Source: Bacteroidota bacterium (lineage in GTDB: Bacteria > Bacteroidota > Bacteroidia > B-17B0 > Aurantibacillaceae). From it: a stretch of 51,884 bases of DNA. Location: contig JACQAK010000016.1 in assembly GCA_016194985.1 (NCBI GenBank), forward strand, positions 1 to 51,884, given 5' to 3'. Both the position numbers and the translations under genes were made by a program. Below, piece after piece: positions 1-51,884 of the stretch (its first letter is position 1; every line of letters starts with the position of its first letter). Under the pieces are notes generated by a model that worked only from the letters and a program-made list of their open reading frames with translations, was not told the origin of the DNA and did no database searches.

Positions 1-1147
1 CTTCCCATTGTGCAAACATAGATGTGGAATTGATGGGTAAGTCCTGGTGCCAGATAAGTTTATCAAAATCTTTCCAGTATGTTTTGATCTCCGGGTAGGT
101 AAAGTGTGCGTCAATATTTTTATAATCAGAAATTGCTTTTCTGGCGAAATCAGATTCGTCAATATCTTTTTCTGCGTAGGCTGCTGTAAACGTTTTAAAT
201 TGCTTGTCTCCCATTTTTGAAGCAACAAGTGCTACAAGGGTGCTTGAATCCAAACCACCGCTTAAGGTTGAGCCAACAGCTACGTCTGATCTTAAATGTA
301 AATCAATAGATGTATGAAGAGCAGATTTGAAAACAGCTTCTGCATCCGCATCTTTGGGTGATGTATAATTATCAACTTTTTCTTTTAAATCATAATATTG
401 AGTAGTTGTAATATCTAAGGTGTTGATATTAACTGTCATATTATGAGACGGAGGAAGCAGTCGTATTTGTTTAAATAAATTAGCAGATGGGTCTGTGGTT
501 GCTCCAAACGAAATATATTCAAAAACAGAGGTCATATCAGCTTCCGGTTTTACAACATCTAAGGCTAATAATGCTTTAATTTCGGAAGCAAACGCAAAGC
601 CTGTTTTATTTTGAAAATAATAAAGAGGCTTAATACCAAAACGATCCCGCGATAAAAACAAGTGTTGCTTTTCCTTGTCATATATGGCAAAAGCCCACAT
701 GCCTACAAAATGTTTCACACACTCTTCTCTCCAATACTGATAGGCTGCTAAAATAACTTCAGTGTCCGAATCAGAGGTGAATGTTAATCCTTTACCGGCT
801 AACTCTGATTTTAATTCTTTGTAATTATAAATCTCACCATTAAATACAATGGTATATTGATTGTATGACATTGGTTGATGTCCTGCAGCACTGAGGTCGA
901 GAATGGATAACCGGCGATGCATGAGTCCTACTTCATAAGCCCCATTTTGAGAATGTTCACTGATATGCGGAAGTGATGCCAATTCAGTAATTGTATCATT
1001 GCCTTTATAAAGGCAGGAAAGAACGGCATTTCCTGAAACAAAAAATCCTTCATCGTCAGGACCCCGATGTCTGAGGATAGTAGACATCCTATGAAGGTCT
1101 GAAGAACGAATGCCTTCTTTATTTAATATTCCTGCAATGCCGCACAT
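1..1147 (-). CDS. asnB: Asparagine synthetase (glutamine-hydrolysing)-like amidotransferase, C-terminus missing
   Basis: The reading frame opens at ATG 1147 with MCGIAGIL, which puts the N-terminal nucleophile Cys at position 2 of a class II glutamine amidotransferase domain. The glutaminase motifs RHRGPDDEG and FNGEIYNY follow. The synthetase half carries the pyrophosphate-binding loop SGGLDSST. About 382 codons are present and the frame runs off the window start, so the C-terminal part of a protein that is usually 600 or more residues is missing. The family transfers glutamine-derived ammonia to a carboxylate. In polysaccharide loci such proteins often amidate a uronic acid or other precursor rather than make free asparagine. 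It is the most distal visible gene of the polysaccharide operon, 33 bases after the preceding glycosyltransferase. The family is clear; the substrate is inferred. Confidence 0.9.
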   Translation of the reverse strand, partial: MCGIAGILNKEGIRSSDLHRMSTILRHRGPDDEGFFVSGNAVLSCLYKGNDTITELASLPHISEHSQNGAYEVGLMHRRLSILDLSAAGHQPMSYNQYTIVFNGEIYNYKELKSELAGKGLTFTSDSDTEVILAAYQYWREECVKHFVGMWAFAIYDKEKQHLFLSRDRFGIKPLYYFQNKTGFAFASEIKALLALDVVKPEADMTSVFEYISFGATTDPSANLFKQIRLLPPSHNMTVNINTLDITTTQYYDLKEKVDNYTSPKDADAEAVFKSALHTSIDLHLRSDVAVGSTLSGGLDSSTLVALVASKMGDKQFKTFTAAYAEKDIDESDFARKAISDYKNIDAHFTYPEIKTYWKDFDKLIWHQDLPINSTSMFAQWE

Positions 1148-1180
1148 AGTAAAGGATAAGGTACAAATTGTGTTTGCAAT

Positions 1181-2317
1181 TTAACACTTATTAATGAGGG
1201 AATTATAGATGTTTACCGTTTTTTTTCCGAAACTTTCAAAGCCAAAATCAGATACGATCTGAGAACGAATCATTTCAGGATCATATTCAGATGCCTTGTT
1301 GATCATATGTTCCATGGCTTTTGCAATTTCGGGAATGCTACTGTAATGGACCAATAATCCATTTTTGGAGTTCACAAATTCCTGAGGTGCTGTTGTGTTT
1401 CCAACAATTACAGGTAATCCGCTGGATAAGGCTTCTGCGATAACAAGCCCGAAACTTTCGTGTTTACTCGGGAATACCAGAAAATCAGATTGCTGCATTT
1501 CGTGAGCAATGCCTGCTTTGGAGAGTTGTCCGGTTAATCTTATTTTGGATTTAAGCTGAGGCTTATTATTTAAATAATGGGTAATTGGTTGAAAATCTTC
1601 ACCGTCGCCCACAATGGTAAATGTCCAGTCAGGAAAGGCTTTGTGAATCATATTAAATGCTTCTACACACCTTAATGCTCCTTTAAAGTTATCTAAGCGC
1701 CCAACAAATACTATTGTTTTATGAATAGTGTGATGTTTTAATTGAAATAATTCAGTGTCTACAGGGTTATGAGTCACAATGATTTGTTTGGGATGTATTT
1801 TGGTATCAAGAATTTCCTGCTTCAGGTGATGACTTACAGTTAAAACAGCGTTTGCTTTTTGCATGATGAACTTTGTCCAGATTCTTTTCCAGAAATTTTC
1901 TGAGGTCATACTAAAAGGCCCCTGATGTTCGGTAATAATAAAGGGAACGTGTAGTTTTTTGGATAATATATAACTCAGAGTGCCGCTTAAAATACTTCCA
2001 TGGGCATGAATGATATCTATGTTTTTCATCACTTTGCCTGTTTGGTAGCCTTTTATGAACCACAACAAATAGTACCATGGTTTTAAATAGAACGGTACCT
2101 TTTTGCCGGCTACAGAAAAACGGTATAAGGTATGTGTATCATTTTTTTCAACAGTAACTCCTTTTTGTTCGGCAGTTAATCTTCCAAATAAAACGGTGTT
2201 ATGGCAATAGGGATGGGTGGCTGAGAGGTAGTCCAAAATAAATATCCCCTGCACATCTCCTTTAAATTTAGGAAACAAGTCGGGAATGACCAGTACGTTT
2301 ATTTTTGTATCGCTCAA
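1181..2317 (-). CDS. Glycosyltransferase family 4 (GT-B fold)
   Basis: This 378-residue protein has the two Rossmann-like halves of a GT-B glycosyltransferase. The N-terminal acceptor half contains DIIHAHGSILSG and an ITEHQGPF segment. The C-terminal donor half begins near VFVGRLDNFKGA (about residue 205) and contains the retaining-family E-x7-E signature in HESFGLVIAEAL (about residue 290). It would transfer a sugar from a nucleotide donor to a lipid-linked growing repeat unit on the cytoplasmic side of the inner membrane. It lies 6 bases after the upstream methyltransferase gene. Donor and acceptor cannot be read from the sequence. Confidence 0.9.
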   Translation of the reverse strand: MSDTKINVLVIPDLFPKFKGDVQGIFILDYLSATHPYCHNTVLFGRLTAEQKGVTVEKNDTHTLYRFSVAGKKVPFYLKPWYYLLWFIKGYQTGKVMKNIDIIHAHGSILSGTLSYILSKKLHVPFIITEHQGPFSMTSENFWKRIWTKFIMQKANAVLTVSHHLKQEILDTKIHPKQIIVTHNPVDTELFQLKHHTIHKTIVFVGRLDNFKGALRCVEAFNMIHKAFPDWTFTIVGDGEDFQPITHYLNNKPQLKSKIRLTGQLSKAGIAHEMQQSDFLVFPSKHESFGLVIAEALSSGLPVIVGNTTAPQEFVNSKNGLLVHYSSIPEIAKAMEHMINKASEYDPEMIRSQIVSDFGFESFGKKTVNIYNSLINKC

Positions 2318-2323
2318 TGAGTG

Positions 2324-3052
2324 TTAGTTTTTCTTGAATAAATAGGTGACATCGCTCCCCCATCCGGCATGTTTGTTATTGTCGGCATACCCAAAGAAGT
2401 TACGGGTCATGCTGTATTTTTTTTCGTTGGAGAACAAATTGGAGAAGCCTAAAAACGATTGGTTATAACGATACGTTTTTATTTTTTTTAAGCCCTGTGT
2501 CTCTAATTGATGTTCAACAAAAGAGCCCTTTACCTGATTGAGCTTATATAGTTGTTTCGAAATAAGGCTTTTTAATTTTAAATAGCCATGGATCAGATAG
2601 CTGTAAAAATGCGCGGCATCTGTGTTTTGTATGATCAATAAGCCTCCCGGAGTAATTATTCTGGATAATTTATGCAGGAGTTGTTCCGGAGAATTAACGT
2701 GTGCCAGCAGTCCTAAGCAAATTACCAGGTCGTATGAATTATCAGGAATGTCAATATTAAAAAAATCATCGTTAATATAAATAACTTTTTGCTTAGAGGC
2801 TGTAGGCGTGTTTTTCTCAGCCATAGAGAGCATATTGGAGGAGATGTCGATAAAGGTTAATTTATCCGTTCTATCTAATAAAGGCAATGAGATGGTACCG
2901 GTTCCGCAAGGCATATCAAGTACAGACGAAAACTGAAGATCTTTGGTAAACGATTCTATCGTTTCTTTTCGTATTTGAAGATTGTAATCATATGTAAGAT
3001 AAAGGGCCGTGTCTTCAAATAGTTCCTTTACCAATTTGCTTTTATCTGTCAT
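2324..3052 (-). CDS. Class I SAM-dependent methyltransferase
   Basis: The 242-residue protein carries a class I SAM methyltransferase core. Motif I is VLDMPCGTGTISLPLL (about residues 43-58), a second acidic strand is FIDISSNML, and the post-I strand is YDLVICLGLLAHV (about residue 108). The C-terminal third is basic and aromatic and is not recognised; it probably covers the acceptor. It sits between a GT4 gene and a hexapeptide acyltransferase gene with gaps of only 6-7 bases, so a role in O- or N-methylating a sugar of the polysaccharide is likely. The exact target is unknown. Confidence 0.8.
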   Translation of the reverse strand: MTDKSKLVKELFEDTALYLTYDYNLQIRKETIESFTKDLQFSSVLDMPCGTGTISLPLLDRTDKLTFIDISSNMLSMAEKNTPTASKQKVIYINDDFFNIDIPDNSYDLVICLGLLAHVNSPEQLLHKLSRIITPGGLLIIQNTDAAHFYSYLIHGYLKLKSLISKQLYKLNQVKGSFVEHQLETQGLKKIKTYRYNQSFLGFSNLFSNEKKYSMTRNFFGYADNNKHAGWGSDVTYLFKKN

Positions 3053-3059
3053 ATTGGTT

Positions 3060-3632
3060 TTATTTTCTTGTGGCGATTAGTTTCAATGGATTGCCGGCAT
3101 AAATCCCATATTCTTCAATAATGGATTTTCTGGTAATCACAGAGTTGGATCCGATAAAGGCTCCTTTACTTATTTTTGCTCCCATTAAGACTACACATCC
3201 TGCTGCAATTCCGGCGTCTTCGCCAATTTCTATTGGTTCGCTCACACTATCCTGTAAACGGTAATATTGATCTTTTGAAAACTGGTGATTGCCATCGCGA
3301 ATGCTTACATTTTCAGCTACTGCCGAAAACTTCCCGATTTTTATCTGATTATTACAGCTTATTAAAATATTTTGATGTAGTAAGACGTAGTCTTCTAAAA
3401 TGATTTTTCCATTTTTAGAAAGCTCGAAGGTATTATTACGACCCAGATCCACATTATTTCCTATAATGATGTTTCTGTTGGGGAAGCCTTTAAAATAAGG
3501 AAAGGAAGCACATTTTAATCCTTTGCCCACTTTGCAACCATGTATCACCAGATACCACTTCAGAAGTATTCCCTTGAGCCTGGATCTTCTGTTATGGATG
3601 ACAGCTTCTATATAGGTTAATAGCTTAATCAT
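3060..3632 (-). CDS. Left-handed beta-helix (hexapeptide-repeat) O-acyltransferase
   Basis: The 190-residue protein is built from imperfect hexapeptide repeats such as IIIGNNVDLG, ILEDYVLLHQN and EIGEDAGIAAGCVVLMGA. This is the left-handed parallel beta-helix of the LbH acetyltransferases, which work as trimers. The family catalytic His is probably in VSIRDGNHQF (about residue 115). The C-terminal YAGNPLKLIA is the usual closing motif of WcaF/maltose-O-acetyltransferase-like members. It would add an acetyl group to a sugar in the cytoplasm. Its start overlaps the end of the upstream GT2 gene by 8 bases, which suggests translational coupling. Confidence 0.85.
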   Translation of the reverse strand: MIKLLTYIEAVIHNRRSRLKGILLKWYLVIHGCKVGKGLKCASFPYFKGFPNRNIIIGNNVDLGRNNTFELSKNGKIILEDYVLLHQNILISCNNQIKIGKFSAVAENVSIRDGNHQFSKDQYYRLQDSVSEPIEIGEDAGIAAGCVVLMGAKISKGAFIGSNSVITRKSIIEEYGIYAGNPLKLIATRK

Positions 3633-4413
3633 GGTTTTTAAACAAATTTATTAATTTTTTCAGGAATGTCTTCGTATAACATTTCACGGCCCGCCATGCC
3701 ACCGCATTATGATATCCTGTTTGATGAACTTTCATGATTTTATATCCCTCAATATTGCTGGCACAAGAAGCACTCATGCCTCCCGGTCTGAAATGAGATA
3801 GAACTTCGGGGATATATTCGAAAACAAAATTTTTACGGATACATCTCAGTAAAAAATCATAATCTGCCGATATTTTATAAGTAGTATCAAAGCTTCCTGC
3901 TATTTGATAGACTGCTTTTTTTACGAAGCAGGTTGGATGAAAAATAGAAGGTTGCACATTCATCTGCTTGAAATCCGGCTTCATTCTGGAAGCTGTACTC
4001 TCAGTTATGAATAATATATCACCATGTATAATATCGGCATTGGTTTTTAAGTATGTGTCTACTACATAGCGAACAGTATTTTCCGAATAATAATCATCCG
4101 CATTCAAAATCCCTATCAGATCACCTTTTGCCAATTCAATCCCCTTATTCATGGCATAATAGATACCATTGTCTTTTTCACTTTGCCAGTAATCGATATT
4201 TGATTCGTACTGTTTAATGATCTCTATGGTTTTGTCTTTGGAACCACCATCTATCACAATGTATTCAATATTGGGGTAGTTTTGGTGAAACACGCTGTTA
4301 AATGTTTGTTCCAGATGTTTCTCGCCATTCAATACAACGGTAATAATACTCACCAGAGGTAGGTTCTGCTCTGATTTTTTTTCATATCCATTTATTCTTT
4401 TCCCTCCCTGCAT
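3625..4413 (-). CDS. Glycosyltransferase family 2 (GT-A fold)
   Basis: The 262-residue enzyme has the GT2 fold. The nucleotide-binding start is LVSIITVVLNGEKHLEQT (about residue 20), followed by YIVIDGGSKDKT. The metal-binding DXD-type site is ILNADDYY (about residue 105), and SADYDFLLRC (about residue 185) holds the likely catalytic acid region. The family adds sugars from UDP- or TDP-donors with inversion. The downstream acyltransferase gene overlaps it by 8 bases. The first about 15 residues are hydrophilic and may not be part of the domain. Confidence 0.9.
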   Translation of the reverse strand: MQGGKRINGYEKKSEQNLPLVSIITVVLNGEKHLEQTFNSVFHQNYPNIEYIVIDGGSKDKTIEIIKQYESNIDYWQSEKDNGIYYAMNKGIELAKGDLIGILNADDYYSENTVRYVVDTYLKTNADIIHGDILFITESTASRMKPDFKQMNVQPSIFHPTCFVKKAVYQIAGSFDTTYKISADYDFLLRCIRKNFVFEYIPEVLSHFRPGGMSASCASNIEGYKIMKVHQTGYHNAVAWRAVKCYTKTFLKKLINLFKNHD

Positions 4414-4415
4414 AC

Positions 4416-5579
4416 TTAGTTGGATTCAATACGTTGATAGATTCGCAGCACAATTTTGGACCAGGTAAAATAGGCATGTGCATAATTGACCGTCTCTGAA
4501 TATTTGTTTTTCAGATATCCTGGATCGTTTATAAGTTTCTGAAGAGTTTCAGCCATTGCTTTGTCGTCATCCGCTTTTAAAGTTACACCATATTTTCCAT
4601 TATCGGTCAAATCAGGCATACTTACAATTCCTTCTGTTCCGATAATATAATTTCCAAAATATAAGGCTTCACCTATGGAATGGCAAAATGATTCTTTCCA
4701 TGATGTCATGCAAAATATTTTGGCACGGTTATACCATTCATATAATTGTTCTCTGTTTTGAATCTCTCCCATAAAGATCAATTTGTCTTTTAACTGCGGA
4801 TAAGACTCGATCCAGTTGTTGTAAAACTTCTGAAACTCAGGGTTGATAGCTCCCACAAATACCATTTTCCAGTCTTTTAGCTCAGTCTGTGCAAGAGCCC
4901 GAAGCATCATTTTATTATTCTTGATTTCTTCACCAATACGCCCAACAGTCAAAATAATATTTTCTTTTTGTTCGAATGATTTAAAGGTTTTTCCAAAAGT
5001 TTGAGTTAAAAAATGATCATTAACACCAACCGGTAAATACATCACTTTATGGGCAATATGAGGGTATTTGTTTTTTACCAATGTTTCACCGTATGTATTT
5101 TCAATCGAAATAAGATCAACCTTTTTTAAGAATTGTTTTTCTAAATATTTTAATATGATATTTTTAAAGTAGTTGGTCGAATGCTTTATTTTATAGCCTT
5201 TTTCAAAGGTTTCGTTATAACCGTCCAATTTCAAAAATAAAAATCCTTTTGGATTTAATTTTTTATATAAGATGCCGTATACGAAAGTGAACTTCGAAAA
5301 AATATATAAGTTTAAAACATCAATTTCTTTGGCATGCTGTTTTATATAAGATAAAACGCTTTTTTCCAGAAAGCTGATCCTGCCTTTGTTTTCTATAAAT
5401 TCGATGTTTAATCCTTTTACTTCACCATTCAGGTTTGTATATTCTTTGCTGTTGCGATAACTTACAATGGACGACCGGTACCCATATTCGTGGTGGAGAA
5501 AAAAAGGAATCTGACCCAGATCCTTTGTAAGATGGACATTTTCACATATCGGGAATATGGTAACGAATTTTTTGGACAT
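4416..5579 (-). CDS. Glycosyltransferase family 4 (GT-B fold)
   Basis: This 387-residue protein is a second GT-B enzyme, distinct in sequence from the one at 1181-2317. The N-terminal half starts MSKKFVTIFPICENVH. The donor half starts at ILTVGRIGEEIKNNK (about residue 209). The E-x7-E equivalent is KESFCHSIGEALYFGN (about residue 297). IGRIGEE-type openings are typical of GT4 enzymes in polysaccharide loci. It lies 2 bases after the preceding gene and 2 bases before the GT2 gene, so it is certainly co-transcribed. Its sugar specificity is not readable. Confidence 0.88.
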   Translation of the reverse strand: MSKKFVTIFPICENVHLTKDLGQIPFFLHHEYGYRSSIVSYRNSKEYTNLNGEVKGLNIEFIENKGRISFLEKSVLSYIKQHAKEIDVLNLYIFSKFTFVYGILYKKLNPKGFLFLKLDGYNETFEKGYKIKHSTNYFKNIILKYLEKQFLKKVDLISIENTYGETLVKNKYPHIAHKVMYLPVGVNDHFLTQTFGKTFKSFEQKENIILTVGRIGEEIKNNKMMLRALAQTELKDWKMVFVGAINPEFQKFYNNWIESYPQLKDKLIFMGEIQNREQLYEWYNRAKIFCMTSWKESFCHSIGEALYFGNYIIGTEGIVSMPDLTDNGKYGVTLKADDDKAMAETLQKLINDPGYLKNKYSETVNYAHAYFTWSKIVLRIYQRIESN

Positions 5580-5580
5580 G

Positions 5581-6318
5581 TTAGTATTCTATAATAAATT
5601 GATGAATACCGAATACCATCAGTATCTTTCGCTCTATATTTCTTAAGATGAGTTTATATTTATTTCTTTGTAATGTACCTCCATATGATCCTGAAAATCC
5701 AGTAATAATGGGGTTTTCAGAAAAGAGATTCACTTTGTTTAAACAGTTTTCGGTAATGAGTTTATCATATACTTCGTGCTCTATATATCGGCCTTTGGCA
5801 TCATTTACATTTAGGTATAAGCCCTTTAAATGCATCTTATAAAAGGCAGACGTGACATAAAAAACATTGGTTTGAGTTACCTTATGTTTTTTATGAGAAT
5901 CAGCACTCATAGTATTACATGAAACAGTTGAGAGCTTCTTTAAATTCAATACTTTGTAGCGCCCCGTAATTTTTATGAATTTTTCGTATGTTGGTGATAA
6001 TTGTTCTATGCATTGATCCAGCATTTCAAATTCCTGATAACCCTTTCCTTCATTGAATTTGTTGGATACAGGAAATTTGAGTAATGAAATATTCTTTTCT
6101 TTAAAGAGTTTTTTAAACTCTTCGTCAGCATCAAAATCATAGATCGAATTTTCAATGAAGAACAGGTCGTCGTCAGGAAATTGGTTAGCATAAAATACAA
6201 GGCTGTCAAAATATTCCTGTCTTCTATCGGCTACATTACTATGAGCTACAAAATTACTATTGGGAACGATGGTTCCTGTAATTAATAAGGCACGTTTATT
6301 TTTTGTTATTTGCCCCAT
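5581..6318 (-). CDS. Unrecognised polysaccharide-locus protein, possible glycosyltransferase
   Basis: I do not recognise the family of this 245-residue protein with confidence. It opens with KRALLITGTIVPNSNFVA, a strand-loop that could begin a Rossmann-like fold. A run of acidic residues follows (FPDDDLFFIENS), and YEKFIKITGRYKVLNL near residue 115 resembles a motif of small sugar-transferase-like proteins. No membrane segment is visible. Its start overlaps the end of the upstream fusion gene by 13 bases, and the GT4 gene follows at once, so translation is tightly coupled to glycosyltransferases. A cytoplasmic role in repeat-unit assembly is inferred from context. Confidence 0.7.
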   Translation of the reverse strand: MGQITKNKRALLITGTIVPNSNFVAHSNVADRRQEYFDSLVFYANQFPDDDLFFIENSIYDFDADEEFKKLFKEKNISLLKFPVSNKFNEGKGYQEFEMLDQCIEQLSPTYEKFIKITGRYKVLNLKKLSTVSCNTMSADSHKKHKVTQTNVFYVTSAFYKMHLKGLYLNVNDAKGRYIEHEVYDKLITENCLNKVNLFSENPIITGFSGSYGGTLQRNKYKLILRNIERKILMVFGIHQFIIEY

Positions 6319-8756
6319 ATGCCTTTGTCTGTATTCGTAATAATTTTTTTATATTGTATGGGATGCAAAAATACCTGCGGTAAAACACATATACATGTCC
6401 CCATAATAACTCCTGCACTTCCAAGATTTAAGTACTTCGCCAGAAAAATGCTGAGTGGAATATTAATAATGATCATAGCTATCGAGTGATAAAGGCTTAA
6501 TCTTATTTTTCCAACGCCGTTCAGGAAGTTCCCGAAAATACTTGTCCAGGATGATATTAAAACCCATAGACTCATGATGGCAGACAATAGGAAGGGTACT
6601 TTTATCTGATCTCCTACCCATAGTTTATAGAATGTATTAGCAAGTAACAGCATGACTATTAGACCGAATGCCAAGGTCATCCAAAATAAAATTAATTTCC
6701 TGGTAATACGTCTGATCCATTTAAAATCTTTTTTGTGATAAGCATCCGTATAGGCTGCCCAGAAGGGAGTAGTAAGGATTGTAAAACCCATGGTAATAAT
6801 ACTAAAGTATTTAAACGCGATATTATAAGGGGTTACTTCCTCCGGGCCATATAACTGATCAATGATAAAGCTATCGGTTGAAAATAAAATCAATGCAGCG
6901 AATTGCATAATGAAAAATAAAAAGCCAAGACTCATTAAACCTTTTGCACTGCTTAATTTTACGTATTTGATGGAGGGAATAAGGTGCTTGTAATCTGTAC
7001 TAAAATACCAAAGTGTGGCCACCAAAGGTGATAACAGGTTGGCAACACTGACGCCAACACTTAGCCATAATAAAGAACCATGCGTCGTTTTGGTTAGGAT
7101 GAAAACGATGATCAATGACAGTAAACTCGCAAATGTGTTAATGCCACCACTGATGGCTGAACGTTGATCGGCACTTAGTATGATGGAAACCAATTTGATA
7201 ATGAACTGAAGACAAAAGAAACTAAAGACGATAAAGATGAGATGATTGATCTCAGAACTCATTTCAGGCGGTGTATTTAAAATATAGGTCCAATTAATAA
7301 AAGGAAACACACAGATAAACAAAAGATACACAATGCCAATGATACAGGTAATGGTGGCGTAAGCTGTACTGATATATGTTTTCGCCAGTTCTTTATCATT
7401 TTTAGCTAAGGCTTCAGCCAGCTTATTTTTTAATCCATTCCCTAGTCCTAAATCAAAAAAGGAGAACCATCCTATTACGGAAATTAAGGTTAACCAAATT
7501 CCGTATTTCACAGGATTCAGATAATTAAGTGCCAGTGGGATTAATAGAAAGCTAATAGATATACTGATGCATTTAATTAAAATAGAAGTAAGAATATTTT
7601 TTTTTGCTTTTACACTTCTTTCATGTCCTTCATTAATGAAAGATTTAATGGTGAATTTTTTTTTTAATTCTGGATCAATGCCATCGATGAATGTATCGAA
7701 TCCTTTTTTAAAGTCAAATTCTTCCGAAGCTGTTATACAATTTTTAGAATAGTCGTTATAGTTGGATTCAATATCCTTGATGGCCGTCTTAATGTTTTCA
7801 GCAGTAACAGCTTCAATCAAAACTCCGGCTTTAAAGTCCTTTACACTTTTAAGCCCAATAATATCAATACCGATAACAGGAACCCCTGCTGCGTAATAAT
7901 TAAAAAGTTTGCCGGCAGGAGATGAAAAATAATTGAAGCTTTTTTTTGCCAGCTCCAGATCATAACCTGTAATACCGATGTAATATTGAGAAACATATTC
8001 AATAATTTTTGACTGTTCCACATAATCGAAATCAAAAATTAATTTTCCGGATGAGATAATATTCTGATACCTTTCCTGAAGCCAATTGAAATACTTCTCG
8101 TTTTTTATGCCTTTTAGCGTAAGTGTATATTCATTGTCCAGATTTTTGACACAGTCGATAAAGTATTCAAGGCCATATCCGAATTCGATATTACCCATAT
8201 ATAAAATCCGCTTGCTTTTCGGGCCTGTATATCGGATAATATCTTTAGATAGAATAGGGGAGTTTTGTAAATAAAAAACGTTAACACTTTCATCATCACC
8301 TATTAAATAGTCTTTTCTTTCCTTGCTTTGTATCAACAGTGTATCTATTCCCAGCTTATGGCTTAATCGGTAAAAGACGTCTTTCTCCGTTTCAAGAGAA
8401 AAATAAATTGTTTGTTTGAAAAATAGCCTCGTGATTAAATAGCCAGAGGAATCAATTGCAATAACGGTATCGTATCTTCTGTTGAATAGTTTGATGAATA
8501 ATAGGGTGAAGAACAGGCGAAGTACTTTATAAAATTTATAACCGAATGTTTTTCTCCAAAAGTAGGCTGCTGCTTTGCCTATTTTGATATTTGAATAGTG
8601 TTCAACTAAGCCCTCGTTCTTAAACCGGCCATTATCAACATATACTAATTTAGTATAATGCTTCTCCTGGCAACAGTGATAGAGATTTAATACGGAAGGT
8701 GAATATTGCAACCATTCATCAGGAAATACAATTAATATATTTTTTTCTTTATTCAC
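6306..8756 (-). CDS. Glycosyltransferase (GT4-like) fused to a Wzx-type polysaccharide flippase
   Basis: The 816-residue product joins two functions usually made by separate genes. Residues 1 to about 360 look like a GT-B glycosyltransferase, with the donor-half start RILYMGNIEFGYGLEYF and a late AGKLFNYYAAGVPVIGID segment in the E-x7-E region. From about residue 370 the protein becomes a multi-spanning polysaccharide flippase that closely resembles the free-standing one at 13430-14821. Matching stretches include KAKKNIL, YLNP-KYGIWLTL and DLGLGNGLKNKLAEAL. No Met lies near the junction that could start a separate flippase, so the fusion appears genuine. It could couple addition of the last sugar to flipping of the lipid-linked unit (inference). 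Confidence 0.85.
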   Translation of the reverse strand: MNKEKNILIVFPDEWLQYSPSVLNLYHCCQEKHYTKLVYVDNGRFKNEGLVEHYSNIKIGKAAAYFWRKTFGYKFYKVLRLFFTLLFIKLFNRRYDTVIAIDSSGYLITRLFFKQTIYFSLETEKDVFYRLSHKLGIDTLLIQSKERKDYLIGDDESVNVFYLQNSPILSKDIIRYTGPKSKRILYMGNIEFGYGLEYFIDCVKNLDNEYTLTLKGIKNEKYFNWLQERYQNIISSGKLIFDFDYVEQSKIIEYVSQYYIGITGYDLELAKKSFNYFSSPAGKLFNYYAAGVPVIGIDIIGLKSVKDFKAGVLIEAVTAENIKTAIKDIESNYNDYSKNCITASEEFDFKKGFDTFIDGIDPELKKKFTIKSFINEGHERSVKAKKNILTSILIKCISISISFLLIPLALNYLNPVKYGIWLTLISVIGWFSFFDLGLGNGLKNKLAEALAKNDKELAKTYISTAYATITCIIGIVYLLFICVFPFINWTYILNTPPEMSSEINHLIFIVFSFFCLQFIIKLVSIILSADQRSAISGGINTFASLLSLIIVFILTKTTHGSLLWLSVGVSVANLLSPLVATLWYFSTDYKHLIPSIKYVKLSSAKGLMSLGFLFFIMQFAALILFSTDSFIIDQLYGPEEVTPYNIAFKYFSIITMGFTILTTPFWAAYTDAYHKKDFKWIRRITRKLILFWMTLAFGLIVMLLLANTFYKLWVGDQIKVPFLLSAIMSLWVLISSWTSIFGNFLNGVGKIRLSLYHSIAMIIINIPLSIFLAKYLNLGSAGVIMGTCICVLPQVFLHPIQYKKIITNTDKGIWGK

Positions 8757-9687
8757 TTTTTAAACGTACCAAATCATTAATTAACTGTGTTGTTCTTTTT
8801 TCTACTCCGGTTTTATTTAAGTGGTAGTAGGAATTAAAGAACAACGTTGAATCATATTCATATGTTTCAGGTTCAGTAACAAAAGCAATATCGTTCTTTT
8901 TTAGTTCTTCAGCAATTTTAGTTATAATTAATTTTTGATTTGTAAATGATGCGCGATCAATAACCGGAGGAAAAATAAATAATTCGGCGCCCTGACGATG
9001 CACATACGATTTGAAATCTTTCAAAAAGGTGATGACCTCCGGATTAATTTTCTCACGGCCTGTATTTTTAGGAGCCGGTTGGTAGCTTTGATTGGGCATA
9101 TCCCAGTGAATATAGGCATCTCCGTAGGGGTTAAATGAATAGCGATGATAAATATCAACAGCGGGTTCTTTTTTGTGTAAAAGTGATGGGATATAATTTT
9201 TTAATTTTTTTGCCGAATAAGTTGGCAGGTATTTGAAGAGATGCTGCCATTGAATCCTGTTAATCAACTGTTTGGAAGCAGGCTCTATATCAAATATCAT
9301 AGAAACCAATTCCATTTCACCGTAAAAATTCTCCGTATAAAAATGCTCATATTCAGGCATCAAGATAATTGTATCTCCTTTATGTATATATGGTTTACTG
9401 TCATTTACAATGAATTCAAGGCCTAAGCCTGCATGAACTCCCAAATTAATTACAGGTTTATGAAATGCCTCTTCCAGTTTAGAACTATTTATTCCAAAAC
9501 TTACATTAGAACCTCCAAGTAAGATTATTTTACGTTTGTGTATTTTTTTTAATGATTCATGTTTATCCGGAAGTGCAGCCAGTATACTATACGTTGTAAT
9601 GTTATCAGGAATAAAGAATAAGGAGAGTACTAATACCAAAATGGTAAGTGAGGTCAATTTTGATATGTTTAGTAAGAATGCTCTCAT
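8749..9687 (-). CDS. SGNH-like periplasmic protein paired with an MBOAT acyltransferase
   Basis: The 312-residue protein has one N-terminal membrane anchor (LTSLTILVLVLSLFFI) followed by an extracytoplasmic domain. The sequence KIILLGGSNVSFGINSSKL near residue 55 resembles block I of SGNH hydrolase-like proteins. YYHLNKTGVEKRT near residue 290 resembles the terminal His block. Its gene overlaps the MBOAT gene by one base (TAATG). MBOAT and SGNH-like partners together O-acetylate exported polysaccharides, as in the AlgI/AlgJ/AlgX and PatA/PatB systems. I infer that this protein passes or places the acyl group in the periplasm. Confidence 0.75.
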   Translation of the reverse strand: MRAFLLNISKLTSLTILVLVLSLFFIPDNITTYSILAALPDKHESLKKIHKRKIILLGGSNVSFGINSSKLEEAFHKPVINLGVHAGLGLEFIVNDSKPYIHKGDTIILMPEYEHFYTENFYGEMELVSMIFDIEPASKQLINRIQWQHLFKYLPTYSAKKLKNYIPSLLHKKEPAVDIYHRYSFNPYGDAYIHWDMPNQSYQPAPKNTGREKINPEVITFLKDFKSYVHRQGAELFIFPPVIDRASFTNQKLIITKIAEELKKNDIAFVTEPETYEYDSTLFFNSYYHLNKTGVEKRTTQLINDLVRLKSE

Positions 9688-11105
9688 TAAAATTGAAAAT
9701 ATATGAATGATTGGTTCTGTTTGAAAAATGCCAGACAGATAATAATCATGCTGATATAAATGCCATACCGTAACAACACCGGAATGTTTTTAGGCTGTAG
9801 GGCTTCATATTCTTGTTTTCTTAGCCATTCCACCAAAAATAAAATAGCTATTAACGGAAAGGTCATTGCCATGCCATGTTGAACAGGATATTTTATTAAA
9901 GAAGCAGAGAATATATGTTGTATGTATTGAAACGCCTGATGTACATTGGTTGATCTGAAAAATATCCAGGTGAAGGTTATCAAACCGAAAGTGGCAAGCA
10001 TGGCTACAAGATTTTTGATACTAAAAGACGTGGATGCCTGTTTTTGTTTTGAGTTGCCGGATAACAGGTTGGGGATCATGAAAAGTCCATTGAGTAAGCC
10101 CCAGATAATGAATGTCCAGTTAGCACCATGCCAGAACCCACTTAATGTAAATACAAACAAGGTATTGAAGATCGTTCTGCTTAAGTTACCTCTGCTACCT
10201 CCCATAGGGATATACACATAATCTCTGAACCATGAGGTAAGTGAAATATGCCATTTACGCCAAAATTCAGGAACACTAAGTGAGAAGTAGGGGTAGTTGA
10301 AATTTTGCATTAGCGAGAAACCAAATAACCTGGCAGTACCGATGGCAATACTCGAATAACCTGAGAAATCACAATAAATTTGTACCGAAAAATAAATAGC
10401 TCCCAGCAACAGCGTGCTTCCGGGAAGCATATCATAAGAAGCAAAGATTTGATCGACATAGCTTGCTAGTGTATCAGCTATCACTATTTTTTTAAAGAGT
10501 CCCCAAAGAATTTGTCTCATGCCTGTTACTGCCTGTTCCTGATCAAATTCTCTTTTGACATAAAATTGCGGTAATAAATGAAAGGCTCTTTCAATGGGAC
10601 CAGCTACTAACTGAGGAAAAAAACTGATGAAGGCTGCAAATGAAATGAGATCCCGTGTCGGTTTCATTTTTCGCCTGAAAATATCGGTGGTGTAGCTAAG
10701 CGATTGAAAGGTATAAAAGCTGATTCCCACCGGTAAAATAATTTTTAAGGTAACCGGAGGGACGTGATAACCGATGCTGTCGAATGCTGTAATGAAATTA
10801 TCAATAAAAAAATTGAAATATTTAAAGAAAGCCAGTAAGCCAATATTAATAAGGCAACTCGAGGCAAAGAGCCATTTTCGTTTCTGCTCGTTACTTGTTT
10901 TGTCTAATAACAGACCAATAGTGAAATCAAATAAAGTACTAAAGGCAATTAAGAAAAGAAAGCGCCAATCCCACCAACCGTAAAATACATAGCCTGCGAT
11001 TAAGAGAAAGGTGTTTTGTAGCCTGATGGTTTTATTAAACACAAACCAGTACAGGAGAAAGACGATGGGTAAGAATATGGCAAATTCAAATGAATTAAAC
11101 AGCAT
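9687..11105 (-). CDS. MBOAT family O-acyltransferase (AlgI/DltB-like)
   Basis: The 472-residue multi-spanning membrane protein has the full architecture of the AlgI branch. The N-terminus is SFEFAIFLPIVFLLYW, the central segments include YCDFSGYSSIAIG and PEFWRKWHISLTSWFRDYVY, and the conserved catalytic His is in LSGFWHGANWTF (about residue 320). The family moves acyl groups from a cytoplasmic donor across the inner membrane onto exported sugars. The length is normal for the family. Together with the adjacent SGNH-like protein it probably O-acetylates the polysaccharide made by this locus. Confidence 0.93.
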   Translation of the reverse strand: MLFNSFEFAIFLPIVFLLYWFVFNKTIRLQNTFLLIAGYVFYGWWDWRFLFLIAFSTLFDFTIGLLLDKTSNEQKRKWLFASSCLINIGLLAFFKYFNFFIDNFITAFDSIGYHVPPVTLKIILPVGISFYTFQSLSYTTDIFRRKMKPTRDLISFAAFISFFPQLVAGPIERAFHLLPQFYVKREFDQEQAVTGMRQILWGLFKKIVIADTLASYVDQIFASYDMLPGSTLLLGAIYFSVQIYCDFSGYSSIAIGTARLFGFSLMQNFNYPYFSLSVPEFWRKWHISLTSWFRDYVYIPMGGSRGNLSRTIFNTLFVFTLSGFWHGANWTFIIWGLLNGLFMIPNLLSGNSKQKQASTSFSIKNLVAMLATFGLITFTWIFFRSTNVHQAFQYIQHIFSASLIKYPVQHGMAMTFPLIAILFLVEWLRKQEYEALQPKNIPVLLRYGIYISMIIICLAFFKQNQSFIYFQF

Positions 11106-11110
11106 GGTTC

Positions 11111-11890
11111 TTAATGTTTGTATTTACATACATAGCAGGCATTCCAGCTTTTTTCGGATAAGGGTTTTTCAGTCATCCATTCTTCTGCATGTATCAGTTC
11201 CAGACCGTTTATATCTGCTATACTTTTTAATTCTTCAATAAACAAATAACGCATGCTATGCATTTCATGAAGTTTTAAATCTTCATTGGTTTGTTTATGG
11301 TGGATCAGAATTTCAAAATTAACATCTACGATATTTTTATCCGGAAAAAATCCGGGAGTAGACGTACGTTTTACAGAAATTGTATCATCTTCAAAAAATT
11401 TGGATCGCGATATAGGCTTATCATGCAATACTCCCGGTCCATGCCAGCAATCAAAAATAAATATACCTCCTGGCTTTAGGTGTTTTTTTACTGTGCTAAA
11501 TGTCTGATTCAAATCTTCATTTGTGGTCATGTAACTTACGACATGAAATAATGAAATGATCGTATCAAATCTTAAGGCACTCTCATAGGTTCTGATGTCA
11601 CTTTCCAAAAAAGATAATCTCTCAGAAACAGCAAAGGGTAATTCACTCCTTCGCAGTAGCGCTTTTTTTAGCATGGTTTCACTCAGATCAATGCCCTCTA
11701 CCTGATAGCCCTTTTCGGCTAATTGCTGAGCGTGTATGCCTGTGCCACATCCTAACTCAAGTATATGAGAAGTATGCGGGTTGAATTTAGAGATCAAAGA
11801 ATGAACATAAGTCGTTTCTTTCACATAATCTTTGTCTTTATACAATAAATCGTAATAGTGACTATACGCGTCAAATACTTTTTTATCCAT
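11111..11890 (-). CDS. Class I SAM-dependent methyltransferase
   Basis: The 259-residue protein starts with DAYSHYYDLLYKDKDY, a motif common at the front of this methyltransferase group. SAM motif I is HILELGCGTGIHAQQLAE (about residues 42-60), and VEGIDLSETMLKKA binds the ribose. The motif II region is FDTIISLFHVVSYM, and GGIFIFDCWHGPGV follows. It resembles sugar methyltransferases beside DegT-type aminotransferases, which often N- or O-methylate amino sugars. Its start overlaps the end of the upstream aminotransferase gene by 8 bases, supporting a joint role in making a methylated amino sugar (inference). Confidence 0.82.
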   Translation of the reverse strand: MDKKVFDAYSHYYDLLYKDKDYVKETTYVHSLISKFNPHTSHILELGCGTGIHAQQLAEKGYQVEGIDLSETMLKKALLRRSELPFAVSERLSFLESDIRTYESALRFDTIISLFHVVSYMTTNEDLNQTFSTVKKHLKPGGIFIFDCWHGPGVLHDKPISRSKFFEDDTISVKRTSTPGFFPDKNIVDVNFEILIHHKQTNEDLKLHEMHSMRYLFIEELKSIADINGLELIHAEEWMTEKPLSEKSWNACYVCKYKH

Positions 11891-12989
11891 TGTTTAAAAT
11901 ATCTTTTAATGTGGTTGAAACTTCATGTATCTGCGCATCTGTTAAGGCCAGACCGCTTGGTAAATAAAATCCGTAGTTATACATTTTTTCTGCATTAGGG
12001 TACGATTCGTTATGATATAATCCCATCTGTTTTAAAACGGGCTGTAAATGCATCGGGTAAAAAAATGGTCTGGTTCCAATACCCTTTTCCGCTAACCGTT
12101 TCATAAGAGTTTCGGCAGGTTTGTCTTTGGATAGGATGCCAAATACCCAATAGATATTATCCGCATAGTCGGTTTTAACAACGGGTAAAGAAATGCCTTT
12201 CACATCTTTCAGTAACTCTGTATATAATTTCCCGATTTCACGCTTGCGTTTAATGCTTTCGTTCCATCGCTCCAGCTGTGCTACACCAACGGCTGCCTGA
12301 AGGTTGGTCATTCTCATATTCCATCCTAACTCATCATGCACAAAACGTTTATGTGCAGTAAAACATAAATTCCTTAATGATCGTAAACGTTCTGCAACCT
12401 GTTCATTGTCTGTGAGCACCATTCCTCCCTCTCCTGTAGTAATCAATTTATTTGGGTAGAAGCTGAACACGCTCACATCTCCAAAACTTCCGCAAGGTTT
12501 ACCGTTGTAGGTTTGGCCGTGAGCTTCTGCAGCATCTTCAATAATTTTTAAATGATGCTTTTTTGCAATGGTCAGTAAAGGATCCATATCTACCGGTAAT
12601 CCGTAAATATGAACTACCATGATCGCTTTGGTTTTAGAGGTGATTTTTGCTTCGATCTCCTGCACGTTCATGTTCCAGGTATTTATGTCAGAATCAACCA
12701 ATACAGGTATGGCGCCGGCTTTGATGATGGCTGATGCACAGGAAATGATTGTAAATGCAGGCATGATCACTTCATCCCCTTTTTTAATATCCAGTGCTTC
12801 AACCGCAATTTCAAGAGCCGCGGTACCGTTGCAAACAGCTACAGCATATTTTTTTTGAATTTTAGCAGCAAACTCTTCTTCAAACTTTTTAATAAACGGT
12901 CCTTCCGAACTGATCCAGCCTGTATCAATGCATTCGTTTAAATACTTTTTTTCGTTACCATTCAATAATGGTTCATTAACAGGAATCAT
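11883..12989 (-). CDS. DegT/DnrJ/EryC1/StrS PLP-dependent sugar aminotransferase, perosamine synthase-like
   Basis: The 368-residue enzyme has the hallmarks of nucleotide-sugar aminotransferases. The start MIPVNEPLLNGNEKKYL and the segment GWISSEGPFIKKFE strongly recall GDP-perosamine synthases. The PLP-binding Asp region is LKIIEDAAEAHG. The Schiff-base Lys is in FSFYPNKLITTGEGGMV (about residue 187). It would aminate a 4-keto-deoxy sugar nucleotide with glutamate. Perosamine synthase is the closest identity I recall, but C-3 and C-4 aminotransferases of this family are hard to separate by eye. A methyltransferase and an acyltransferase nearby may modify the amino sugar. Confidence 0.88.
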   Translation of the reverse strand: MIPVNEPLLNGNEKKYLNECIDTGWISSEGPFIKKFEEEFAAKIQKKYAVAVCNGTAALEIAVEALDIKKGDEVIMPAFTIISCASAIIKAGAIPVLVDSDINTWNMNVQEIEAKITSKTKAIMVVHIYGLPVDMDPLLTIAKKHHLKIIEDAAEAHGQTYNGKPCGSFGDVSVFSFYPNKLITTGEGGMVLTDNEQVAERLRSLRNLCFTAHKRFVHDELGWNMRMTNLQAAVGVAQLERWNESIKRKREIGKLYTELLKDVKGISLPVVKTDYADNIYWVFGILSKDKPAETLMKRLAEKGIGTRPFFYPMHLQPVLKQMGLYHNESYPNAEKMYNYGFYLPSGLALTDAQIHEVSTTLKDILNNG

Positions 12990-13006
12990 AATTTTTAGTT
13001 GTAAAA

Positions 13007-13426
13007 TTAATTGTGTTTACTTGTAAATCTTGTTTTATCGGATTCTCCCTGATAAGGTCCTTGCTTTACTTCGATCATTTCAAGGTCTTCGATCACTTCA
13101 AATCCATGTCCTCCAGAGGATAAAAGAATAACATCCCCTGCTTCCAGAATTCGACTTTCTGTATAATTCAATTCGTCATCATAAAAATTTACTTTCAATT
13201 TCCCTTTTTTAATGACTAATACCTCCTGAGTAAATACCACGTTTCTTTGAACGGCATTATGATAATGCGGCTCTATAATCTTGCCGGCTGGATGATTCAT
13301 ATAAGCTAATTGCTGGGAGAATTCATTAGGGGTAAAAAAATGAATTCCTTTTTCGTTGAAGCGGTGACTAATAATAATCGCCATTACCTGCTTGTCTTTA
13401 TTTAGGATGTGTTCGATGTTTTGCAT
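13007..13426 (-). CDS. Small cupin-fold protein of the polysaccharide locus
   Basis: The 139-residue protein has a single cupin beta-barrel. The first metal-binding motif is visible in AGKIIEPHYHNAV (about residue 50), and the second half contains LEAGDVILLSSGGHGFEV (about residue 100) with a further His. Single-domain cupins beside DegT aminotransferases include sugar isomerases/epimerases and WbuC/WxcM-like proteins. I infer a role in remodelling the nucleotide sugar made by its neighbour. It could also be a non-enzymatic sugar-binding protein. Gaps to both neighbours are 3-17 bases. Confidence 0.75.
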   Translation of the reverse strand: MQNIEHILNKDKQVMAIIISHRFNEKGIHFFTPNEFSQQLAYMNHPAGKIIEPHYHNAVQRNVVFTQEVLVIKKGKLKVNFYDDELNYTESRILEAGDVILLSSGGHGFEVIEDLEMIEVKQGPYQGESDKTRFTSKHN

Positions 13427-13429
13427 ATA

Positions 13430-14821
13430 TTATTTATTCCAGATGCCTGTGGCTTTGTTGTTGGTTATTTTATAATATTGAATAGGAAGGAAAATAAGAT
13501 CAGGTATTAAAGATACGCTGGATGCAATAATGATTCCGGATAACCCCCACTTTAAATAACCCGCAAAAAATATGCATAATGGAATATTGATGATAGCTGT
13601 AACAATGGTTAAATAAAAAGCCAGTCTCATTTTACTAACTCCATTAATGAAATTACCGAATATTTGATTCCAGGATGATATTAAAACATATACAGCCATC
13701 CATATGGTTAATTGTAAGGAGGGTACTACCACTTCGCGGCCAACCCAGAGTTTGTATGCAAAGCCGGATAACAAGACAACAGGAATGGTGAGCAGAAAAA
13801 CGAGTAACCATATTTTCACCATTTTGTTGGTAATACGTTTTATCCAGCTCATGTCATTTAATGTAAAAGCTTCTGTATAAGCACTCCAGAGCGGGGCAGA
13901 GATCAATGTAAAGCCAATGGTAATAGGCGATAGATATTTTAAAGCGATGTTATAGGGAGTAACCGATTCGGCCCCCATTAACTGAGAAATAATGACATTA
14001 TCAGTTGCTACAACTATAAGAGCAGTGGATTGAAATAAAAAGAACATAAAGCCAATATTCATAAGACTTTTGGCATATTTGAAATTAACATGTTTTAATG
14101 AGGGAGCATAGTTTTTATAGTGCGTTCGAAAGAACCATATACTCACTACCACCGGAACGATGACATTAATTAATCCTATCGAAAAGGCAAGGTATAATAA
14201 AGATTCGGAAGTGGTTTTGGTAAGAATATATACTACAACCAAAGAAATAACACTGGCTACGGTATTAATGGAGCCAGCGATCGCAGTTCGCTGGTCGGCC
14301 AATAACACGGAGCTGATTAATTTTACAACCAGTTGCAGGCAAAAAAATCCAAACAAAATGGCCATTACTTTTCTGAGTTCAAAAACTTTGGAAGCATCTA
14401 CATTCAAAATAGTTGGCCAGTCAAGAAATTGATTCGCCAGCAAAAATAAAATACAGGCCGATCCCATGATAATGGATAACATAGCGTATGCAGTGCTTAA
14501 ATATATTCTGGCGCTTTTCGTGTCATTGTTCGCTAAAGCTTCTGCAAATTTATTCCGAAGCCCATTCCCCAAACCGATATCCAATAAACCAAACCAGCTG
14601 ATAACACTATATAAGGTAAGCCATATACCATAGTTTACAGGATTTAGATAATGAATGGTTAGCGGAACAAGAACAAAACTGGTAACCACACTAATGCATT
14701 TTACTAACACAGAAGCTAAAATGTTTTTTTTAGCCTTGATAGTTCGGGCATGACCTCTGTTTAAAAAATAAGACAGGCTTATTTTTTTTTTGGAGGAGTG
14801 TAATTCTGTTAATTGAGACAT
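13430..14821 (-). CDS. Wzx-type polysaccharide flippase
   Basis: The 463-residue inner-membrane protein has about a dozen hydrophobic segments and belongs to the polysaccharide transporter branch of the MOP superfamily. These proteins flip undecaprenyl-linked repeat units to the periplasm. The first membrane segment follows KAKKNILASVLVKC, and LDIGLGNGLRNKFAEAL is the typical cytoplasmic loop. It is highly similar along its whole length to the flippase half of the fusion protein at 6306-8756, so the locus carries two related flippases. The C-terminus GIWNK also matches GIWGK of the paralogue. Confidence 0.9.
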   Translation of the reverse strand: MSQLTELHSSKKKISLSYFLNRGHARTIKAKKNILASVLVKCISVVTSFVLVPLTIHYLNPVNYGIWLTLYSVISWFGLLDIGLGNGLRNKFAEALANNDTKSARIYLSTAYAMLSIIMGSACILFLLANQFLDWPTILNVDASKVFELRKVMAILFGFFCLQLVVKLISSVLLADQRTAIAGSINTVASVISLVVVYILTKTTSESLLYLAFSIGLINVIVPVVVSIWFFRTHYKNYAPSLKHVNFKYAKSLMNIGFMFFLFQSTALIVVATDNVIISQLMGAESVTPYNIALKYLSPITIGFTLISAPLWSAYTEAFTLNDMSWIKRITNKMVKIWLLVFLLTIPVVLLSGFAYKLWVGREVVVPSLQLTIWMAVYVLISSWNQIFGNFINGVSKMRLAFYLTIVTAIINIPLCIFFAGYLKWGLSGIIIASSVSLIPDLIFLPIQYYKITNNKATGIWNK

Positions 14822-14832
14822 TTATTTAACGC

Positions 14833-16944
14833 TTAGGCCGATTTATTTTTACGAAACAGATTTGATAATTTATTTTTGGAAGCTTTATCAAATTCTTCAC
14901 CATATCCATATCCGTAACCATACCCGTATCCGTAACCGTACCCATATCCGTAAGTTGAATTGGATATTTTAACAGAGTTGAATATAATTCCAAGGTTATT
15001 TATTTTTTTCTCGTTAAATAATTTATTGATAAATTTTAAATGATGTTTTCTGGTTACGTTTTGTCTCACAATATAAATGGACGCGTCAACATGTTTGGAT
15101 ATTTCCAAACCATCTGTTACAAGTCCTATAGGTGGTGTGTCTACAATCACGTAATCATAATTTTGCCTTAGATAGTCAAAAAGCTTGGCAAGTTTTTCTT
15201 TTAAAATCAATTCAGATGGATTTGGAGGAATAGGGCCGGATAAGATAATATCCAATTGTGGCAGGGCTACTGAGTTTTGAATAACTTCACTAATTTGAGA
15301 TGTTCCTGCCAGATAATTAGACATCCCATTGTCCATGTTTAAATTAACTCCTGCAACAATCTTTGGTTTTCTTAAATCCAGACAAACCAGTACGGTTTTT
15401 TTCTCAGAAGATGCAATAATACCAGCCAGATTATAAGAAACAAATGTTTTCCCTTCCCCACTGATAGAAGAAGTTACCATAATCACATTTTGTTTTTTTT
15501 CTTCGTTAGCATTACTTAAAAAATAATTAATGTTTGTTCGGATAGAGCGTAAAGCTTCGAGTATGATAGGCTTTGGTTTTTTCTCGGTAAACAGATTGGT
15601 GTCTTCAGGATTTTTTCCAATAATACCAATAATTGGAATCCTGGTATAACTTTCCAGTGTTTCTTTATCAGTGATCTTATCGTTCAGTAGTTCAAGCATC
15701 GAAATGATCAGTATCGGGATAAGAATGGCTAATACAATAGCGATCGCATATGATTTACTTTTGATAGGTTTGATAGGACTATAAGAAGGAACTGCTTTAT
15801 CTATCACCCAGTTATCTGAAGTTGCTGATGCAAGTACTATAGCAGTTTCCGATCTTTTTTGTAAAAGATATAAGTATAAACCTTCTTTGATTGAGAACTG
15901 GCGTTTGATCCCGATTAATTCGATTTCTGTTTTAGGAATTGAATCTAACTTTCCTTCTACACGGGATAAATTAGAATTCATTTCTTTCAAACTCATTTGG
16001 TATTTTTGTTTAACGCTTTTTAAATTTTCCAAAATGGCTTGCTTGGTATATTTAATCTGCTTGTCCAGATTTTCAAAAACGGGGCTGTTTGGTTTGGAGT
16101 CAACCTGACGAAGGCTATACTCATTTTCCAGTTCGCTTAAATTACCGATTAGTTTAATTAATAAAGGATCATCCAGTCCTAAGCTGGTAGGAGCCATATC
16201 GTTGATCTTTTTATTATCTGTAATATATTTTTCGATGTAATCAATAAAGCTGATCTGAACTTTATTTTCGGAAATTTTCTCGTCAAAATTTTTCACCCGC
16301 TCTAAAAACGATTTCGATTCATCATCAATATTGACAATTCCTTTTTTGGTTTGAAAGTCGAGTAAGGTTTTCTCTATTTCTTTTAATTCACCGGATATTT
16401 GGGCTATCTGAGAGTCAATAAATTTTAAGGAGTTACTGGCTAATAAATTTTCCTGTTCAGAACTATTAAGGATATAGACTTCTGTTAGCTTATTTAAAAA
16501 ATCGGAACAAGCCTCAGGAACCGCATCTACAATACTGAGTTCAAGAATAGAGGAACCGGAAGTAGCAATTCCTACATTTAAAGAAGCTGAATAATAATCG
16601 GCCAGATTTTCGATCGAATTAAAAATCGCACGGTATTGTTTTTTATTATAGGATGGATTATTGAATAAGGAATTGTCGAACGTAGGTCTTTTATTAACGG
16701 TGAACTCTCCCAGATCGTTGATGATTTTTTCTCCAAACTTATAGGTTACAGGACTGCTCGCATCTTTGTTGTTTATTTTGTAAGACATTTGAAAAGAATT
16801 CTGATCTAAAATAGTAATGCTCAGGTCTGCAAAATAAGCAAGTTCATTAAGTGTATCGGGTTTAATAACAAACGGGGATTTATTATATAACTCAGTAGAC
16901 TTAATTTTACCTACCAATAAATAAGAAACATTTAATTCTAACAA
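14833..16944 (-). CDS. Wzc-like polysaccharide co-polymerase / BY-kinase, main part (frame-split)
   Basis: This 703-codon frame encodes most of a Wzc-type polysaccharide co-polymerase and autophosphorylating tyrosine kinase. It has a long periplasmic coiled-coil region (about residues 150-370), a second membrane helix (SYAIAIVLAILIPILIISML, about residue 400) and a cytoplasmic kinase. Walker A is TSSISGEGKTF, Walker A' is VLVCLDLRKPK and Walker B is YVIVDTPPIG. The C-terminus has nine YG pairs, a rich tyrosine cluster for autophosphorylation. The family controls chain length and export. The frame can start only at TTG 16944 and lacks the first membrane helix, which is encoded just upstream in another frame (16938-17117). 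Confidence 0.85.
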   Translation of the reverse strand: MLELNVSYLLVGKIKSTELYNKSPFVIKPDTLNELAYFADLSITILDQNSFQMSYKINNKDASSPVTYKFGEKIINDLGEFTVNKRPTFDNSLFNNPSYNKKQYRAIFNSIENLADYYSASLNVGIATSGSSILELSIVDAVPEACSDFLNKLTEVYILNSSEQENLLASNSLKFIDSQIAQISGELKEIEKTLLDFQTKKGIVNIDDESKSFLERVKNFDEKISENKVQISFIDYIEKYITDNKKINDMAPTSLGLDDPLLIKLIGNLSELENEYSLRQVDSKPNSPVFENLDKQIKYTKQAILENLKSVKQKYQMSLKEMNSNLSRVEGKLDSIPKTEIELIGIKRQFSIKEGLYLYLLQKRSETAIVLASATSDNWVIDKAVPSYSPIKPIKSKSYAIAIVLAILIPILIISMLELLNDKITDKETLESYTRIPIIGIIGKNPEDTNLFTEKKPKPIILEALRSIRTNINYFLSNANEEKKQNVIMVTSSISGEGKTFVSYNLAGIIASSEKKTVLVCLDLRKPKIVAGVNLNMDNGMSNYLAGTSQISEVIQNSVALPQLDIILSGPIPPNPSELILKEKLAKLFDYLRQNYDYVIVDTPPIGLVTDGLEISKHVDASIYIVRQNVTRKHHLKFINKLFNEKKINNLGIIFNSVKISNSTYGYGYGYGYGYGYGYGYGEEFDKASKNKLSNLFRKNKSA
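14899..14952 (-). repeat. Nine-copy Tyr-Gly hexanucleotide repeat in the Wzc tail
   Basis: On the minus strand 18 codons alternate TAY and GGN, giving nine consecutive Tyr-Gly pairs just before EEFDKAS. Third positions vary (TAC/TAT; GGA/GGT/GGG), so it is a diverged hexanucleotide repeat and not a fresh slippage tract. It forms the tyrosine cluster of the BY-kinase. Confidence 0.95.
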
Positions 16945-17117
16945 CTTGATTTATAAATGGGCGAGGTATACCAATTATAATAGCGGGCAATAAAAAAAGC
17001 CAATACAATAGAAATGACAAACACATACCAGTATCTCAGGTATCTGATAAAAAAACGTTTGAAGTCAAAATTCCTTTCTTCTAAATCATTTCCTGTTTTC
17101 TTGTTACTCTCGTTCAT
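16938..17117 (-). CDS. N-terminal Wzz segment of the Wzc-like protein, separated by a frameshift
   Basis: ATG 17117 opens a 59-residue frame that reads MNESNKKTGNDLEE, then FKRFFIRYLRYWYVFVISI with a transmembrane helix, then NWYTSPIYKSSC and a TAG at 16940-16938. This is the standard start of a Bacteroidota Wzc protein: a basic cytoplasmic tail, the first membrane helix and the PIY motif at the periplasmic face. It overlaps the 703-codon frame by 7 bases in the -1 register. One extra A in the AAA of the TAT-AAA-TCA stretch (about 16949-16951) would join the two into one protein of about 760 residues. A lesion, an assembly error or recoding are all possible. Confidence 0.8.
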   Translation of the reverse strand: MNESNKKTGNDLEERNFDFKRFFIRYLRYWYVFVISIVLAFFIARYYNWYTSPIYKSSC

Positions 17118-17165
17118 TTGTTATCAGTCTCCGTGTTTTTGATAAAATAGGCGACTATTTCATCG

Positions 17166-17195
17166 TAAAATTACAATAATTGTCCTAATTTACAA
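17166..17195 (-). promoter_or_regulatory. Candidate Bacteroidota-type promoter of the polysaccharide operon
   Basis: On the minus strand CCTTG (TTG at 17195-17193) is followed after exactly 19 bases by TAATTTTA (17173-17166). This fits the Bacteroidota sigma pattern TTG-N19-TAnnTTTG except for the last base. It lies about 48 bases before ATG 17117. The match is by eye only. Confidence 0.35.
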
Positions 17196-17370
17196 GGCTT
17201 TCCCAAGTTTAAAAAACGGGCGTTCCCGGTAATAATAAGGGTATAATTTATGGCTAATATTTCATCGTTTTTTTGTGATCATTAAATTCTATCAACAAAT
17301 CAAAGTTTATTGAATTATGCTCTACCAATGTGGGTTTAGTACTATTTTTAATCATTATTCCAATTATAAA

Positions 17371-18720
17371 ATGAAAGCTTATTTTTTAGTTTTGCTATGC
17401 ATTTTTTCAGTACTAACGGGTTATTCGCAAACGGGTGAGCTCGATCGTTTTGATTGTACCTATTCCAAAGAGGTCATCATTCCCTTTAATTACTCTGCAA
17501 CTCAATCGGTCGTTAAACCACAACTTAATCAGGTGGTGTTTTACAGCTATCGCGACCAGTTTACCTATTGGTATAAGATTGTTGCCAAATCCAATGCGAC
17601 ACTTAAATTTAAAGTTGCCGCTCTCAACGACAGTGATTCTTATGCTGTGTATAGTTATCAATATGATCCGGCTGATTTCTGTCAGAAACTATATCAGCAA
17701 AAAATAAAACCACTGGCTCCACCATTTTATGTTGGTTATGGAAGCGAACACCTTCAGCCGCAAGAAAGAGTAATAACCATTCAAAAAGACCATGTTTACT
17801 ATATATCTGTTTTGAACACGTCTCTTAATAATTGTGGTCATCGTTTTAATTTGAGCTATGGCACCGATACCTTAAAAGTAAAGGCTTTTCATTCACCTTG
17901 TAAAAAAGATATTGAAACCATTCCGGTGGTTCAAAAAGAGCTAAAACCGCCTGTTACTAAGGACTCTGTTATTGTTCCTAAGCCGGAGGTAATTACGCCG
18001 CCACAAATTGTTTCAACACCAAAAGACTCGGTAAAAATAGTTGTACCGGTTCAGGAACCCAAAAAGGTTTCCAATACAGTGCAATATATTGTAAAAGATA
18101 AAAAGAAATCGGTTGCGATCAATGCAACAATAATGCTGGTAGAGGTTGATACTAAAGAACGTGTAACACTTGATAACACAGGTGTTGGTACATGGCAGAC
18201 CGTACTCGAAAAAGATAAAACATATAAAGTAAAATGTACAGCTTTTGGATACACGGATCTGGACATGTACACAGATATTAGTAAAGGAAATACAGTAGAA
18301 TTATGGATGGAGCCTTTGAAAGTAGGAGATAATTTTATCATGAAAAGTATCTACTTCCATCCTAATACATACGCCCTCAGAAGAGAGTCTGCAGATGAAC
18401 TCCAGCGTCTTTTGCAGTATCTTATCAATAATCCTTCTGTAACGATAGAAATACAAGGGCATACCAATGGCGATAATAGAATTTATAAAAATAAAGCCTA
18501 TGAAAATTTGGGAGAAGAATGGAACTTTAAAGGCAGTTCTAAAGATTTATCCTTTAAAAGATCAGAAGCTATCAAAACCTATTTAGTAAATAACGGCATT
18601 AATGCCGATAGATTAGTACCTACCGGGTTTGGGGGCCATAAACCTATTATTCAAAATCCGGAAACAATGGAAGAAGGGCAACGAAATATACGTGTAGAAG
18701 TGGTTATTTTGAAGAACTGA
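17371..18720 (+). CDS. OmpA-family outer-membrane/peptidoglycan-associated protein
   Basis: I start the gene at ATG 17371 because MKAYFLVLLCIFSVLTGYSQ is a clean signal peptide; an in-frame ATG at 17317 would bury it behind 18 residues. The mature 449-codon protein has an N-terminal beta-rich domain with paired Cys, then a Pro/Val-rich linker (about residues 190-235). A PEGA/carboxypeptidase-regulatory-like module follows and ends in ELWMEPL. The C-terminal OmpA domain contains IEIQGHTNGDN and RLVPTGFGGHKPI. OmpA domains bind peptidoglycan; the front domain is not recognised. It is transcribed divergently from the polysaccharide operon. Confidence 0.85.
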   Translation: MKAYFLVLLCIFSVLTGYSQTGELDRFDCTYSKEVIIPFNYSATQSVVKPQLNQVVFYSYRDQFTYWYKIVAKSNATLKFKVAALNDSDSYAVYSYQYDPADFCQKLYQQKIKPLAPPFYVGYGSEHLQPQERVITIQKDHVYYISVLNTSLNNCGHRFNLSYGTDTLKVKAFHSPCKKDIETIPVVQKELKPPVTKDSVIVPKPEVITPPQIVSTPKDSVKIVVPVQEPKKVSNTVQYIVKDKKKSVAINATIMLVEVDTKERVTLDNTGVGTWQTVLEKDKTYKVKCTAFGYTDLDMYTDISKGNTVELWMEPLKVGDNFIMKSIYFHPNTYALRRESADELQRLLQYLINNPSVTIEIQGHTNGDNRIYKNKAYENLGEEWNFKGSSKDLSFKRSEAIKTYLVNNGINADRLVPTGFGGHKPIIQNPETMEEGQRNIRVEVVILKN

Positions 18721-18726
18721 TACATT

Positions 18727-19890
18727 CTACTTTTTCTCTAGTTTAGCTGCTTCTGCCAGAGTAATTTTCTTTTTGTTGTAATATGCTACAATAAAGGCAT
18801 CTGTTAGTCCCATACTTTGAACCGTGTTTTTTGCTTCTCTTGCATCGCTTAATCTTTCAAATAATCCGGTAGTATAACATACACCTTTGTCGGTTGTTTT
18901 ACTATAGATAGGGGTAAGCCCTTTAAATGTTTCAGGTAATACGGCCGTTTTAAAAACACCTAATTGAACCTGATAAACCAAAGACATGGGTATGTCATTA
19001 TCCGACTTAACATTCTCATTCCACTCAGCCATTGTTTTTAAAGTACTCTTGGAAAAGATAGTATCTTTTTGAATAGGAGCAGTAGCGGCCGTTTTATCGC
19101 GTTCTTCAATTAATGTTGTAATAGAGGACAATTTTGATTGTACGTCATTGCTCTTTTTTGCAAGCTCTTTGGTTTTGGCTTCCAAAATCCGGAGTTGCCC
19201 TTTGAGTTTAGCCGCTTTTTCCTCATTTTTTGTCGTTTCCAGTTCGGCTTTCAGTTTAGCAATTTCCTGCTGGTTTATCTCTGACTTTTCAGTTAAATCC
19301 CCTTTTAAAAGGGTGAATAATGTTTGATCAATATCCAGTTTGGTAATTTGCTTTTGAGGAGTGATACTATCGGTTTTTTCTTCTTTTTCCTCTTTTTCTT
19401 CCTTTTTTTCAGGTTTTTTCTGATCCGTAAAATAAAAGGAAGCATGATAGGCCTCTACAGTAGCATCTGCCGAAAAAAGAGCCGCCTTTTTAGACAGTTC
19501 CTTTCTCCGGCTAAAATCAGATGATTTTAATAAAGCCAGAGTATTATAAGAATCGATACTCAGATCTCTGGCAATATTGGCGTGTTCCTTGGCTTTTATG
19601 GCCGAATCAGAGGCTAAAAGAATGGCGGAATCTAAATAGGAGATGGATTCTTTGATGAAAATTAAGGCTGTATCAATGTTTTGCCCAATAATGCTCTGAC
19701 GTGTTTCAAAATAATTTCTTTGCGCATAACTGTAGGATATATCAGCCGATTGGGCGCTTTGTATGGCCAATTGCTTACAAATACCCGAAGTTTTGGAAGA
19801 ATCAGATTGGGCGTAACTATGCTGTATGCCTGTAAATAGCAGTAAAAACGCAATCCATACCCTAAAACTTAACCAAAAGGACTTATTCAT
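18727..19890 (-). CDS. Exported coiled-coil protein with C-terminal SPOR-like domain
   Basis: ATG 19890 gives MNKSFWLSFRVWIAFLLLF, a signal peptide ending near HSYAQ; ATG 19902 is an alternative four codons earlier. The mature protein has helical, Ala/Ser-rich segments, an acidic Lys/Glu run (PEKKEEKEEKEEKT, about residue 170) and a long coiled coil (about residues 200-260). The last about 80 residues, starting VYQVQLGVFKTAVLPETF, look like a SPOR domain, which binds denuded peptidoglycan glycans. The 3' end lies 6 bases from the convergent OmpA-family gene. Function beyond envelope binding is unknown. Confidence 0.7.
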   Translation of the reverse strand: MNKSFWLSFRVWIAFLLLFTGIQHSYAQSDSSKTSGICKQLAIQSAQSADISYSYAQRNYFETRQSIIGQNIDTALIFIKESISYLDSAILLASDSAIKAKEHANIARDLSIDSYNTLALLKSSDFSRRKELSKKAALFSADATVEAYHASFYFTDQKKPEKKEEKEEKEEKTDSITPQKQITKLDIDQTLFTLLKGDLTEKSEINQQEIAKLKAELETTKNEEKAAKLKGQLRILEAKTKELAKKSNDVQSKLSSITTLIEERDKTAATAPIQKDTIFSKSTLKTMAEWNENVKSDNDIPMSLVYQVQLGVFKTAVLPETFKGLTPIYSKTTDKGVCYTTGLFERLSDAREAKNTVQSMGLTDAFIVAYYNKKKITLAEAAKLEKK

Positions 19891-19976
19891 GAACAGGATC
19901 AATAATTAAGTACTAAATGTAGGGAAATATTGCAGAATTAAAAAAAAAACACGAACTTGCCGTATTATTATCAATA

Positions 19977-21083
19977 ATGGATATGCTAACGAAAACTACT
20001 TACACCAGATTGTCGCATTATTTTTTCGGTTCTAAGCTTCACACGTTGCAAGTGATGTGTTTCTTTTTACTGTTTTTTGCAACGGCTTTTGCTCAAAATG
20101 AAGAAAGTAGTCCTAAAAAGAGCTCCTACGAAAACCCCGAACATACTTCAGAAAATTACATGAAATTAAAAGAAGGCTGGTTTCTGGGGATAGATGCAGG
20201 TACAACCTTATTTTATGGAGATGTGGCTTTGTACAACAATATTCCCAAAGCTAAAGATTTCAGTAAAAGTGCAGGCAGAGGATTCAGCTTATATGGTGGT
20301 AAAAAGTTTAAGTTTGGCTTATCAGCAGAACTTCAGGTATTTGACGGAACATTAAAAGGCGAAAAACAAGCAGATCAATTATATAGAAGATACTTTAATG
20401 CCGATTTAATGGGTTACTCGGTTAGTGCCAAATATAATCTGACACAATTAATGTTTAGAAATAAAAACGACCGCCCATTCTTTAACCGCTTAACTCTTTA
20501 TTTAACTGCAGGTGGTGGGCAAATATTCTTCAGAAGCCGTTTATACAAGTATGCTGTCAATAATCAATGGTATCTTGAAAAAGTAAGCGGATATTCTACA
20601 TCAGGTATTGACAGTGCGGGTATTGCAGCAGCAGGAGGATTAGTACAGGATAGAGCAAAAACAGTGAGTGCAATTGCTGTGCCGGTTGGAGGTAAATTGA
20701 ATTTTAAGTTGAACCAAAAAACAGATATTGTTTTAAACGTAAATTATGTTACCTGCTTTACAGATCAATTGGATTCATGGTCAAGAAGCTGGTCTCATAA
20801 AGACAGATATTTATATACCGGTATTGGTATCATGTATAATTTTGGAGAAAAAGAAAGCAGCGACATTCCTGACAGCGACCGTATATTAAGACCAAGCGAG
20901 AAAAAATCAGGATCTAAAGACTTAGGCGATGCTTACGATAAATCATCTTCCGGTTCAAGCGCTTCCTCAGGTTCTAAACGAAAATCAAAAAAAACTTCAA
21001 AAGCCGATAAAGAACTAGAGATCAAATTGAAATTGTACGAGCTACAATTGAAAATGTTTGAGATGCAGTATCTTCTTGACTAG
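19977..21083 (+). CDS. Outer-membrane beta-barrel protein with Ser/Lys-rich coiled-coil tail
   Basis: The frame encodes up to 368 residues. The hydrophobic signal sequence CFFLLFFATAFAQ ends near residue 40, so ATG 20055 may be the true start. Residues 60-290 alternate aromatic and polar residues in strands such as GWFLGIDAGTTLFYGDVAL and YLYTGIGIMYNFGEKE, as expected of a small beta-barrel. The tail is a Ser/Lys-rich linker followed by a short coiled coil (ELEIKLKLYELQLKMFEMQ), an unusual ending for a barrel. It may project into the periplasm. No specific family is recognised. Confidence 0.7.
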   Translation: MDMLTKTTYTRLSHYFFGSKLHTLQVMCFFLLFFATAFAQNEESSPKKSSYENPEHTSENYMKLKEGWFLGIDAGTTLFYGDVALYNNIPKAKDFSKSAGRGFSLYGGKKFKFGLSAELQVFDGTLKGEKQADQLYRRYFNADLMGYSVSAKYNLTQLMFRNKNDRPFFNRLTLYLTAGGGQIFFRSRLYKYAVNNQWYLEKVSGYSTSGIDSAGIAAAGGLVQDRAKTVSAIAVPVGGKLNFKLNQKTDIVLNVNYVTCFTDQLDSWSRSWSHKDRYLYTGIGIMYNFGEKESSDIPDSDRILRPSEKKSGSKDLGDAYDKSSSGSSASSGSKRKSKKTSKADKELEIKLKLYELQLKMFEMQYLLD

Positions 21084-21171
21084 GACTGCGGTTCTATTAT
21101 CTTATTTTTCTTAACTATTAATGTCGCATTATTTATAGAATAGTGTAGGCTTATTTTATAATCAGGGCGTT

Positions 21172-21243
21172 TCCGCCGGTAGGCGGATCGGGCTGTCGTT
21201 TCAATCTTTTGTTCGTTCCTCACAAATCCGCCAGCTGGCGGAT
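21172..21243. repeat. Pair of TCCGCC/GGCGGA palindromes in a REP-like intergenic element
   Basis: TCCGCC-GGTA-GGCGGA (21172-21187) and the perfect 18-base palindrome ATCCGCCAGCTGGCGGAT (21226-21243) are GC-rich islands in AT-rich sequence, 38 bases apart. The surrounding text resembles interspersed Bacteroidota repeat sequence that I recall (inference). It lies in the 304-base gap between two convergent genes. No credible coding frame is present. Confidence 0.7.
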
Positions 21244-21287
21244 CACTTGCATCCCTAACGCAGGCCACCATCATTGCGAAGTCTTAC

Positions 21288-21301
21288 TGTATAAGAGACA
21301 G
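21288..21301. other. 14-base match to the Tn5/Nextera mosaic end (possible assembly scar)
   Basis: TGTATAAGAGACAG is identical to the inner 14 bases of the 19-base Tn5 mosaic end used in tagmentation libraries. The outer five bases do not match. It is more likely residual adapter at a contig join than biology. Confidence 0.5.
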
Positions 21302-21315
21302 AGGCATTGTTTGAG

Positions 21316-21358
21316 CTCTTTTTATTTGCGTGCGCTGAAAGGCAAATAAAAAAGCGAG
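21316..21358. terminator. Long A/T-flanked hairpin downstream of two convergent genes
   Basis: TTTTTATTTGC (21319-21329) pairs perfectly with GCAAATAAAAA (21342-21352), and outer bases GCTC and GAG extend the stem. It sits 3' of the genes at 19977-21083 (plus) and 21388-23010 (minus). It could terminate both, but the stem is AT-rich and weak. Confidence 0.4.
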
Positions 21359-21387
21359 TCCCGCCAGCCGCACAAAAGACATAATTC

Positions 21388-23010
21388 TTAGAACCCTATA
21401 TTTACGCCTAAGCTCACGGTTTTTGTTTTACCTGTATAGAAATCAGGCGTATATTCAGAAGTCATAATCCCTGATACATCCGAATAACTTCCTTCTCCAA
21501 AGACAAATACATCGTTCACGATCTCATAGTAAACCTTTAGAGCGGTGGTGTTTTTCATCCACAAGATGTTTTCCATAAACGGAGTACCCGCAACATTATT
21601 AACCCCGTTTATTTGTTGGAAATCCCTCACAGGCCCTTTGATGGCCTGGGTATAACTTAGATCAACCGATAATCCCCTTATTGGTTTTACCCGTACACTC
21701 ATATATATTTCCTGAGCATTTTGCCCGAGGTAATGTCCCATATTATAATTGTTAGAAGCAAATGTCGTTGTAGAAATAGGATGAGCATACACCCATGGAT
21801 TGGTGCGAGTGTACTCAAAAGTAAAGGCCGTATTTTTAATCAGGTTGGTAAGTCTTACACCGGCTTTAAAACTCATTAAATTAGTTTGATTCTTCTTGTC
21901 AAACATTTTCCCTACATTCACTTCGTCTACAAAGATGGATCCGTATAAATGGGTTTTAGGGATCATCCGGCAACTCACATCCAAGAACATTTGTGAATTT
22001 TCGCCAAGGGCGTTGCTTCCGGCACCATTCATGGTTCGGTCGCTTGATTTAAAAAACATAAATGGGATAAGATAAATCGGTTGCACATATTTATCGCTGT
22101 AAACAATAGAATTACCAATGGAGATATGTAATCTCTTAAGTGGCTTAAAGGTAAACATATTGGCTGCCATAAATTTCGGAAAGAAACTTTTCCTCAAGCT
22201 GCTTCCTACACCATAGGTTTTGGAAGAGTCTAATACCTGCGAAACCAACCATCCATGGATATAATTAAAATCAAACCATTTGGTAGGATTTAATTTAAAG
22301 TTGAGATAAGCAAACGAAGGCTGACGTCCTGAAAAAATATTAGCTCCGTTATAGTTATTACCCCAGGAAAAATTATCTTTTAATAAACTGATAGAGCCCC
22401 ACTTCCAACCATAGCTTATGCCGGCGCGAACTTCATCAAAATCTGTTCTGGCATTTTTAGTGCCCTGATAAGGCTTGTAATTTCCACCAGGTAACTGTGT
22501 AAGATAATTAGGGGTTGATAATATATTGTAAAACCCATTGTCTCTCAGGCTAAAATAGAACCCGAAATTTTTACCAATGGCTCCGTTCATTTCCAACCCA
22601 TTCCAACGTTGTGTAGAATAGCCGTTTTTATTTTTAGCGTAGGTAAAGCCTAGTATAGGATTGAGTGTAAATTGAAACAAGGAATCTCTGTAATAAAACA
22701 GATCGTAGCGGCGTTTGAATTTTTTATTCGGGATCACTTCTTTATTATAATCCTTTAAAAAAAAGGTCAGGTCTTTTTGTTGACGTTTGGTAAGTTTCTC
22801 CTGTTGGGTTTCGGCTTCATGAAGTTTTTCATAAATCAAATGGCGTGAATAGGGCTTTATAGCAGAATTTAATTCTATCACCTGAATGTTGGCCAGTTCG
22901 TCCAAAAAATCATAAATGCTCACATACGATATATGCTTATTAACTTCCTGTGAAAACAAAAATGGAGAGGAGCCTAAGAGAATGCAAATTAAAAGTACTA
23001 TTTTTTTCAT
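21388..23010 (-). CDS. Outer-membrane beta-barrel, possibly capsule-assembly Wzi-like
   Basis: The 540-residue protein has a signal peptide (MKKIVLLICILLGSSPFLFS). A short helical front domain follows, YVSIYDFLDELANIQVIE with a SAIKPYSRHLIYEKLHEAE segment. It then has many amphipathic strands ending in VSLGVNIGF, a typical barrel terminus with a final Phe. The front domain resembles Bacteroidota proteins annotated as Wzi-like capsule assembly proteins, which anchor surface polysaccharide. That would suit the polysaccharide locus a few kilobases away, but it is not part of that operon. The barrel is firm; the Wzi link is tentative. Confidence 0.7.
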   Translation of the reverse strand: MKKIVLLICILLGSSPFLFSQEVNKHISYVSIYDFLDELANIQVIELNSAIKPYSRHLIYEKLHEAETQQEKLTKRQQKDLTFFLKDYNKEVIPNKKFKRRYDLFYYRDSLFQFTLNPILGFTYAKNKNGYSTQRWNGLEMNGAIGKNFGFYFSLRDNGFYNILSTPNYLTQLPGGNYKPYQGTKNARTDFDEVRAGISYGWKWGSISLLKDNFSWGNNYNGANIFSGRQPSFAYLNFKLNPTKWFDFNYIHGWLVSQVLDSSKTYGVGSSLRKSFFPKFMAANMFTFKPLKRLHISIGNSIVYSDKYVQPIYLIPFMFFKSSDRTMNGAGSNALGENSQMFLDVSCRMIPKTHLYGSIFVDEVNVGKMFDKKNQTNLMSFKAGVRLTNLIKNTAFTFEYTRTNPWVYAHPISTTTFASNNYNMGHYLGQNAQEIYMSVRVKPIRGLSVDLSYTQAIKGPVRDFQQINGVNNVAGTPFMENILWMKNTTALKVYYEIVNDVFVFGEGSYSDVSGIMTSEYTPDFYTGKTKTVSLGVNIGF

Positions 23011-23034
23011 AAGAGAAATGGAAAATTATTTCTC

Positions 23035-23065
23035 TAAAAATACAACTTAATTTTTTGAAACCAAG
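23035..23065 (-). promoter_or_regulatory. Candidate promoter of the Wzi-like gene
   Basis: Reading the minus strand, CTTG (23065-23062) is followed by 19 bases and TATTTTTA (23042-23035), 24 bases before ATG 23010. Layout and spacing match the candidate before the polysaccharide operon. Confidence 0.35.
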
Positions 23066-23103
23066 TGTGGTATAATGAATAGAATGCTGGAAATAAATGT
23101 TTA

Positions 23104-23235
23104 AGGAATCCGTAGGATTCAAATTTGAATAGCAATAAAATAGATTACGTTATTCGACCCCGAATGGGGTCGAACAAAATTGATATTAATATCTTCTATT
23201 AATATTTGACCTCGAAGAGGTCATAAGAATCCCGT
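23104..23235. repeat. Cluster of four short palindromes, REP/BIME-like
   Basis: Four hairpins lie in about 120 bases. They are GAATCC-gta-GGATTC (23106-23120), TTCGACCCC-gaat-GGGGTCGAA (23153-23174), ATATTAATA-tcttc-TATTAATAT (23183-23205) and TGACCTC-gaa-GAGGTCA (23207-23223). GAATCCC recurs near 23227, framing the unit. The 268-base gap between the genes at 23279 and 23010 holds nothing else but a promoter candidate. Confidence 0.75.
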
Positions 23236-23278
23236 AAATTATTTTTTCAAAAATGTATGTGATAAGTTCAAACCGGAT

Positions 23279-23599
23279 TTAATCCTCCAGCATCCATAAC
23301 GCTTCGTTCAATTCTCCTAAAGCTTTTTTGTTACCCTGCTTATTGGCTAAGGCAACGCCCTGCTGATAAAAGAGAATCGCTTGCTCATTGCTCCCCAACT
23401 TCTCATTCACCTGACCTAATTGATAATAACACGGCAGATAATCAGGATCAATGGAGAGCACTTTTTTAAATTGAAGTTCAGCTTCCTTAAATTCATTGGT
23501 AGATAAATGCTCCATAGCCAGAGCATAATTTAAAAACACATCGTTAGGTTCTTTCAACAACATGTCATAAATTAATTCTTTTCTCGGAAGCCTTTCCAT
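23279..23599 (-). CDS. Small tetratricopeptide-repeat protein
   Basis: The 106-residue protein is almost entirely TPR helices. NYALAMEHLSTNEFKEAELQ and YYQLGQVNEKLGSNEQAILF show the Gly/Ala/Tyr pattern of two to three repeats. No signal peptide or membrane segment is visible, so it is probably a cytoplasmic protein-protein interaction module. It lies 152 bases after pheS on the same strand, behind a possible weak terminator, so co-transcription is uncertain. The partner is unknown. Confidence 0.75.
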   Translation of the reverse strand: MERLPRKELIYDMLLKEPNDVFLNYALAMEHLSTNEFKEAELQFKKVLSIDPDYLPCYYQLGQVNEKLGSNEQAILFYQQGVALANKQGNKKALGELNEALWMLED

Positions 23600-23751
23600 T
23601 TTGTTATTTAAAAATTATGATTAGCTGTCTTGTTTAGAATGTTTTAGGTCGAGGCGCTTTTAAAGTAAAAAAAAGCGGAGTTTATGTTTTATAAATGAGC
23701 ATTTTTTTACTGAAAGCAACGATGACATCTAACTTTATAGACAAGACAGGG

Positions 23752-24777
23752 TTATTCTCCGGCAAACTGTTTCAGGAATCTTACGTCATTTTCGAAGAAT
23801 AAACGCAGATCTTTCACACGGTATTTCAACATGGTAATACGTTCAATACCCATACCAAAAGCAAAACCGCTGTATTTTTTACTGTCGATACCACAGTTAT
23901 CAAGCACCTGAGGGTCAACCATACCGCAACCTAAAATCTCTACCCAACCGGTGTATTTGCATACATTACAACCTTCTCCTTTGCAGATTGTACAACTGAT
24001 ATCCACTTCGGCGCTGGGCTCAGTAAAAGGGAAATAGCTTGGACGCATTCTTATTTTGGTATCTGTACCAAATAATTCTTTGGCAAAGAAATTCAACGTT
24101 TGTTTCAAATCGGCAAAGGATACATGTTCATCAATATATAAGCCTTCTACCTGGTGAAACTGGCAATGCGCACGGGCACTGATAGCTTCGTTACGGTATA
24201 CTCTTCCCGGAGAAATAGTGCGGATAGGAGGTTTTTGGTTCTCCATAATATGTACCTGTACGGATGAGGTTTGTGTACGAAGAACCATCTCCGGATTTAA
24301 CTCTACATAAAAGGTATCCTGCATATCACGCGCCGGGTGATTTTCGGGTGTATTCAGGGCCGTGAAATTATGCCAGTCATCTTCAATCTCTCTGCCGTCG
24401 CTCACGGTAAACCCGATGCGGGCAAATACGTCAATGATCTGATTTTTTATCAATGACAATGGATGACGTGAACCAACCTGAATAGTTGGATCAGAGGGTA
24501 ATGTCAGATCAATATATTTTGAAGCGCCTTTATCAGAAGCCTGTTCGTGTTTTTCTTTTAACTCGTTGATTTTATCCTGAGCCTTTGTTTTGAGCTCATT
24601 CAGCTTTTGGCCAACTTCACGTTTAATCTCAGGAGCTACCGATTTAAAATCATCAAATAAAGAAGTGATCTCTCCTTTTTTACTTAACCATTTAATACGG
24701 TATTCTTCTACCTGTTCTTTACTTTGTGCAGCAAACTCTTCCACTTCTGCCAACAAACTGTTTATTCTTTCTAACAT
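23752..24777 (-). CDS. pheS: Phenylalanine-tRNA ligase alpha subunit
   Basis: The 341-residue protein is the catalytic alpha subunit of bacterial phenylalanyl-tRNA synthetase, which charges tRNA-Phe as an alpha2beta2 enzyme. The N-terminal coiled coil (about residues 1-90) binds tRNA. Class II motif 2 is in ISPGRVYRNEAISARAHC with FHQVEGLYID. Motif 3 is YSGFAFGMGIERITMLKYRV near the C-terminus. A Cys cluster, CTICKGEGCNVCKYTGW, sits in the usual insertion. The length is normal. The beta subunit gene is not adjacent, which is common in this phylum. Confidence 0.97.
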   Translation of the reverse strand: MLERINSLLAEVEEFAAQSKEQVEEYRIKWLSKKGEITSLFDDFKSVAPEIKREVGQKLNELKTKAQDKINELKEKHEQASDKGASKYIDLTLPSDPTIQVGSRHPLSLIKNQIIDVFARIGFTVSDGREIEDDWHNFTALNTPENHPARDMQDTFYVELNPEMVLRTQTSSVQVHIMENQKPPIRTISPGRVYRNEAISARAHCQFHQVEGLYIDEHVSFADLKQTLNFFAKELFGTDTKIRMRPSYFPFTEPSAEVDISCTICKGEGCNVCKYTGWVEILGCGMVDPQVLDNCGIDSKKYSGFAFGMGIERITMLKYRVKDLRLFFENDVRFLKQFAGE

Positions 24778-24796
24778 AATAATTTGATAATTAGCA

Positions 24797-24804
24797 CAAA
24801 TTTA
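24797..24804 (-). promoter_or_regulatory. Candidate -7 element for pheS
   Basis: On the minus strand TAAATTTG is a perfect match to the Bacteroidota -7 consensus TAnnTTTG, 19 bases before ATG 24777. No clear TTG element is seen at the expected spacing. Confidence 0.35.
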
Positions 24805-24818
24805 AGCAATTTTAAGTA

Positions 24819-25976
24819 GTGAAAACATATCATTTCCTTTATATCTTTTCTTGTTGTTTTTTGTTGGGAATAAGCCCTGCAAGAGCTCAATCCATCATCA
24901 GCTACAGGGTATACGAAAATGATACGATCAACATCATTGATAAGGACAGTTTAAAGCAAGGGGTTTGGAAAGAATTTTGGCCAAATGGCGATTTAAAAAG
25001 CGAGGTTTCCTATAAAAACAATAAAAAACAAGGGTTGGAAATTAACTGGTTTGATGAGCCGGATTGCGTAGAGTTGGAGGCATATTACAAGGATGGCGTC
25101 TTGGAAGGCCCCTCAATTTATTACACCAAAAAATGTAAAAAAGATGTTTTTCAAACATTTAAAAACGGATTGAAAGAAGGTCTGGAATTGGAATATTATC
25201 CTAACGGACATATTAAAGCCGAGGGAAAATTCAAGAAAGGAAATTTAGATGGCTATTATAAAGTGTATGATAAAAACGGAAACTTTTCGTTTGAAAGCAG
25301 AAGCACGGATAATGAAACAAATCTGGCTCCAAATGTGTCAGATACCGCGAATAGTGTCGTATTTAATGTATTAAACCGCAATAAACAATGGAAGAATAAA
25401 CTAATCGTAGCAGATTTAACCGGTAGCATGTATCCCTATGCCCAACAGATCAGTACATGGTTAAAACTACATTTCATGAAAGATAGTACCAGTCAGCATT
25501 TTGTGTTTTTTAATGACGGTGATAAGAAACGTGACGAAGATAAAAAAATAGGAGCCACAGGAGGTGTTTACCACTGCAGAGCCAAAACGGTGGATGAACT
25601 GATTACCACGATGGAATTGACCATCAAAAAAGGACAGGGAGGAGATGCTCCGGAAAACCCTGTAGAGGCTATTATCTATGGCTTAAATAAAAGTGGTAAA
25701 GTAGACGACGTGATACTAATTGCCGATAACTGGGCAAAAGCGAGAGATATTAAAATGCTGGCAAGAATTAAAGTACCTGTGAGAGTTATTTTATGTGGTG
25801 TTTACGAAGGAATGGAAATCAGCGAAGATTACCTGAATATTGCCTATAAAACAAAAGGCTCTGTACACACCATTGAGCAGGATATTACCGATTTAATGAA
25901 ACAGAGTAAGGATAAGAAATTTAATATTAATGGGGTGGATTATATAATTAAAAACGGAAGTATTAAAGTGTTTTAA
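24819..25976 (+). CDS. Exported MORN-repeat protein with a C-terminal VWA-like domain
   Basis: The start is GTG 24819, with the signal peptide YHFLYIFSCCFLLGISPARA. Residues 45-165 contain about four MORN-variant repeats such as GVWKEFWPNGDLKSEVSY and EGLELEYYPNGHIKAEGK, as in many Bacteroidota envelope proteins. From about residue 195 a von Willebrand A-like domain begins with LIVADLTGSMYPYA. Its MIDAS is D-x-T-G-S, not the usual D-x-S-x-S, and GGDAPENPVEAI supplies the later metal ligands. The C-terminus ends in short strands (YIIKNGSIKVF). The combination is unusual; a surface adhesion or sensor role is only a guess. Confidence 0.8.
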   Translation: MKTYHFLYIFSCCFLLGISPARAQSIISYRVYENDTINIIDKDSLKQGVWKEFWPNGDLKSEVSYKNNKKQGLEINWFDEPDCVELEAYYKDGVLEGPSIYYTKKCKKDVFQTFKNGLKEGLELEYYPNGHIKAEGKFKKGNLDGYYKVYDKNGNFSFESRSTDNETNLAPNVSDTANSVVFNVLNRNKQWKNKLIVADLTGSMYPYAQQISTWLKLHFMKDSTSQHFVFFNDGDKKRDEDKKIGATGGVYHCRAKTVDELITTMELTIKKGQGGDAPENPVEAIIYGLNKSGKVDDVILIADNWAKARDIKMLARIKVPVRVILCGVYEGMEISEDYLNIAYKTKGSVHTIEQDITDLMKQSKDKKFNINGVDYIIKNGSIKVF

Positions 25977-26003
25977 ATCTCCTATCTTTACAGTCTATTT
26001 TTT

Positions 26004-26927
26004 GTGCGCATTTATCATCATATATCCGAACTGTCTGATTTAACCAATACAATTGTTACCATTGGAACATTTGATGGTGTTCATATCGGGCACCAAAAAA
26101 TCATTAAGCGTTTAGTGGAATTAAAACAAAAGCAGGGAGGCGAAACAGTATTGTTCACTTTTGATCCACACCCGAGAAAGGTCCTGTTTCCTGAACAAAC
26201 CGATTTAAAATTAATTACAACGACGGAAGAAAAATGCACATTACTGAAACACTTTGGTATTGATCATGTATTGGTATTCCCTTTTACCAGAGCATTTTCG
26301 CAAATGCAGGCTCAGGATTATATTTCAGATATTATCATCAAAGGCATTAAAACAAAAACCTTGGTAATAGGGTACGATCATCGTTTTGGAAGTAACAGAG
26401 AAGGCAGCATAGAGACCTTAAAACAATTTGCGGTGGATCATCAGTTTAATGTTGAAGAAATTCCCGCTCAGGAAATTAATCAGCTAAATATAAGCAGTAC
26501 GCGCATCAGAAAAGCGATTGAAGAAGGGGATGTGAAAACCGCTAATGAATTTTTGGGTTATACTTTTTTTGTGACCGGTGTTGTGGTAAAAGGTAAGCAG
26601 TTGGGACGAACCATAGGTTATCCTACTGCAAATATCTTTGTAGAAGACACGGATAAATTGTTGCCAAAAATAGGCGTTTATGCTGTTAATGCAGTAGTAC
26701 GTGGAAAACGCTATCAAGGAATGTTGAATATTGGCACTAATCCAACAACCGATTCGGACCAGAAGATTAAAATTGAAGTTAATATCTTCGATTTTGAAGA
26801 CGATATTTATGGGGCGGACATCAAAGTAGAATTTGTTAAATGGATAAGAAATGAGGAAAAATTTGCTAATTTAGAGCAACTGAAACAAGCCTTAGCAAGT
26901 GATAAAATAGCCTGTAGCCATGTATAA
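26004..26927 (+). CDS. ribF: Bifunctional riboflavin kinase / FAD synthetase
   Basis: The 307-residue enzyme makes FMN and then FAD from riboflavin in the cytoplasm. The N-terminal nucleotidyltransferase domain has IVTIGTFDGVHIGHQKII (about residue 18) and FTFDPHPRKVLFP. LNISSTRIRKAIEEGDVKTA closes that domain. The C-terminal flavokinase domain has GRTIGYPTANIFVEDTDKLL (about residue 200) and GMLNIGTNPT. The length is normal. The start is GTG 26004, directly before RIYHHISEL. The end overlaps the next gene by 8 bases, so the two are probably translated together. Confidence 0.95.
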   Translation: MRIYHHISELSDLTNTIVTIGTFDGVHIGHQKIIKRLVELKQKQGGETVLFTFDPHPRKVLFPEQTDLKLITTTEEKCTLLKHFGIDHVLVFPFTRAFSQMQAQDYISDIIIKGIKTKTLVIGYDHRFGSNREGSIETLKQFAVDHQFNVEEIPAQEINQLNISSTRIRKAIEEGDVKTANEFLGYTFFVTGVVVKGKQLGRTIGYPTANIFVEDTDKLLPKIGVYAVNAVVRGKRYQGMLNIGTNPTTDSDQKIKIEVNIFDFEDDIYGADIKVEFVKWIRNEEKFANLEQLKQALASDKIACSHV

Positions 26928-27528
26928 AATCTTTTCTAAACTAATAATCATTTTCGTATTGTCTTTGTTTTCAAAGTCAGTTCAGGCGCAACTATTGGAT
27001 TCATTGACGTTGGATACATTAACCGGTTATATAAGTATTCAGGAAGCACTTAAAAATCCTGAGGTCGTTACAAAGCTGGTATTAAGAAAGCAACATTTAA
27101 AATCATTCCCAAAAGCGATATTGCAATTTAAAAATCTGCAATATCTGGATATTAGTAAAAACTCTATTGATGAATTGCCCGATAGCATTGATGTATTAAA
27201 GGATCTGCAATATTTTGCCTGCAGTAAAACAGGCTTAAAGCGTTTGCCTAAACAGATAGGAAAATTAACTAATCTGAAGTATTTAAATTGCAATCAAAAT
27301 GATTTGGATGCCTTGCCCCCGCAAATCGGAAATCTTGAAAAATTAGAGTACCTCGATTTATGGAGTAATAATTTTGAAGAATACCCTTCTTCGTTGGCAA
27401 GCCTTAAATCTCTGCGTGTACTCGATCTTCGTAATATCCTTATCAGTGACGAGACACAGGCTTATATATTACGAATGCTACCTAACGCAAAAGTATATAT
27501 GTCGCCGAGCTGTAAATGTAAATGGTAG
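26920..27528 (+). CDS. Exported leucine-rich-repeat protein
   Basis: The 202-residue protein has a signal peptide (KLIIIFVLSLFSKSVQAQ). Five to six leucine-rich repeats of about 23 residues follow, for example LQYLDISKNSIDELPDSIDV, LKYLNCNQNDLDALPPQIGN and LEYLDLWSNNFEEYPSSLAS. They form a short binding solenoid. The end, SPSCKCKW, contains two Cys. It overlaps ribF by 8 bases. Its TAG stop abuts the TAA of the convergent reductase gene with no base between. The ligand is unknown. Confidence 0.85.
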   Translation: MYKIFSKLIIIFVLSLFSKSVQAQLLDSLTLDTLTGYISIQEALKNPEVVTKLVLRKQHLKSFPKAILQFKNLQYLDISKNSIDELPDSIDVLKDLQYFACSKTGLKRLPKQIGKLTNLKYLNCNQNDLDALPPQIGNLEKLEYLDLWSNNFEEYPSSLASLKSLRVLDLRNILISDETQAYILRMLPNAKVYMSPSCKCKW

Positions 27529-28461
27529 TTACACGCCCATTTGTTTCAATTGCTCTTCCAAAAATTTAATACCTTCAACAAAACTATGTGGATTATATCC
27601 CAGATCACGTTTTGCTTTGTCGATAATAAAACCGGTAATGGGAGGACGCTTGGCCGGTTGTTTAATATCGGCAGATTTGGAGGGCTTGATCAATGATTTA
27701 TCTAGGTGATAATAGTCTGCTACTAAATGAGCAATTTCTAAAATATTCAAAAAGTCTTTTCCTGAAATATTATAAATACCACTGGCTTTTTTCTCTGCAA
27801 TAAGGATACAGCCATCTGCCAGATCTTCTGCTAAAGTAGGGGTGCGGTATTGGTCATCAACCACATTAATGGTTTTGCCCTGCTCTAAATTTTGTTTTAC
27901 CCACAGTACAATATTACTGCGGCTCATATTATCCACAATCCCATACACAAGCACCGTGCGAGCCATGGCCCAATGTAAGGAAGATGCCTGAACAATTTTT
28001 TCTGCCGCTAATTTGGTCTCGGCATAATAACTTAAAGGGTTGGGGACTTCATTTTCATCCAAAGGGCCATGAGTACCATCAAATATAAAATCAGTTGACA
28101 GATGGATAAAATGAGGTTTATAGTTGGGATTTTCTTTGGATAGTTTTTCGAGAACACTTACCTGATTTTGAACAGCCGTTACATTAAGTAGCCAGGCATT
28201 TTCTTTGTCAGTTTCACAGGCATCCACATTGGTCATGGCGGCAGTATTAATAATCACATCCGGCATATATTTACCAAATACCGAAGCCACATTGTCATAA
28301 TTGGTAATATCCAATTCCGCATACTCATAACCGGATTTGTTAACGAGCCTGTTTTCTCCTCTGGCAGTTGCAATACATGATATGTTAGCTTTATCTTTTA
28401 GTTTGTATACTAATTTTTGCCCTAATAAGCCGTTAGAGCCTGTAATTACTATTTTTTGCAT
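27529..28461 (-). CDS. RmlD-like dTDP-4-dehydrorhamnose reductase / SDR-family nucleotide-sugar reductase
   Basis: I prefer ATG 28461 (MQKIVITGSNGLLGQKLVYK) to ATG 28482, because the extra seven residues lie before the first strand of the Rossmann fold. The cofactor loop is TGSNGLLG, the active-site pair is in SYYAETKLAAEKIV, and HLSTDFIFDGTHGP is the usual RmlD strand. RmlD reduces dTDP-4-dehydrorhamnose to dTDP-rhamnose, but related members reduce other sugars. RmlA-C are not in the window. A perfect bidirectional terminator at 28598-28630 isolates it from the upstream gene. Confidence 0.82.
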   Translation of the reverse strand: MQKIVITGSNGLLGQKLVYKLKDKANISCIATARGENRLVNKSGYEYAELDITNYDNVASVFGKYMPDVIINTAAMTNVDACETDKENAWLLNVTAVQNQVSVLEKLSKENPNYKPHFIHLSTDFIFDGTHGPLDENEVPNPLSYYAETKLAAEKIVQASSLHWAMARTVLVYGIVDNMSRSNIVLWVKQNLEQGKTINVVDDQYRTPTLAEDLADGCILIAEKKASGIYNISGKDFLNILEIAHLVADYYHLDKSLIKPSKSADIKQPAKRPPITGFIIDKAKRDLGYNPHSFVEGIKFLEEQLKQMGV

Positions 28462-28597
28462 GGGGTAAATATACAAAAACAAAAAATTTAGATGACTTAA
28501 AACGGATTTTTATTTACAATGATCAAACAGATTATTTTGAGTAATAGTCCTATCTTCTTCATTAAAATCACGCAGATCTTCTGGACGATCTTGTAAT

Positions 28598-28630
28598 AAA
28601 AAAGGCCTGAACATGTTCAGGCCTTTTTTT
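28598..28630. terminator. Perfect bidirectional terminator palindrome
   Basis: GGCCTGAACATGTTCAGGCC (28604-28623) is a perfect 20-base palindrome flanked by six A on the left and seven T on the right. It ends transcription of the minus-strand esterase gene (stop at 28651) and could also act from the other side. Confidence 0.9.
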
Positions 28631-28650
28631 GTTTTGAATTTCAATTCAAA

Positions 28651-29973
28651 CTATTTAAACACTACTTTTTGAGTAGTAGATTCGCCTGCTTTACTGGTTA
28701 CTTTTAAGAAGTAAAGACCACCGGCAACATTATTTTTTTTGATTTTATAACTTGATTGATCAGTGCTTTCGGATAAAATAGTTTTTCCGGTAACATCAAA
28801 TAATTCAACACGGTGAGTTGTATTGGTATTAGAAAACTCCACCGTCATGTCATTATCTGACGGATTAGGGAACACATTAGTGATAACGCTTGCTTTGGTT
28901 AATTCATTTACACCAACAAATCCCGGAACATCGCAAGTCATTAAAACATTAGCTGTACAACCAGTATAAGAATATAAAGTTGCTGTTTGAGCAGGCGTGT
29001 TTTGAGGTAATAATGCTGCATCAGTACATCCTAAACGTGAAATCAGATAATCTCTCACAAAACGAATGGTTGTATCCATATAAGCTGTATTACTGGAATA
29101 AGGAACATGATTCTGCCCATACCATGTATAGAATGGGTTATTTACCCCTACAGCATTTGCCTGTTCTTTTAGCATTCTGCTTCCGTCCAATAAGATAATT
29201 GGCACACCCGGATTTACCATTCCTCTGTTATACTTTACGGTTCCATCAGCAGTACCATGCATAGAACAGAATGGTATATCTCCGGCTTCTAACCATCCAT
29301 ATCTTCCTAATGCACCACATAAATTAATAACACCTTTTACTTTTGAAGAATAACATTGGTTACCGCTATAACCGTCAATACCTCCCAGCGTTCCTACGAT
29401 AGATGGAGTAAGGTAGTAGTTAATCTCACAGGTTTTATCCAGATAAGCAGTATGCAAAGCGGTAATAGCACCGGCAGAACTTCCACCAATAAAAATATTA
29501 TTAGTGTCAATTTTATAAGTGTTGGTGGTTAATCTGTCTTTATAGAAAAAACGGATAGACGCTTTCATATCCTGAACAGCTCTTACTACTGCTTTAATAG
29601 CATTAATGGAATCTAATGGAAAAAAACCTAAACGGTAGTTAATGGAAGCGCATACATAGCCTTTTTTAGCAAAGGCTTGTGATAAAGCAGTAACATCACC
29701 ATCAGTACTGGAGCCTGTCTGAAAACTACCACCATGCGCCCAAATAATTAAAGGGCGGGCCGTTTCAACGTCACCGGTTGGTTCATATATATCCATTTTT
29801 AAGGATTGTGTAGAACCTCCGGAATTAATGTTAGAGCCATAAACAACGTTACTGCTGGTAGTATAAGCAGTAAATGTGTCTGCCGCATACCTTCCTGTAG
29901 AACATGGAGTTTGGGCACTCAGCGACATAAATGCCACCAATGTTGAAAATGCTAATGAGTAGATTTTTTTCAT
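28651..29973 (-). CDS. Secreted alpha/beta-hydrolase (carboxylesterase/feruloyl-esterase-like) with T9SS sorting domain
   Basis: The 440-residue protein starts with a signal peptide (MKKIYSLAFSTLVAFMSLSA). The alpha/beta-hydrolase core has the oxyanion-hole motif IIWAHGGSFQTGSS, the nucleophile elbow FIGGSSAGAITA, the acid in SMHGTADGTVKYN and the His in YGQNHVPYSSN, so the triad is complete. Residues from about 360 form a type A Por sorting domain (TNVFPNPSDNDMTVEFS, VELFDVTGKTI and GLYFLKVTSKAG). The type IX system would export it to the surface or medium. It probably cleaves esters in polysaccharides or lipids; the substrate is unknown. Confidence 0.9.
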   Translation of the reverse strand: MKKIYSLAFSTLVAFMSLSAQTPCSTGRYAADTFTAYTTSSNVVYGSNINSGGSTQSLKMDIYEPTGDVETARPLIIWAHGGSFQTGSSTDGDVTALSQAFAKKGYVCASINYRLGFFPLDSINAIKAVVRAVQDMKASIRFFYKDRLTTNTYKIDTNNIFIGGSSAGAITALHTAYLDKTCEINYYLTPSIVGTLGGIDGYSGNQCYSSKVKGVINLCGALGRYGWLEAGDIPFCSMHGTADGTVKYNRGMVNPGVPIILLDGSRMLKEQANAVGVNNPFYTWYGQNHVPYSSNTAYMDTTIRFVRDYLISRLGCTDAALLPQNTPAQTATLYSYTGCTANVLMTCDVPGFVGVNELTKASVITNVFPNPSDNDMTVEFSNTNTTHRVELFDVTGKTILSESTDQSSYKIKKNNVAGGLYFLKVTSKAGESTTQKVVFK

Positions 29974-30052
29974 AGGGTTAAGTTTAAGTTATGTTAAATA
30001 TAATAAATCCTTTTGTGTTTTTGAATAAAATGATAGTTAAAAAATCGGCACA

Positions 30053-31378
30053 CTAAGGAAAAGTTACTGCCGGATATTTCATAGCGTCTAATTGCGGAAT
30101 GGCCGACGAGTAGTAATTATTAATGGATTTAATAAATTCATTCGCTAACAAAGCATTCCCGCGGGGCGATAAATTTAACCCATCTAATGAGTATGCCCCA
30201 CCTGAAACAAAAGCTGCACTTACGGCTACTCCGTTATAGTTAAATCCTGTTTTAATTTTTGCGAAAAAAGAATTCACGTCCACAAAAGCCAATCCTTTAC
30301 TGTCGGCAATATTTTTCAGAACCACGTTGTAATCGTTGATAGCCGCTTCAATGGTGGCAATTTCACTTAAGGTTAAAACATATCTGTCTGGAATGACAAC
30401 TAAAGATCCAAGTTTATTACATTTGATAGAGTCTAAAGGAACATTCAATAAAATGAATTCTCCTTCTACAGCCTGGCGGTAGCTATATACCTGCGAGGCG
30501 TCCTCTATGATAAATCCATTATTACCTTCATAGAATGGAACCGCCGGATTTAAAGTAGAATAAAATTGAGTGAGGGCTGCCGCATTAGCAGCATCTAATT
30601 TAAGGGCATTATATGGTACTGTATTGAAAAAGGCCATCGTTTTAATGCTGGGAATATTAGCGATGACTCCTTTTGCGCCATTAGCCATCATTTTGTCTAC
30701 AATATTATTCATGCTGGCTTCAAAACCTACTCCCACAGCACCATTTACAGGAGTTATGCTTCCTGATGTAGCACCCGTTAATGCAAAGTTTAAGACATCA
30801 TTTAGCCCTAACATAATAGTGAAGAAACTCGAATTCTTGGCAACAGCATCAGATAAGATAGATGATGAAGCACTGGATGCCATTCGTTGATAATAAGGAT
30901 TAGCATAACCATTCACATTCATGTCAATGGTTTTCACATCAGGAACACCCATGTTATTAAAAGATCCCTGACTGGCATAGATATTTGTTGAAAATACCGA
31001 CAAATCTCCCTGAGCCGCCAGTTTAACCGGTGCTAAAGAAGTAACTCCCTGACAGTCGGTTGAGTTACCCAAAACAAAAGGAGCGTTACCCATATTGCCT
31101 ACACCAATAGAGTTTTGAGAAACATAAGGTATTTTAAAATCGTTACCGCCAACCAGTTTTAATTGTTCTGCTAATAAATTGGCATAAGAATTTTTTTGTG
31201 CATCATAGTATAAGCCGCCGTCTGCATAACCCGCAGTCATTGAACTTCCTATCGCCACATAATTCGATGCATCTATATTTCCTTTATCGGGATCCGGCAC
31301 ATCAAACTTTGGTTTGCAACTTACCAAAATAGTTGATGTAATGGCCAGTAATGTTATTTTATATAATGTAGTATTCAT
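30053..31378 (-). CDS. SGNH/GDSL-like lipoprotein lacking the usual catalytic His
   Basis: The 441-residue protein has a lipoprotein signal peptide, LLAITSTILVSC, so it is anchored in a membrane. Block I of the SGNH fold is NYVAIGSSMTAGYADGG (about residue 40). IMLGLNDVLNFA (about residue 190) carries the oxyanion Asn. In block V the conserved D-x-x-H is DGLN (Asp399-Asn402), so the catalytic His seems replaced by Asn. It might be a binding protein or an atypical esterase. It precedes the FadL-type gene product in function but follows it in the operon by 12 bases, and the pairing with a hydrophobic-compound porin is suggestive. Confidence 0.85.
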   Translation of the reverse strand: MNTTLYKITLLAITSTILVSCKPKFDVPDPDKGNIDASNYVAIGSSMTAGYADGGLYYDAQKNSYANLLAEQLKLVGGNDFKIPYVSQNSIGVGNMGNAPFVLGNSTDCQGVTSLAPVKLAAQGDLSVFSTNIYASQGSFNNMGVPDVKTIDMNVNGYANPYYQRMASSASSSILSDAVAKNSSFFTIMLGLNDVLNFALTGATSGSITPVNGAVGVGFEASMNNIVDKMMANGAKGVIANIPSIKTMAFFNTVPYNALKLDAANAAALTQFYSTLNPAVPFYEGNNGFIIEDASQVYSYRQAVEGEFILLNVPLDSIKCNKLGSLVVIPDRYVLTLSEIATIEAAINDYNVVLKNIADSKGLAFVDVNSFFAKIKTGFNYNGVAVSAAFVSGGAYSLDGLNLSPRGNALLANEFIKSINNYYSSAIPQLDAMKYPAVTFP

Positions 31379-31390
31379 AATCTTATTGAA

Positions 31391-32617
31391 TTAAAATTTA
31401 TAACCTATTGAAATGCCCGGTGCTACAACATTAGTTTTAAACGTGCCGCTTAAATTAGTTTCAGTGTTGGTATCTGTACGTTTAAGATGTGTGAACAGAA
31501 ATGATGCATCTATTTTTAAGTGTTTTGTTTCATAACCGATACCGGCAGTATAGTTAACACGATTGGCATCGGGAGTTTCCGGAGTAACATAGCCGTTTTG
31601 AACAGGGGTCATACCATATGCCAAACCTAAGCGTGCTGCAAAATGACTATCAATTTTATATTGAGCCCCGGCTCTGAAAGCGAAGGTGTTTTTATACATT
31701 CTGGCAGATTTTGTATCAATTAAAGATGTTGTATTGTTTTCATAATCAAATGACAAGGTATCATAAGCTTTCCATCCTACATAATTAATATCCAGAGCAA
31801 AATTTAATTTGGAGGATGCTTTATAGCCAAAGCCTAATGTGGTAACACTAGGTAGCGGTAATTCTGATTTGAATTTACCGGAAGGAAAATTAGCAGCTAC
31901 CGACGATGGAACATTAAATGTGGCCTGCCCATCATTTACGGCCATTTTTACCTTTGAACGATATGTTAAACCGATGCTTAATTTTTCAATAGGTTCAAAA
32001 TAAATACCGGCATTAAAACCATAGCCTTGTGCTTTGCCGCTTAATTCGGCATGCCCGTAATTTCCATTAGCATCCATTAATGGAATGTCTTTTTGTAAAT
32101 TAACTTTTCCTGTCGCAAATACAAAGCCTGCTCCAATTCCTAATTTTTTAGTGATCTTGTAACTGACAGTTGGTTGAAAAAATATAGCTCTCAGTTCCAG
32201 ACGGGTTAATGCAAAACGGCCTGTCCATTTATCTTCCCATTGAACAGTACTGCCAAAGGGAGTATAAACAGCAAGCCCCAGTTTTAATTTAGAACTGTCC
32301 TTTATCTCAAAAAGTCCATAGGCGGCAAAAGGCGTACTCACCGGCGAATTGGTACGTGATACCTGATGTGTATTGGCATCCATAAAAGCACCTCTGGCAA
32401 ATGTTGGTGTAACCCCTGCAATAACAGAGTTACCGTTCACAAAGCTTGCGCCTCCCGGATTGAAAAATAAGCTGGCGGCATCCTGCATACAGGCTGTACC
32501 TGCACCACCCATCCCTTGTTGTACCTGTCCTTGTAAATTTACCTGAAATCCTTGCGCATAATAAGCAGCAGGACTGGCAATAAAAACAAATAAAACTAAT
32601 TTGTATAAATACTTCAT
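31391..32617 (-). CDS. OmpP1/FadL/TodX-family outer-membrane transporter
   Basis: The 408-residue protein has a signal peptide ending near YYAQG, then GFQVNLQGQVQQGMGGAGTA, the plug-domain start of FadL-type barrels. ASLFFNPGGASFVNG is the NPA-like motif. The rest consists of beta strands with alternating aromatic residues ending in VAPGISIGYKF. The family imports hydrophobic compounds such as long-chain fatty acids or aromatics across the outer membrane. It is followed by the SGNH-type lipoprotein gene on the same strand with a 12-base gap. An upstream terminator isolates the pair from the bestrophin gene. Confidence 0.92.
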   Translation of the reverse strand: MKYLYKLVLFVFIASPAAYYAQGFQVNLQGQVQQGMGGAGTACMQDAASLFFNPGGASFVNGNSVIAGVTPTFARGAFMDANTHQVSRTNSPVSTPFAAYGLFEIKDSSKLKLGLAVYTPFGSTVQWEDKWTGRFALTRLELRAIFFQPTVSYKITKKLGIGAGFVFATGKVNLQKDIPLMDANGNYGHAELSGKAQGYGFNAGIYFEPIEKLSIGLTYRSKVKMAVNDGQATFNVPSSVAANFPSGKFKSELPLPSVTTLGFGYKASSKLNFALDINYVGWKAYDTLSFDYENNTTSLIDTKSARMYKNTFAFRAGAQYKIDSHFAARLGLAYGMTPVQNGYVTPETPDANRVNYTAGIGYETKHLKIDASFLFTHLKRTDTNTETNLSGTFKTNVVAPGISIGYKF

Positions 32618-32700
32618 AAATAAATAATGTTGTTTTTTGCTGCCATTTGTTTGACAACTTTATGGTTTAGTAACGTTAAATTTACTAAAATACTTCAATA

Positions 32701-32736
32701 AAAAAAGTCCCCAACGAAGAAAGTGAGGACTTTTTT
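32701..32736. terminator. Terminator after the bestrophin-like gene
   Basis: AAAAAAGTCC (32701-32710) pairs with GGACTTTTTT (32727-32736) around a 16-base loop. It follows the minus-strand gene ending at 32757 and could act in both directions. Confidence 0.75.
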
Positions 32737-32756
32737 GTTTAAAGATAAAAACAAGC

Positions 32757-33755
32757 TTACATTAAAATATTATTAATGGGAGTAATAGCCGGAGGAATAT
32801 CTGTTTCATCCAGCATTTCTCTTAAATCAATTTCAATGGTACGACTGATATTACTGATAGGCACATCATTGGCACTTCCTTCAAAAGGATTTTCGGTGGC
32901 TTCACCAATTCGTTCCATCATATAAAATACCCATCCTACAATCAGCGAACAGGGAACAGTGACCCATATAAAATTTTCTCCTAAATCTTTGGTGAGCTTA
33001 CCAAATTCCTGAAGTATACCAAATGGCAATACTGTAATAAATAGCCGGATGAACATTTGATTAACAGTAGCAAACTGTCGGGGATAGGGAAAGTTTTTGA
33101 TCCGTTCGGATTTGCCCTGATGATCATAAAGCAGCGTTAATGTTTTTTCTAACTCAATAAAATCAAATTCAGAGAGCTTACCGGATTCTTTGAGTAATCG
33201 CAAATGTTTTGATTGTAAACTGATAATCTGGGTGGCTCTGTTTTTTTTACTTAATATGTACGTTAGCTCTTCATTACTCAAAAACTTTTTTAATTCAGTT
33301 TCCAACGGTGTTTCTTTCTCCGGTACTTTAAAAAAGCGGGCATACTCCTTGTTGCTTTTTAGTTCGGCATTTTCCCAAATACGTGGTTCTCTCATTTGGT
33401 ATCTTAATGCTGTGAGCCAGGCCAAATGTCTGTATATCAATGTTTGTATTTCCGATTTATCGGATTTTACCATATCTTTTACAAGTATGCCCCAGGCTCT
33501 GCTGGTATTTATAATAGATCCCCATATTTGTCGGGCTTCCCACAGTCGGTTATAGGTCTGGGTATTTTTAAACCCAATCAAAAAGGCTGCTGCGGTACCA
33601 ATCAAGCCAATCGCTACCCATGGAATAACTAACCATTTAATGTTTAAAAAATAATACAGTGATGTTGGAATAGTTGCTACAATAGTAAAAAGAAAGATAT
33701 CTCTTCTTGTCCAATATATAACTTCCTTTAAAGTAAATCTTCTTCCTGAATGCAT
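32757..33755 (-). CDS. Bestrophin-like (UPF0187) anion channel
   Basis: The 332-residue membrane protein begins with a short basic segment (MHSGRRFTLKEV). A membrane pair follows, and then TYNRLWEARQIWGSIINTSR (about residue 70) is a hallmark of bacterial bestrophins. A second hydrophobic pair lies near residues 235-285 (FGILQEFGKL). The C-terminal SNDVPISNISRTIEIDLREM is also conserved in the family. These proteins form pentameric ion channels in the inner membrane. The physiological ion is not known for most bacterial members. It is probably co-transcribed with the DUF1801 gene 3 bases upstream. Confidence 0.92.
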   Translation of the reverse strand: MHSGRRFTLKEVIYWTRRDIFLFTIVATIPTSLYYFLNIKWLVIPWVAIGLIGTAAAFLIGFKNTQTYNRLWEARQIWGSIINTSRAWGILVKDMVKSDKSEIQTLIYRHLAWLTALRYQMREPRIWENAELKSNKEYARFFKVPEKETPLETELKKFLSNEELTYILSKKNRATQIISLQSKHLRLLKESGKLSEFDFIELEKTLTLLYDHQGKSERIKNFPYPRQFATVNQMFIRLFITVLPFGILQEFGKLTKDLGENFIWVTVPCSLIVGWVFYMMERIGEATENPFEGSANDVPISNISRTIEIDLREMLDETDIPPAITPINNILM

Positions 33756-33758
33756 ATC

Positions 33759-34226
33759 TTATTTATTTTTTGATTTCAAAAAACTATCCTGGTATAATTT
33801 GATCCATTCTTTTACAGTTATTTTTTGTATTAATTCAGCGATCAGATCGAATGGAATTTGATCGGCTTTTTTAAAACGGATACAGCTTTTGCCCATATCC
33901 AATTTGGATTTTGAGTGTTTAGGGTATTCACTTACAAACCAATCCAGTAATTTCGGATTAGCATAAATACCCATGTGATAAAGCGCTATAAAGTTTTTTT
34001 GAGAGGCTATACTCACAAATGGTAAGGGTAGTTTTGGATCACAATGATAGCCATCCGGAAAAATAGAGTGGGGAACAACATATCCAATCATGCCGTAATT
34101 CATGCATTCTTCGAAGCCTTTGGGGATATTTTTAAGAATTGTCTCTCTTAATTTTGAAAAATGAGGAACCCTTTCTTCCGGAAGTTCTTTCATATAATCT
34201 TTTACGTTTTGTGTTTTTGACTGCAT
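33759..34226 (-). CDS. DUF1801-domain protein (YdhG-like)
   Basis: The 155-residue protein carries the DUF1801 domain. DYMKELPEERVPHFSKLRE and EECMNYGMIGYVVP near residue 40 match its N-terminal half. FVSIASQKNFIALYHMGIY and SCIRFKKADQIPFDLIAELI match the C-terminal half. The fold resembles iron-chaperone YdhG/frataxin-like proteins, but the function is not established. It is cytoplasmic and first in a two-gene unit with the bestrophin-like channel. Confidence 0.85.
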   Translation of the reverse strand: MQSKTQNVKDYMKELPEERVPHFSKLRETILKNIPKGFEECMNYGMIGYVVPHSIFPDGYHCDPKLPLPFVSIASQKNFIALYHMGIYANPKLLDWFVSEYPKHSKSKLDMGKSCIRFKKADQIPFDLIAELIQKITVKEWIKLYQDSFLKSKNK

Positions 34227-34548
34227 TAGATAAAAGTAATTATTTTTTATGAATTTTTAATTGCATTGATTTTTAAAATGAGCAATGGTCTTGTTAGTTT
34301 GATACTTAATCAATAGCCGGCAAGGATTAATAGAAAATCTTAATTCTGTTTCTTGTTAAATGCATCAAATAATTACATCTATAGCACAATTCCATGTAAA
34401 TTAATTATTAGCTGCGCTTTACATATCACACTTAATTAAATAACCTCACTTTAACGTTAAGACTTCGTCATTTAATGGTTTGATGATTTTGGCTTAAATT
34501 GATGTTTAATCTTAATCAGGAGATTTGAGCAATCAATAAATCTCTTAC
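34227..34548. other. Non-coding divergent intergenic region
   Basis: These 322 bases separate divergent genes and are AT-rich with no convincing frame, hairpin or repeat. Promoters for both genes must lie here, but no close TTG-N19-TAnnTTTG pair stands out. Confidence 0.6.
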
Positions 34549-37500
34549 ATGAAACAACCATTACTTAAAAAAGCAGGCATTTTATTTTCATTTTGCTTTT
34601 CACTATTAACCGGATTAAAAGCCCAGAATCCGGGTTTAATTATTTCAGAAATTTTATCCAATCCCGCAGGAACAGATTCTCCATTTGAATATGTGGAATT
34701 CAGGGCCAGTAAATTCATCGACTTTTCTATAACACCATACAGCGTTGTGGTTTGTAATAACGGAACAGCTACTTCAGGTGGTTGGGTCTCTGGTGGTGCA
34801 TTGTCGTATGGATTTAGCATTAATACGGGAACTGTAAACACAGGGGATGTGGTTTATGTAGGAGGCTCTTCTATGGCGCCACTGGGAACAAAATTAAGAA
34901 TCATCAATACAGGTACAACCGCCGGTGATGCCTTTGGAACAGCTAATAGTGCCGGTGTATTTGGTAACGGAGGCTCTAATGCCGATGGTGTGGCTGTGTT
35001 TGCAGCAGATATTTCTACATTAACAAATTCAACAGTTCCGGTGGATGCCCTGTTTTATGGTTCAGCTATTGGTTCTGCAACTGTGTCAGGTGGTACAGCA
35101 GGTTATCAGTTGCCAATCAACGATAGGTATAACGGAGGTAAATTGCAAGGGACAAGTTTCACAGCTCCTGATCCGGCCAGCGGAGATATTATTAAAGCTA
35201 CCGGAACTTTTAATTTAACCTCAAACACATGGTCAACAATAAGAGCATTTTCAACTACTACTACCATGACAGATGGAACGAGTTCGATATCTCTGGTAAC
35301 AGGCGATGTAATCCCTCCTACAGTATCTTCGGCAGTTTTAAATGGTAACACTTTGGTGAAAGTAAAATTTAGTGAAGTAGTAACAGTAGCTTCGGCTACG
35401 ACAATATCTAATTATACCTTTACACCGGCAGTTGTAATTAATACGATTACGTTAAATGCATCCGGCGATACAGCCGCTATTAGTTTATCGTCGCCTCTCC
35501 CTGTAGGAGTTACTCATACATTGAGCATTACGGGGATTACTGATTTGGCAGCTAATACCATGACAATCACTCAGAATTTTACATTACTGAATACAGGTAT
35601 CACCGTAAAGCATTATACATGGAATCATCCCCAAACAATAGGCACCTATCAGGGATTAGCCATTCCTAACGGAGGTTTTTCAGGACTCAATTATATTAAA
35701 GGAACATCGAATGAGTTTTATGTTATTACAGACAGAGGACCAAATTTGGACGCAAATAATAATCACTATGCCATAGATATGGGAGGCTCTAATAATACAG
35801 CAAAGCTGTTTGCATTGCCTGCATTTAATCCGAATGTGATGCGCTTTAAGGCACAGGGCGACTCATTGGTGTATTTATCATCCTTTGCATTTAAACGCCC
35901 TGATAACAGTTCAACTACAGGACTTATTAATCCAACACAAACCGGCGGAACAGGAGAAATTGCCTTGTTGGATACCGCAGGTACTTTAGGGATGCCTGAT
36001 GTCTGGGGGATTGATTCCGAAGGTATTACTGATGGGAATGATAATGATTTTTGGGTATCAGAAGAATATGGCGTGAGCATATGGCATACGACTAATGACG
36101 GTAAGGTAATAAACCGTTATGCTCCTTTTGGAGGCTTGCCGGGTGCTCAGGCTGAAGATATGGCTATTGATACGATCTTTAAATACAGAAATCCAAATAA
36201 AGGATTCGAAGGTGTGGCATTTACTCCTAATAAAAAAGTATATGGATTTATTCAAAATACGATCTTGTTTCCGGCAAGTGATGCTAACTTAAAAAAGAAT
36301 ACACGTTTGCATCGCTTTGTAGAAATCAATGCACAGAATAATACAACACGTATGCTGGGTTACCAACATGATGCAGTACCGGCAAGCGGTGCTTTAAGTT
36401 CTATTAAAAATGATAAACGTTATATTGGGGATGCCGTGGCCGTGAACGATCATGAGGTTTTGATTTTGGAACACGGTAAAAGTTCTACCGAATCCTACGG
36501 AAAGGTATATCTGGTAGATGTGTCAACAGCTACAGCTATCAACCCTGTTAATCATTTGGTATATGCAGGTGGCACGAAATCATTTGAACAATTGTTGGAT
36601 TCAACCACTGCAGCCGCTAATGGTGTTACAGTAGCTAAAAAAACATTATTGATTGATTTGGTGGCAAATGGTTATGATCCGGCTATTGAAAAGAAAGAAG
36701 GGTTAACGATTATTAATGATACCTGTATAGCTATCGCTAATGATAACGATTTTGGGATCATTTCTAATAACTCAGATGGAGTAGCATCCTTAACAAATGT
36801 GAAAAGTTATATTTATGTATTTTCATTTCCAAGAAGCCGTAAACTAAACCTGTGTGATAATGTCACCATTACAGCTTCAGCATTATCTATATGTTCTTCT
36901 GATTCTGTTTTATTAAATACACCGGTTAAATCAGGAATTAATTACCAATGGAAAAACAATACTAACAGTATTGCAAATGCAACTACTGCTTCATTCTATG
37001 CAAAAGCAAATGGTACATATGAGTTGTATGCCACTAATGCTAATGGTTGCACTGCAATTTCGAATGCTAAAGTAATCACGGTTTTACCAACACCTACAGT
37101 TGTTGCTACAACTAACCTGGCAACTATTTGCGAAGGGCAAACCGTAACATTAAATGCAGGAGGAGCTACGTCTTATACATGGACAGGAGGAACTAATAAT
37201 GCGTCCTACACCGTAACGCCATCAACAAGCACTGTTTATTCGGTAACGGGTACAAGTACTAATGGATGCACTCATTCATCAACAATTGCTATTACGGTAA
37301 ATACTAATCCAACAGTTACAATCAATTCGGGTCAACTGGTTATTTGTCCTAATAGCTTGACTACATTAACCGTAAGCGGTGCATCAACATATACATGGAC
37401 AGATAATTCAACAAATGCTATATATACCGTTTCTCCAACAACGGATATGACCTATAGTGTTACCGGAACAGATAGCAATGGTTGCATTGGTTCTTCGGCA

Positions 37501-38439
37501 ATAACGGTAAGTGTTAATCCAACACCTAGCATTTCAATCAGTGCAAGCAACACCGTTGTTTGTTCAGGAAATGGACTGTCTTTAACAGCTAATGGGGCAT
37601 CTACTTACTCATGGACAAATGGACCTTCTGCATCAACCTATAGTGTAACGCCGTCAATAAGTACGACTTATACGGTGGAGGGAACAGATGGTAATCTTTG
37701 TAGTAATACGGCAATGATTACGATTACAGTAAATGTTACTCCAACGGTGTCTGCTTCAAGCAGCAGTTATACTATCTGTGCCGGACAAACAGCTACCTTA
37801 ACGGGAAGCGGTGCTTCTTCTTATTCATGGATGCCATCGGGTTCTGCATCTGCAACAGAAATAGTATCACCCGTTAGCAATGCAACCTATTCTTTAACCG
37901 GGTATGATAATGGGTGCGAAGCAACAACAACGGTTGCTGTAGCAGTTAATCAGTTACCATCGATTTCTGCCAGTACATCCAATTCATTAATTTGTACCGG
38001 AGAAAACGCTGTTTTAACGGCTATTTCCAGCGCTTCTACTTATTCATGGTCAAATGGCGCTACAACCATGTCTACTACAATATCTCCAAGTATAACAACG
38101 ATTTATTCGGTTACGGTAACGGATGGCTTATGCAGTTCAACAGCCAGTATTACTCAAAGTGTGAGTTTGTGCACCGGAGTCAATACTATTGATTCAGATA
38201 ATGCTTCTATTGCTATTTATCCTAATCCCTTCCATCATTCTTTTGAAGTGAAATGGAATAATCATTTTTCAAATGATAAAGAAACTCTTCTCATGATCTA
38301 TAATACACTGGGAGAAATGGTGTTAATGAAAAAAACATCGGAACAGTCTATTACCATTGATACGAGAGACTGGAGATGTGGAGCTTATTTTATTAAAGTA
38401 AATAATAAAGTATACAAAATCATTAAAACAGAAAATTAG
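34549..38439 (+). CDS. Large T9SS-secreted phytase-like esterase with lamin-tail and Ig-like modules
   Basis: The 1296-residue protein has a signal peptide (KAGILFSFCFSLLTGLKAQ). A lamin-tail-like domain follows (LIISEILSNPAGTDSPFEYV, residues about 28-220), then a Big-type Ig domain (PPTVSSAVLNGNTLVKVKF, about 255-345). An esterase-like-activity-of-phytase propeller (about 360-765) holds FYVITDRGPNLDANN, GIDSEGITDGNDND and FEGVAFTPNKKV. Six to seven PKD/Ig-like repeats with paired Cys and TYSWTNG-type cores make up about 770-1205. The C-terminal Por sorting domain is IAIYPNPFHHSFEVKW. It is probably a surface or released phosphoesterase; activity on phytate is unproven. Confidence 0.88.
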   Translation: MKQPLLKKAGILFSFCFSLLTGLKAQNPGLIISEILSNPAGTDSPFEYVEFRASKFIDFSITPYSVVVCNNGTATSGGWVSGGALSYGFSINTGTVNTGDVVYVGGSSMAPLGTKLRIINTGTTAGDAFGTANSAGVFGNGGSNADGVAVFAADISTLTNSTVPVDALFYGSAIGSATVSGGTAGYQLPINDRYNGGKLQGTSFTAPDPASGDIIKATGTFNLTSNTWSTIRAFSTTTTMTDGTSSISLVTGDVIPPTVSSAVLNGNTLVKVKFSEVVTVASATTISNYTFTPAVVINTITLNASGDTAAISLSSPLPVGVTHTLSITGITDLAANTMTITQNFTLLNTGITVKHYTWNHPQTIGTYQGLAIPNGGFSGLNYIKGTSNEFYVITDRGPNLDANNNHYAIDMGGSNNTAKLFALPAFNPNVMRFKAQGDSLVYLSSFAFKRPDNSSTTGLINPTQTGGTGEIALLDTAGTLGMPDVWGIDSEGITDGNDNDFWVSEEYGVSIWHTTNDGKVINRYAPFGGLPGAQAEDMAIDTIFKYRNPNKGFEGVAFTPNKKVYGFIQNTILFPASDANLKKNTRLHRFVEINAQNNTTRMLGYQHDAVPASGALSSIKNDKRYIGDAVAVNDHEVLILEHGKSSTESYGKVYLVDVSTATAINPVNHLVYAGGTKSFEQLLDSTTAAANGVTVAKKTLLIDLVANGYDPAIEKKEGLTIINDTCIAIANDNDFGIISNNSDGVASLTNVKSYIYVFSFPRSRKLNLCDNVTITASALSICSSDSVLLNTPVKSGINYQWKNNTNSIANATTASFYAKANGTYELYATNANGCTAISNAKVITVLPTPTVVATTNLATICEGQTVTLNAGGATSYTWTGGTNNASYTVTPSTSTVYSVTGTSTNGCTHSSTIAITVNTNPTVTINSGQLVICPNSLTTLTVSGASTYTWTDNSTNAIYTVSPTTDMTYSVTGTDSNGCIGSSAITVSVNPTPSISISASNTVVCSGNGLSLTANGASTYSWTNGPSASTYSVTPSISTTYTVEGTDGNLCSNTAMITITVNVTPTVSASSSSYTICAGQTATLTGSGASSYSWMPSGSASATEIVSPVSNATYSLTGYDNGCEATTTVAVAVNQLPSISASTSNSLICTGENAVLTAISSASTYSWSNGATTMSTTISPSITTIYSVTVTDGLCSSTASITQSVSLCTGVNTIDSDNASIAIYPNPFHHSFEVKWNNHFSNDKETLLMIYNTLGEMVLMKKTSEQSITIDTRDWRCGAYFIKVNNKVYKIIKTEN

Positions 38440-38464
38440 CAGAAACAGAAAATAGGATATGCTT

Positions 38465-38492
38465 AAAATGCCTCCCAACCGGGAGGCATTTT
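38465..38492. terminator. Strong terminator after the phytase-like gene
   Basis: AAAATGCCTCCC and GGGAGGCATTTT form a perfect 12-base-pair stem with an AACC loop, 26 bases after the stop codon. Confidence 0.9.
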
Positions 38493-38604
38493 AATTAATA
38501 AATGGAATGAACTCAGAGAATTGTAGCCATATCCTAATTTAATAGCCTTGATTGATGCTTATTTTGATCTAAAAATTGGAATTAGGACTATTATTAAAAA
38601 ATGT

Positions 38605-38612
38605 TAATTTTA
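38605..38612 (+). promoter_or_regulatory. Candidate -7 element shared with the efflux operon
   Basis: TAATTTTA lies in the 12-mer TTAATTTTACCG, which recurs 28 bases before the RND adaptor gene (39195-39206). It is 5 bases from ATG 38617, which favours the later start at 38674. Confidence 0.3.
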
Positions 38613-38673
38613 CCGAATGGCTTTATCAACGTTAAAACATACTGTACTTTTGTTGGCTGAAAGTAATACAAAA

Positions 38674-39075
38674 ATGAACATGTTAACCAGGATCAAAATA
38701 AATACGGCTACATTAATTTGTTTCGCGTTTATCTTTAGACTGTTATTTGTTAATATTGGTATTATTCCTTTTTTTAATACACATCACAATAGTGCGTCTG
38801 TAAGTAAACATATTTCTGCACCGATTAAGAGAACAAAAACAGCGGAAGTAGCCGATAACACAAGGAACAGCGAATATTCCACTCTCGAGATTTGCGAAGA
38901 AGGCCCTGACGATGAAAATCAATTTAAATTAAATTGTTTTACACTTGTTAAACCCTTTTATGCATTGAGCATCGATAAAGCAGGACATGATTTGAAACAA
39001 AAGTCACCGTTTTATCAGCATTTATCTTATATTACATCACACAGATATCTGGCTTTTCAGGTATTTCGTATATGA
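38674..39075 (+). CDS. Small single-span membrane protein upstream of the RND operon
   Basis: I prefer ATG 38674 (MNMLTRIKINTATLICFAFI) because a hydrophobic helix follows at once and a promoter-like element sits just before the earlier ATG 38617. About 133 residues result: one membrane helix or uncleaved signal (TATLICFAFIFRLLFVNIGI), a His/Ser/Lys-rich stretch, and an acidic segment EICEEGPDDENQF. The C-terminal region rich in Tyr, Phe and His ends in SHRYLAFQVFRI. No family is recognised. It lies 151 bases before the efflux operon on the same strand and could belong to it, but function is unknown. Confidence 0.55.
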   Translation: MNMLTRIKINTATLICFAFIFRLLFVNIGIIPFFNTHHNSASVSKHISAPIKRTKTAEVADNTRNSEYSTLEICEEGPDDENQFKLNCFTLVKPFYALSIDKAGHDLKQKSPFYQHLSYITSHRYLAFQVFRI

Positions 39076-39080
39076 TGCAT

Positions 39081-39119
39081 ATCCCTGCAGGGATTAAATG
39101 ATTTAAACCCCTGGGTTTA
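39081..39119. repeat. Pair of short palindromes, REP-like
   Basis: ATCCCTGCAGGGAT (39081-39094, perfect) and TAAACCC-ct-GGGTTTA (39104-39119) stand 9 bases apart, directly after the stop of the small membrane protein gene. The style matches the cluster at 23104-23235, and similar paired hairpins are familiar as interspersed repeats in Bacteroidota. Confidence 0.7.
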
Positions 39120-39195
39120 TTTCCGGTTATTCTTAGTTGTCGCTAAAGTTTGGCCCCCTGTATTGCAGTTCGACAGCCCCCTTTAAAAAATAAAT

Positions 39196-39203
39196 TAATT
39201 TTA
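39196..39203 (+). promoter_or_regulatory. Candidate -7 element of the RND efflux operon
   Basis: TAATTTTA, followed by CCG, lies 23 bases before ATG 39227. It shares a 12-mer with the element at 38605-38612. No TTG at the expected 19-base spacing is present. Confidence 0.3.
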
Positions 39204-39226
39204 CCGTTTAAATACAAAAAACAATT

Positions 39227-40309
39227 ATGAACAGAACTTTCATATTTATAAGCTTGTGCGGATTATTGCTTAATACAAGCTGTGATTCAAAAAAAGAAGA
39301 AAAGGAAGAGGAAACAAAATTTTTGGTGACCAGTCCTTTGAAAAAAGACACCACCATTACCCGGGAATATGTGTCTCAAATCCGTGCTATTCAGCACATT
39401 GAATTAAGAGCTCTTGAAAAAGGTTATCTGCAGAATATTTATGTAGATGAAGGTCAGTTTGTGAAAAAAGGGCAAATGATGTTTCAGATCATGCCCTTGA
39501 TTTACAATGCCGAGATGCAAAAAGCACAGGCAGAAGCAAATTTTGCTGAAATCGAGTACCAAAATACCAAACAATTATCAGAGAAAAATGTAGTGTCTCC
39601 CAACGAATTGGCGTTGGCAAAAGCTAAACTGGATAAGGCAAAAGCTGAATTGGTATTGGCACAAACCCATTTACAATTTACAGAAATCAAAGCTCCTTTT
39701 GATGGGATTATGGATCATTTTCAGGTAAGGTTGGGTAGTTTGGTGAATGAAGGAGATTTATTGACGACGTTGTCTGATAACAGCCAAATGTGGGTTTATT
39801 TTAATGTTCCAGAAGCGGAGTATTTGAATTACAAAACAAATGTAACCGAAGAAAATATGCTAAAGGTAAATCTGTTAATGGCAAATAATCAGGTGTTTAA
39901 ATATCCGGGAGTTGTAGAAACTATTGAAGCCGATTTTAATAACGAAACAGGAAACATTGCCTTTAGAGCAACATTTCCAAATCCGGATAAATTGCTGAGA
40001 CATGGCGAAACAGGTAATGTGGAAATGACTATTCCTCTTAAAAATGCCATTATTATTCCTCAAAAAGCTACTTACGAAGTATTGGAAAAGAAATATGTTT
40101 TTGTAGTAGATAAAAGTAATGTGGTACACTCAAGAGAAATTACCATTGCTTCCGAAATGCCTGATTTATATATTATCAAAGACGGGGTGTCGGCAAATGA
40201 AAGAATCCTTTTAGAAGGAATTCGTAAAGTGAAAGATAACGACAAGATAGAATATGAATACGAAGACCCAAAAACGGTTCTTCCGAAACTTAAGGTATAT
40301 GTTGAATAA
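39227..40309 (+). CDS. RND efflux periplasmic adaptor lipoprotein (membrane fusion protein)
   Basis: The 360-residue protein has a lipoprotein signal peptide (SLCGLLLNTSC). The charged linker KKEEKEEE is followed by the lipoyl/barrel-sandwich halves (ELRALEKGYLQNIYVDEGQ and KAPFDGIMDHFQVRLGSLVN). Between them is the alpha-hairpin that contacts the outer-membrane factor (residues about 100-150, rich in Ala/Lys/Glu). The C-terminal membrane-proximal domain contains NAIIIPQKATYEVLEKKYVF. It bridges the inner-membrane pump to the outer-membrane duct. It is first in the three-gene operon, 25 bases before the permease. Confidence 0.95.
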   Translation: MNRTFIFISLCGLLLNTSCDSKKEEKEEETKFLVTSPLKKDTTITREYVSQIRAIQHIELRALEKGYLQNIYVDEGQFVKKGQMMFQIMPLIYNAEMQKAQAEANFAEIEYQNTKQLSEKNVVSPNELALAKAKLDKAKAELVLAQTHLQFTEIKAPFDGIMDHFQVRLGSLVNEGDLLTTLSDNSQMWVYFNVPEAEYLNYKTNVTEENMLKVNLLMANNQVFKYPGVVETIEADFNNETGNIAFRATFPNPDKLLRHGETGNVEMTIPLKNAIIIPQKATYEVLEKKYVFVVDKSNVVHSREITIASEMPDLYIIKDGVSANERILLEGIRKVKDNDKIEYEYEDPKTVLPKLKVYVE

Positions 40310-40334
40310 TGTAACTATTTAAAACAAAAAGAAA

Positions 40335-43300
40335 ATGTTCAATAAATTCATTCAAAGACCAGTACTTGCCATAGTAATATCGCTTGTTATATTATTTATA
40401 GGCACACTGGCTATTAAAACATTGCCTACATCACAGTTCCCCGAGGTTGCTCCTCCGGTGGTAATGGTGAGTGCATCTTATCCGGGAGCGAGTGCCAAAT
40501 CACTTGCCGAATCGGTAATTATTCCATTAGAACAATCGATCAACGGTGCATGGGGAATGCGATATATGACTTCCGATGCCACCAGTGCCGGAGAAGCAAA
40601 CATACAGGTTGTATTTAACCCGGGAACAGATATCAATCAGGCTCTGGTTCAGGTGTCCAATCGTGTGCAACAGGTAACTAACCGATTACCGATATTGGTA
40701 CAACGAGAAGGGGTGGTTATTACCCCGGTTATTCCTAGTATGTTGATGTATGTAAATCTATACAGTAAGGATAAAAACGCTAACATGAAATTCTTATTTA
40801 ACTATGCCGGTGTAAACATGGTACCTGAATTACAGCGTATCAATGGTATAGGACAGGTAAGAATTTTAGGTAGTAGACAATACGCTATGCGTGTCTGGTT
40901 AAATCCAGATCGTATGCGTGCATACAAAGTTTCACCGGATGAAGTCATGGAAGCCTTAAGTGATCAAAGTATCATTGGTAAGCCGGGACGTATAGGTAGA
41001 GGTGATAGTAAACAGGCAGAAGCGCTGGAATATGTATTAGCATATTCCGATCGTTTCAATGATCCTAAACAATACGAAAATGTGATCATCCGATCAAACC
41101 CTAACGGGGAAAACCTTCGTTTGAAAGATATAGCAACCGTTGCATTGGGAAGTGAGTATTATGATATTTACTCCAGTATGAACGGCCATCCTTCAGCCGC
41201 TTTGGTTTTGAAACAAACCTACGGAAGTAATGCCAGTGAGGTAATTGAAAAAGTGAAAGAAAAATTGGATGATCTGAAGAAAACCTTTCCTCCGGGTATG
41301 GATTACGAAATCAGTTACGACGTTTCTAACTTCCTGGATGCCTCAATTGAAAATGTGGTACATACATTAAGAGACGCCTTTATTTTGGTGGCCCTGGTTG
41401 TATTTATTTTCCTCGGAGACTGGCGTTCTACATTGATTCCAACATTGGCTGTTCCTATTTCATTGATTGGTGCGTTCTTCTGTATGCAGTTGTTTGGGCT
41501 AACCATTAACATGGTAACGTTATTTGCCCTTGTATTGGCTATTGGTATTGTGGTGGATGATGCCATTGTCGTCGTCGAGGCCGTGCATGCTAAAATGGAA
41601 GAAGAACATCTGTCGCCCTATAATGCGGTACGAAAAGTAATCGGAGAGATTAGCGGAGCAGTAATTGCAATTACTTTATTGATGGTATCCGTGTTTGTAC
41701 CCGTATCATTTATGTCGGGTCCGGTTGGTACATTCTATAGACAGTTCTCTATCACAATGGCGTCTTCTATTGTCTTATCTGGTGTAGTAGCACTTACCGT
41801 AACACCGGTATTATGTGCCATGATATTGAAAAACAATCACGGAAAACCACGTAAGAAACATTTATTGAACCGTTTTATTGATAGCTTTAACAGAGGATTT
41901 GAAAAACTCACAGGGAAATACGTTTGGTTATTAAGATTAATCGCGCATCGACGCATCGTTACTGTTGGGTTATTTGCGGTGTTCTCCATTGGTATATTTT
42001 TAATTAGTAATAACCTTCCTTCCGGATTTATTCCTAGTGAGGATCAGGGAATGTTATATGCCATTATCCAAACGCCTCCGGGTTCAACACTCGAAAGAAC
42101 CAACGATTTGTCTAATAAGCTGGTAGATGTTATTAATAAAGTAGAAGGTGTAAAATCGGTATCTTCTATTGCGGGTTATGAGGTACTAACAGAAGGTCGT
42201 GGATCTAATGCAGGTACTTGTTTGATCAACTTAAAACCCTGGTCAGAACGTGAACATACCGTTAGTGAGATCATTGAGGAATTAGAGCAAAAATCAAAAT
42301 CTATTCCGGGAGCAACCATCGAATTCTTCGATCCTCCTGCTGTTCCGGGCTTTGGGGCTGCGGGTGGTTTTGCATTGCAGTTGTTGGATAAAACCAATAG
42401 CGGTGATTATAAACAACTTGAAAAAGTAACAACGGATTTTATGAATGAAATGAGAAAACGTAAAGAAATCACAGGGTTATTTACATTTTTTAGTGCTAAC
42501 TATCCTCAGTACGAAATTGAGATTGATAATCAGGCAGCCATGCAAAAGGGTGTATCTATTGGTAATGCGATGAATACCTTATCTATCTTTGTAGGAAGTA
42601 CATATGAACTTGGTTTCATTAAATACCAGCGTTTCTTTAAAGTGTTCGTTCAGGCAGCACCTGAATACAGAAGACTTCCATCCGATGTGATGAACCTGTA
42701 TGTGAAGAATAACCGTGATGAAATGGTTCCCTTTTCTGCATTCATGAAAATCAAAAAGAAGCAGGGAGCAAATGAAATTAACCGGTATAATATGTATAAC
42801 ACAGCGGCGATTAGAGGAGGGCCTGCACCGGGTTATAGTAGTGGTGAGGCCATTAAAGCAGTGCAGGAAGTGGCTGCAAAATCTTTGCCTCACGGTTATG
42901 ATATTGACTGGGCAGCTCTTTCGTATGATGAAACCAGACGAGGAAATGAAGCAATTTATATTTTCATTATCGTATTAGTGTTTGTGTATTTCGTTTTGGC
43001 AGCACAGTATGAAAGCTTTATTATTCCGTTATCAGTTGTATTCTCGCTCCCTGCCGGGGTGTTTGGGTCATTCCTGTTGATTAAAGGCATGGGGCTGGCA
43101 AACGATATTTACGCCCAGGTAGGATTGGTTATGTTGGTTGGTTTGCTCGGTAAGAATGCGGTATTGATTGTGGAATTTGCGGTGCAAAAACAACGTCAGG
43201 GCGCTACCGTTATAGATGCCGCTATCGAAGGAGCTAAAGTACGTTTCCGTCCGATTCTGATGACATCCTTTGCATTTATTGCAGGGTTGATTCCATTGGT

Positions 43301-43541
43301 TTTTGCACATGGTGCCGGAGCTATCGGAAATAAAACAATTGGTTCTTCTGCCTTAGGAGGGATGTTGTTCGGAACCATATTTGGGGTAATCATCGTCCCT
43401 GGATTATATTACATATTTGGCTCATTGGCAGAAGGTCGTAAGTTGATTAAAAACGAAGATGATAGTTCATTAACCGAGGATTTAGTTCATAAAATTGACG
43501 ATTTCCCACAAACAGAAGAGAAAGAAGAAGATGAACACTAA
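40335..43541 (+). CDS. RND multidrug efflux permease, HAE1 (AcrB) type
   Basis: The 1068-residue pump is of normal length with twelve membrane helices and two large periplasmic loops. FNKFIQRPVLAIVISLVILF is the typical first helix. The proton-relay Asp pair is in GIVVDDAIVVVEAVHAKME in helix 4, and the partner Lys in LVGLLGKNAVLIVEFAV in helix 10. FDPPAVPGFGAAGGFALQLL is the porter-domain motif of HAE1 pumps. Export of drugs, detergents or bile-like compounds is expected; the substrate is not readable. Its last codons overlap the start of the outer-membrane factor gene by 11 bases. Confidence 0.97.
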   Translation: MFNKFIQRPVLAIVISLVILFIGTLAIKTLPTSQFPEVAPPVVMVSASYPGASAKSLAESVIIPLEQSINGAWGMRYMTSDATSAGEANIQVVFNPGTDINQALVQVSNRVQQVTNRLPILVQREGVVITPVIPSMLMYVNLYSKDKNANMKFLFNYAGVNMVPELQRINGIGQVRILGSRQYAMRVWLNPDRMRAYKVSPDEVMEALSDQSIIGKPGRIGRGDSKQAEALEYVLAYSDRFNDPKQYENVIIRSNPNGENLRLKDIATVALGSEYYDIYSSMNGHPSAALVLKQTYGSNASEVIEKVKEKLDDLKKTFPPGMDYEISYDVSNFLDASIENVVHTLRDAFILVALVVFIFLGDWRSTLIPTLAVPISLIGAFFCMQLFGLTINMVTLFALVLAIGIVVDDAIVVVEAVHAKMEEEHLSPYNAVRKVIGEISGAVIAITLLMVSVFVPVSFMSGPVGTFYRQFSITMASSIVLSGVVALTVTPVLCAMILKNNHGKPRKKHLLNRFIDSFNRGFEKLTGKYVWLLRLIAHRRIVTVGLFAVFSIGIFLISNNLPSGFIPSEDQGMLYAIIQTPPGSTLERTNDLSNKLVDVINKVEGVKSVSSIAGYEVLTEGRGSNAGTCLINLKPWSEREHTVSEIIEELEQKSKSIPGATIEFFDPPAVPGFGAAGGFALQLLDKTNSGDYKQLEKVTTDFMNEMRKRKEITGLFTFFSANYPQYEIEIDNQAAMQKGVSIGNAMNTLSIFVGSTYELGFIKYQRFFKVFVQAAPEYRRLPSDVMNLYVKNNRDEMVPFSAFMKIKKKQGANEINRYNMYNTAAIRGGPAPGYSSGEAIKAVQEVAAKSLPHGYDIDWAALSYDETRRGNEAIYIFIIVLVFVYFVLAAQYESFIIPLSVVFSLPAGVFGSFLLIKGMGLANDIYAQVGLVMLVGLLGKNAVLIVEFAVQKQRQGATVIDAAIEGAKVRFRPILMTSFAFIAGLIPLVFAHGAGAIGNKTIGSSALGGMLFGTIFGVIIVPGLYYIFGSLAEGRKLIKNEDDSSLTEDLVHKIDDFPQTEEKEEDEH

Positions 43542-44967
43542 ACGAACAATATATAAGTATGTAGGCATAGCCTGCATATCGGTAACGTTTTTGGCCTGTA
43601 AAAATCTGGCCATCGTTAATAAAAAAGAGAACAAAACAGTTCCTGAGAGCTACAATAATTCGAAAGACAGTGTTAATACCGCGCAAACAAAGTGGAAGGA
43701 TTTTTTTAAAGATCCTCAACTGGCGGCATTGATTGATTCTGCCTTGAAAAAAAATCAGGAGTTAAATATTGTTTTACAGGAGATACAAATTGCTAAAAAT
43801 GATGTAAGAGCAAGAAGAGGGGCTTTTTTACCCTTTATGAATGCCGGATTAGGAGCAGGAGTAGAGAAGGTAGGCAGATATACCAGTCAGGGAGCAAGTG
43901 ATGCTACTAACGAGATCATGCCGGGAAAAGCGTTTCCTGATCCTTTACAGAATTATGTATTTGGTGTTAATGTGTCCTGGGAGATCGATATCTGGAAAAA
44001 ACTTCGTAATGCCAAAAAAGCAGCTTTATACAAATACCTGTCAACGGTTGAAGGTAAAAACTTTATGGTTACTCATCTGATCTCTGAAATAGCCAATTCT
44101 TATTACGAATTGGTAGCCCTCGATAATCAGTTGGAGATCCTGAAAAAAAATATTGAGTTGTATCAAAGTTCGCTTGAGATTGTAAAATTAGAGAAGCAAT
44201 CTGCCAGAGTAACTGAATTAGCCGTAAGAAGATTTGAAGCAGAGGTACTGAAAACACAAAGCCGTCAGTATTATATTATGCAGCAAATTACGGAAACAGA
44301 AAATCGAATTAATTTTCTGGTAGGTAGATTCCCTCAAACAGTTGCCAGAAATTCTCAGAATTTTACGGATTTGGTTATTGACTCTATTCATTCGGGAGTT
44401 CCCTCTCAGTTATTATCCAATCGTACAGATATAAAACAAGCCGAGCAAGCTCTGATAGCAGCCAAACTGGATGTAAAAGTCGCAAAAGCGGAGTTTTATC
44501 CTTCGTTTGTTATTACTGCCGGTGCCGGGTATCGCGCTTTTAACCCGCAATATCTGATACAAACGCCTCAATCGTTGTTGTATAATCTGGCAGGCGATTT
44601 AGTTGCACCACTGATTAACAGAAATGCTATTAAGGCCAATTTCTATTCGGCTAATTCAAAACAGGTTCAGGCAGTTTATAACTACGAACGTGCTATTTTA
44701 AGAGCACATATCGAAGTAGTAAATCAGTTATCCAATATCAGTAACCTGAAAAAGAGCTATGACCTGAAAGATAAGCAGGTAAAGGCTTTAACACAGTCTA
44801 TCGATATTTCTACAACCTTATTTAAATCGGCCAGAGCTGATTATATGGAAGTGTTATTAACGCAACGAGATGCTTTGGAATCGAAAATTGAACTGATTGA
44901 AACCAAAAAGCAACAAATGAATGCTTTGGTAAATATTTATCAGGCATTAGGGGGCGGATGGAGATAG
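43531..44967 (+). CDS. TolC/OprM-type outer-membrane efflux lipoprotein
   Basis: I place the start at ATG 43531, because MNTKRTIYKYVGIACISVTFLAC is a proper lipoprotein signal and the purine-rich sequence GAAGAGAAAGAAGAAG precedes it. ATG 43495 would add twelve basic residues. The mature protein has the two-fold repeat of outer-membrane factors. The first half begins WKDFFKDPQLAALIDSALKK, and the second contains SNRTDIKQAEQALIAAKLDV with FYPSFVITAGAGY. It forms the trimeric outer-membrane duct. It overlaps the permease gene by 11 bases and completes a full tripartite operon, closed by a terminator. Confidence 0.93.
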   Translation: MNTKRTIYKYVGIACISVTFLACKNLAIVNKKENKTVPESYNNSKDSVNTAQTKWKDFFKDPQLAALIDSALKKNQELNIVLQEIQIAKNDVRARRGAFLPFMNAGLGAGVEKVGRYTSQGASDATNEIMPGKAFPDPLQNYVFGVNVSWEIDIWKKLRNAKKAALYKYLSTVEGKNFMVTHLISEIANSYYELVALDNQLEILKKNIELYQSSLEIVKLEKQSARVTELAVRRFEAEVLKTQSRQYYIMQQITETENRINFLVGRFPQTVARNSQNFTDLVIDSIHSGVPSQLLSNRTDIKQAEQALIAAKLDVKVAKAEFYPSFVITAGAGYRAFNPQYLIQTPQSLLYNLAGDLVAPLINRNAIKANFYSANSKQVQAVYNYERAILRAHIEVVNQLSNISNLKKSYDLKDKQVKALTQSIDISTTLFKSARADYMEVLLTQRDALESKIELIETKKQQMNALVNIYQALGGGWR

Positions 44968-44993
44968 TTTAGTAATCTTCTGCTACAAAAAAG

Positions 44994-45029
44994 GAGGCTA
45001 CTCATGATGGGTAGTCTCTTTTTATTTTT
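44994..45029 (+). terminator. Rho-independent terminator of the efflux operon
   Basis: GAGGCTACTC and GGGTAGTCTC form a 10-base-pair stem (two G-U pairs) with loop ATGAT, followed by the tract TTTTTATTTTT, 26 bases after the stop codon. Confidence 0.88.
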
Positions 45030-45107
45030 AGCATATACTATGGAGAGCTGCTTATTGTTTTCATCTTCCGAAATGTACGTTATCCTACAATAATTCCTTT
45101 CATAGCA

Positions 45108-45142
45108 AAAGAGCCTCTCAAATTAAATTTGAGAGGCTCTTT
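45108..45142. terminator. 35-base near-perfect palindrome, bidirectional terminator
   Basis: AAAGAGCCTCTCAAATT and AATTTGAGAGGCTCTTT are perfect 17-base arms around one A. It lies 79 bases beyond the efflux terminator and separates it from the minus-strand accessory genes, which would be read towards it. The 322-base gap to the next large gene otherwise holds a second hairpin and a short frame. Confidence 0.85.
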
Positions 45143-45150
45143 AATTTTTA

Positions 45151-45175
45151 ATAAGAGAATTAGGTATTCTCTTAT
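45151..45175. repeat. Inverted repeat at the edge of the accessory region
   Basis: ATAAGAGAAT-taggt-ATTCTCTTAT has perfect 10-base arms and lies immediately after the large palindrome and before a short orphan frame. It could be a boundary or recombination-site remnant. Confidence 0.6.
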
Positions 45176-45262
45176 GTGAACCCAGCTGACCAAATGTCCA
45201 ACCAAATGCTTGAAGAATTAAAGGTTTTATCTAATATTAAAGAGTTGATTAACAGAGGATAA
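45176..45262 (+). CDS. Short 28-residue frame, possible gene remnant
   Basis: GTG 45176 opens a frame reading NPADQMSNQMLEELKVLSNI and then KELINRG before TAA 45262. The residues look protein-like (amphipathic helix with Leu/Glu/Lys spacing) and run towards the stop of the convergent nuclease-like gene. It may be the tail of a gene cut by insertion of the accessory block, or chance. No ribosome-binding site is obvious. Confidence 0.25.
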   Translation: MNPADQMSNQMLEELKVLSNIKELINRG

Positions 45263-45289
45263 GGGGTATTGTTTCGATTTATATTAAGC

Positions 45290-46996
45290 TTATAATTTTG
45301 CTTCAGGAAAAAAATCTTTAATGACTTCAAGCATAAATGATGGATTACCTAAATCTTTTTTAATATTTTCTTGCATGTAGAATCTACTAAAAACTTCAAA
45401 TGGGGTTGTTGAAACATCTTTATTGGAAACATGAAGATGGAATTCATCAATCATTTTAAATAAATCCAATCTATTTTGCTTCAAATAGTCTTCATGCAAT
45501 TCAAAAAAACTGAGATTAATAAATGTAACATTTTTAACCTCAATTTTATTAAAACTTCTTTTAGCTAACTCCTCCCTGAATTTTTTATTAAGTATTTTAT
45601 TGACGCCTTCATATCCAAATGACAAATCTGTGTATATAACAATAGGGTATATTTCTATTTTCTCTAAATGTATTAAACTATCAAATTCAATCTGATTGTT
45701 TTCTATGTACTCGATACCATTCAATAATTGTCTTATTCCCTTTGGGTCTTTTTTTTGATTTTCATAAAACTTTGTATCAAGAGCAGAGTATAAACCGTCT
45801 TTTTCTCCTTTTTCCTTTACATCCGCACCAAGAAGAACATCTTTAAATTCTATTAAAGCAATTTTCTCATTTTTTCTCAAATAGTAATCTGAAATTTCAT
45901 TTTTATCTTTTTTTATTGCTTTATCTCCAGAAAACCCAATTAAGTGAGGAAAGCATTTTTCCATTATTAGCCTAAAATAAATGTCTTCCATGAACTCCTT
46001 ACCTTTTTCAGCAAGAAAGTTTCCTTTATACCCCTGATTTTTAATGTAATCTTTAAATGCAAAAATTTGGGCTTTGTAAAGTAAATCAATTAGAAAATTA
46101 ATATCCAGAAGAAAATAGATTAATTTTATTCCTCCTACTTCATAAAGGATGTGATTTCTTAACAATGAAAAATTTACATCAGCTTCATAGGAATTAATAA
46201 AAGGGTTTATTGCCAAAGTATTAATATAGGAAGTGTTTATAAATCCTTCCAAATTCCACAAAGGAATTATCTGATGTCGTTGTGCAATATCTCCAGTAAT
46301 ATTAACTTGAGTGAAAACAGTAAGTATATTATGAAATAGGTCATTACTGTTTTTAACTTTCAGTAACTTGTAATACCCCTCAATATATTGGGAATATTTT
46401 TCTGATTTTTCCAAATATTCAAAAAGCTTCACACCTCTGGTTAGTTGATTTGAAAAATCAGTAGTCGAAGTATAGTCCTTCTGATAAATAAAATTTGGGA
46501 GTATTATACTTTCTGTTTCTTCATTCTTTGCGGCCTCTTTTACTTCATTCTCACTAATTTTAAATCTATTGCTTGTTATGGTATTGATAATCAAATAAGC
46601 GTCAAGAACCCGTTTTGCTTCCTCATTTGTCAAATCCCTTGCTTTAAGGGAATTGTGTTTTTTGAAAATTAATTCATAAAACAACAAATTAGAATATCGC
46701 CATATAACAACAGGCCAATGCCCCTTATCCAGATGATTTTGAAATATGACTTTAAATCGTTCAATTGTATCTTCCCCTGCCTTAACGATTAAATTATTTA
46801 ATAGTTGAATCTGGATTTCATGCGCCTCAATACCTACATCTTTTAAATATAGTTTGATGTTAAATCCAGAAATATAAGAAATGAGTGTTACTGAAGGAAT
46901 ATCCTTTATTAAATCAAGAGCATCCTCCATTGATTTAGAAGAACCATAGACTTCATTATAGTCAATAATTACCTTTAATTGCATTCTTGTGTCCAT
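45290..46996 (-). CDS. Predicted PD-(D/E)XK nuclease-like protein of a putative defence cassette
   Basis: I do not recognise the full-length family of this 568-residue protein. Its C-terminal third carries what looks like a PD-(D/E)XK nuclease core: a helix with Glu (KGKEFMEDIYFRLIME, about residue 335), Asp370 in EISDYYLRKNEK, and the E-x-K pair Glu383/Lys385 in IALIEFKDVL. A helix with Gln follows (GIRQLLNGIEYI, Gln423). The first about 330 residues are alpha-rich with no known motif and may sense or bind a partner. Its gene begins 9 bases after the HEPN-like gene, so the two form one transcription unit. A DNA- or RNA-cutting defence role is inferred. Confidence 0.7.
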   Translation of the reverse strand: MDTRMQLKVIIDYNEVYGSSKSMEDALDLIKDIPSVTLISYISGFNIKLYLKDVGIEAHEIQIQLLNNLIVKAGEDTIERFKVIFQNHLDKGHWPVVIWRYSNLLFYELIFKKHNSLKARDLTNEEAKRVLDAYLIINTITSNRFKISENEVKEAAKNEETESIILPNFIYQKDYTSTTDFSNQLTRGVKLFEYLEKSEKYSQYIEGYYKLLKVKNSNDLFHNILTVFTQVNITGDIAQRHQIIPLWNLEGFINTSYINTLAINPFINSYEADVNFSLLRNHILYEVGGIKLIYFLLDINFLIDLLYKAQIFAFKDYIKNQGYKGNFLAEKGKEFMEDIYFRLIMEKCFPHLIGFSGDKAIKKDKNEISDYYLRKNEKIALIEFKDVLLGADVKEKGEKDGLYSALDTKFYENQKKDPKGIRQLLNGIEYIENNQIEFDSLIHLEKIEIYPIVIYTDLSFGYEGVNKILNKKFREELAKRSFNKIEVKNVTFINLSFFELHEDYLKQNRLDLFKMIDEFHLHVSNKDVSTTPFEVFSRFYMQENIKKDLGNPSFMLEVIKDFFPEAKL

Positions 46997-47005
46997 CGTT
47001 TTTTT

Positions 47006-48199
47006 TTAATAATTAAAGTGTTTTTCTAATTCTGGATTAAAATAATGCAAATCAAAAACGTTATATCTAATATAATAATCACACGTATAGCATTTTAACC
47101 ATTCAATATCATTATTCTGCGGCATGTCGAGGTCTTTACCCAAAATAGTATAATGAACTAATGAATTAACGTTGCAGCAGGGGCAAATCTTAATTTCTTT
47201 AGCATTTTTATGATTCTTTTTTTCAGCTAATGCAAATCGTTTTCCCCTGCCAAAAATATCATTGTAATTGTATTCGTATGCAGAACGATTGTTTCTTAGT
47301 GCATTATTCATTTTCATATTTGCCCTACCCAATTCCTTTAAATGTCCAATACAAAGAAGAGCGTTATACGTTTCATTTATTTTATTTTCCGTTTTAGAGT
47401 TTCTTAATTTAAACCCTATATTAAGCATAGAAGTTAAAATTTCTATACCGGAAATAGTCTTTGTAAAATATAACCAGTCAGAAGGAATTGTTGGTTCGGA
47501 AGCTAAAATTTTATTAGCTATCGGAATTACTCTCTGAGTTATAATGAAATCTAAGAATCGAAGTCTTGGCAGTTTATTGCCATCATGTAAAATATTATCT
47601 CTATACCAATTGAGAAATTCTAATGTTGCTTTAAAATCATTGTCATCAAGGAATTGAAAATTTTTATAGACTTTTGAAAATCTTTTTACTATCGCATGGT
47701 TTTTTTTAGTAGGGTCATTTGAGTAATTTATCAAATCATAAAATCGGTTGATAGTTTCTCTAAATGGAATTTTATGGATTCTTTTACCATCAGGTCTATT
47801 TGGTACAAATCTTTTATTTTTTATTTTATCGAGCATCATCCATGTTGAGTTAGATTTATTTCTGTAATGCTCTTTATAGGTGAGTTTGGGATTCGTTTTG
47901 CTAAGAATATCTTTTAGGAAAAGTTCAAAAAATCTTTCAAAAGCAACTAAACATAGAACTGTATTTTCTACGTCCAGAAATTGACTTTCAAGAATTTTTA
48001 AATTTTTTTTAATTGTAGTAGATGTTGAGCTTATATAGAAATCATAAGATTCATTTTTTGTTTGAAAGGTATTAAAATAGAATCCAAAAGCATCTCTTAG
48101 TGAACTGTAAAAATGGGCGGGCTTGGATTTATGCCCAGCATGGTCATCAATTCTTACTTCATTCTTTGCAGCCAGATTTTTTAATTGTTTCAAATCCAT
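47006..48199 (-). CDS. HEPN-like protein with C-terminal zinc ribbon
   Basis: The 397-residue protein is mostly alpha-helical. WYRDNILHDGNKLP contains R-x4-H (Arg200-His205), the active-site motif of HEPN ribonuclease domains, preceded by a helix-rich region such as ENTVLCLVAFERFFELFLKD. The C-terminus has a zinc ribbon: Cys339 and Cys342 in CPCC, then Cys370 and Cys373 in CYTC. A helical region of unknown function lies between (about residues 210-330). HEPN proteins usually cleave RNA in toxin-antitoxin and defence systems. It directly precedes the nuclease-like gene in the same unit. The HEPN call is from the motif and needs a profile search. Confidence 0.65.
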   Translation of the reverse strand: MDLKQLKNLAAKNEVRIDDHAGHKSKPAHFYSSLRDAFGFYFNTFQTKNESYDFYISSTSTTIKKNLKILESQFLDVENTVLCLVAFERFFELFLKDILSKTNPKLTYKEHYRNKSNSTWMMLDKIKNKRFVPNRPDGKRIHKIPFRETINRFYDLINYSNDPTKKNHAIVKRFSKVYKNFQFLDDNDFKATLEFLNWYRDNILHDGNKLPRLRFLDFIITQRVIPIANKILASEPTIPSDWLYFTKTISGIEILTSMLNIGFKLRNSKTENKINETYNALLCIGHLKELGRANMKMNNALRNNRSAYEYNYNDIFGRGKRFALAEKKNHKNAKEIKICPCCNVNSLVHYTILGKDLDMPQNNDIEWLKCYTCDYYIRYNVFDLHYFNPELEKHFNY

Positions 48200-48275
48200 G
48201 ATGAATTATACTATATAGAGTTATCTAAATTTATACGAATATAATAAAAAGAAAGGTTGATGTTTTACAATATAA

Positions 48276-49100
48276 CTAATACACTTGCATTGTATCGACC
48301 TTGAATTCAGCATTATTAAGAGAGCAATCGAATATTTTAATTTTGGAATATTGTTTTTTTAATTCTTCAATCAATTTATGTTTTTCTTGTTGAGGCATTT
48401 TAGCACCTAAATAAATTTCTTTTAATCCCCATTCAGTTATATCCATAGATTTATTTACAAAATCCCTACTTATAAATCTATATTCTTTTTCATATTCCCA
48501 ATGCTTCGATTTTGTACACAGCAACTTTACAAAGAAAACTATCATATCTTCAAATAAGTCAATTTTTGGAATATCATCCGAATACATAACTTGATTTAAC
48601 GAGGGTTGAAAATTCTTAAAAATGAATTTTGTATCTAGCCCAATACAAAACCCTGTATGGCAATTAGCATAATGTGACCACATTAAAAGATTTGTAGGTT
48701 CGCTGGCTAAACTAACGATACCAAAGGTTTTATAGATATCCTTGTTAACATTATCCGAATAACGTTCTTGTAAAACTTTATCATTAATTGTACCAGCTAT
48801 CTGATGTTCATAGGAAATATTATGAATTTCAGTTTCACTCATTTGAGGGTACTGTTTTTTCAGCATTTGTGAATGTTTCAGAAAAATATTTTCTGGTGTC
48901 AATTGTTCTTGTTTATATTCAAAAGGAAGTGAAGCATCATAAGGGTCATTAAATTTGTCAGCCGATGTGAAATACAACTCCGTATTAAACAATAACCTTT
49001 TATGCCACTTATCTCCATAATCTCTATACTTATATAAAACTTCAGGCATCCCTGTTAAATTTTCATCTGCAAATCCTGTTATTAGTTTTTCCATTTTCAT
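48276..49100 (-). CDS. DUF2971-domain protein
   Basis: The 274-residue protein has the DUF2971 pattern. VLYKYRDYGDKWHKRLLFNT and LYFTSADKFNDPYDASLPF lie near the N-terminus. IVSLASEPTNLLMWSHYAN and HTGFCIGLD lie in the middle (about residue 140), and WEYEKEYRFISRD is further on. The biochemical role is unknown; members often occur near mobile elements and defence genes (my recollection). ATG 49100 lies only 11 bases past a strong terminator hairpin, so the internal ATG 49049 (MPEVLYKYRD) may be the true start. It lies 76 bases before the HEPN-like gene on the same strand. Confidence 0.82.
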   Translation of the reverse strand: MKMEKLITGFADENLTGMPEVLYKYRDYGDKWHKRLLFNTELYFTSADKFNDPYDASLPFEYKQEQLTPENIFLKHSQMLKKQYPQMSETEIHNISYEHQIAGTINDKVLQERYSDNVNKDIYKTFGIVSLASEPTNLLMWSHYANCHTGFCIGLDTKFIFKNFQPSLNQVMYSDDIPKIDLFEDMIVFFVKLLCTKSKHWEYEKEYRFISRDFVNKSMDITEWGLKEIYLGAKMPQQEKHKLIEELKKQYSKIKIFDCSLNNAEFKVDTMQVY

Positions 49101-49111
49101 TGTTTAAATTA

Positions 49112-49136
49112 AAAAGGCTGGATAAACCAGCCTTTT
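49112..49136 (-). terminator. Terminator between the basic peptide gene and the DUF2971 gene
   Basis: AAAAGGCTGG and CCAGCCTTTT form a perfect 10-base-pair stem with a 5-base loop; on the minus strand a run of T follows. It lies 6 bases after the 37-residue peptide gene and 11 bases before the DUF2971 start. Confidence 0.85.
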
Positions 49137-49142
49137 ATCAAA

Positions 49143-49256
49143 TTACTTTTTTGGTTTTGCAGGAGGGTTATTACCACGTCCTTTGCCTGATGAATTTCCT
49201 GTTTGGCTTGGGCCATTTTTCACAGGAGGTTTTGAAGTTGAAGCTGTTTTTGCCAT
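49143..49256 (-). CDS. 37-residue basic, Pro/Ser/Gly/Lys-rich peptide
   Basis: ATG 49256 opens 37 codons ending at TAA 49145-49143. The peptide begins MAKTASTSKPPVKNGPSQTG and ends GKGRGNNPPAKPKK. It has no hydrophobic segment and a high positive charge, so it probably binds nucleic acid or is intrinsically disordered. I recall near-identical short peptides from other Bacteroidota mobile elements, but cannot confirm this. It is 68 bases after the ATPase gene and followed at once by a strong terminator, supporting a real gene. Confidence 0.7.
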   Translation of the reverse strand: MAKTASTSKPPVKNGPSQTGNSSGKGRGNNPPAKPKK

Positions 49257-49324
49257 TTTTAATTTATTTATTCTAGTAAATTTAGAAAAAACGTTTCATT
49301 TTTCAAACCCAACAAGAGGTTATT

Positions 49325-50857
49325 TTACGCTGCTTCTCGATATTCCAACTCCTCAAATATCCGCATTTCCCCTCCCTGATTAAACCTACCATTTTGAACC
49401 GCTAAACCCTTTTCTGGCACTTGGATAACCACATCCACATCATGCTGGAACTCATTCGCCCCTCTGAAATTTCCCTCCTTAGTGGTCTGGAAGATGTAAA
49501 TAAACGATTTTGAGGGATAATTACTTCTTAACGTTTCAAGGTCGCCAGTAGATAAGCCAAGCTTATTGACACTATCAAAAAAGATAAAGTCATAAGGCGT
49601 TAAATCACTGGGAATTTCTTCCGCTACAAATAAGTTAGGATGCGCCACGTCTTTTGCTTTTAACTTATCCTGTAAAGTCATATCCAAACCCTCCTCTTTA
49701 GCCACATAAAGAACGTTACCATGATTTCTGGCTAAATATCCAGCGAAGTCCACACAAAGAAATGATTTACCCATTTTCGGTTTACCATACACCATGACAC
49801 TAAAACCCTTTGACGGATCTCCTATCAGTTTACGATACTTGCCTACAAAACCTAACGTTTTAAATTGCACGTTTCTAAAATCCATGCTACTCATAACGCC
49901 AGGAATTTCGTTCACAGGGTTTGCCGTTTCTTCTATTGCATTCACTTCCTCAATCCCCTCTAATCCATTAACTTCACAAGCGCAACCCAATACGCCATTT
50001 AAACCATTTAATTCTGTTTGCTGGATGCTCAATATTTTTTGAGATTTATTTTTAACGTATGCGTTAAGGTTGGCAAACATGGTATCTAATAACTTAGCAT
50101 ACTTATCAGTCTTGGTTACTTTTTTCAACTTAGATGCACGTTGCATAGCATCCATTAATAATTTAGCTTTATCCTTAACGTTGTATTTACCATTTAAGTT
50201 AATGTAACGTTTAATCAGGTTAACGGACGGCATAACCTTTTCTTGCATAATCAAGCTCTTAAATTCTAAAATAGTTTTCTCGCCAATCTCAACGGTTAGA
50301 GCTTTTGTCATGGCATTATACGTTTTCACAAGCTTGTCTTGCATGTACTCAATTTGTTTAGAGTAAGGCGAAGATTTACGCACTTTCTTTTCAATTATGG
50401 CACGGTGTAAAGCATTGATAAAACGTAACAAATCTTCTTTTGTTTTTTTCTTGCCATTCATGGAGATATAACGTTTCATAAAACGAATTTCTTCAGGGAT
50501 GCGTTCCACAAAAGAATAATCCATATCGTCATCATGGCTCTCAGGCTGAACAGCTTTATGGATTGGTGTTTTTCGTTGTACAGGCGTTTTTGTTTCTGCC
50601 TTTCTTTCTGGTTCAGAATGTTCCACCAGTGCAATAGTAGTTTTACCTTTAATCGGGTGCTTTTGTAAATGCTCATCCAGTTTGGCGAAATAAGCATCCA
50701 TCACACGTTTGATGGTTTCGTTTTTATGGTAAGCATCCCAATTACTATAATTCTCAGAAGATTTCTGAACGAAGTCATGCCCCTTCCAAAAGGTAACAGG
50801 CAGTTGAGAAAAGTTAATGCCTTTAACGGTGTCTTTATAATTTTCAATGGTTATCAT
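49325..50857 (-). CDS. RecA/RepA-like ATPase of a mobile element with a duplicated helical module
   Basis: The 510-residue protein starts ITIENYKDTVKGINFSQLPV. A helical module occurs twice, at about residues 123-177 (FMKRYISMNGKKKTKEDLLR) and about 211-265 (LIKRYINLNGKYNVKDKAKL). From about residue 345 a P-loop ATPase follows with Walker A VYGKPKMGKSFLC (about 357-368), a Walker B-like FIFFDSVNKLGL (about 430), and sensor-like FIYIFQTTKEGNF. It resembles AAA_25/RepA-like DNA-handling ATPases found in integrated elements of the phylum. DNA replication or mobilisation of the element is inferred. It follows the partial gene upstream with a 19-base gap. Confidence 0.75.
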   Translation of the reverse strand: MITIENYKDTVKGINFSQLPVTFWKGHDFVQKSSENYSNWDAYHKNETIKRVMDAYFAKLDEHLQKHPIKGKTTIALVEHSEPERKAETKTPVQRKTPIHKAVQPESHDDDMDYSFVERIPEEIRFMKRYISMNGKKKTKEDLLRFINALHRAIIEKKVRKSSPYSKQIEYMQDKLVKTYNAMTKALTVEIGEKTILEFKSLIMQEKVMPSVNLIKRYINLNGKYNVKDKAKLLMDAMQRASKLKKVTKTDKYAKLLDTMFANLNAYVKNKSQKILSIQQTELNGLNGVLGCACEVNGLEGIEEVNAIEETANPVNEIPGVMSSMDFRNVQFKTLGFVGKYRKLIGDPSKGFSVMVYGKPKMGKSFLCVDFAGYLARNHGNVLYVAKEEGLDMTLQDKLKAKDVAHPNLFVAEEIPSDLTPYDFIFFDSVNKLGLSTGDLETLRSNYPSKSFIYIFQTTKEGNFRGANEFQHDVDVVIQVPEKGLAVQNGRFNQGGEMRIFEELEYREAA

Positions 50858-50876
50858 GGGTGTTGTCGTTTAATGG

Positions 50877-51884
50877 TTATATCAATTCTAATTCAAGGAT
50901 TAAGGCTTCAGCTTCTAATTCTAAAATGCGGATGCGCTCCACATCTATGTCGTTATCCTCTGGCGGTAACACAATTTTTTTTCGAGTGGAAATTTTGACG
51001 GTATCGCTTTTAACTAAGGATAATTGGTTCATTCCAATAGCCACACTTACTCCGAATTTGTTTTGCAGAATGGTGGCAAAGGCTTCAATATTTTCTTTTG
51101 GTAAATAGCCCGCCATTTTATCTGATGCTTTCTCAAACATACCTTTAGTAAGCAATGCCATTAAATCCTTATCTGTATAAATATCCCCACCTCTGGAGCG
51201 AGATAATGGCACAATGATTCTGTATTTATCCCCAGCTTCAAAAAATGCAATCTCATTTGATGCGTACATCGCAGAACCATTACTCATGGATTTTAATAAT
51301 GGCAAGGCTTTGATAATCGGAACAGTAATTTTGCGTTGTCCCATATCTTTAGGTTGCCATTCCTCTGGCATTAAAATACCTTTCTTGGTTTGTCCCTCTT
51401 GTGTTGTATAGCTTACTAATTTTCCGCTCTCCGTTCCAAAGGCTTGTAAGAGGTTGCCAGTAATGATGTAACGAATCCCTCTGTCTTTGGTTTTTTGTTT
51501 GATTTCATTATCCCATTCCATCAATAAATCCTCTTGCGACATTTCTTTGTTATCCATACTCGCTGCCATGATTTTAGAAATGCCCTCATTAAAACTGGCT
51601 GGCATAGCGATATACTTGTTACTACTGGCGATTGCTAAACGAACTTTAATAGCACTAGGTGCATACGGATTTTTCTTTTTCTTATCAATCATTACACCCA
51701 AGCTAACCGCAAAAATGGTTTCCTGCCCATTATCAAATGTGAATACAGGATAAGATAATACTCTGCCTATCGTAAAGAAATTTAAAATACGTTGCAAATA
51801 TTCTTGCTTGTATTTGTAGCTTTTATGTAATTGTTCTACCGCTAATTTATGGGCAGCGTTTAATTCGGTTTCACGTTCCTTGAT
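50877..51884 (-). CDS. C-terminal part of a large mobile-element protein, 5' end off the window
   Basis: The frame is open through the window edge, so the coding sequence is partial. Its visible 335 codons begin IKERETELNAAHKLAVEQLH and continue KSYKYKQEYLQRILNFFTIG. TTG 51797 is not needed as a start. The sequence KVRLAIASSNKYIAMPASFN and the C-terminal coiled region rich in Glu/Leu resemble the ends of very large helicase/N6-methylase-type proteins of Bacteroidota mobile elements, as I recall them. No catalytic motif falls inside the visible part. It is followed by the ATPase gene with a 19-base gap, likely one operon. Confidence 0.6.
   Translation of the reverse strand: MKERETELNAAHKLAVEQLHKSYKYKQEYLQRILNFFTIGRVLSYPVFTFDNGQETIFAVSLGVMIDKKKKNPYAPSAIKVRLAIASSNKYIAMPASFNEGISKIMAASMDNKEMSQEDLLMEWDNEIKQKTKDRGIRYIITGNLLQAFGTESGKLVSYTTQEGQTKKGILMPEEWQPKDMGQRKITVPIIKALPLLKSMSNGSAMYASNEIAFFEAGDKYRIIVPLSRSRGGDIYTDKDLMALLTKGMFEKASDKMAGYLPKENIEAFATILQNKFGVSVAIGMNQLSLVKSDTVKISTRKKIVLPPEDNDIDVERIRILELEAEALILELELI

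Follow-up and report, generated by a model that had tools for sequence, protein, structure and literature searches.

Does a run of three adjacent genes, lying between the chromosome and a mobile element of a Bacteroidota bacterium, encode one antiviral system, or did three unrelated passengers come to rest in the same place? A sequence-only reading of the 51,884-nucleotide stretch analyzed here (the window) had favored a single cassette, composed of a DUF2971 protein, a HEPN-like ribonuclease with a zinc ribbon and a protein with a PD-(D/E)XK-like nuclease core. Our in silico analysis points to passengers. With a probability of roughly 0.7, positions 45271-49322 represent swappable cargo of a phage-like Bacteroidota integrative element, and this cargo comprises three defense-type genes that each travel independently elsewhere. 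The relevant features are as follows.

44989-45023 and 45108-45142, plus strand: two terminator-like hairpins on the chromosomal side (terminator scan)
45175..45270, no strand: conserved segment at the element end, matching positions 16062-16157 of the viral contig L059
45271..49322, no strand: variable cargo block, different from L059 while both flanks match L059; 28.7% GC
45290..46996, minus strand: gene 1, 568 aa, PD-(D/E)XK-type nuclease core (conserved motif)
47006..48199, minus strand: gene 2, 397 aa, HEPN-type RNase motif and C-terminal zinc-ribbon-like motif
48276..49100, minus strand: gene 3, DUF2971, defense candidate PDC-S31 (Pfam, PADLOC, PHROG)
49112-49136, minus strand: terminator-like hairpin directly before gene 3 (fold -14.9 kcal/mol, z=-3.26)
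49143..49256, minus strand: 37-aa lysine/glycine-rich ORF within the cargo block (tblastn)
49325..50857, minus strand: element core gene for a 510-aa protein with an ATPase domain (PHROG 6891, ATPase, 5e-19)
50877..51797, minus strand: C-terminal portion of a long protein of the element, running past the window end

The cargo block and its edges

All three genes are read from the minus strand, at exactly the coordinates given before (274, 397 and 568 aa for genes 3, 2 and 1), with a gap of only 9 bp between genes 2 and 1. The chromosomal side of the block is formed by an RND efflux operon, judged by eye, and the opposite side by the mobile element; both neighbors had been anticipated by the sequence-only reading. 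It had also placed the genes between terminators, and hairpins are indeed present on both sides. Those on the chromosomal side are weak evidence by themselves, because the scan of the region yielded four sites against 1.8 +/- 1.3 expected from shuffles; the hairpin before gene 3 was equaled by 4 of 200 shuffles and is absent from the list of the terminator scan.

The cargo block spans 4.05 kb at one end of the element, and its GC content of 28.7%, compared to 36.4% for the window, is the lowest found in the window (of 96 sliding windows, one does not exceed this value). A viral contig from IMG/VR (IMGVR_UViG_3300043466_004445, L059) possesses the same phage-like core and carries other genes between the two flanks. 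In blastn comparisons, the ATPase-side flank is 93% identical over 2562 bp and ends at the stop codon of the ATPase gene, where the cargo slot starts; homology then returns behind the slot for 96 bp (81% identity, window 45270-45175, E=2e-19). The slot of this 93%-identical copy lacks genes 2 and 3 and contains a relative of gene 1 (about 21% identical) together with unrelated genes. The ATPase protein itself is 97% identical in the viral contig, and the long element protein is 93% identical at the DNA level to an ORF of 1580 aa; it matches PHROG 14770 (function unassigned, 3.9e-74) and appears helicase/methylase-like by eye. The ATPase was matched in 32 of 100 relatives, the window's own genome counted. 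Eight further copies (L090-L097) share the ATPase-side flank by DNA similarity, their far flank being unmatched.

Three of the ten element proteins scanned match lysis families (amidase, 5e-47, and endolysins). One of these three has a further weak match to a tail protein that carries an endopeptidase domain (2e-5), and one to an endolysin that is classed under head and packaging (0.006). None of the ten gave a clear capsid or terminase match.

Behind the slot, the conserved segment closes with about 31 consecutive identical bases, and the counterpart of the segment in the viral contig sits 281 bp ahead of a tyrosine integrase gene; this segment is probably the element edge near a putative attachment site. 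A search of the window's own genome with positions 44965-45300 recovered the query and the inverted hairpin within it (45108-45142), all remaining matches being no better than E=0.05. The integrase of the viral copy was not found at high identity in the same assembly (best match E=5e-10, 34% identity, partial coverage). Since homology with five relatives of the same genus ends at 44962-44969, around the TolC stop codon, the insertion point is only approximate. Among the loci compared, tblastn with the 37-aa ORF matched only the window's own copies.

The protein families encoded by the cargo

Members of the PD-(D/E)XK superfamily carry catalytic residues in a D...E-x-K pattern. Gene 1 displays such a core (D370, E383, K385, Q423) behind an N-terminal region of about 330 aa without a recognized fold. 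In an alignment of the window protein with 17 homologues at 17-22% identity (split copy L037 and partial copy L044 left out), the signature D-x-Y-x-R...E-x-K is present in 18 of 18 sequences, and eight columns are invariant. A low-confidence model built from two sequences only (mean pLDDT 40) predicts helices (H) and strands (E) in the order H332-348, E353-356, E370-375, E378-384, H405-416, H419-433, E447-455, which fits an alpha-beta-beta-beta-alpha-beta core at a block pLDDT of only 25-69. By its motif, and with a predicted fold, gene 1 is a putative metal-dependent PD-(D/E)XK nuclease. It is also present in eight Hymenobacter plasmids, three of which were inspected.

HEPN RNases possess the motif R-x4-6-H, in which a polar residue follows the arginine. 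Gene 2 contains R200-D-N-I-L-H205 and, toward its C-terminus, a zinc-ribbon-like set of four cysteines (C339-x-C341-C342...C370-x2-C373). The pattern R[ND]xxxHxG occurs in all 11 sequences that cover the region (the window and 10 homologues), and CxCC...CxxC in 12 of 12 once the decayed L055 copy is added. These motifs uphold the guess of a HEPN domain joined to a zinc ribbon, again with a predicted fold, and we regard the protein as a putative HEPN RNase. Its model is of low confidence (mean pLDDT 58); helices 146-161, 169-185 and 187-204 mostly reach a block pLDDT of 76-94, helix 213-234 lies at 55-68, and the motif (200-207) falls where pLDDT drops to about 55. Foldseek with this model returned no match at E<=0.001. 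We found no gene 2 in plasmids and no confirmed gene 2 in viral contigs, and 395 genomes of the wider phylum contributed the window's own genome and one marginal match (9.5e-4).

Catalytic-type residues are conserved in both nuclease-like families, and for neither of them did Pfam, NCBIfam, PADLOC, PHROGs and the PDB sequences yield anything convincing. Pfam HEPN models matched none of seven gene 2 family members. Weak Pfam matches, such as those of gene 1 (RNase_H, 0.028; L_protein_N, 2.7e-4 in 1 of 18 members), and PHROG matches of 0.013-0.6 were treated as noise. A literature search found no description of either gene, and nameless families are scarcely findable in this way. In the available part of the HEPN superfamily review (PMC3710099), zinc-ribbon fusions in other families, HEPN proteins linked to restriction-modification and a frequent association with DNases are described. 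Gene 2 resembles these RNases in its R-polar-xxx-H motif, its zinc ribbon and its nuclease neighbors; it differs in the missing Pfam HEPN match and its C-terminal CxCC...CxxC, and that part of the review does not name its family.

The assignment of gene 3 to DUF2971 was confirmed (PF11185: E=1.7e-10, 42.6 bits, cut-off 22). It also matches PHROG 1762 (E=1.8e-43) and, over nearly its whole length, PADLOC PDC-S31 (E=3.1e-76, 254.3 bits), a candidate defense family only.

Neighborhoods and linkage of the three genes

We scanned the slots of seven other copies with PADLOC, the slot genes of L094, L096, L097 and L108 being left out. Matches at E<=1e-40 were obtained in four of the seven (L090, L091, L093 and L098, in the last of which the defense gene lies further downstream on the opposite strand). 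Matches in the slots include SIR2-pAgo (E=0), PDC-S60 (5e-128), a type IIG restriction enzyme (E=0) with an effector-like protein (4e-17), and a helicase/MzaC-like protein (1e-45, 2e-27). The slots of the viral contig and of G058 gave weak matches only (2e-4, 6e-4, 5e-6), and two of the ten slot proteins scanned, both from the second copy within the window's own genome (G000 C48), were without any PADLOC match. The proposed defense-cargo setting is supported by a variable slot on a mobile element in which other copies hold known defense genes.

Known systems are also found beside some homologues of genes 1 and 2, namely Wadjet, AbiL, Septu, DRT8 and pAgo. Among 107 neighbor proteins of 11 gene 2 homologues, JetA, JetB, JetC, JetD, AbiLi, AriA and PDC-S31 were matched once each; the matches among 87 neighbors of 15 gene 1 homologues include PtuA/PtuB, Drt8, RTasPDDEXK and pAgo. 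A small control positioned by hand (119 proteins) matched 14 families, none belonging to these systems, and among them the candidate families PDC-M16A, PDC-M37B, PDC-S68, DolB and mad2. These neighborhoods lend further support to the proposed setting. In the G047 slot, a gene 1 relative directly follows the SIR2-pAgo gene, and at locus L008 the gene 1 relative is followed at a distance of about 0.9 kb by a Piwi gene on the opposite strand, reminiscent of nuclease-associated short pAgo systems as presented in the accessible part of their description (PMC10810196). The slot of the window differs in having no pAgo, and since pAgo is near only 2 of 19 gene 1 loci, a general link between the two is not indicated.

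What fails is the proposal of one three-gene system. Gene 1 was found at none of 11 gene 2 loci and gene 2 at none of 19 gene 1 loci (L051 and L054 among them are short contigs). A DUF2971 gene occurs near one of the 11 gene 2 homologues, loosely at a distance of 3.7 kb, and near none of the gene 1 loci; only in the window does PDC-S31 stand beside both genes. This lack of conserved adjacency, which the sequence-only reading had itself named beforehand as a refutation, rules out a conserved three-gene system. The domain guesses (by motif) and the defense-cargo setting of that reading are supported; its single system is not.

A narrower partnership, in which gene 2 and gene 1, with gene 3 optional, would form a HEPN-zinc-ribbon RNase and its DNA nuclease partner on a single transcript, appears doubtful to us. 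The short gap and shared strand speak for it, as does the predicted nuclease that is the next gene at 4 of the 11 other gene 2 loci: CoiA_nuc at L050 (6e-8), HNH at L056 (1e-9), a convergent DUF4365 at L053 (7e-34), and at L046 a protein of 615 aa that lacks a Pfam match and shows, by eye, an E-x-K motif. These partners are mutually unrelated, however, no adjoining nuclease was recognized at the other seven loci, and genes 1 and 2 recur together at none of the 11 and 19 loci. A modular variant, in which gene 2 would combine with interchangeable DNA nucleases as their suicidal back-up, strikes us as improbable; its nucleases would be PD-(D/E)XK in the window and CoiA-like, HNH or DUF4365 elsewhere. 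We give slightly less credence still to toxins or maintenance genes of the element, acting in addiction or competition between elements and not in phage defense as such. The genes do reside on a mobile element, and the HEPN review, in the part available, calls most members RNase toxins (PMC3710099), yet on the strand of genes 1 and 2, neither the gap between them nor the sequence immediately behind them contains an ORF of at least 60 aa that might serve as antitoxin, and known defense genes occupy the slots of other copies. That the genes serve replication, excision or packaging of the element is very improbable: they directly follow its core genes, but the gene content of the slot in the viral copy argues against such a role, and other homologues reside on other kinds of sequence.

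A probable defense slot on a Bacteroidota element

In the reading that we prefer, the slot between the ATPase gene and the element end holds differing, often anti-phage, genes in different copies. The slot and its exchanged content, the conserved residues, the defense genes beside some homologues and the missing linkage are observed in the sequences, whereas folds, activation, targets and protection are inferred. Against this reading stand the slot proteins with weak or no PADLOC matches, the low confidence of both structure models, the empty Foldseek result for gene 2, the candidate families matched by the small control and the lack of a high-identity integrase in the window's own assembly. 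Gene 2 might be kept inactive until infection, with its zinc ribbon binding nucleic acid or protein, and once activated might cleave RNA and thereby stall translation. The N-terminal region of gene 1 could act as the sensing part, with the nuclease cutting invader or cell DNA, and gene 3 would add a candidate defense protein. The element would benefit from the exclusion of competing phages from its host.

The core genes of the element (510-aa ATPase, 1580-aa protein) presumably differ from those of P2 and P4. Our best reading is that its slot resembles the E. coli hotspots found in P2-like phages and P4-like satellites, which, according to the accessible part of that study (PMC9122126), likewise hold varying anti-phage genes at a fixed site. 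The element of the window belongs to another phylum and may be a phage, a satellite or something else.

The 510-aa ATPase gene may serve as a marker for the slot in which related elements park defense genes, and therefore this slot could be mined for new systems. It has already offered two nuclease-like families of single-gene size that are nameless in the libraries searched, have defense genes beside some of their members and show conserved catalytic-type residues.

Gene layout and protein families

The three adjacent minus-strand genes that the sequence-only reading had placed in this region are borne out by the coordinates of the ORF list:

48276-49100, minus strand, gene 3, DUF2971 protein
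47006-48199, minus strand, gene 2, HEPN-motif protein
45290-46996, minus strand, gene 1, PD-(D/E)XK-type protein

Spacers of 76 bp and 9 bp separate genes 3 and 2 and genes 2 and 1, respectively. The DUF2971 assignment of gene 3 holds, with a Pfam match above the cut-off (1.7e-10), and the protein also matches the PADLOC defence candidate PDC-S31 (3.1e-76). For genes 1 and 2, no convincing match was found in Pfam, PADLOC, NCBIfam, PHROGs or the PDB sequences, nor when the two family profiles were compared with the PDB and individual members (18 for gene 1, seven for gene 2) with Pfam.

A single-sequence query found gene 1 homologues in two of 150 relatives, and an alignment query found them in 16 of 395 genomes of the class, the own genome being counted both times; eight Hymenobacter plasmids (three examined) and one viral contig also carry the gene. 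In all, 19 loci outside the window were studied (15 genomes, three plasmids, the viral contig). We aligned the window protein with 17 homologues, leaving out a split (L037) and a partial (L044) copy. These homologues are 17-22% identical to the window protein, and the only invariant positions among the 18 sequences are D370, Y372, R374, E383, K385, Q423, P451 and G464, among which we take the D, the E-x-K and the helix Q to be those of the PD-(D/E)XK nuclease pattern. The predicted order of structural elements near these residues agrees with this core in a poor model (pLDDT 40). The invariant residues support, at the level of the motif, the PD-(D/E)XK-like core originally suggested for gene 1.

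With the own genome counted each time, gene 2 homologues are present in three of 150 relatives, four of 395 genomes of the class and two of 395 from across the phylum, where one match was marginal and was dropped from later counts; nine loci of named Bacteroidota MAGs also hold one. With repeats taken out, 11 distinct loci outside the window were obtained (G139, G340, L049-L057); the copy in L054 is split into two ORFs, and that in L055 carries in-frame stops. The motif R[ND]xxxHxG occurs in all 11 sequences covering that region and CxCC...CxxC in 12 of 12, a conservation that supports, by motif, the proposed combination of a HEPN-like domain and a zinc ribbon. In the AlphaFold model (mean pLDDT 58; good mainly at residues 91-110 and 141-200), the HEPN-type motif lies at a helix end within a bundle, where confidence falls to about 55, and a Foldseek search with this low-confidence model returned no match. 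The putative HEPN membership of gene 2 therefore stands on the motif.

Linkage of the genes and their neighbourhoods

A profile search of the fetched loci for both families (L051 and L054 are short contigs) found gene 1 near none of the 11 gene 2 homologues and gene 2 near none of the 19 gene 1 homologues. A DUF2971 gene lies near one of the 11 gene 2 loci (L056; distance 3.7 kb, E=5e-11), and none was found at the gene 1 loci. The adjacency seen in the candidate three-gene cassette is not conserved at these loci, and genes 1-3 do not form a conserved three-gene system.

Matches to defence genes are found around some of the homologues. The 107 neighbour proteins of the 11 gene 2 loci matched 51 PADLOC families (E<=1e-15) and the 87 neighbours of 15 gene 1 loci matched 104, counts inflated by several models per gene and pooled over members, so that the matching member is not told. 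Among the matches listed for gene 2 are one protein each for JetA, JetB, JetC, JetD, AbiLi (2e-90), AriA, PDC-S31 and TnsB, the Jet matches probably being a run in L057, judging from length and position; among those listed for gene 1 are PtuA/PtuB, Drt8 with RTasPDDEXK, pAgo and PDC-S01. None of these systems appeared in a control of eight hand-placed regions, whose 119 proteins matched 14 families, including PDC-M16A, PDC-M37B, two RecD models, DolB, PDC-S68 and mad2. Given the pooling, the inflated counts and the manual placement of the control, the predicted defence setting gains support from these data, which do not amount to a test of significance.

A swapped cargo slot in a phage-like element

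Searching viral contigs with gene 1 led to IMGVR_UViG_3300043466_004445, a contig that shares the element found at the right end of the window. Starting at the window end, the two have 93% DNA identity for 2562 bp, as far as the stop codon of the ATPase gene (510 aa); similarity then ceases and reappears over a 96-bp stretch (window 45270-45175; 81%, E=2e-19), whose viral counterpart lies 281 bp before the integrase gene. The window has genes 3, 2 and 1 between these flanks; in their place the viral contig encodes a DUF6602 protein, an M48-like peptidase and a relative of gene 1 that shares 21% identity with the window protein. Since the flanks match and the contents differ, 45271-49322 was swapped. 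The GC content of this block is 28.7%, versus 36.4% in the chromosomal part and 37.3% in the element core. Towards the chromosome, five relatives of the same genus are homologous up to about the TolC stop (44962-44969), so that the insertion occurred somewhere from there to 45175. Within the conserved element end (45175-45270, plus strand), one reading frame is open in the window; a short peptide might be encoded there, perhaps the tail of a target gene that the element supplies anew. Elsewhere in the window, 14833-16944 encodes by eye a tyrosine-kinase-like exopolysaccharide protein with a long YG repeat tail, adjoining polysaccharide genes (1-17 kb).

Among 100 relatives, the own genome counted in, 32 have a match to the ATPase gene; in the 20 regions fetched, judged from ORF lists, the genes behind it vary between copies. 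A PADLOC scan covered ten proteins of seven other copies (the slots of L094, L096, L097 and L108 lay outside it).

Slot contents in other copies of the element (PADLOC E-values)
G047 (L030/L090, G047:C44): single-chain SIR2-pAgo, 1051 aa (E=0)
G014: PDC-S60 (5e-128)
G042: type IIG restriction enzyme (E=0) and effector-like protein (4e-17)
G096: helicase (1e-45) and MzaC (2e-27) in one protein; gene further downstream, other strand
Viral contig (L058/L059): weak matches only (2e-4, 6e-4)
G058: weak match only (5e-6)
G000:C48:20204-21739 (L092), same-kind element in own genome, ATPase 69% identical: Exo_endo_phos protein (Pfam) and an unknown; neither matched in PADLOC

In the G047 slot, a gene 1 relative follows the SIR2-pAgo gene after 70 bp and shares 80% identity with its counterpart in the viral contig. 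Lysis genes are present in the element (amidase, 5e-47; endolysins). Among ten of its proteins scanned no structural genes were recognised, apart from weak matches of the lysis proteins to a tail protein with an endopeptidase domain (2e-5) and to an endolysin of the head-and-packaging category. A row of proteins in the viral contig (L111 14550-18867; 609, 197, 240, 127 and 174 aa) had no PHROG match at 0.01; these might be structural proteins of an unrecognised phage type.

Possible modes of action

In literature searches on DUF2971, HEPN with zinc ribbon, PDC-S31, pAgo, prophage cargo and satellite hotspots, neither gene 1 nor gene 2 was found described, unnamed families being hard to find in this way. 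The strongest rival to independent action is a two-gene link, in which gene 2 would be coupled to a nearby DNA nuclease. A predicted nuclease gene lies next to the gene 2 homologue at four of the 11 loci: one with a CoiA nuclease domain in L050, an HNH gene in L056 and a convergent DUF4365 gene in L053. The fourth, in L046 (6477-8321), lies 45 bp before the gene 2 homologue and encodes a protein of 615 aa in which a D...E-x-K motif was seen by eye and which has no Pfam match. In the HEPN review PMC3710099, R-M-associated HEPN domains are reported to be linked repeatedly with DNases.

The closest precedent is described in PMC9122126, where P2-like phages and P4-like satellites have hotspots with varying anti-phage genes; the window slot works alike but belongs to another element in another phylum. 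Most likely, genes 1, 2 and 3 encode stand-alone effectors. Gene 2 would act as a HEPN RNase that stalls translation, gene 1 as a PD-(D/E)XK nuclease that cuts DNA, and gene 3 through some DUF2971 activity; the element would retain all three to shut out rival phages.
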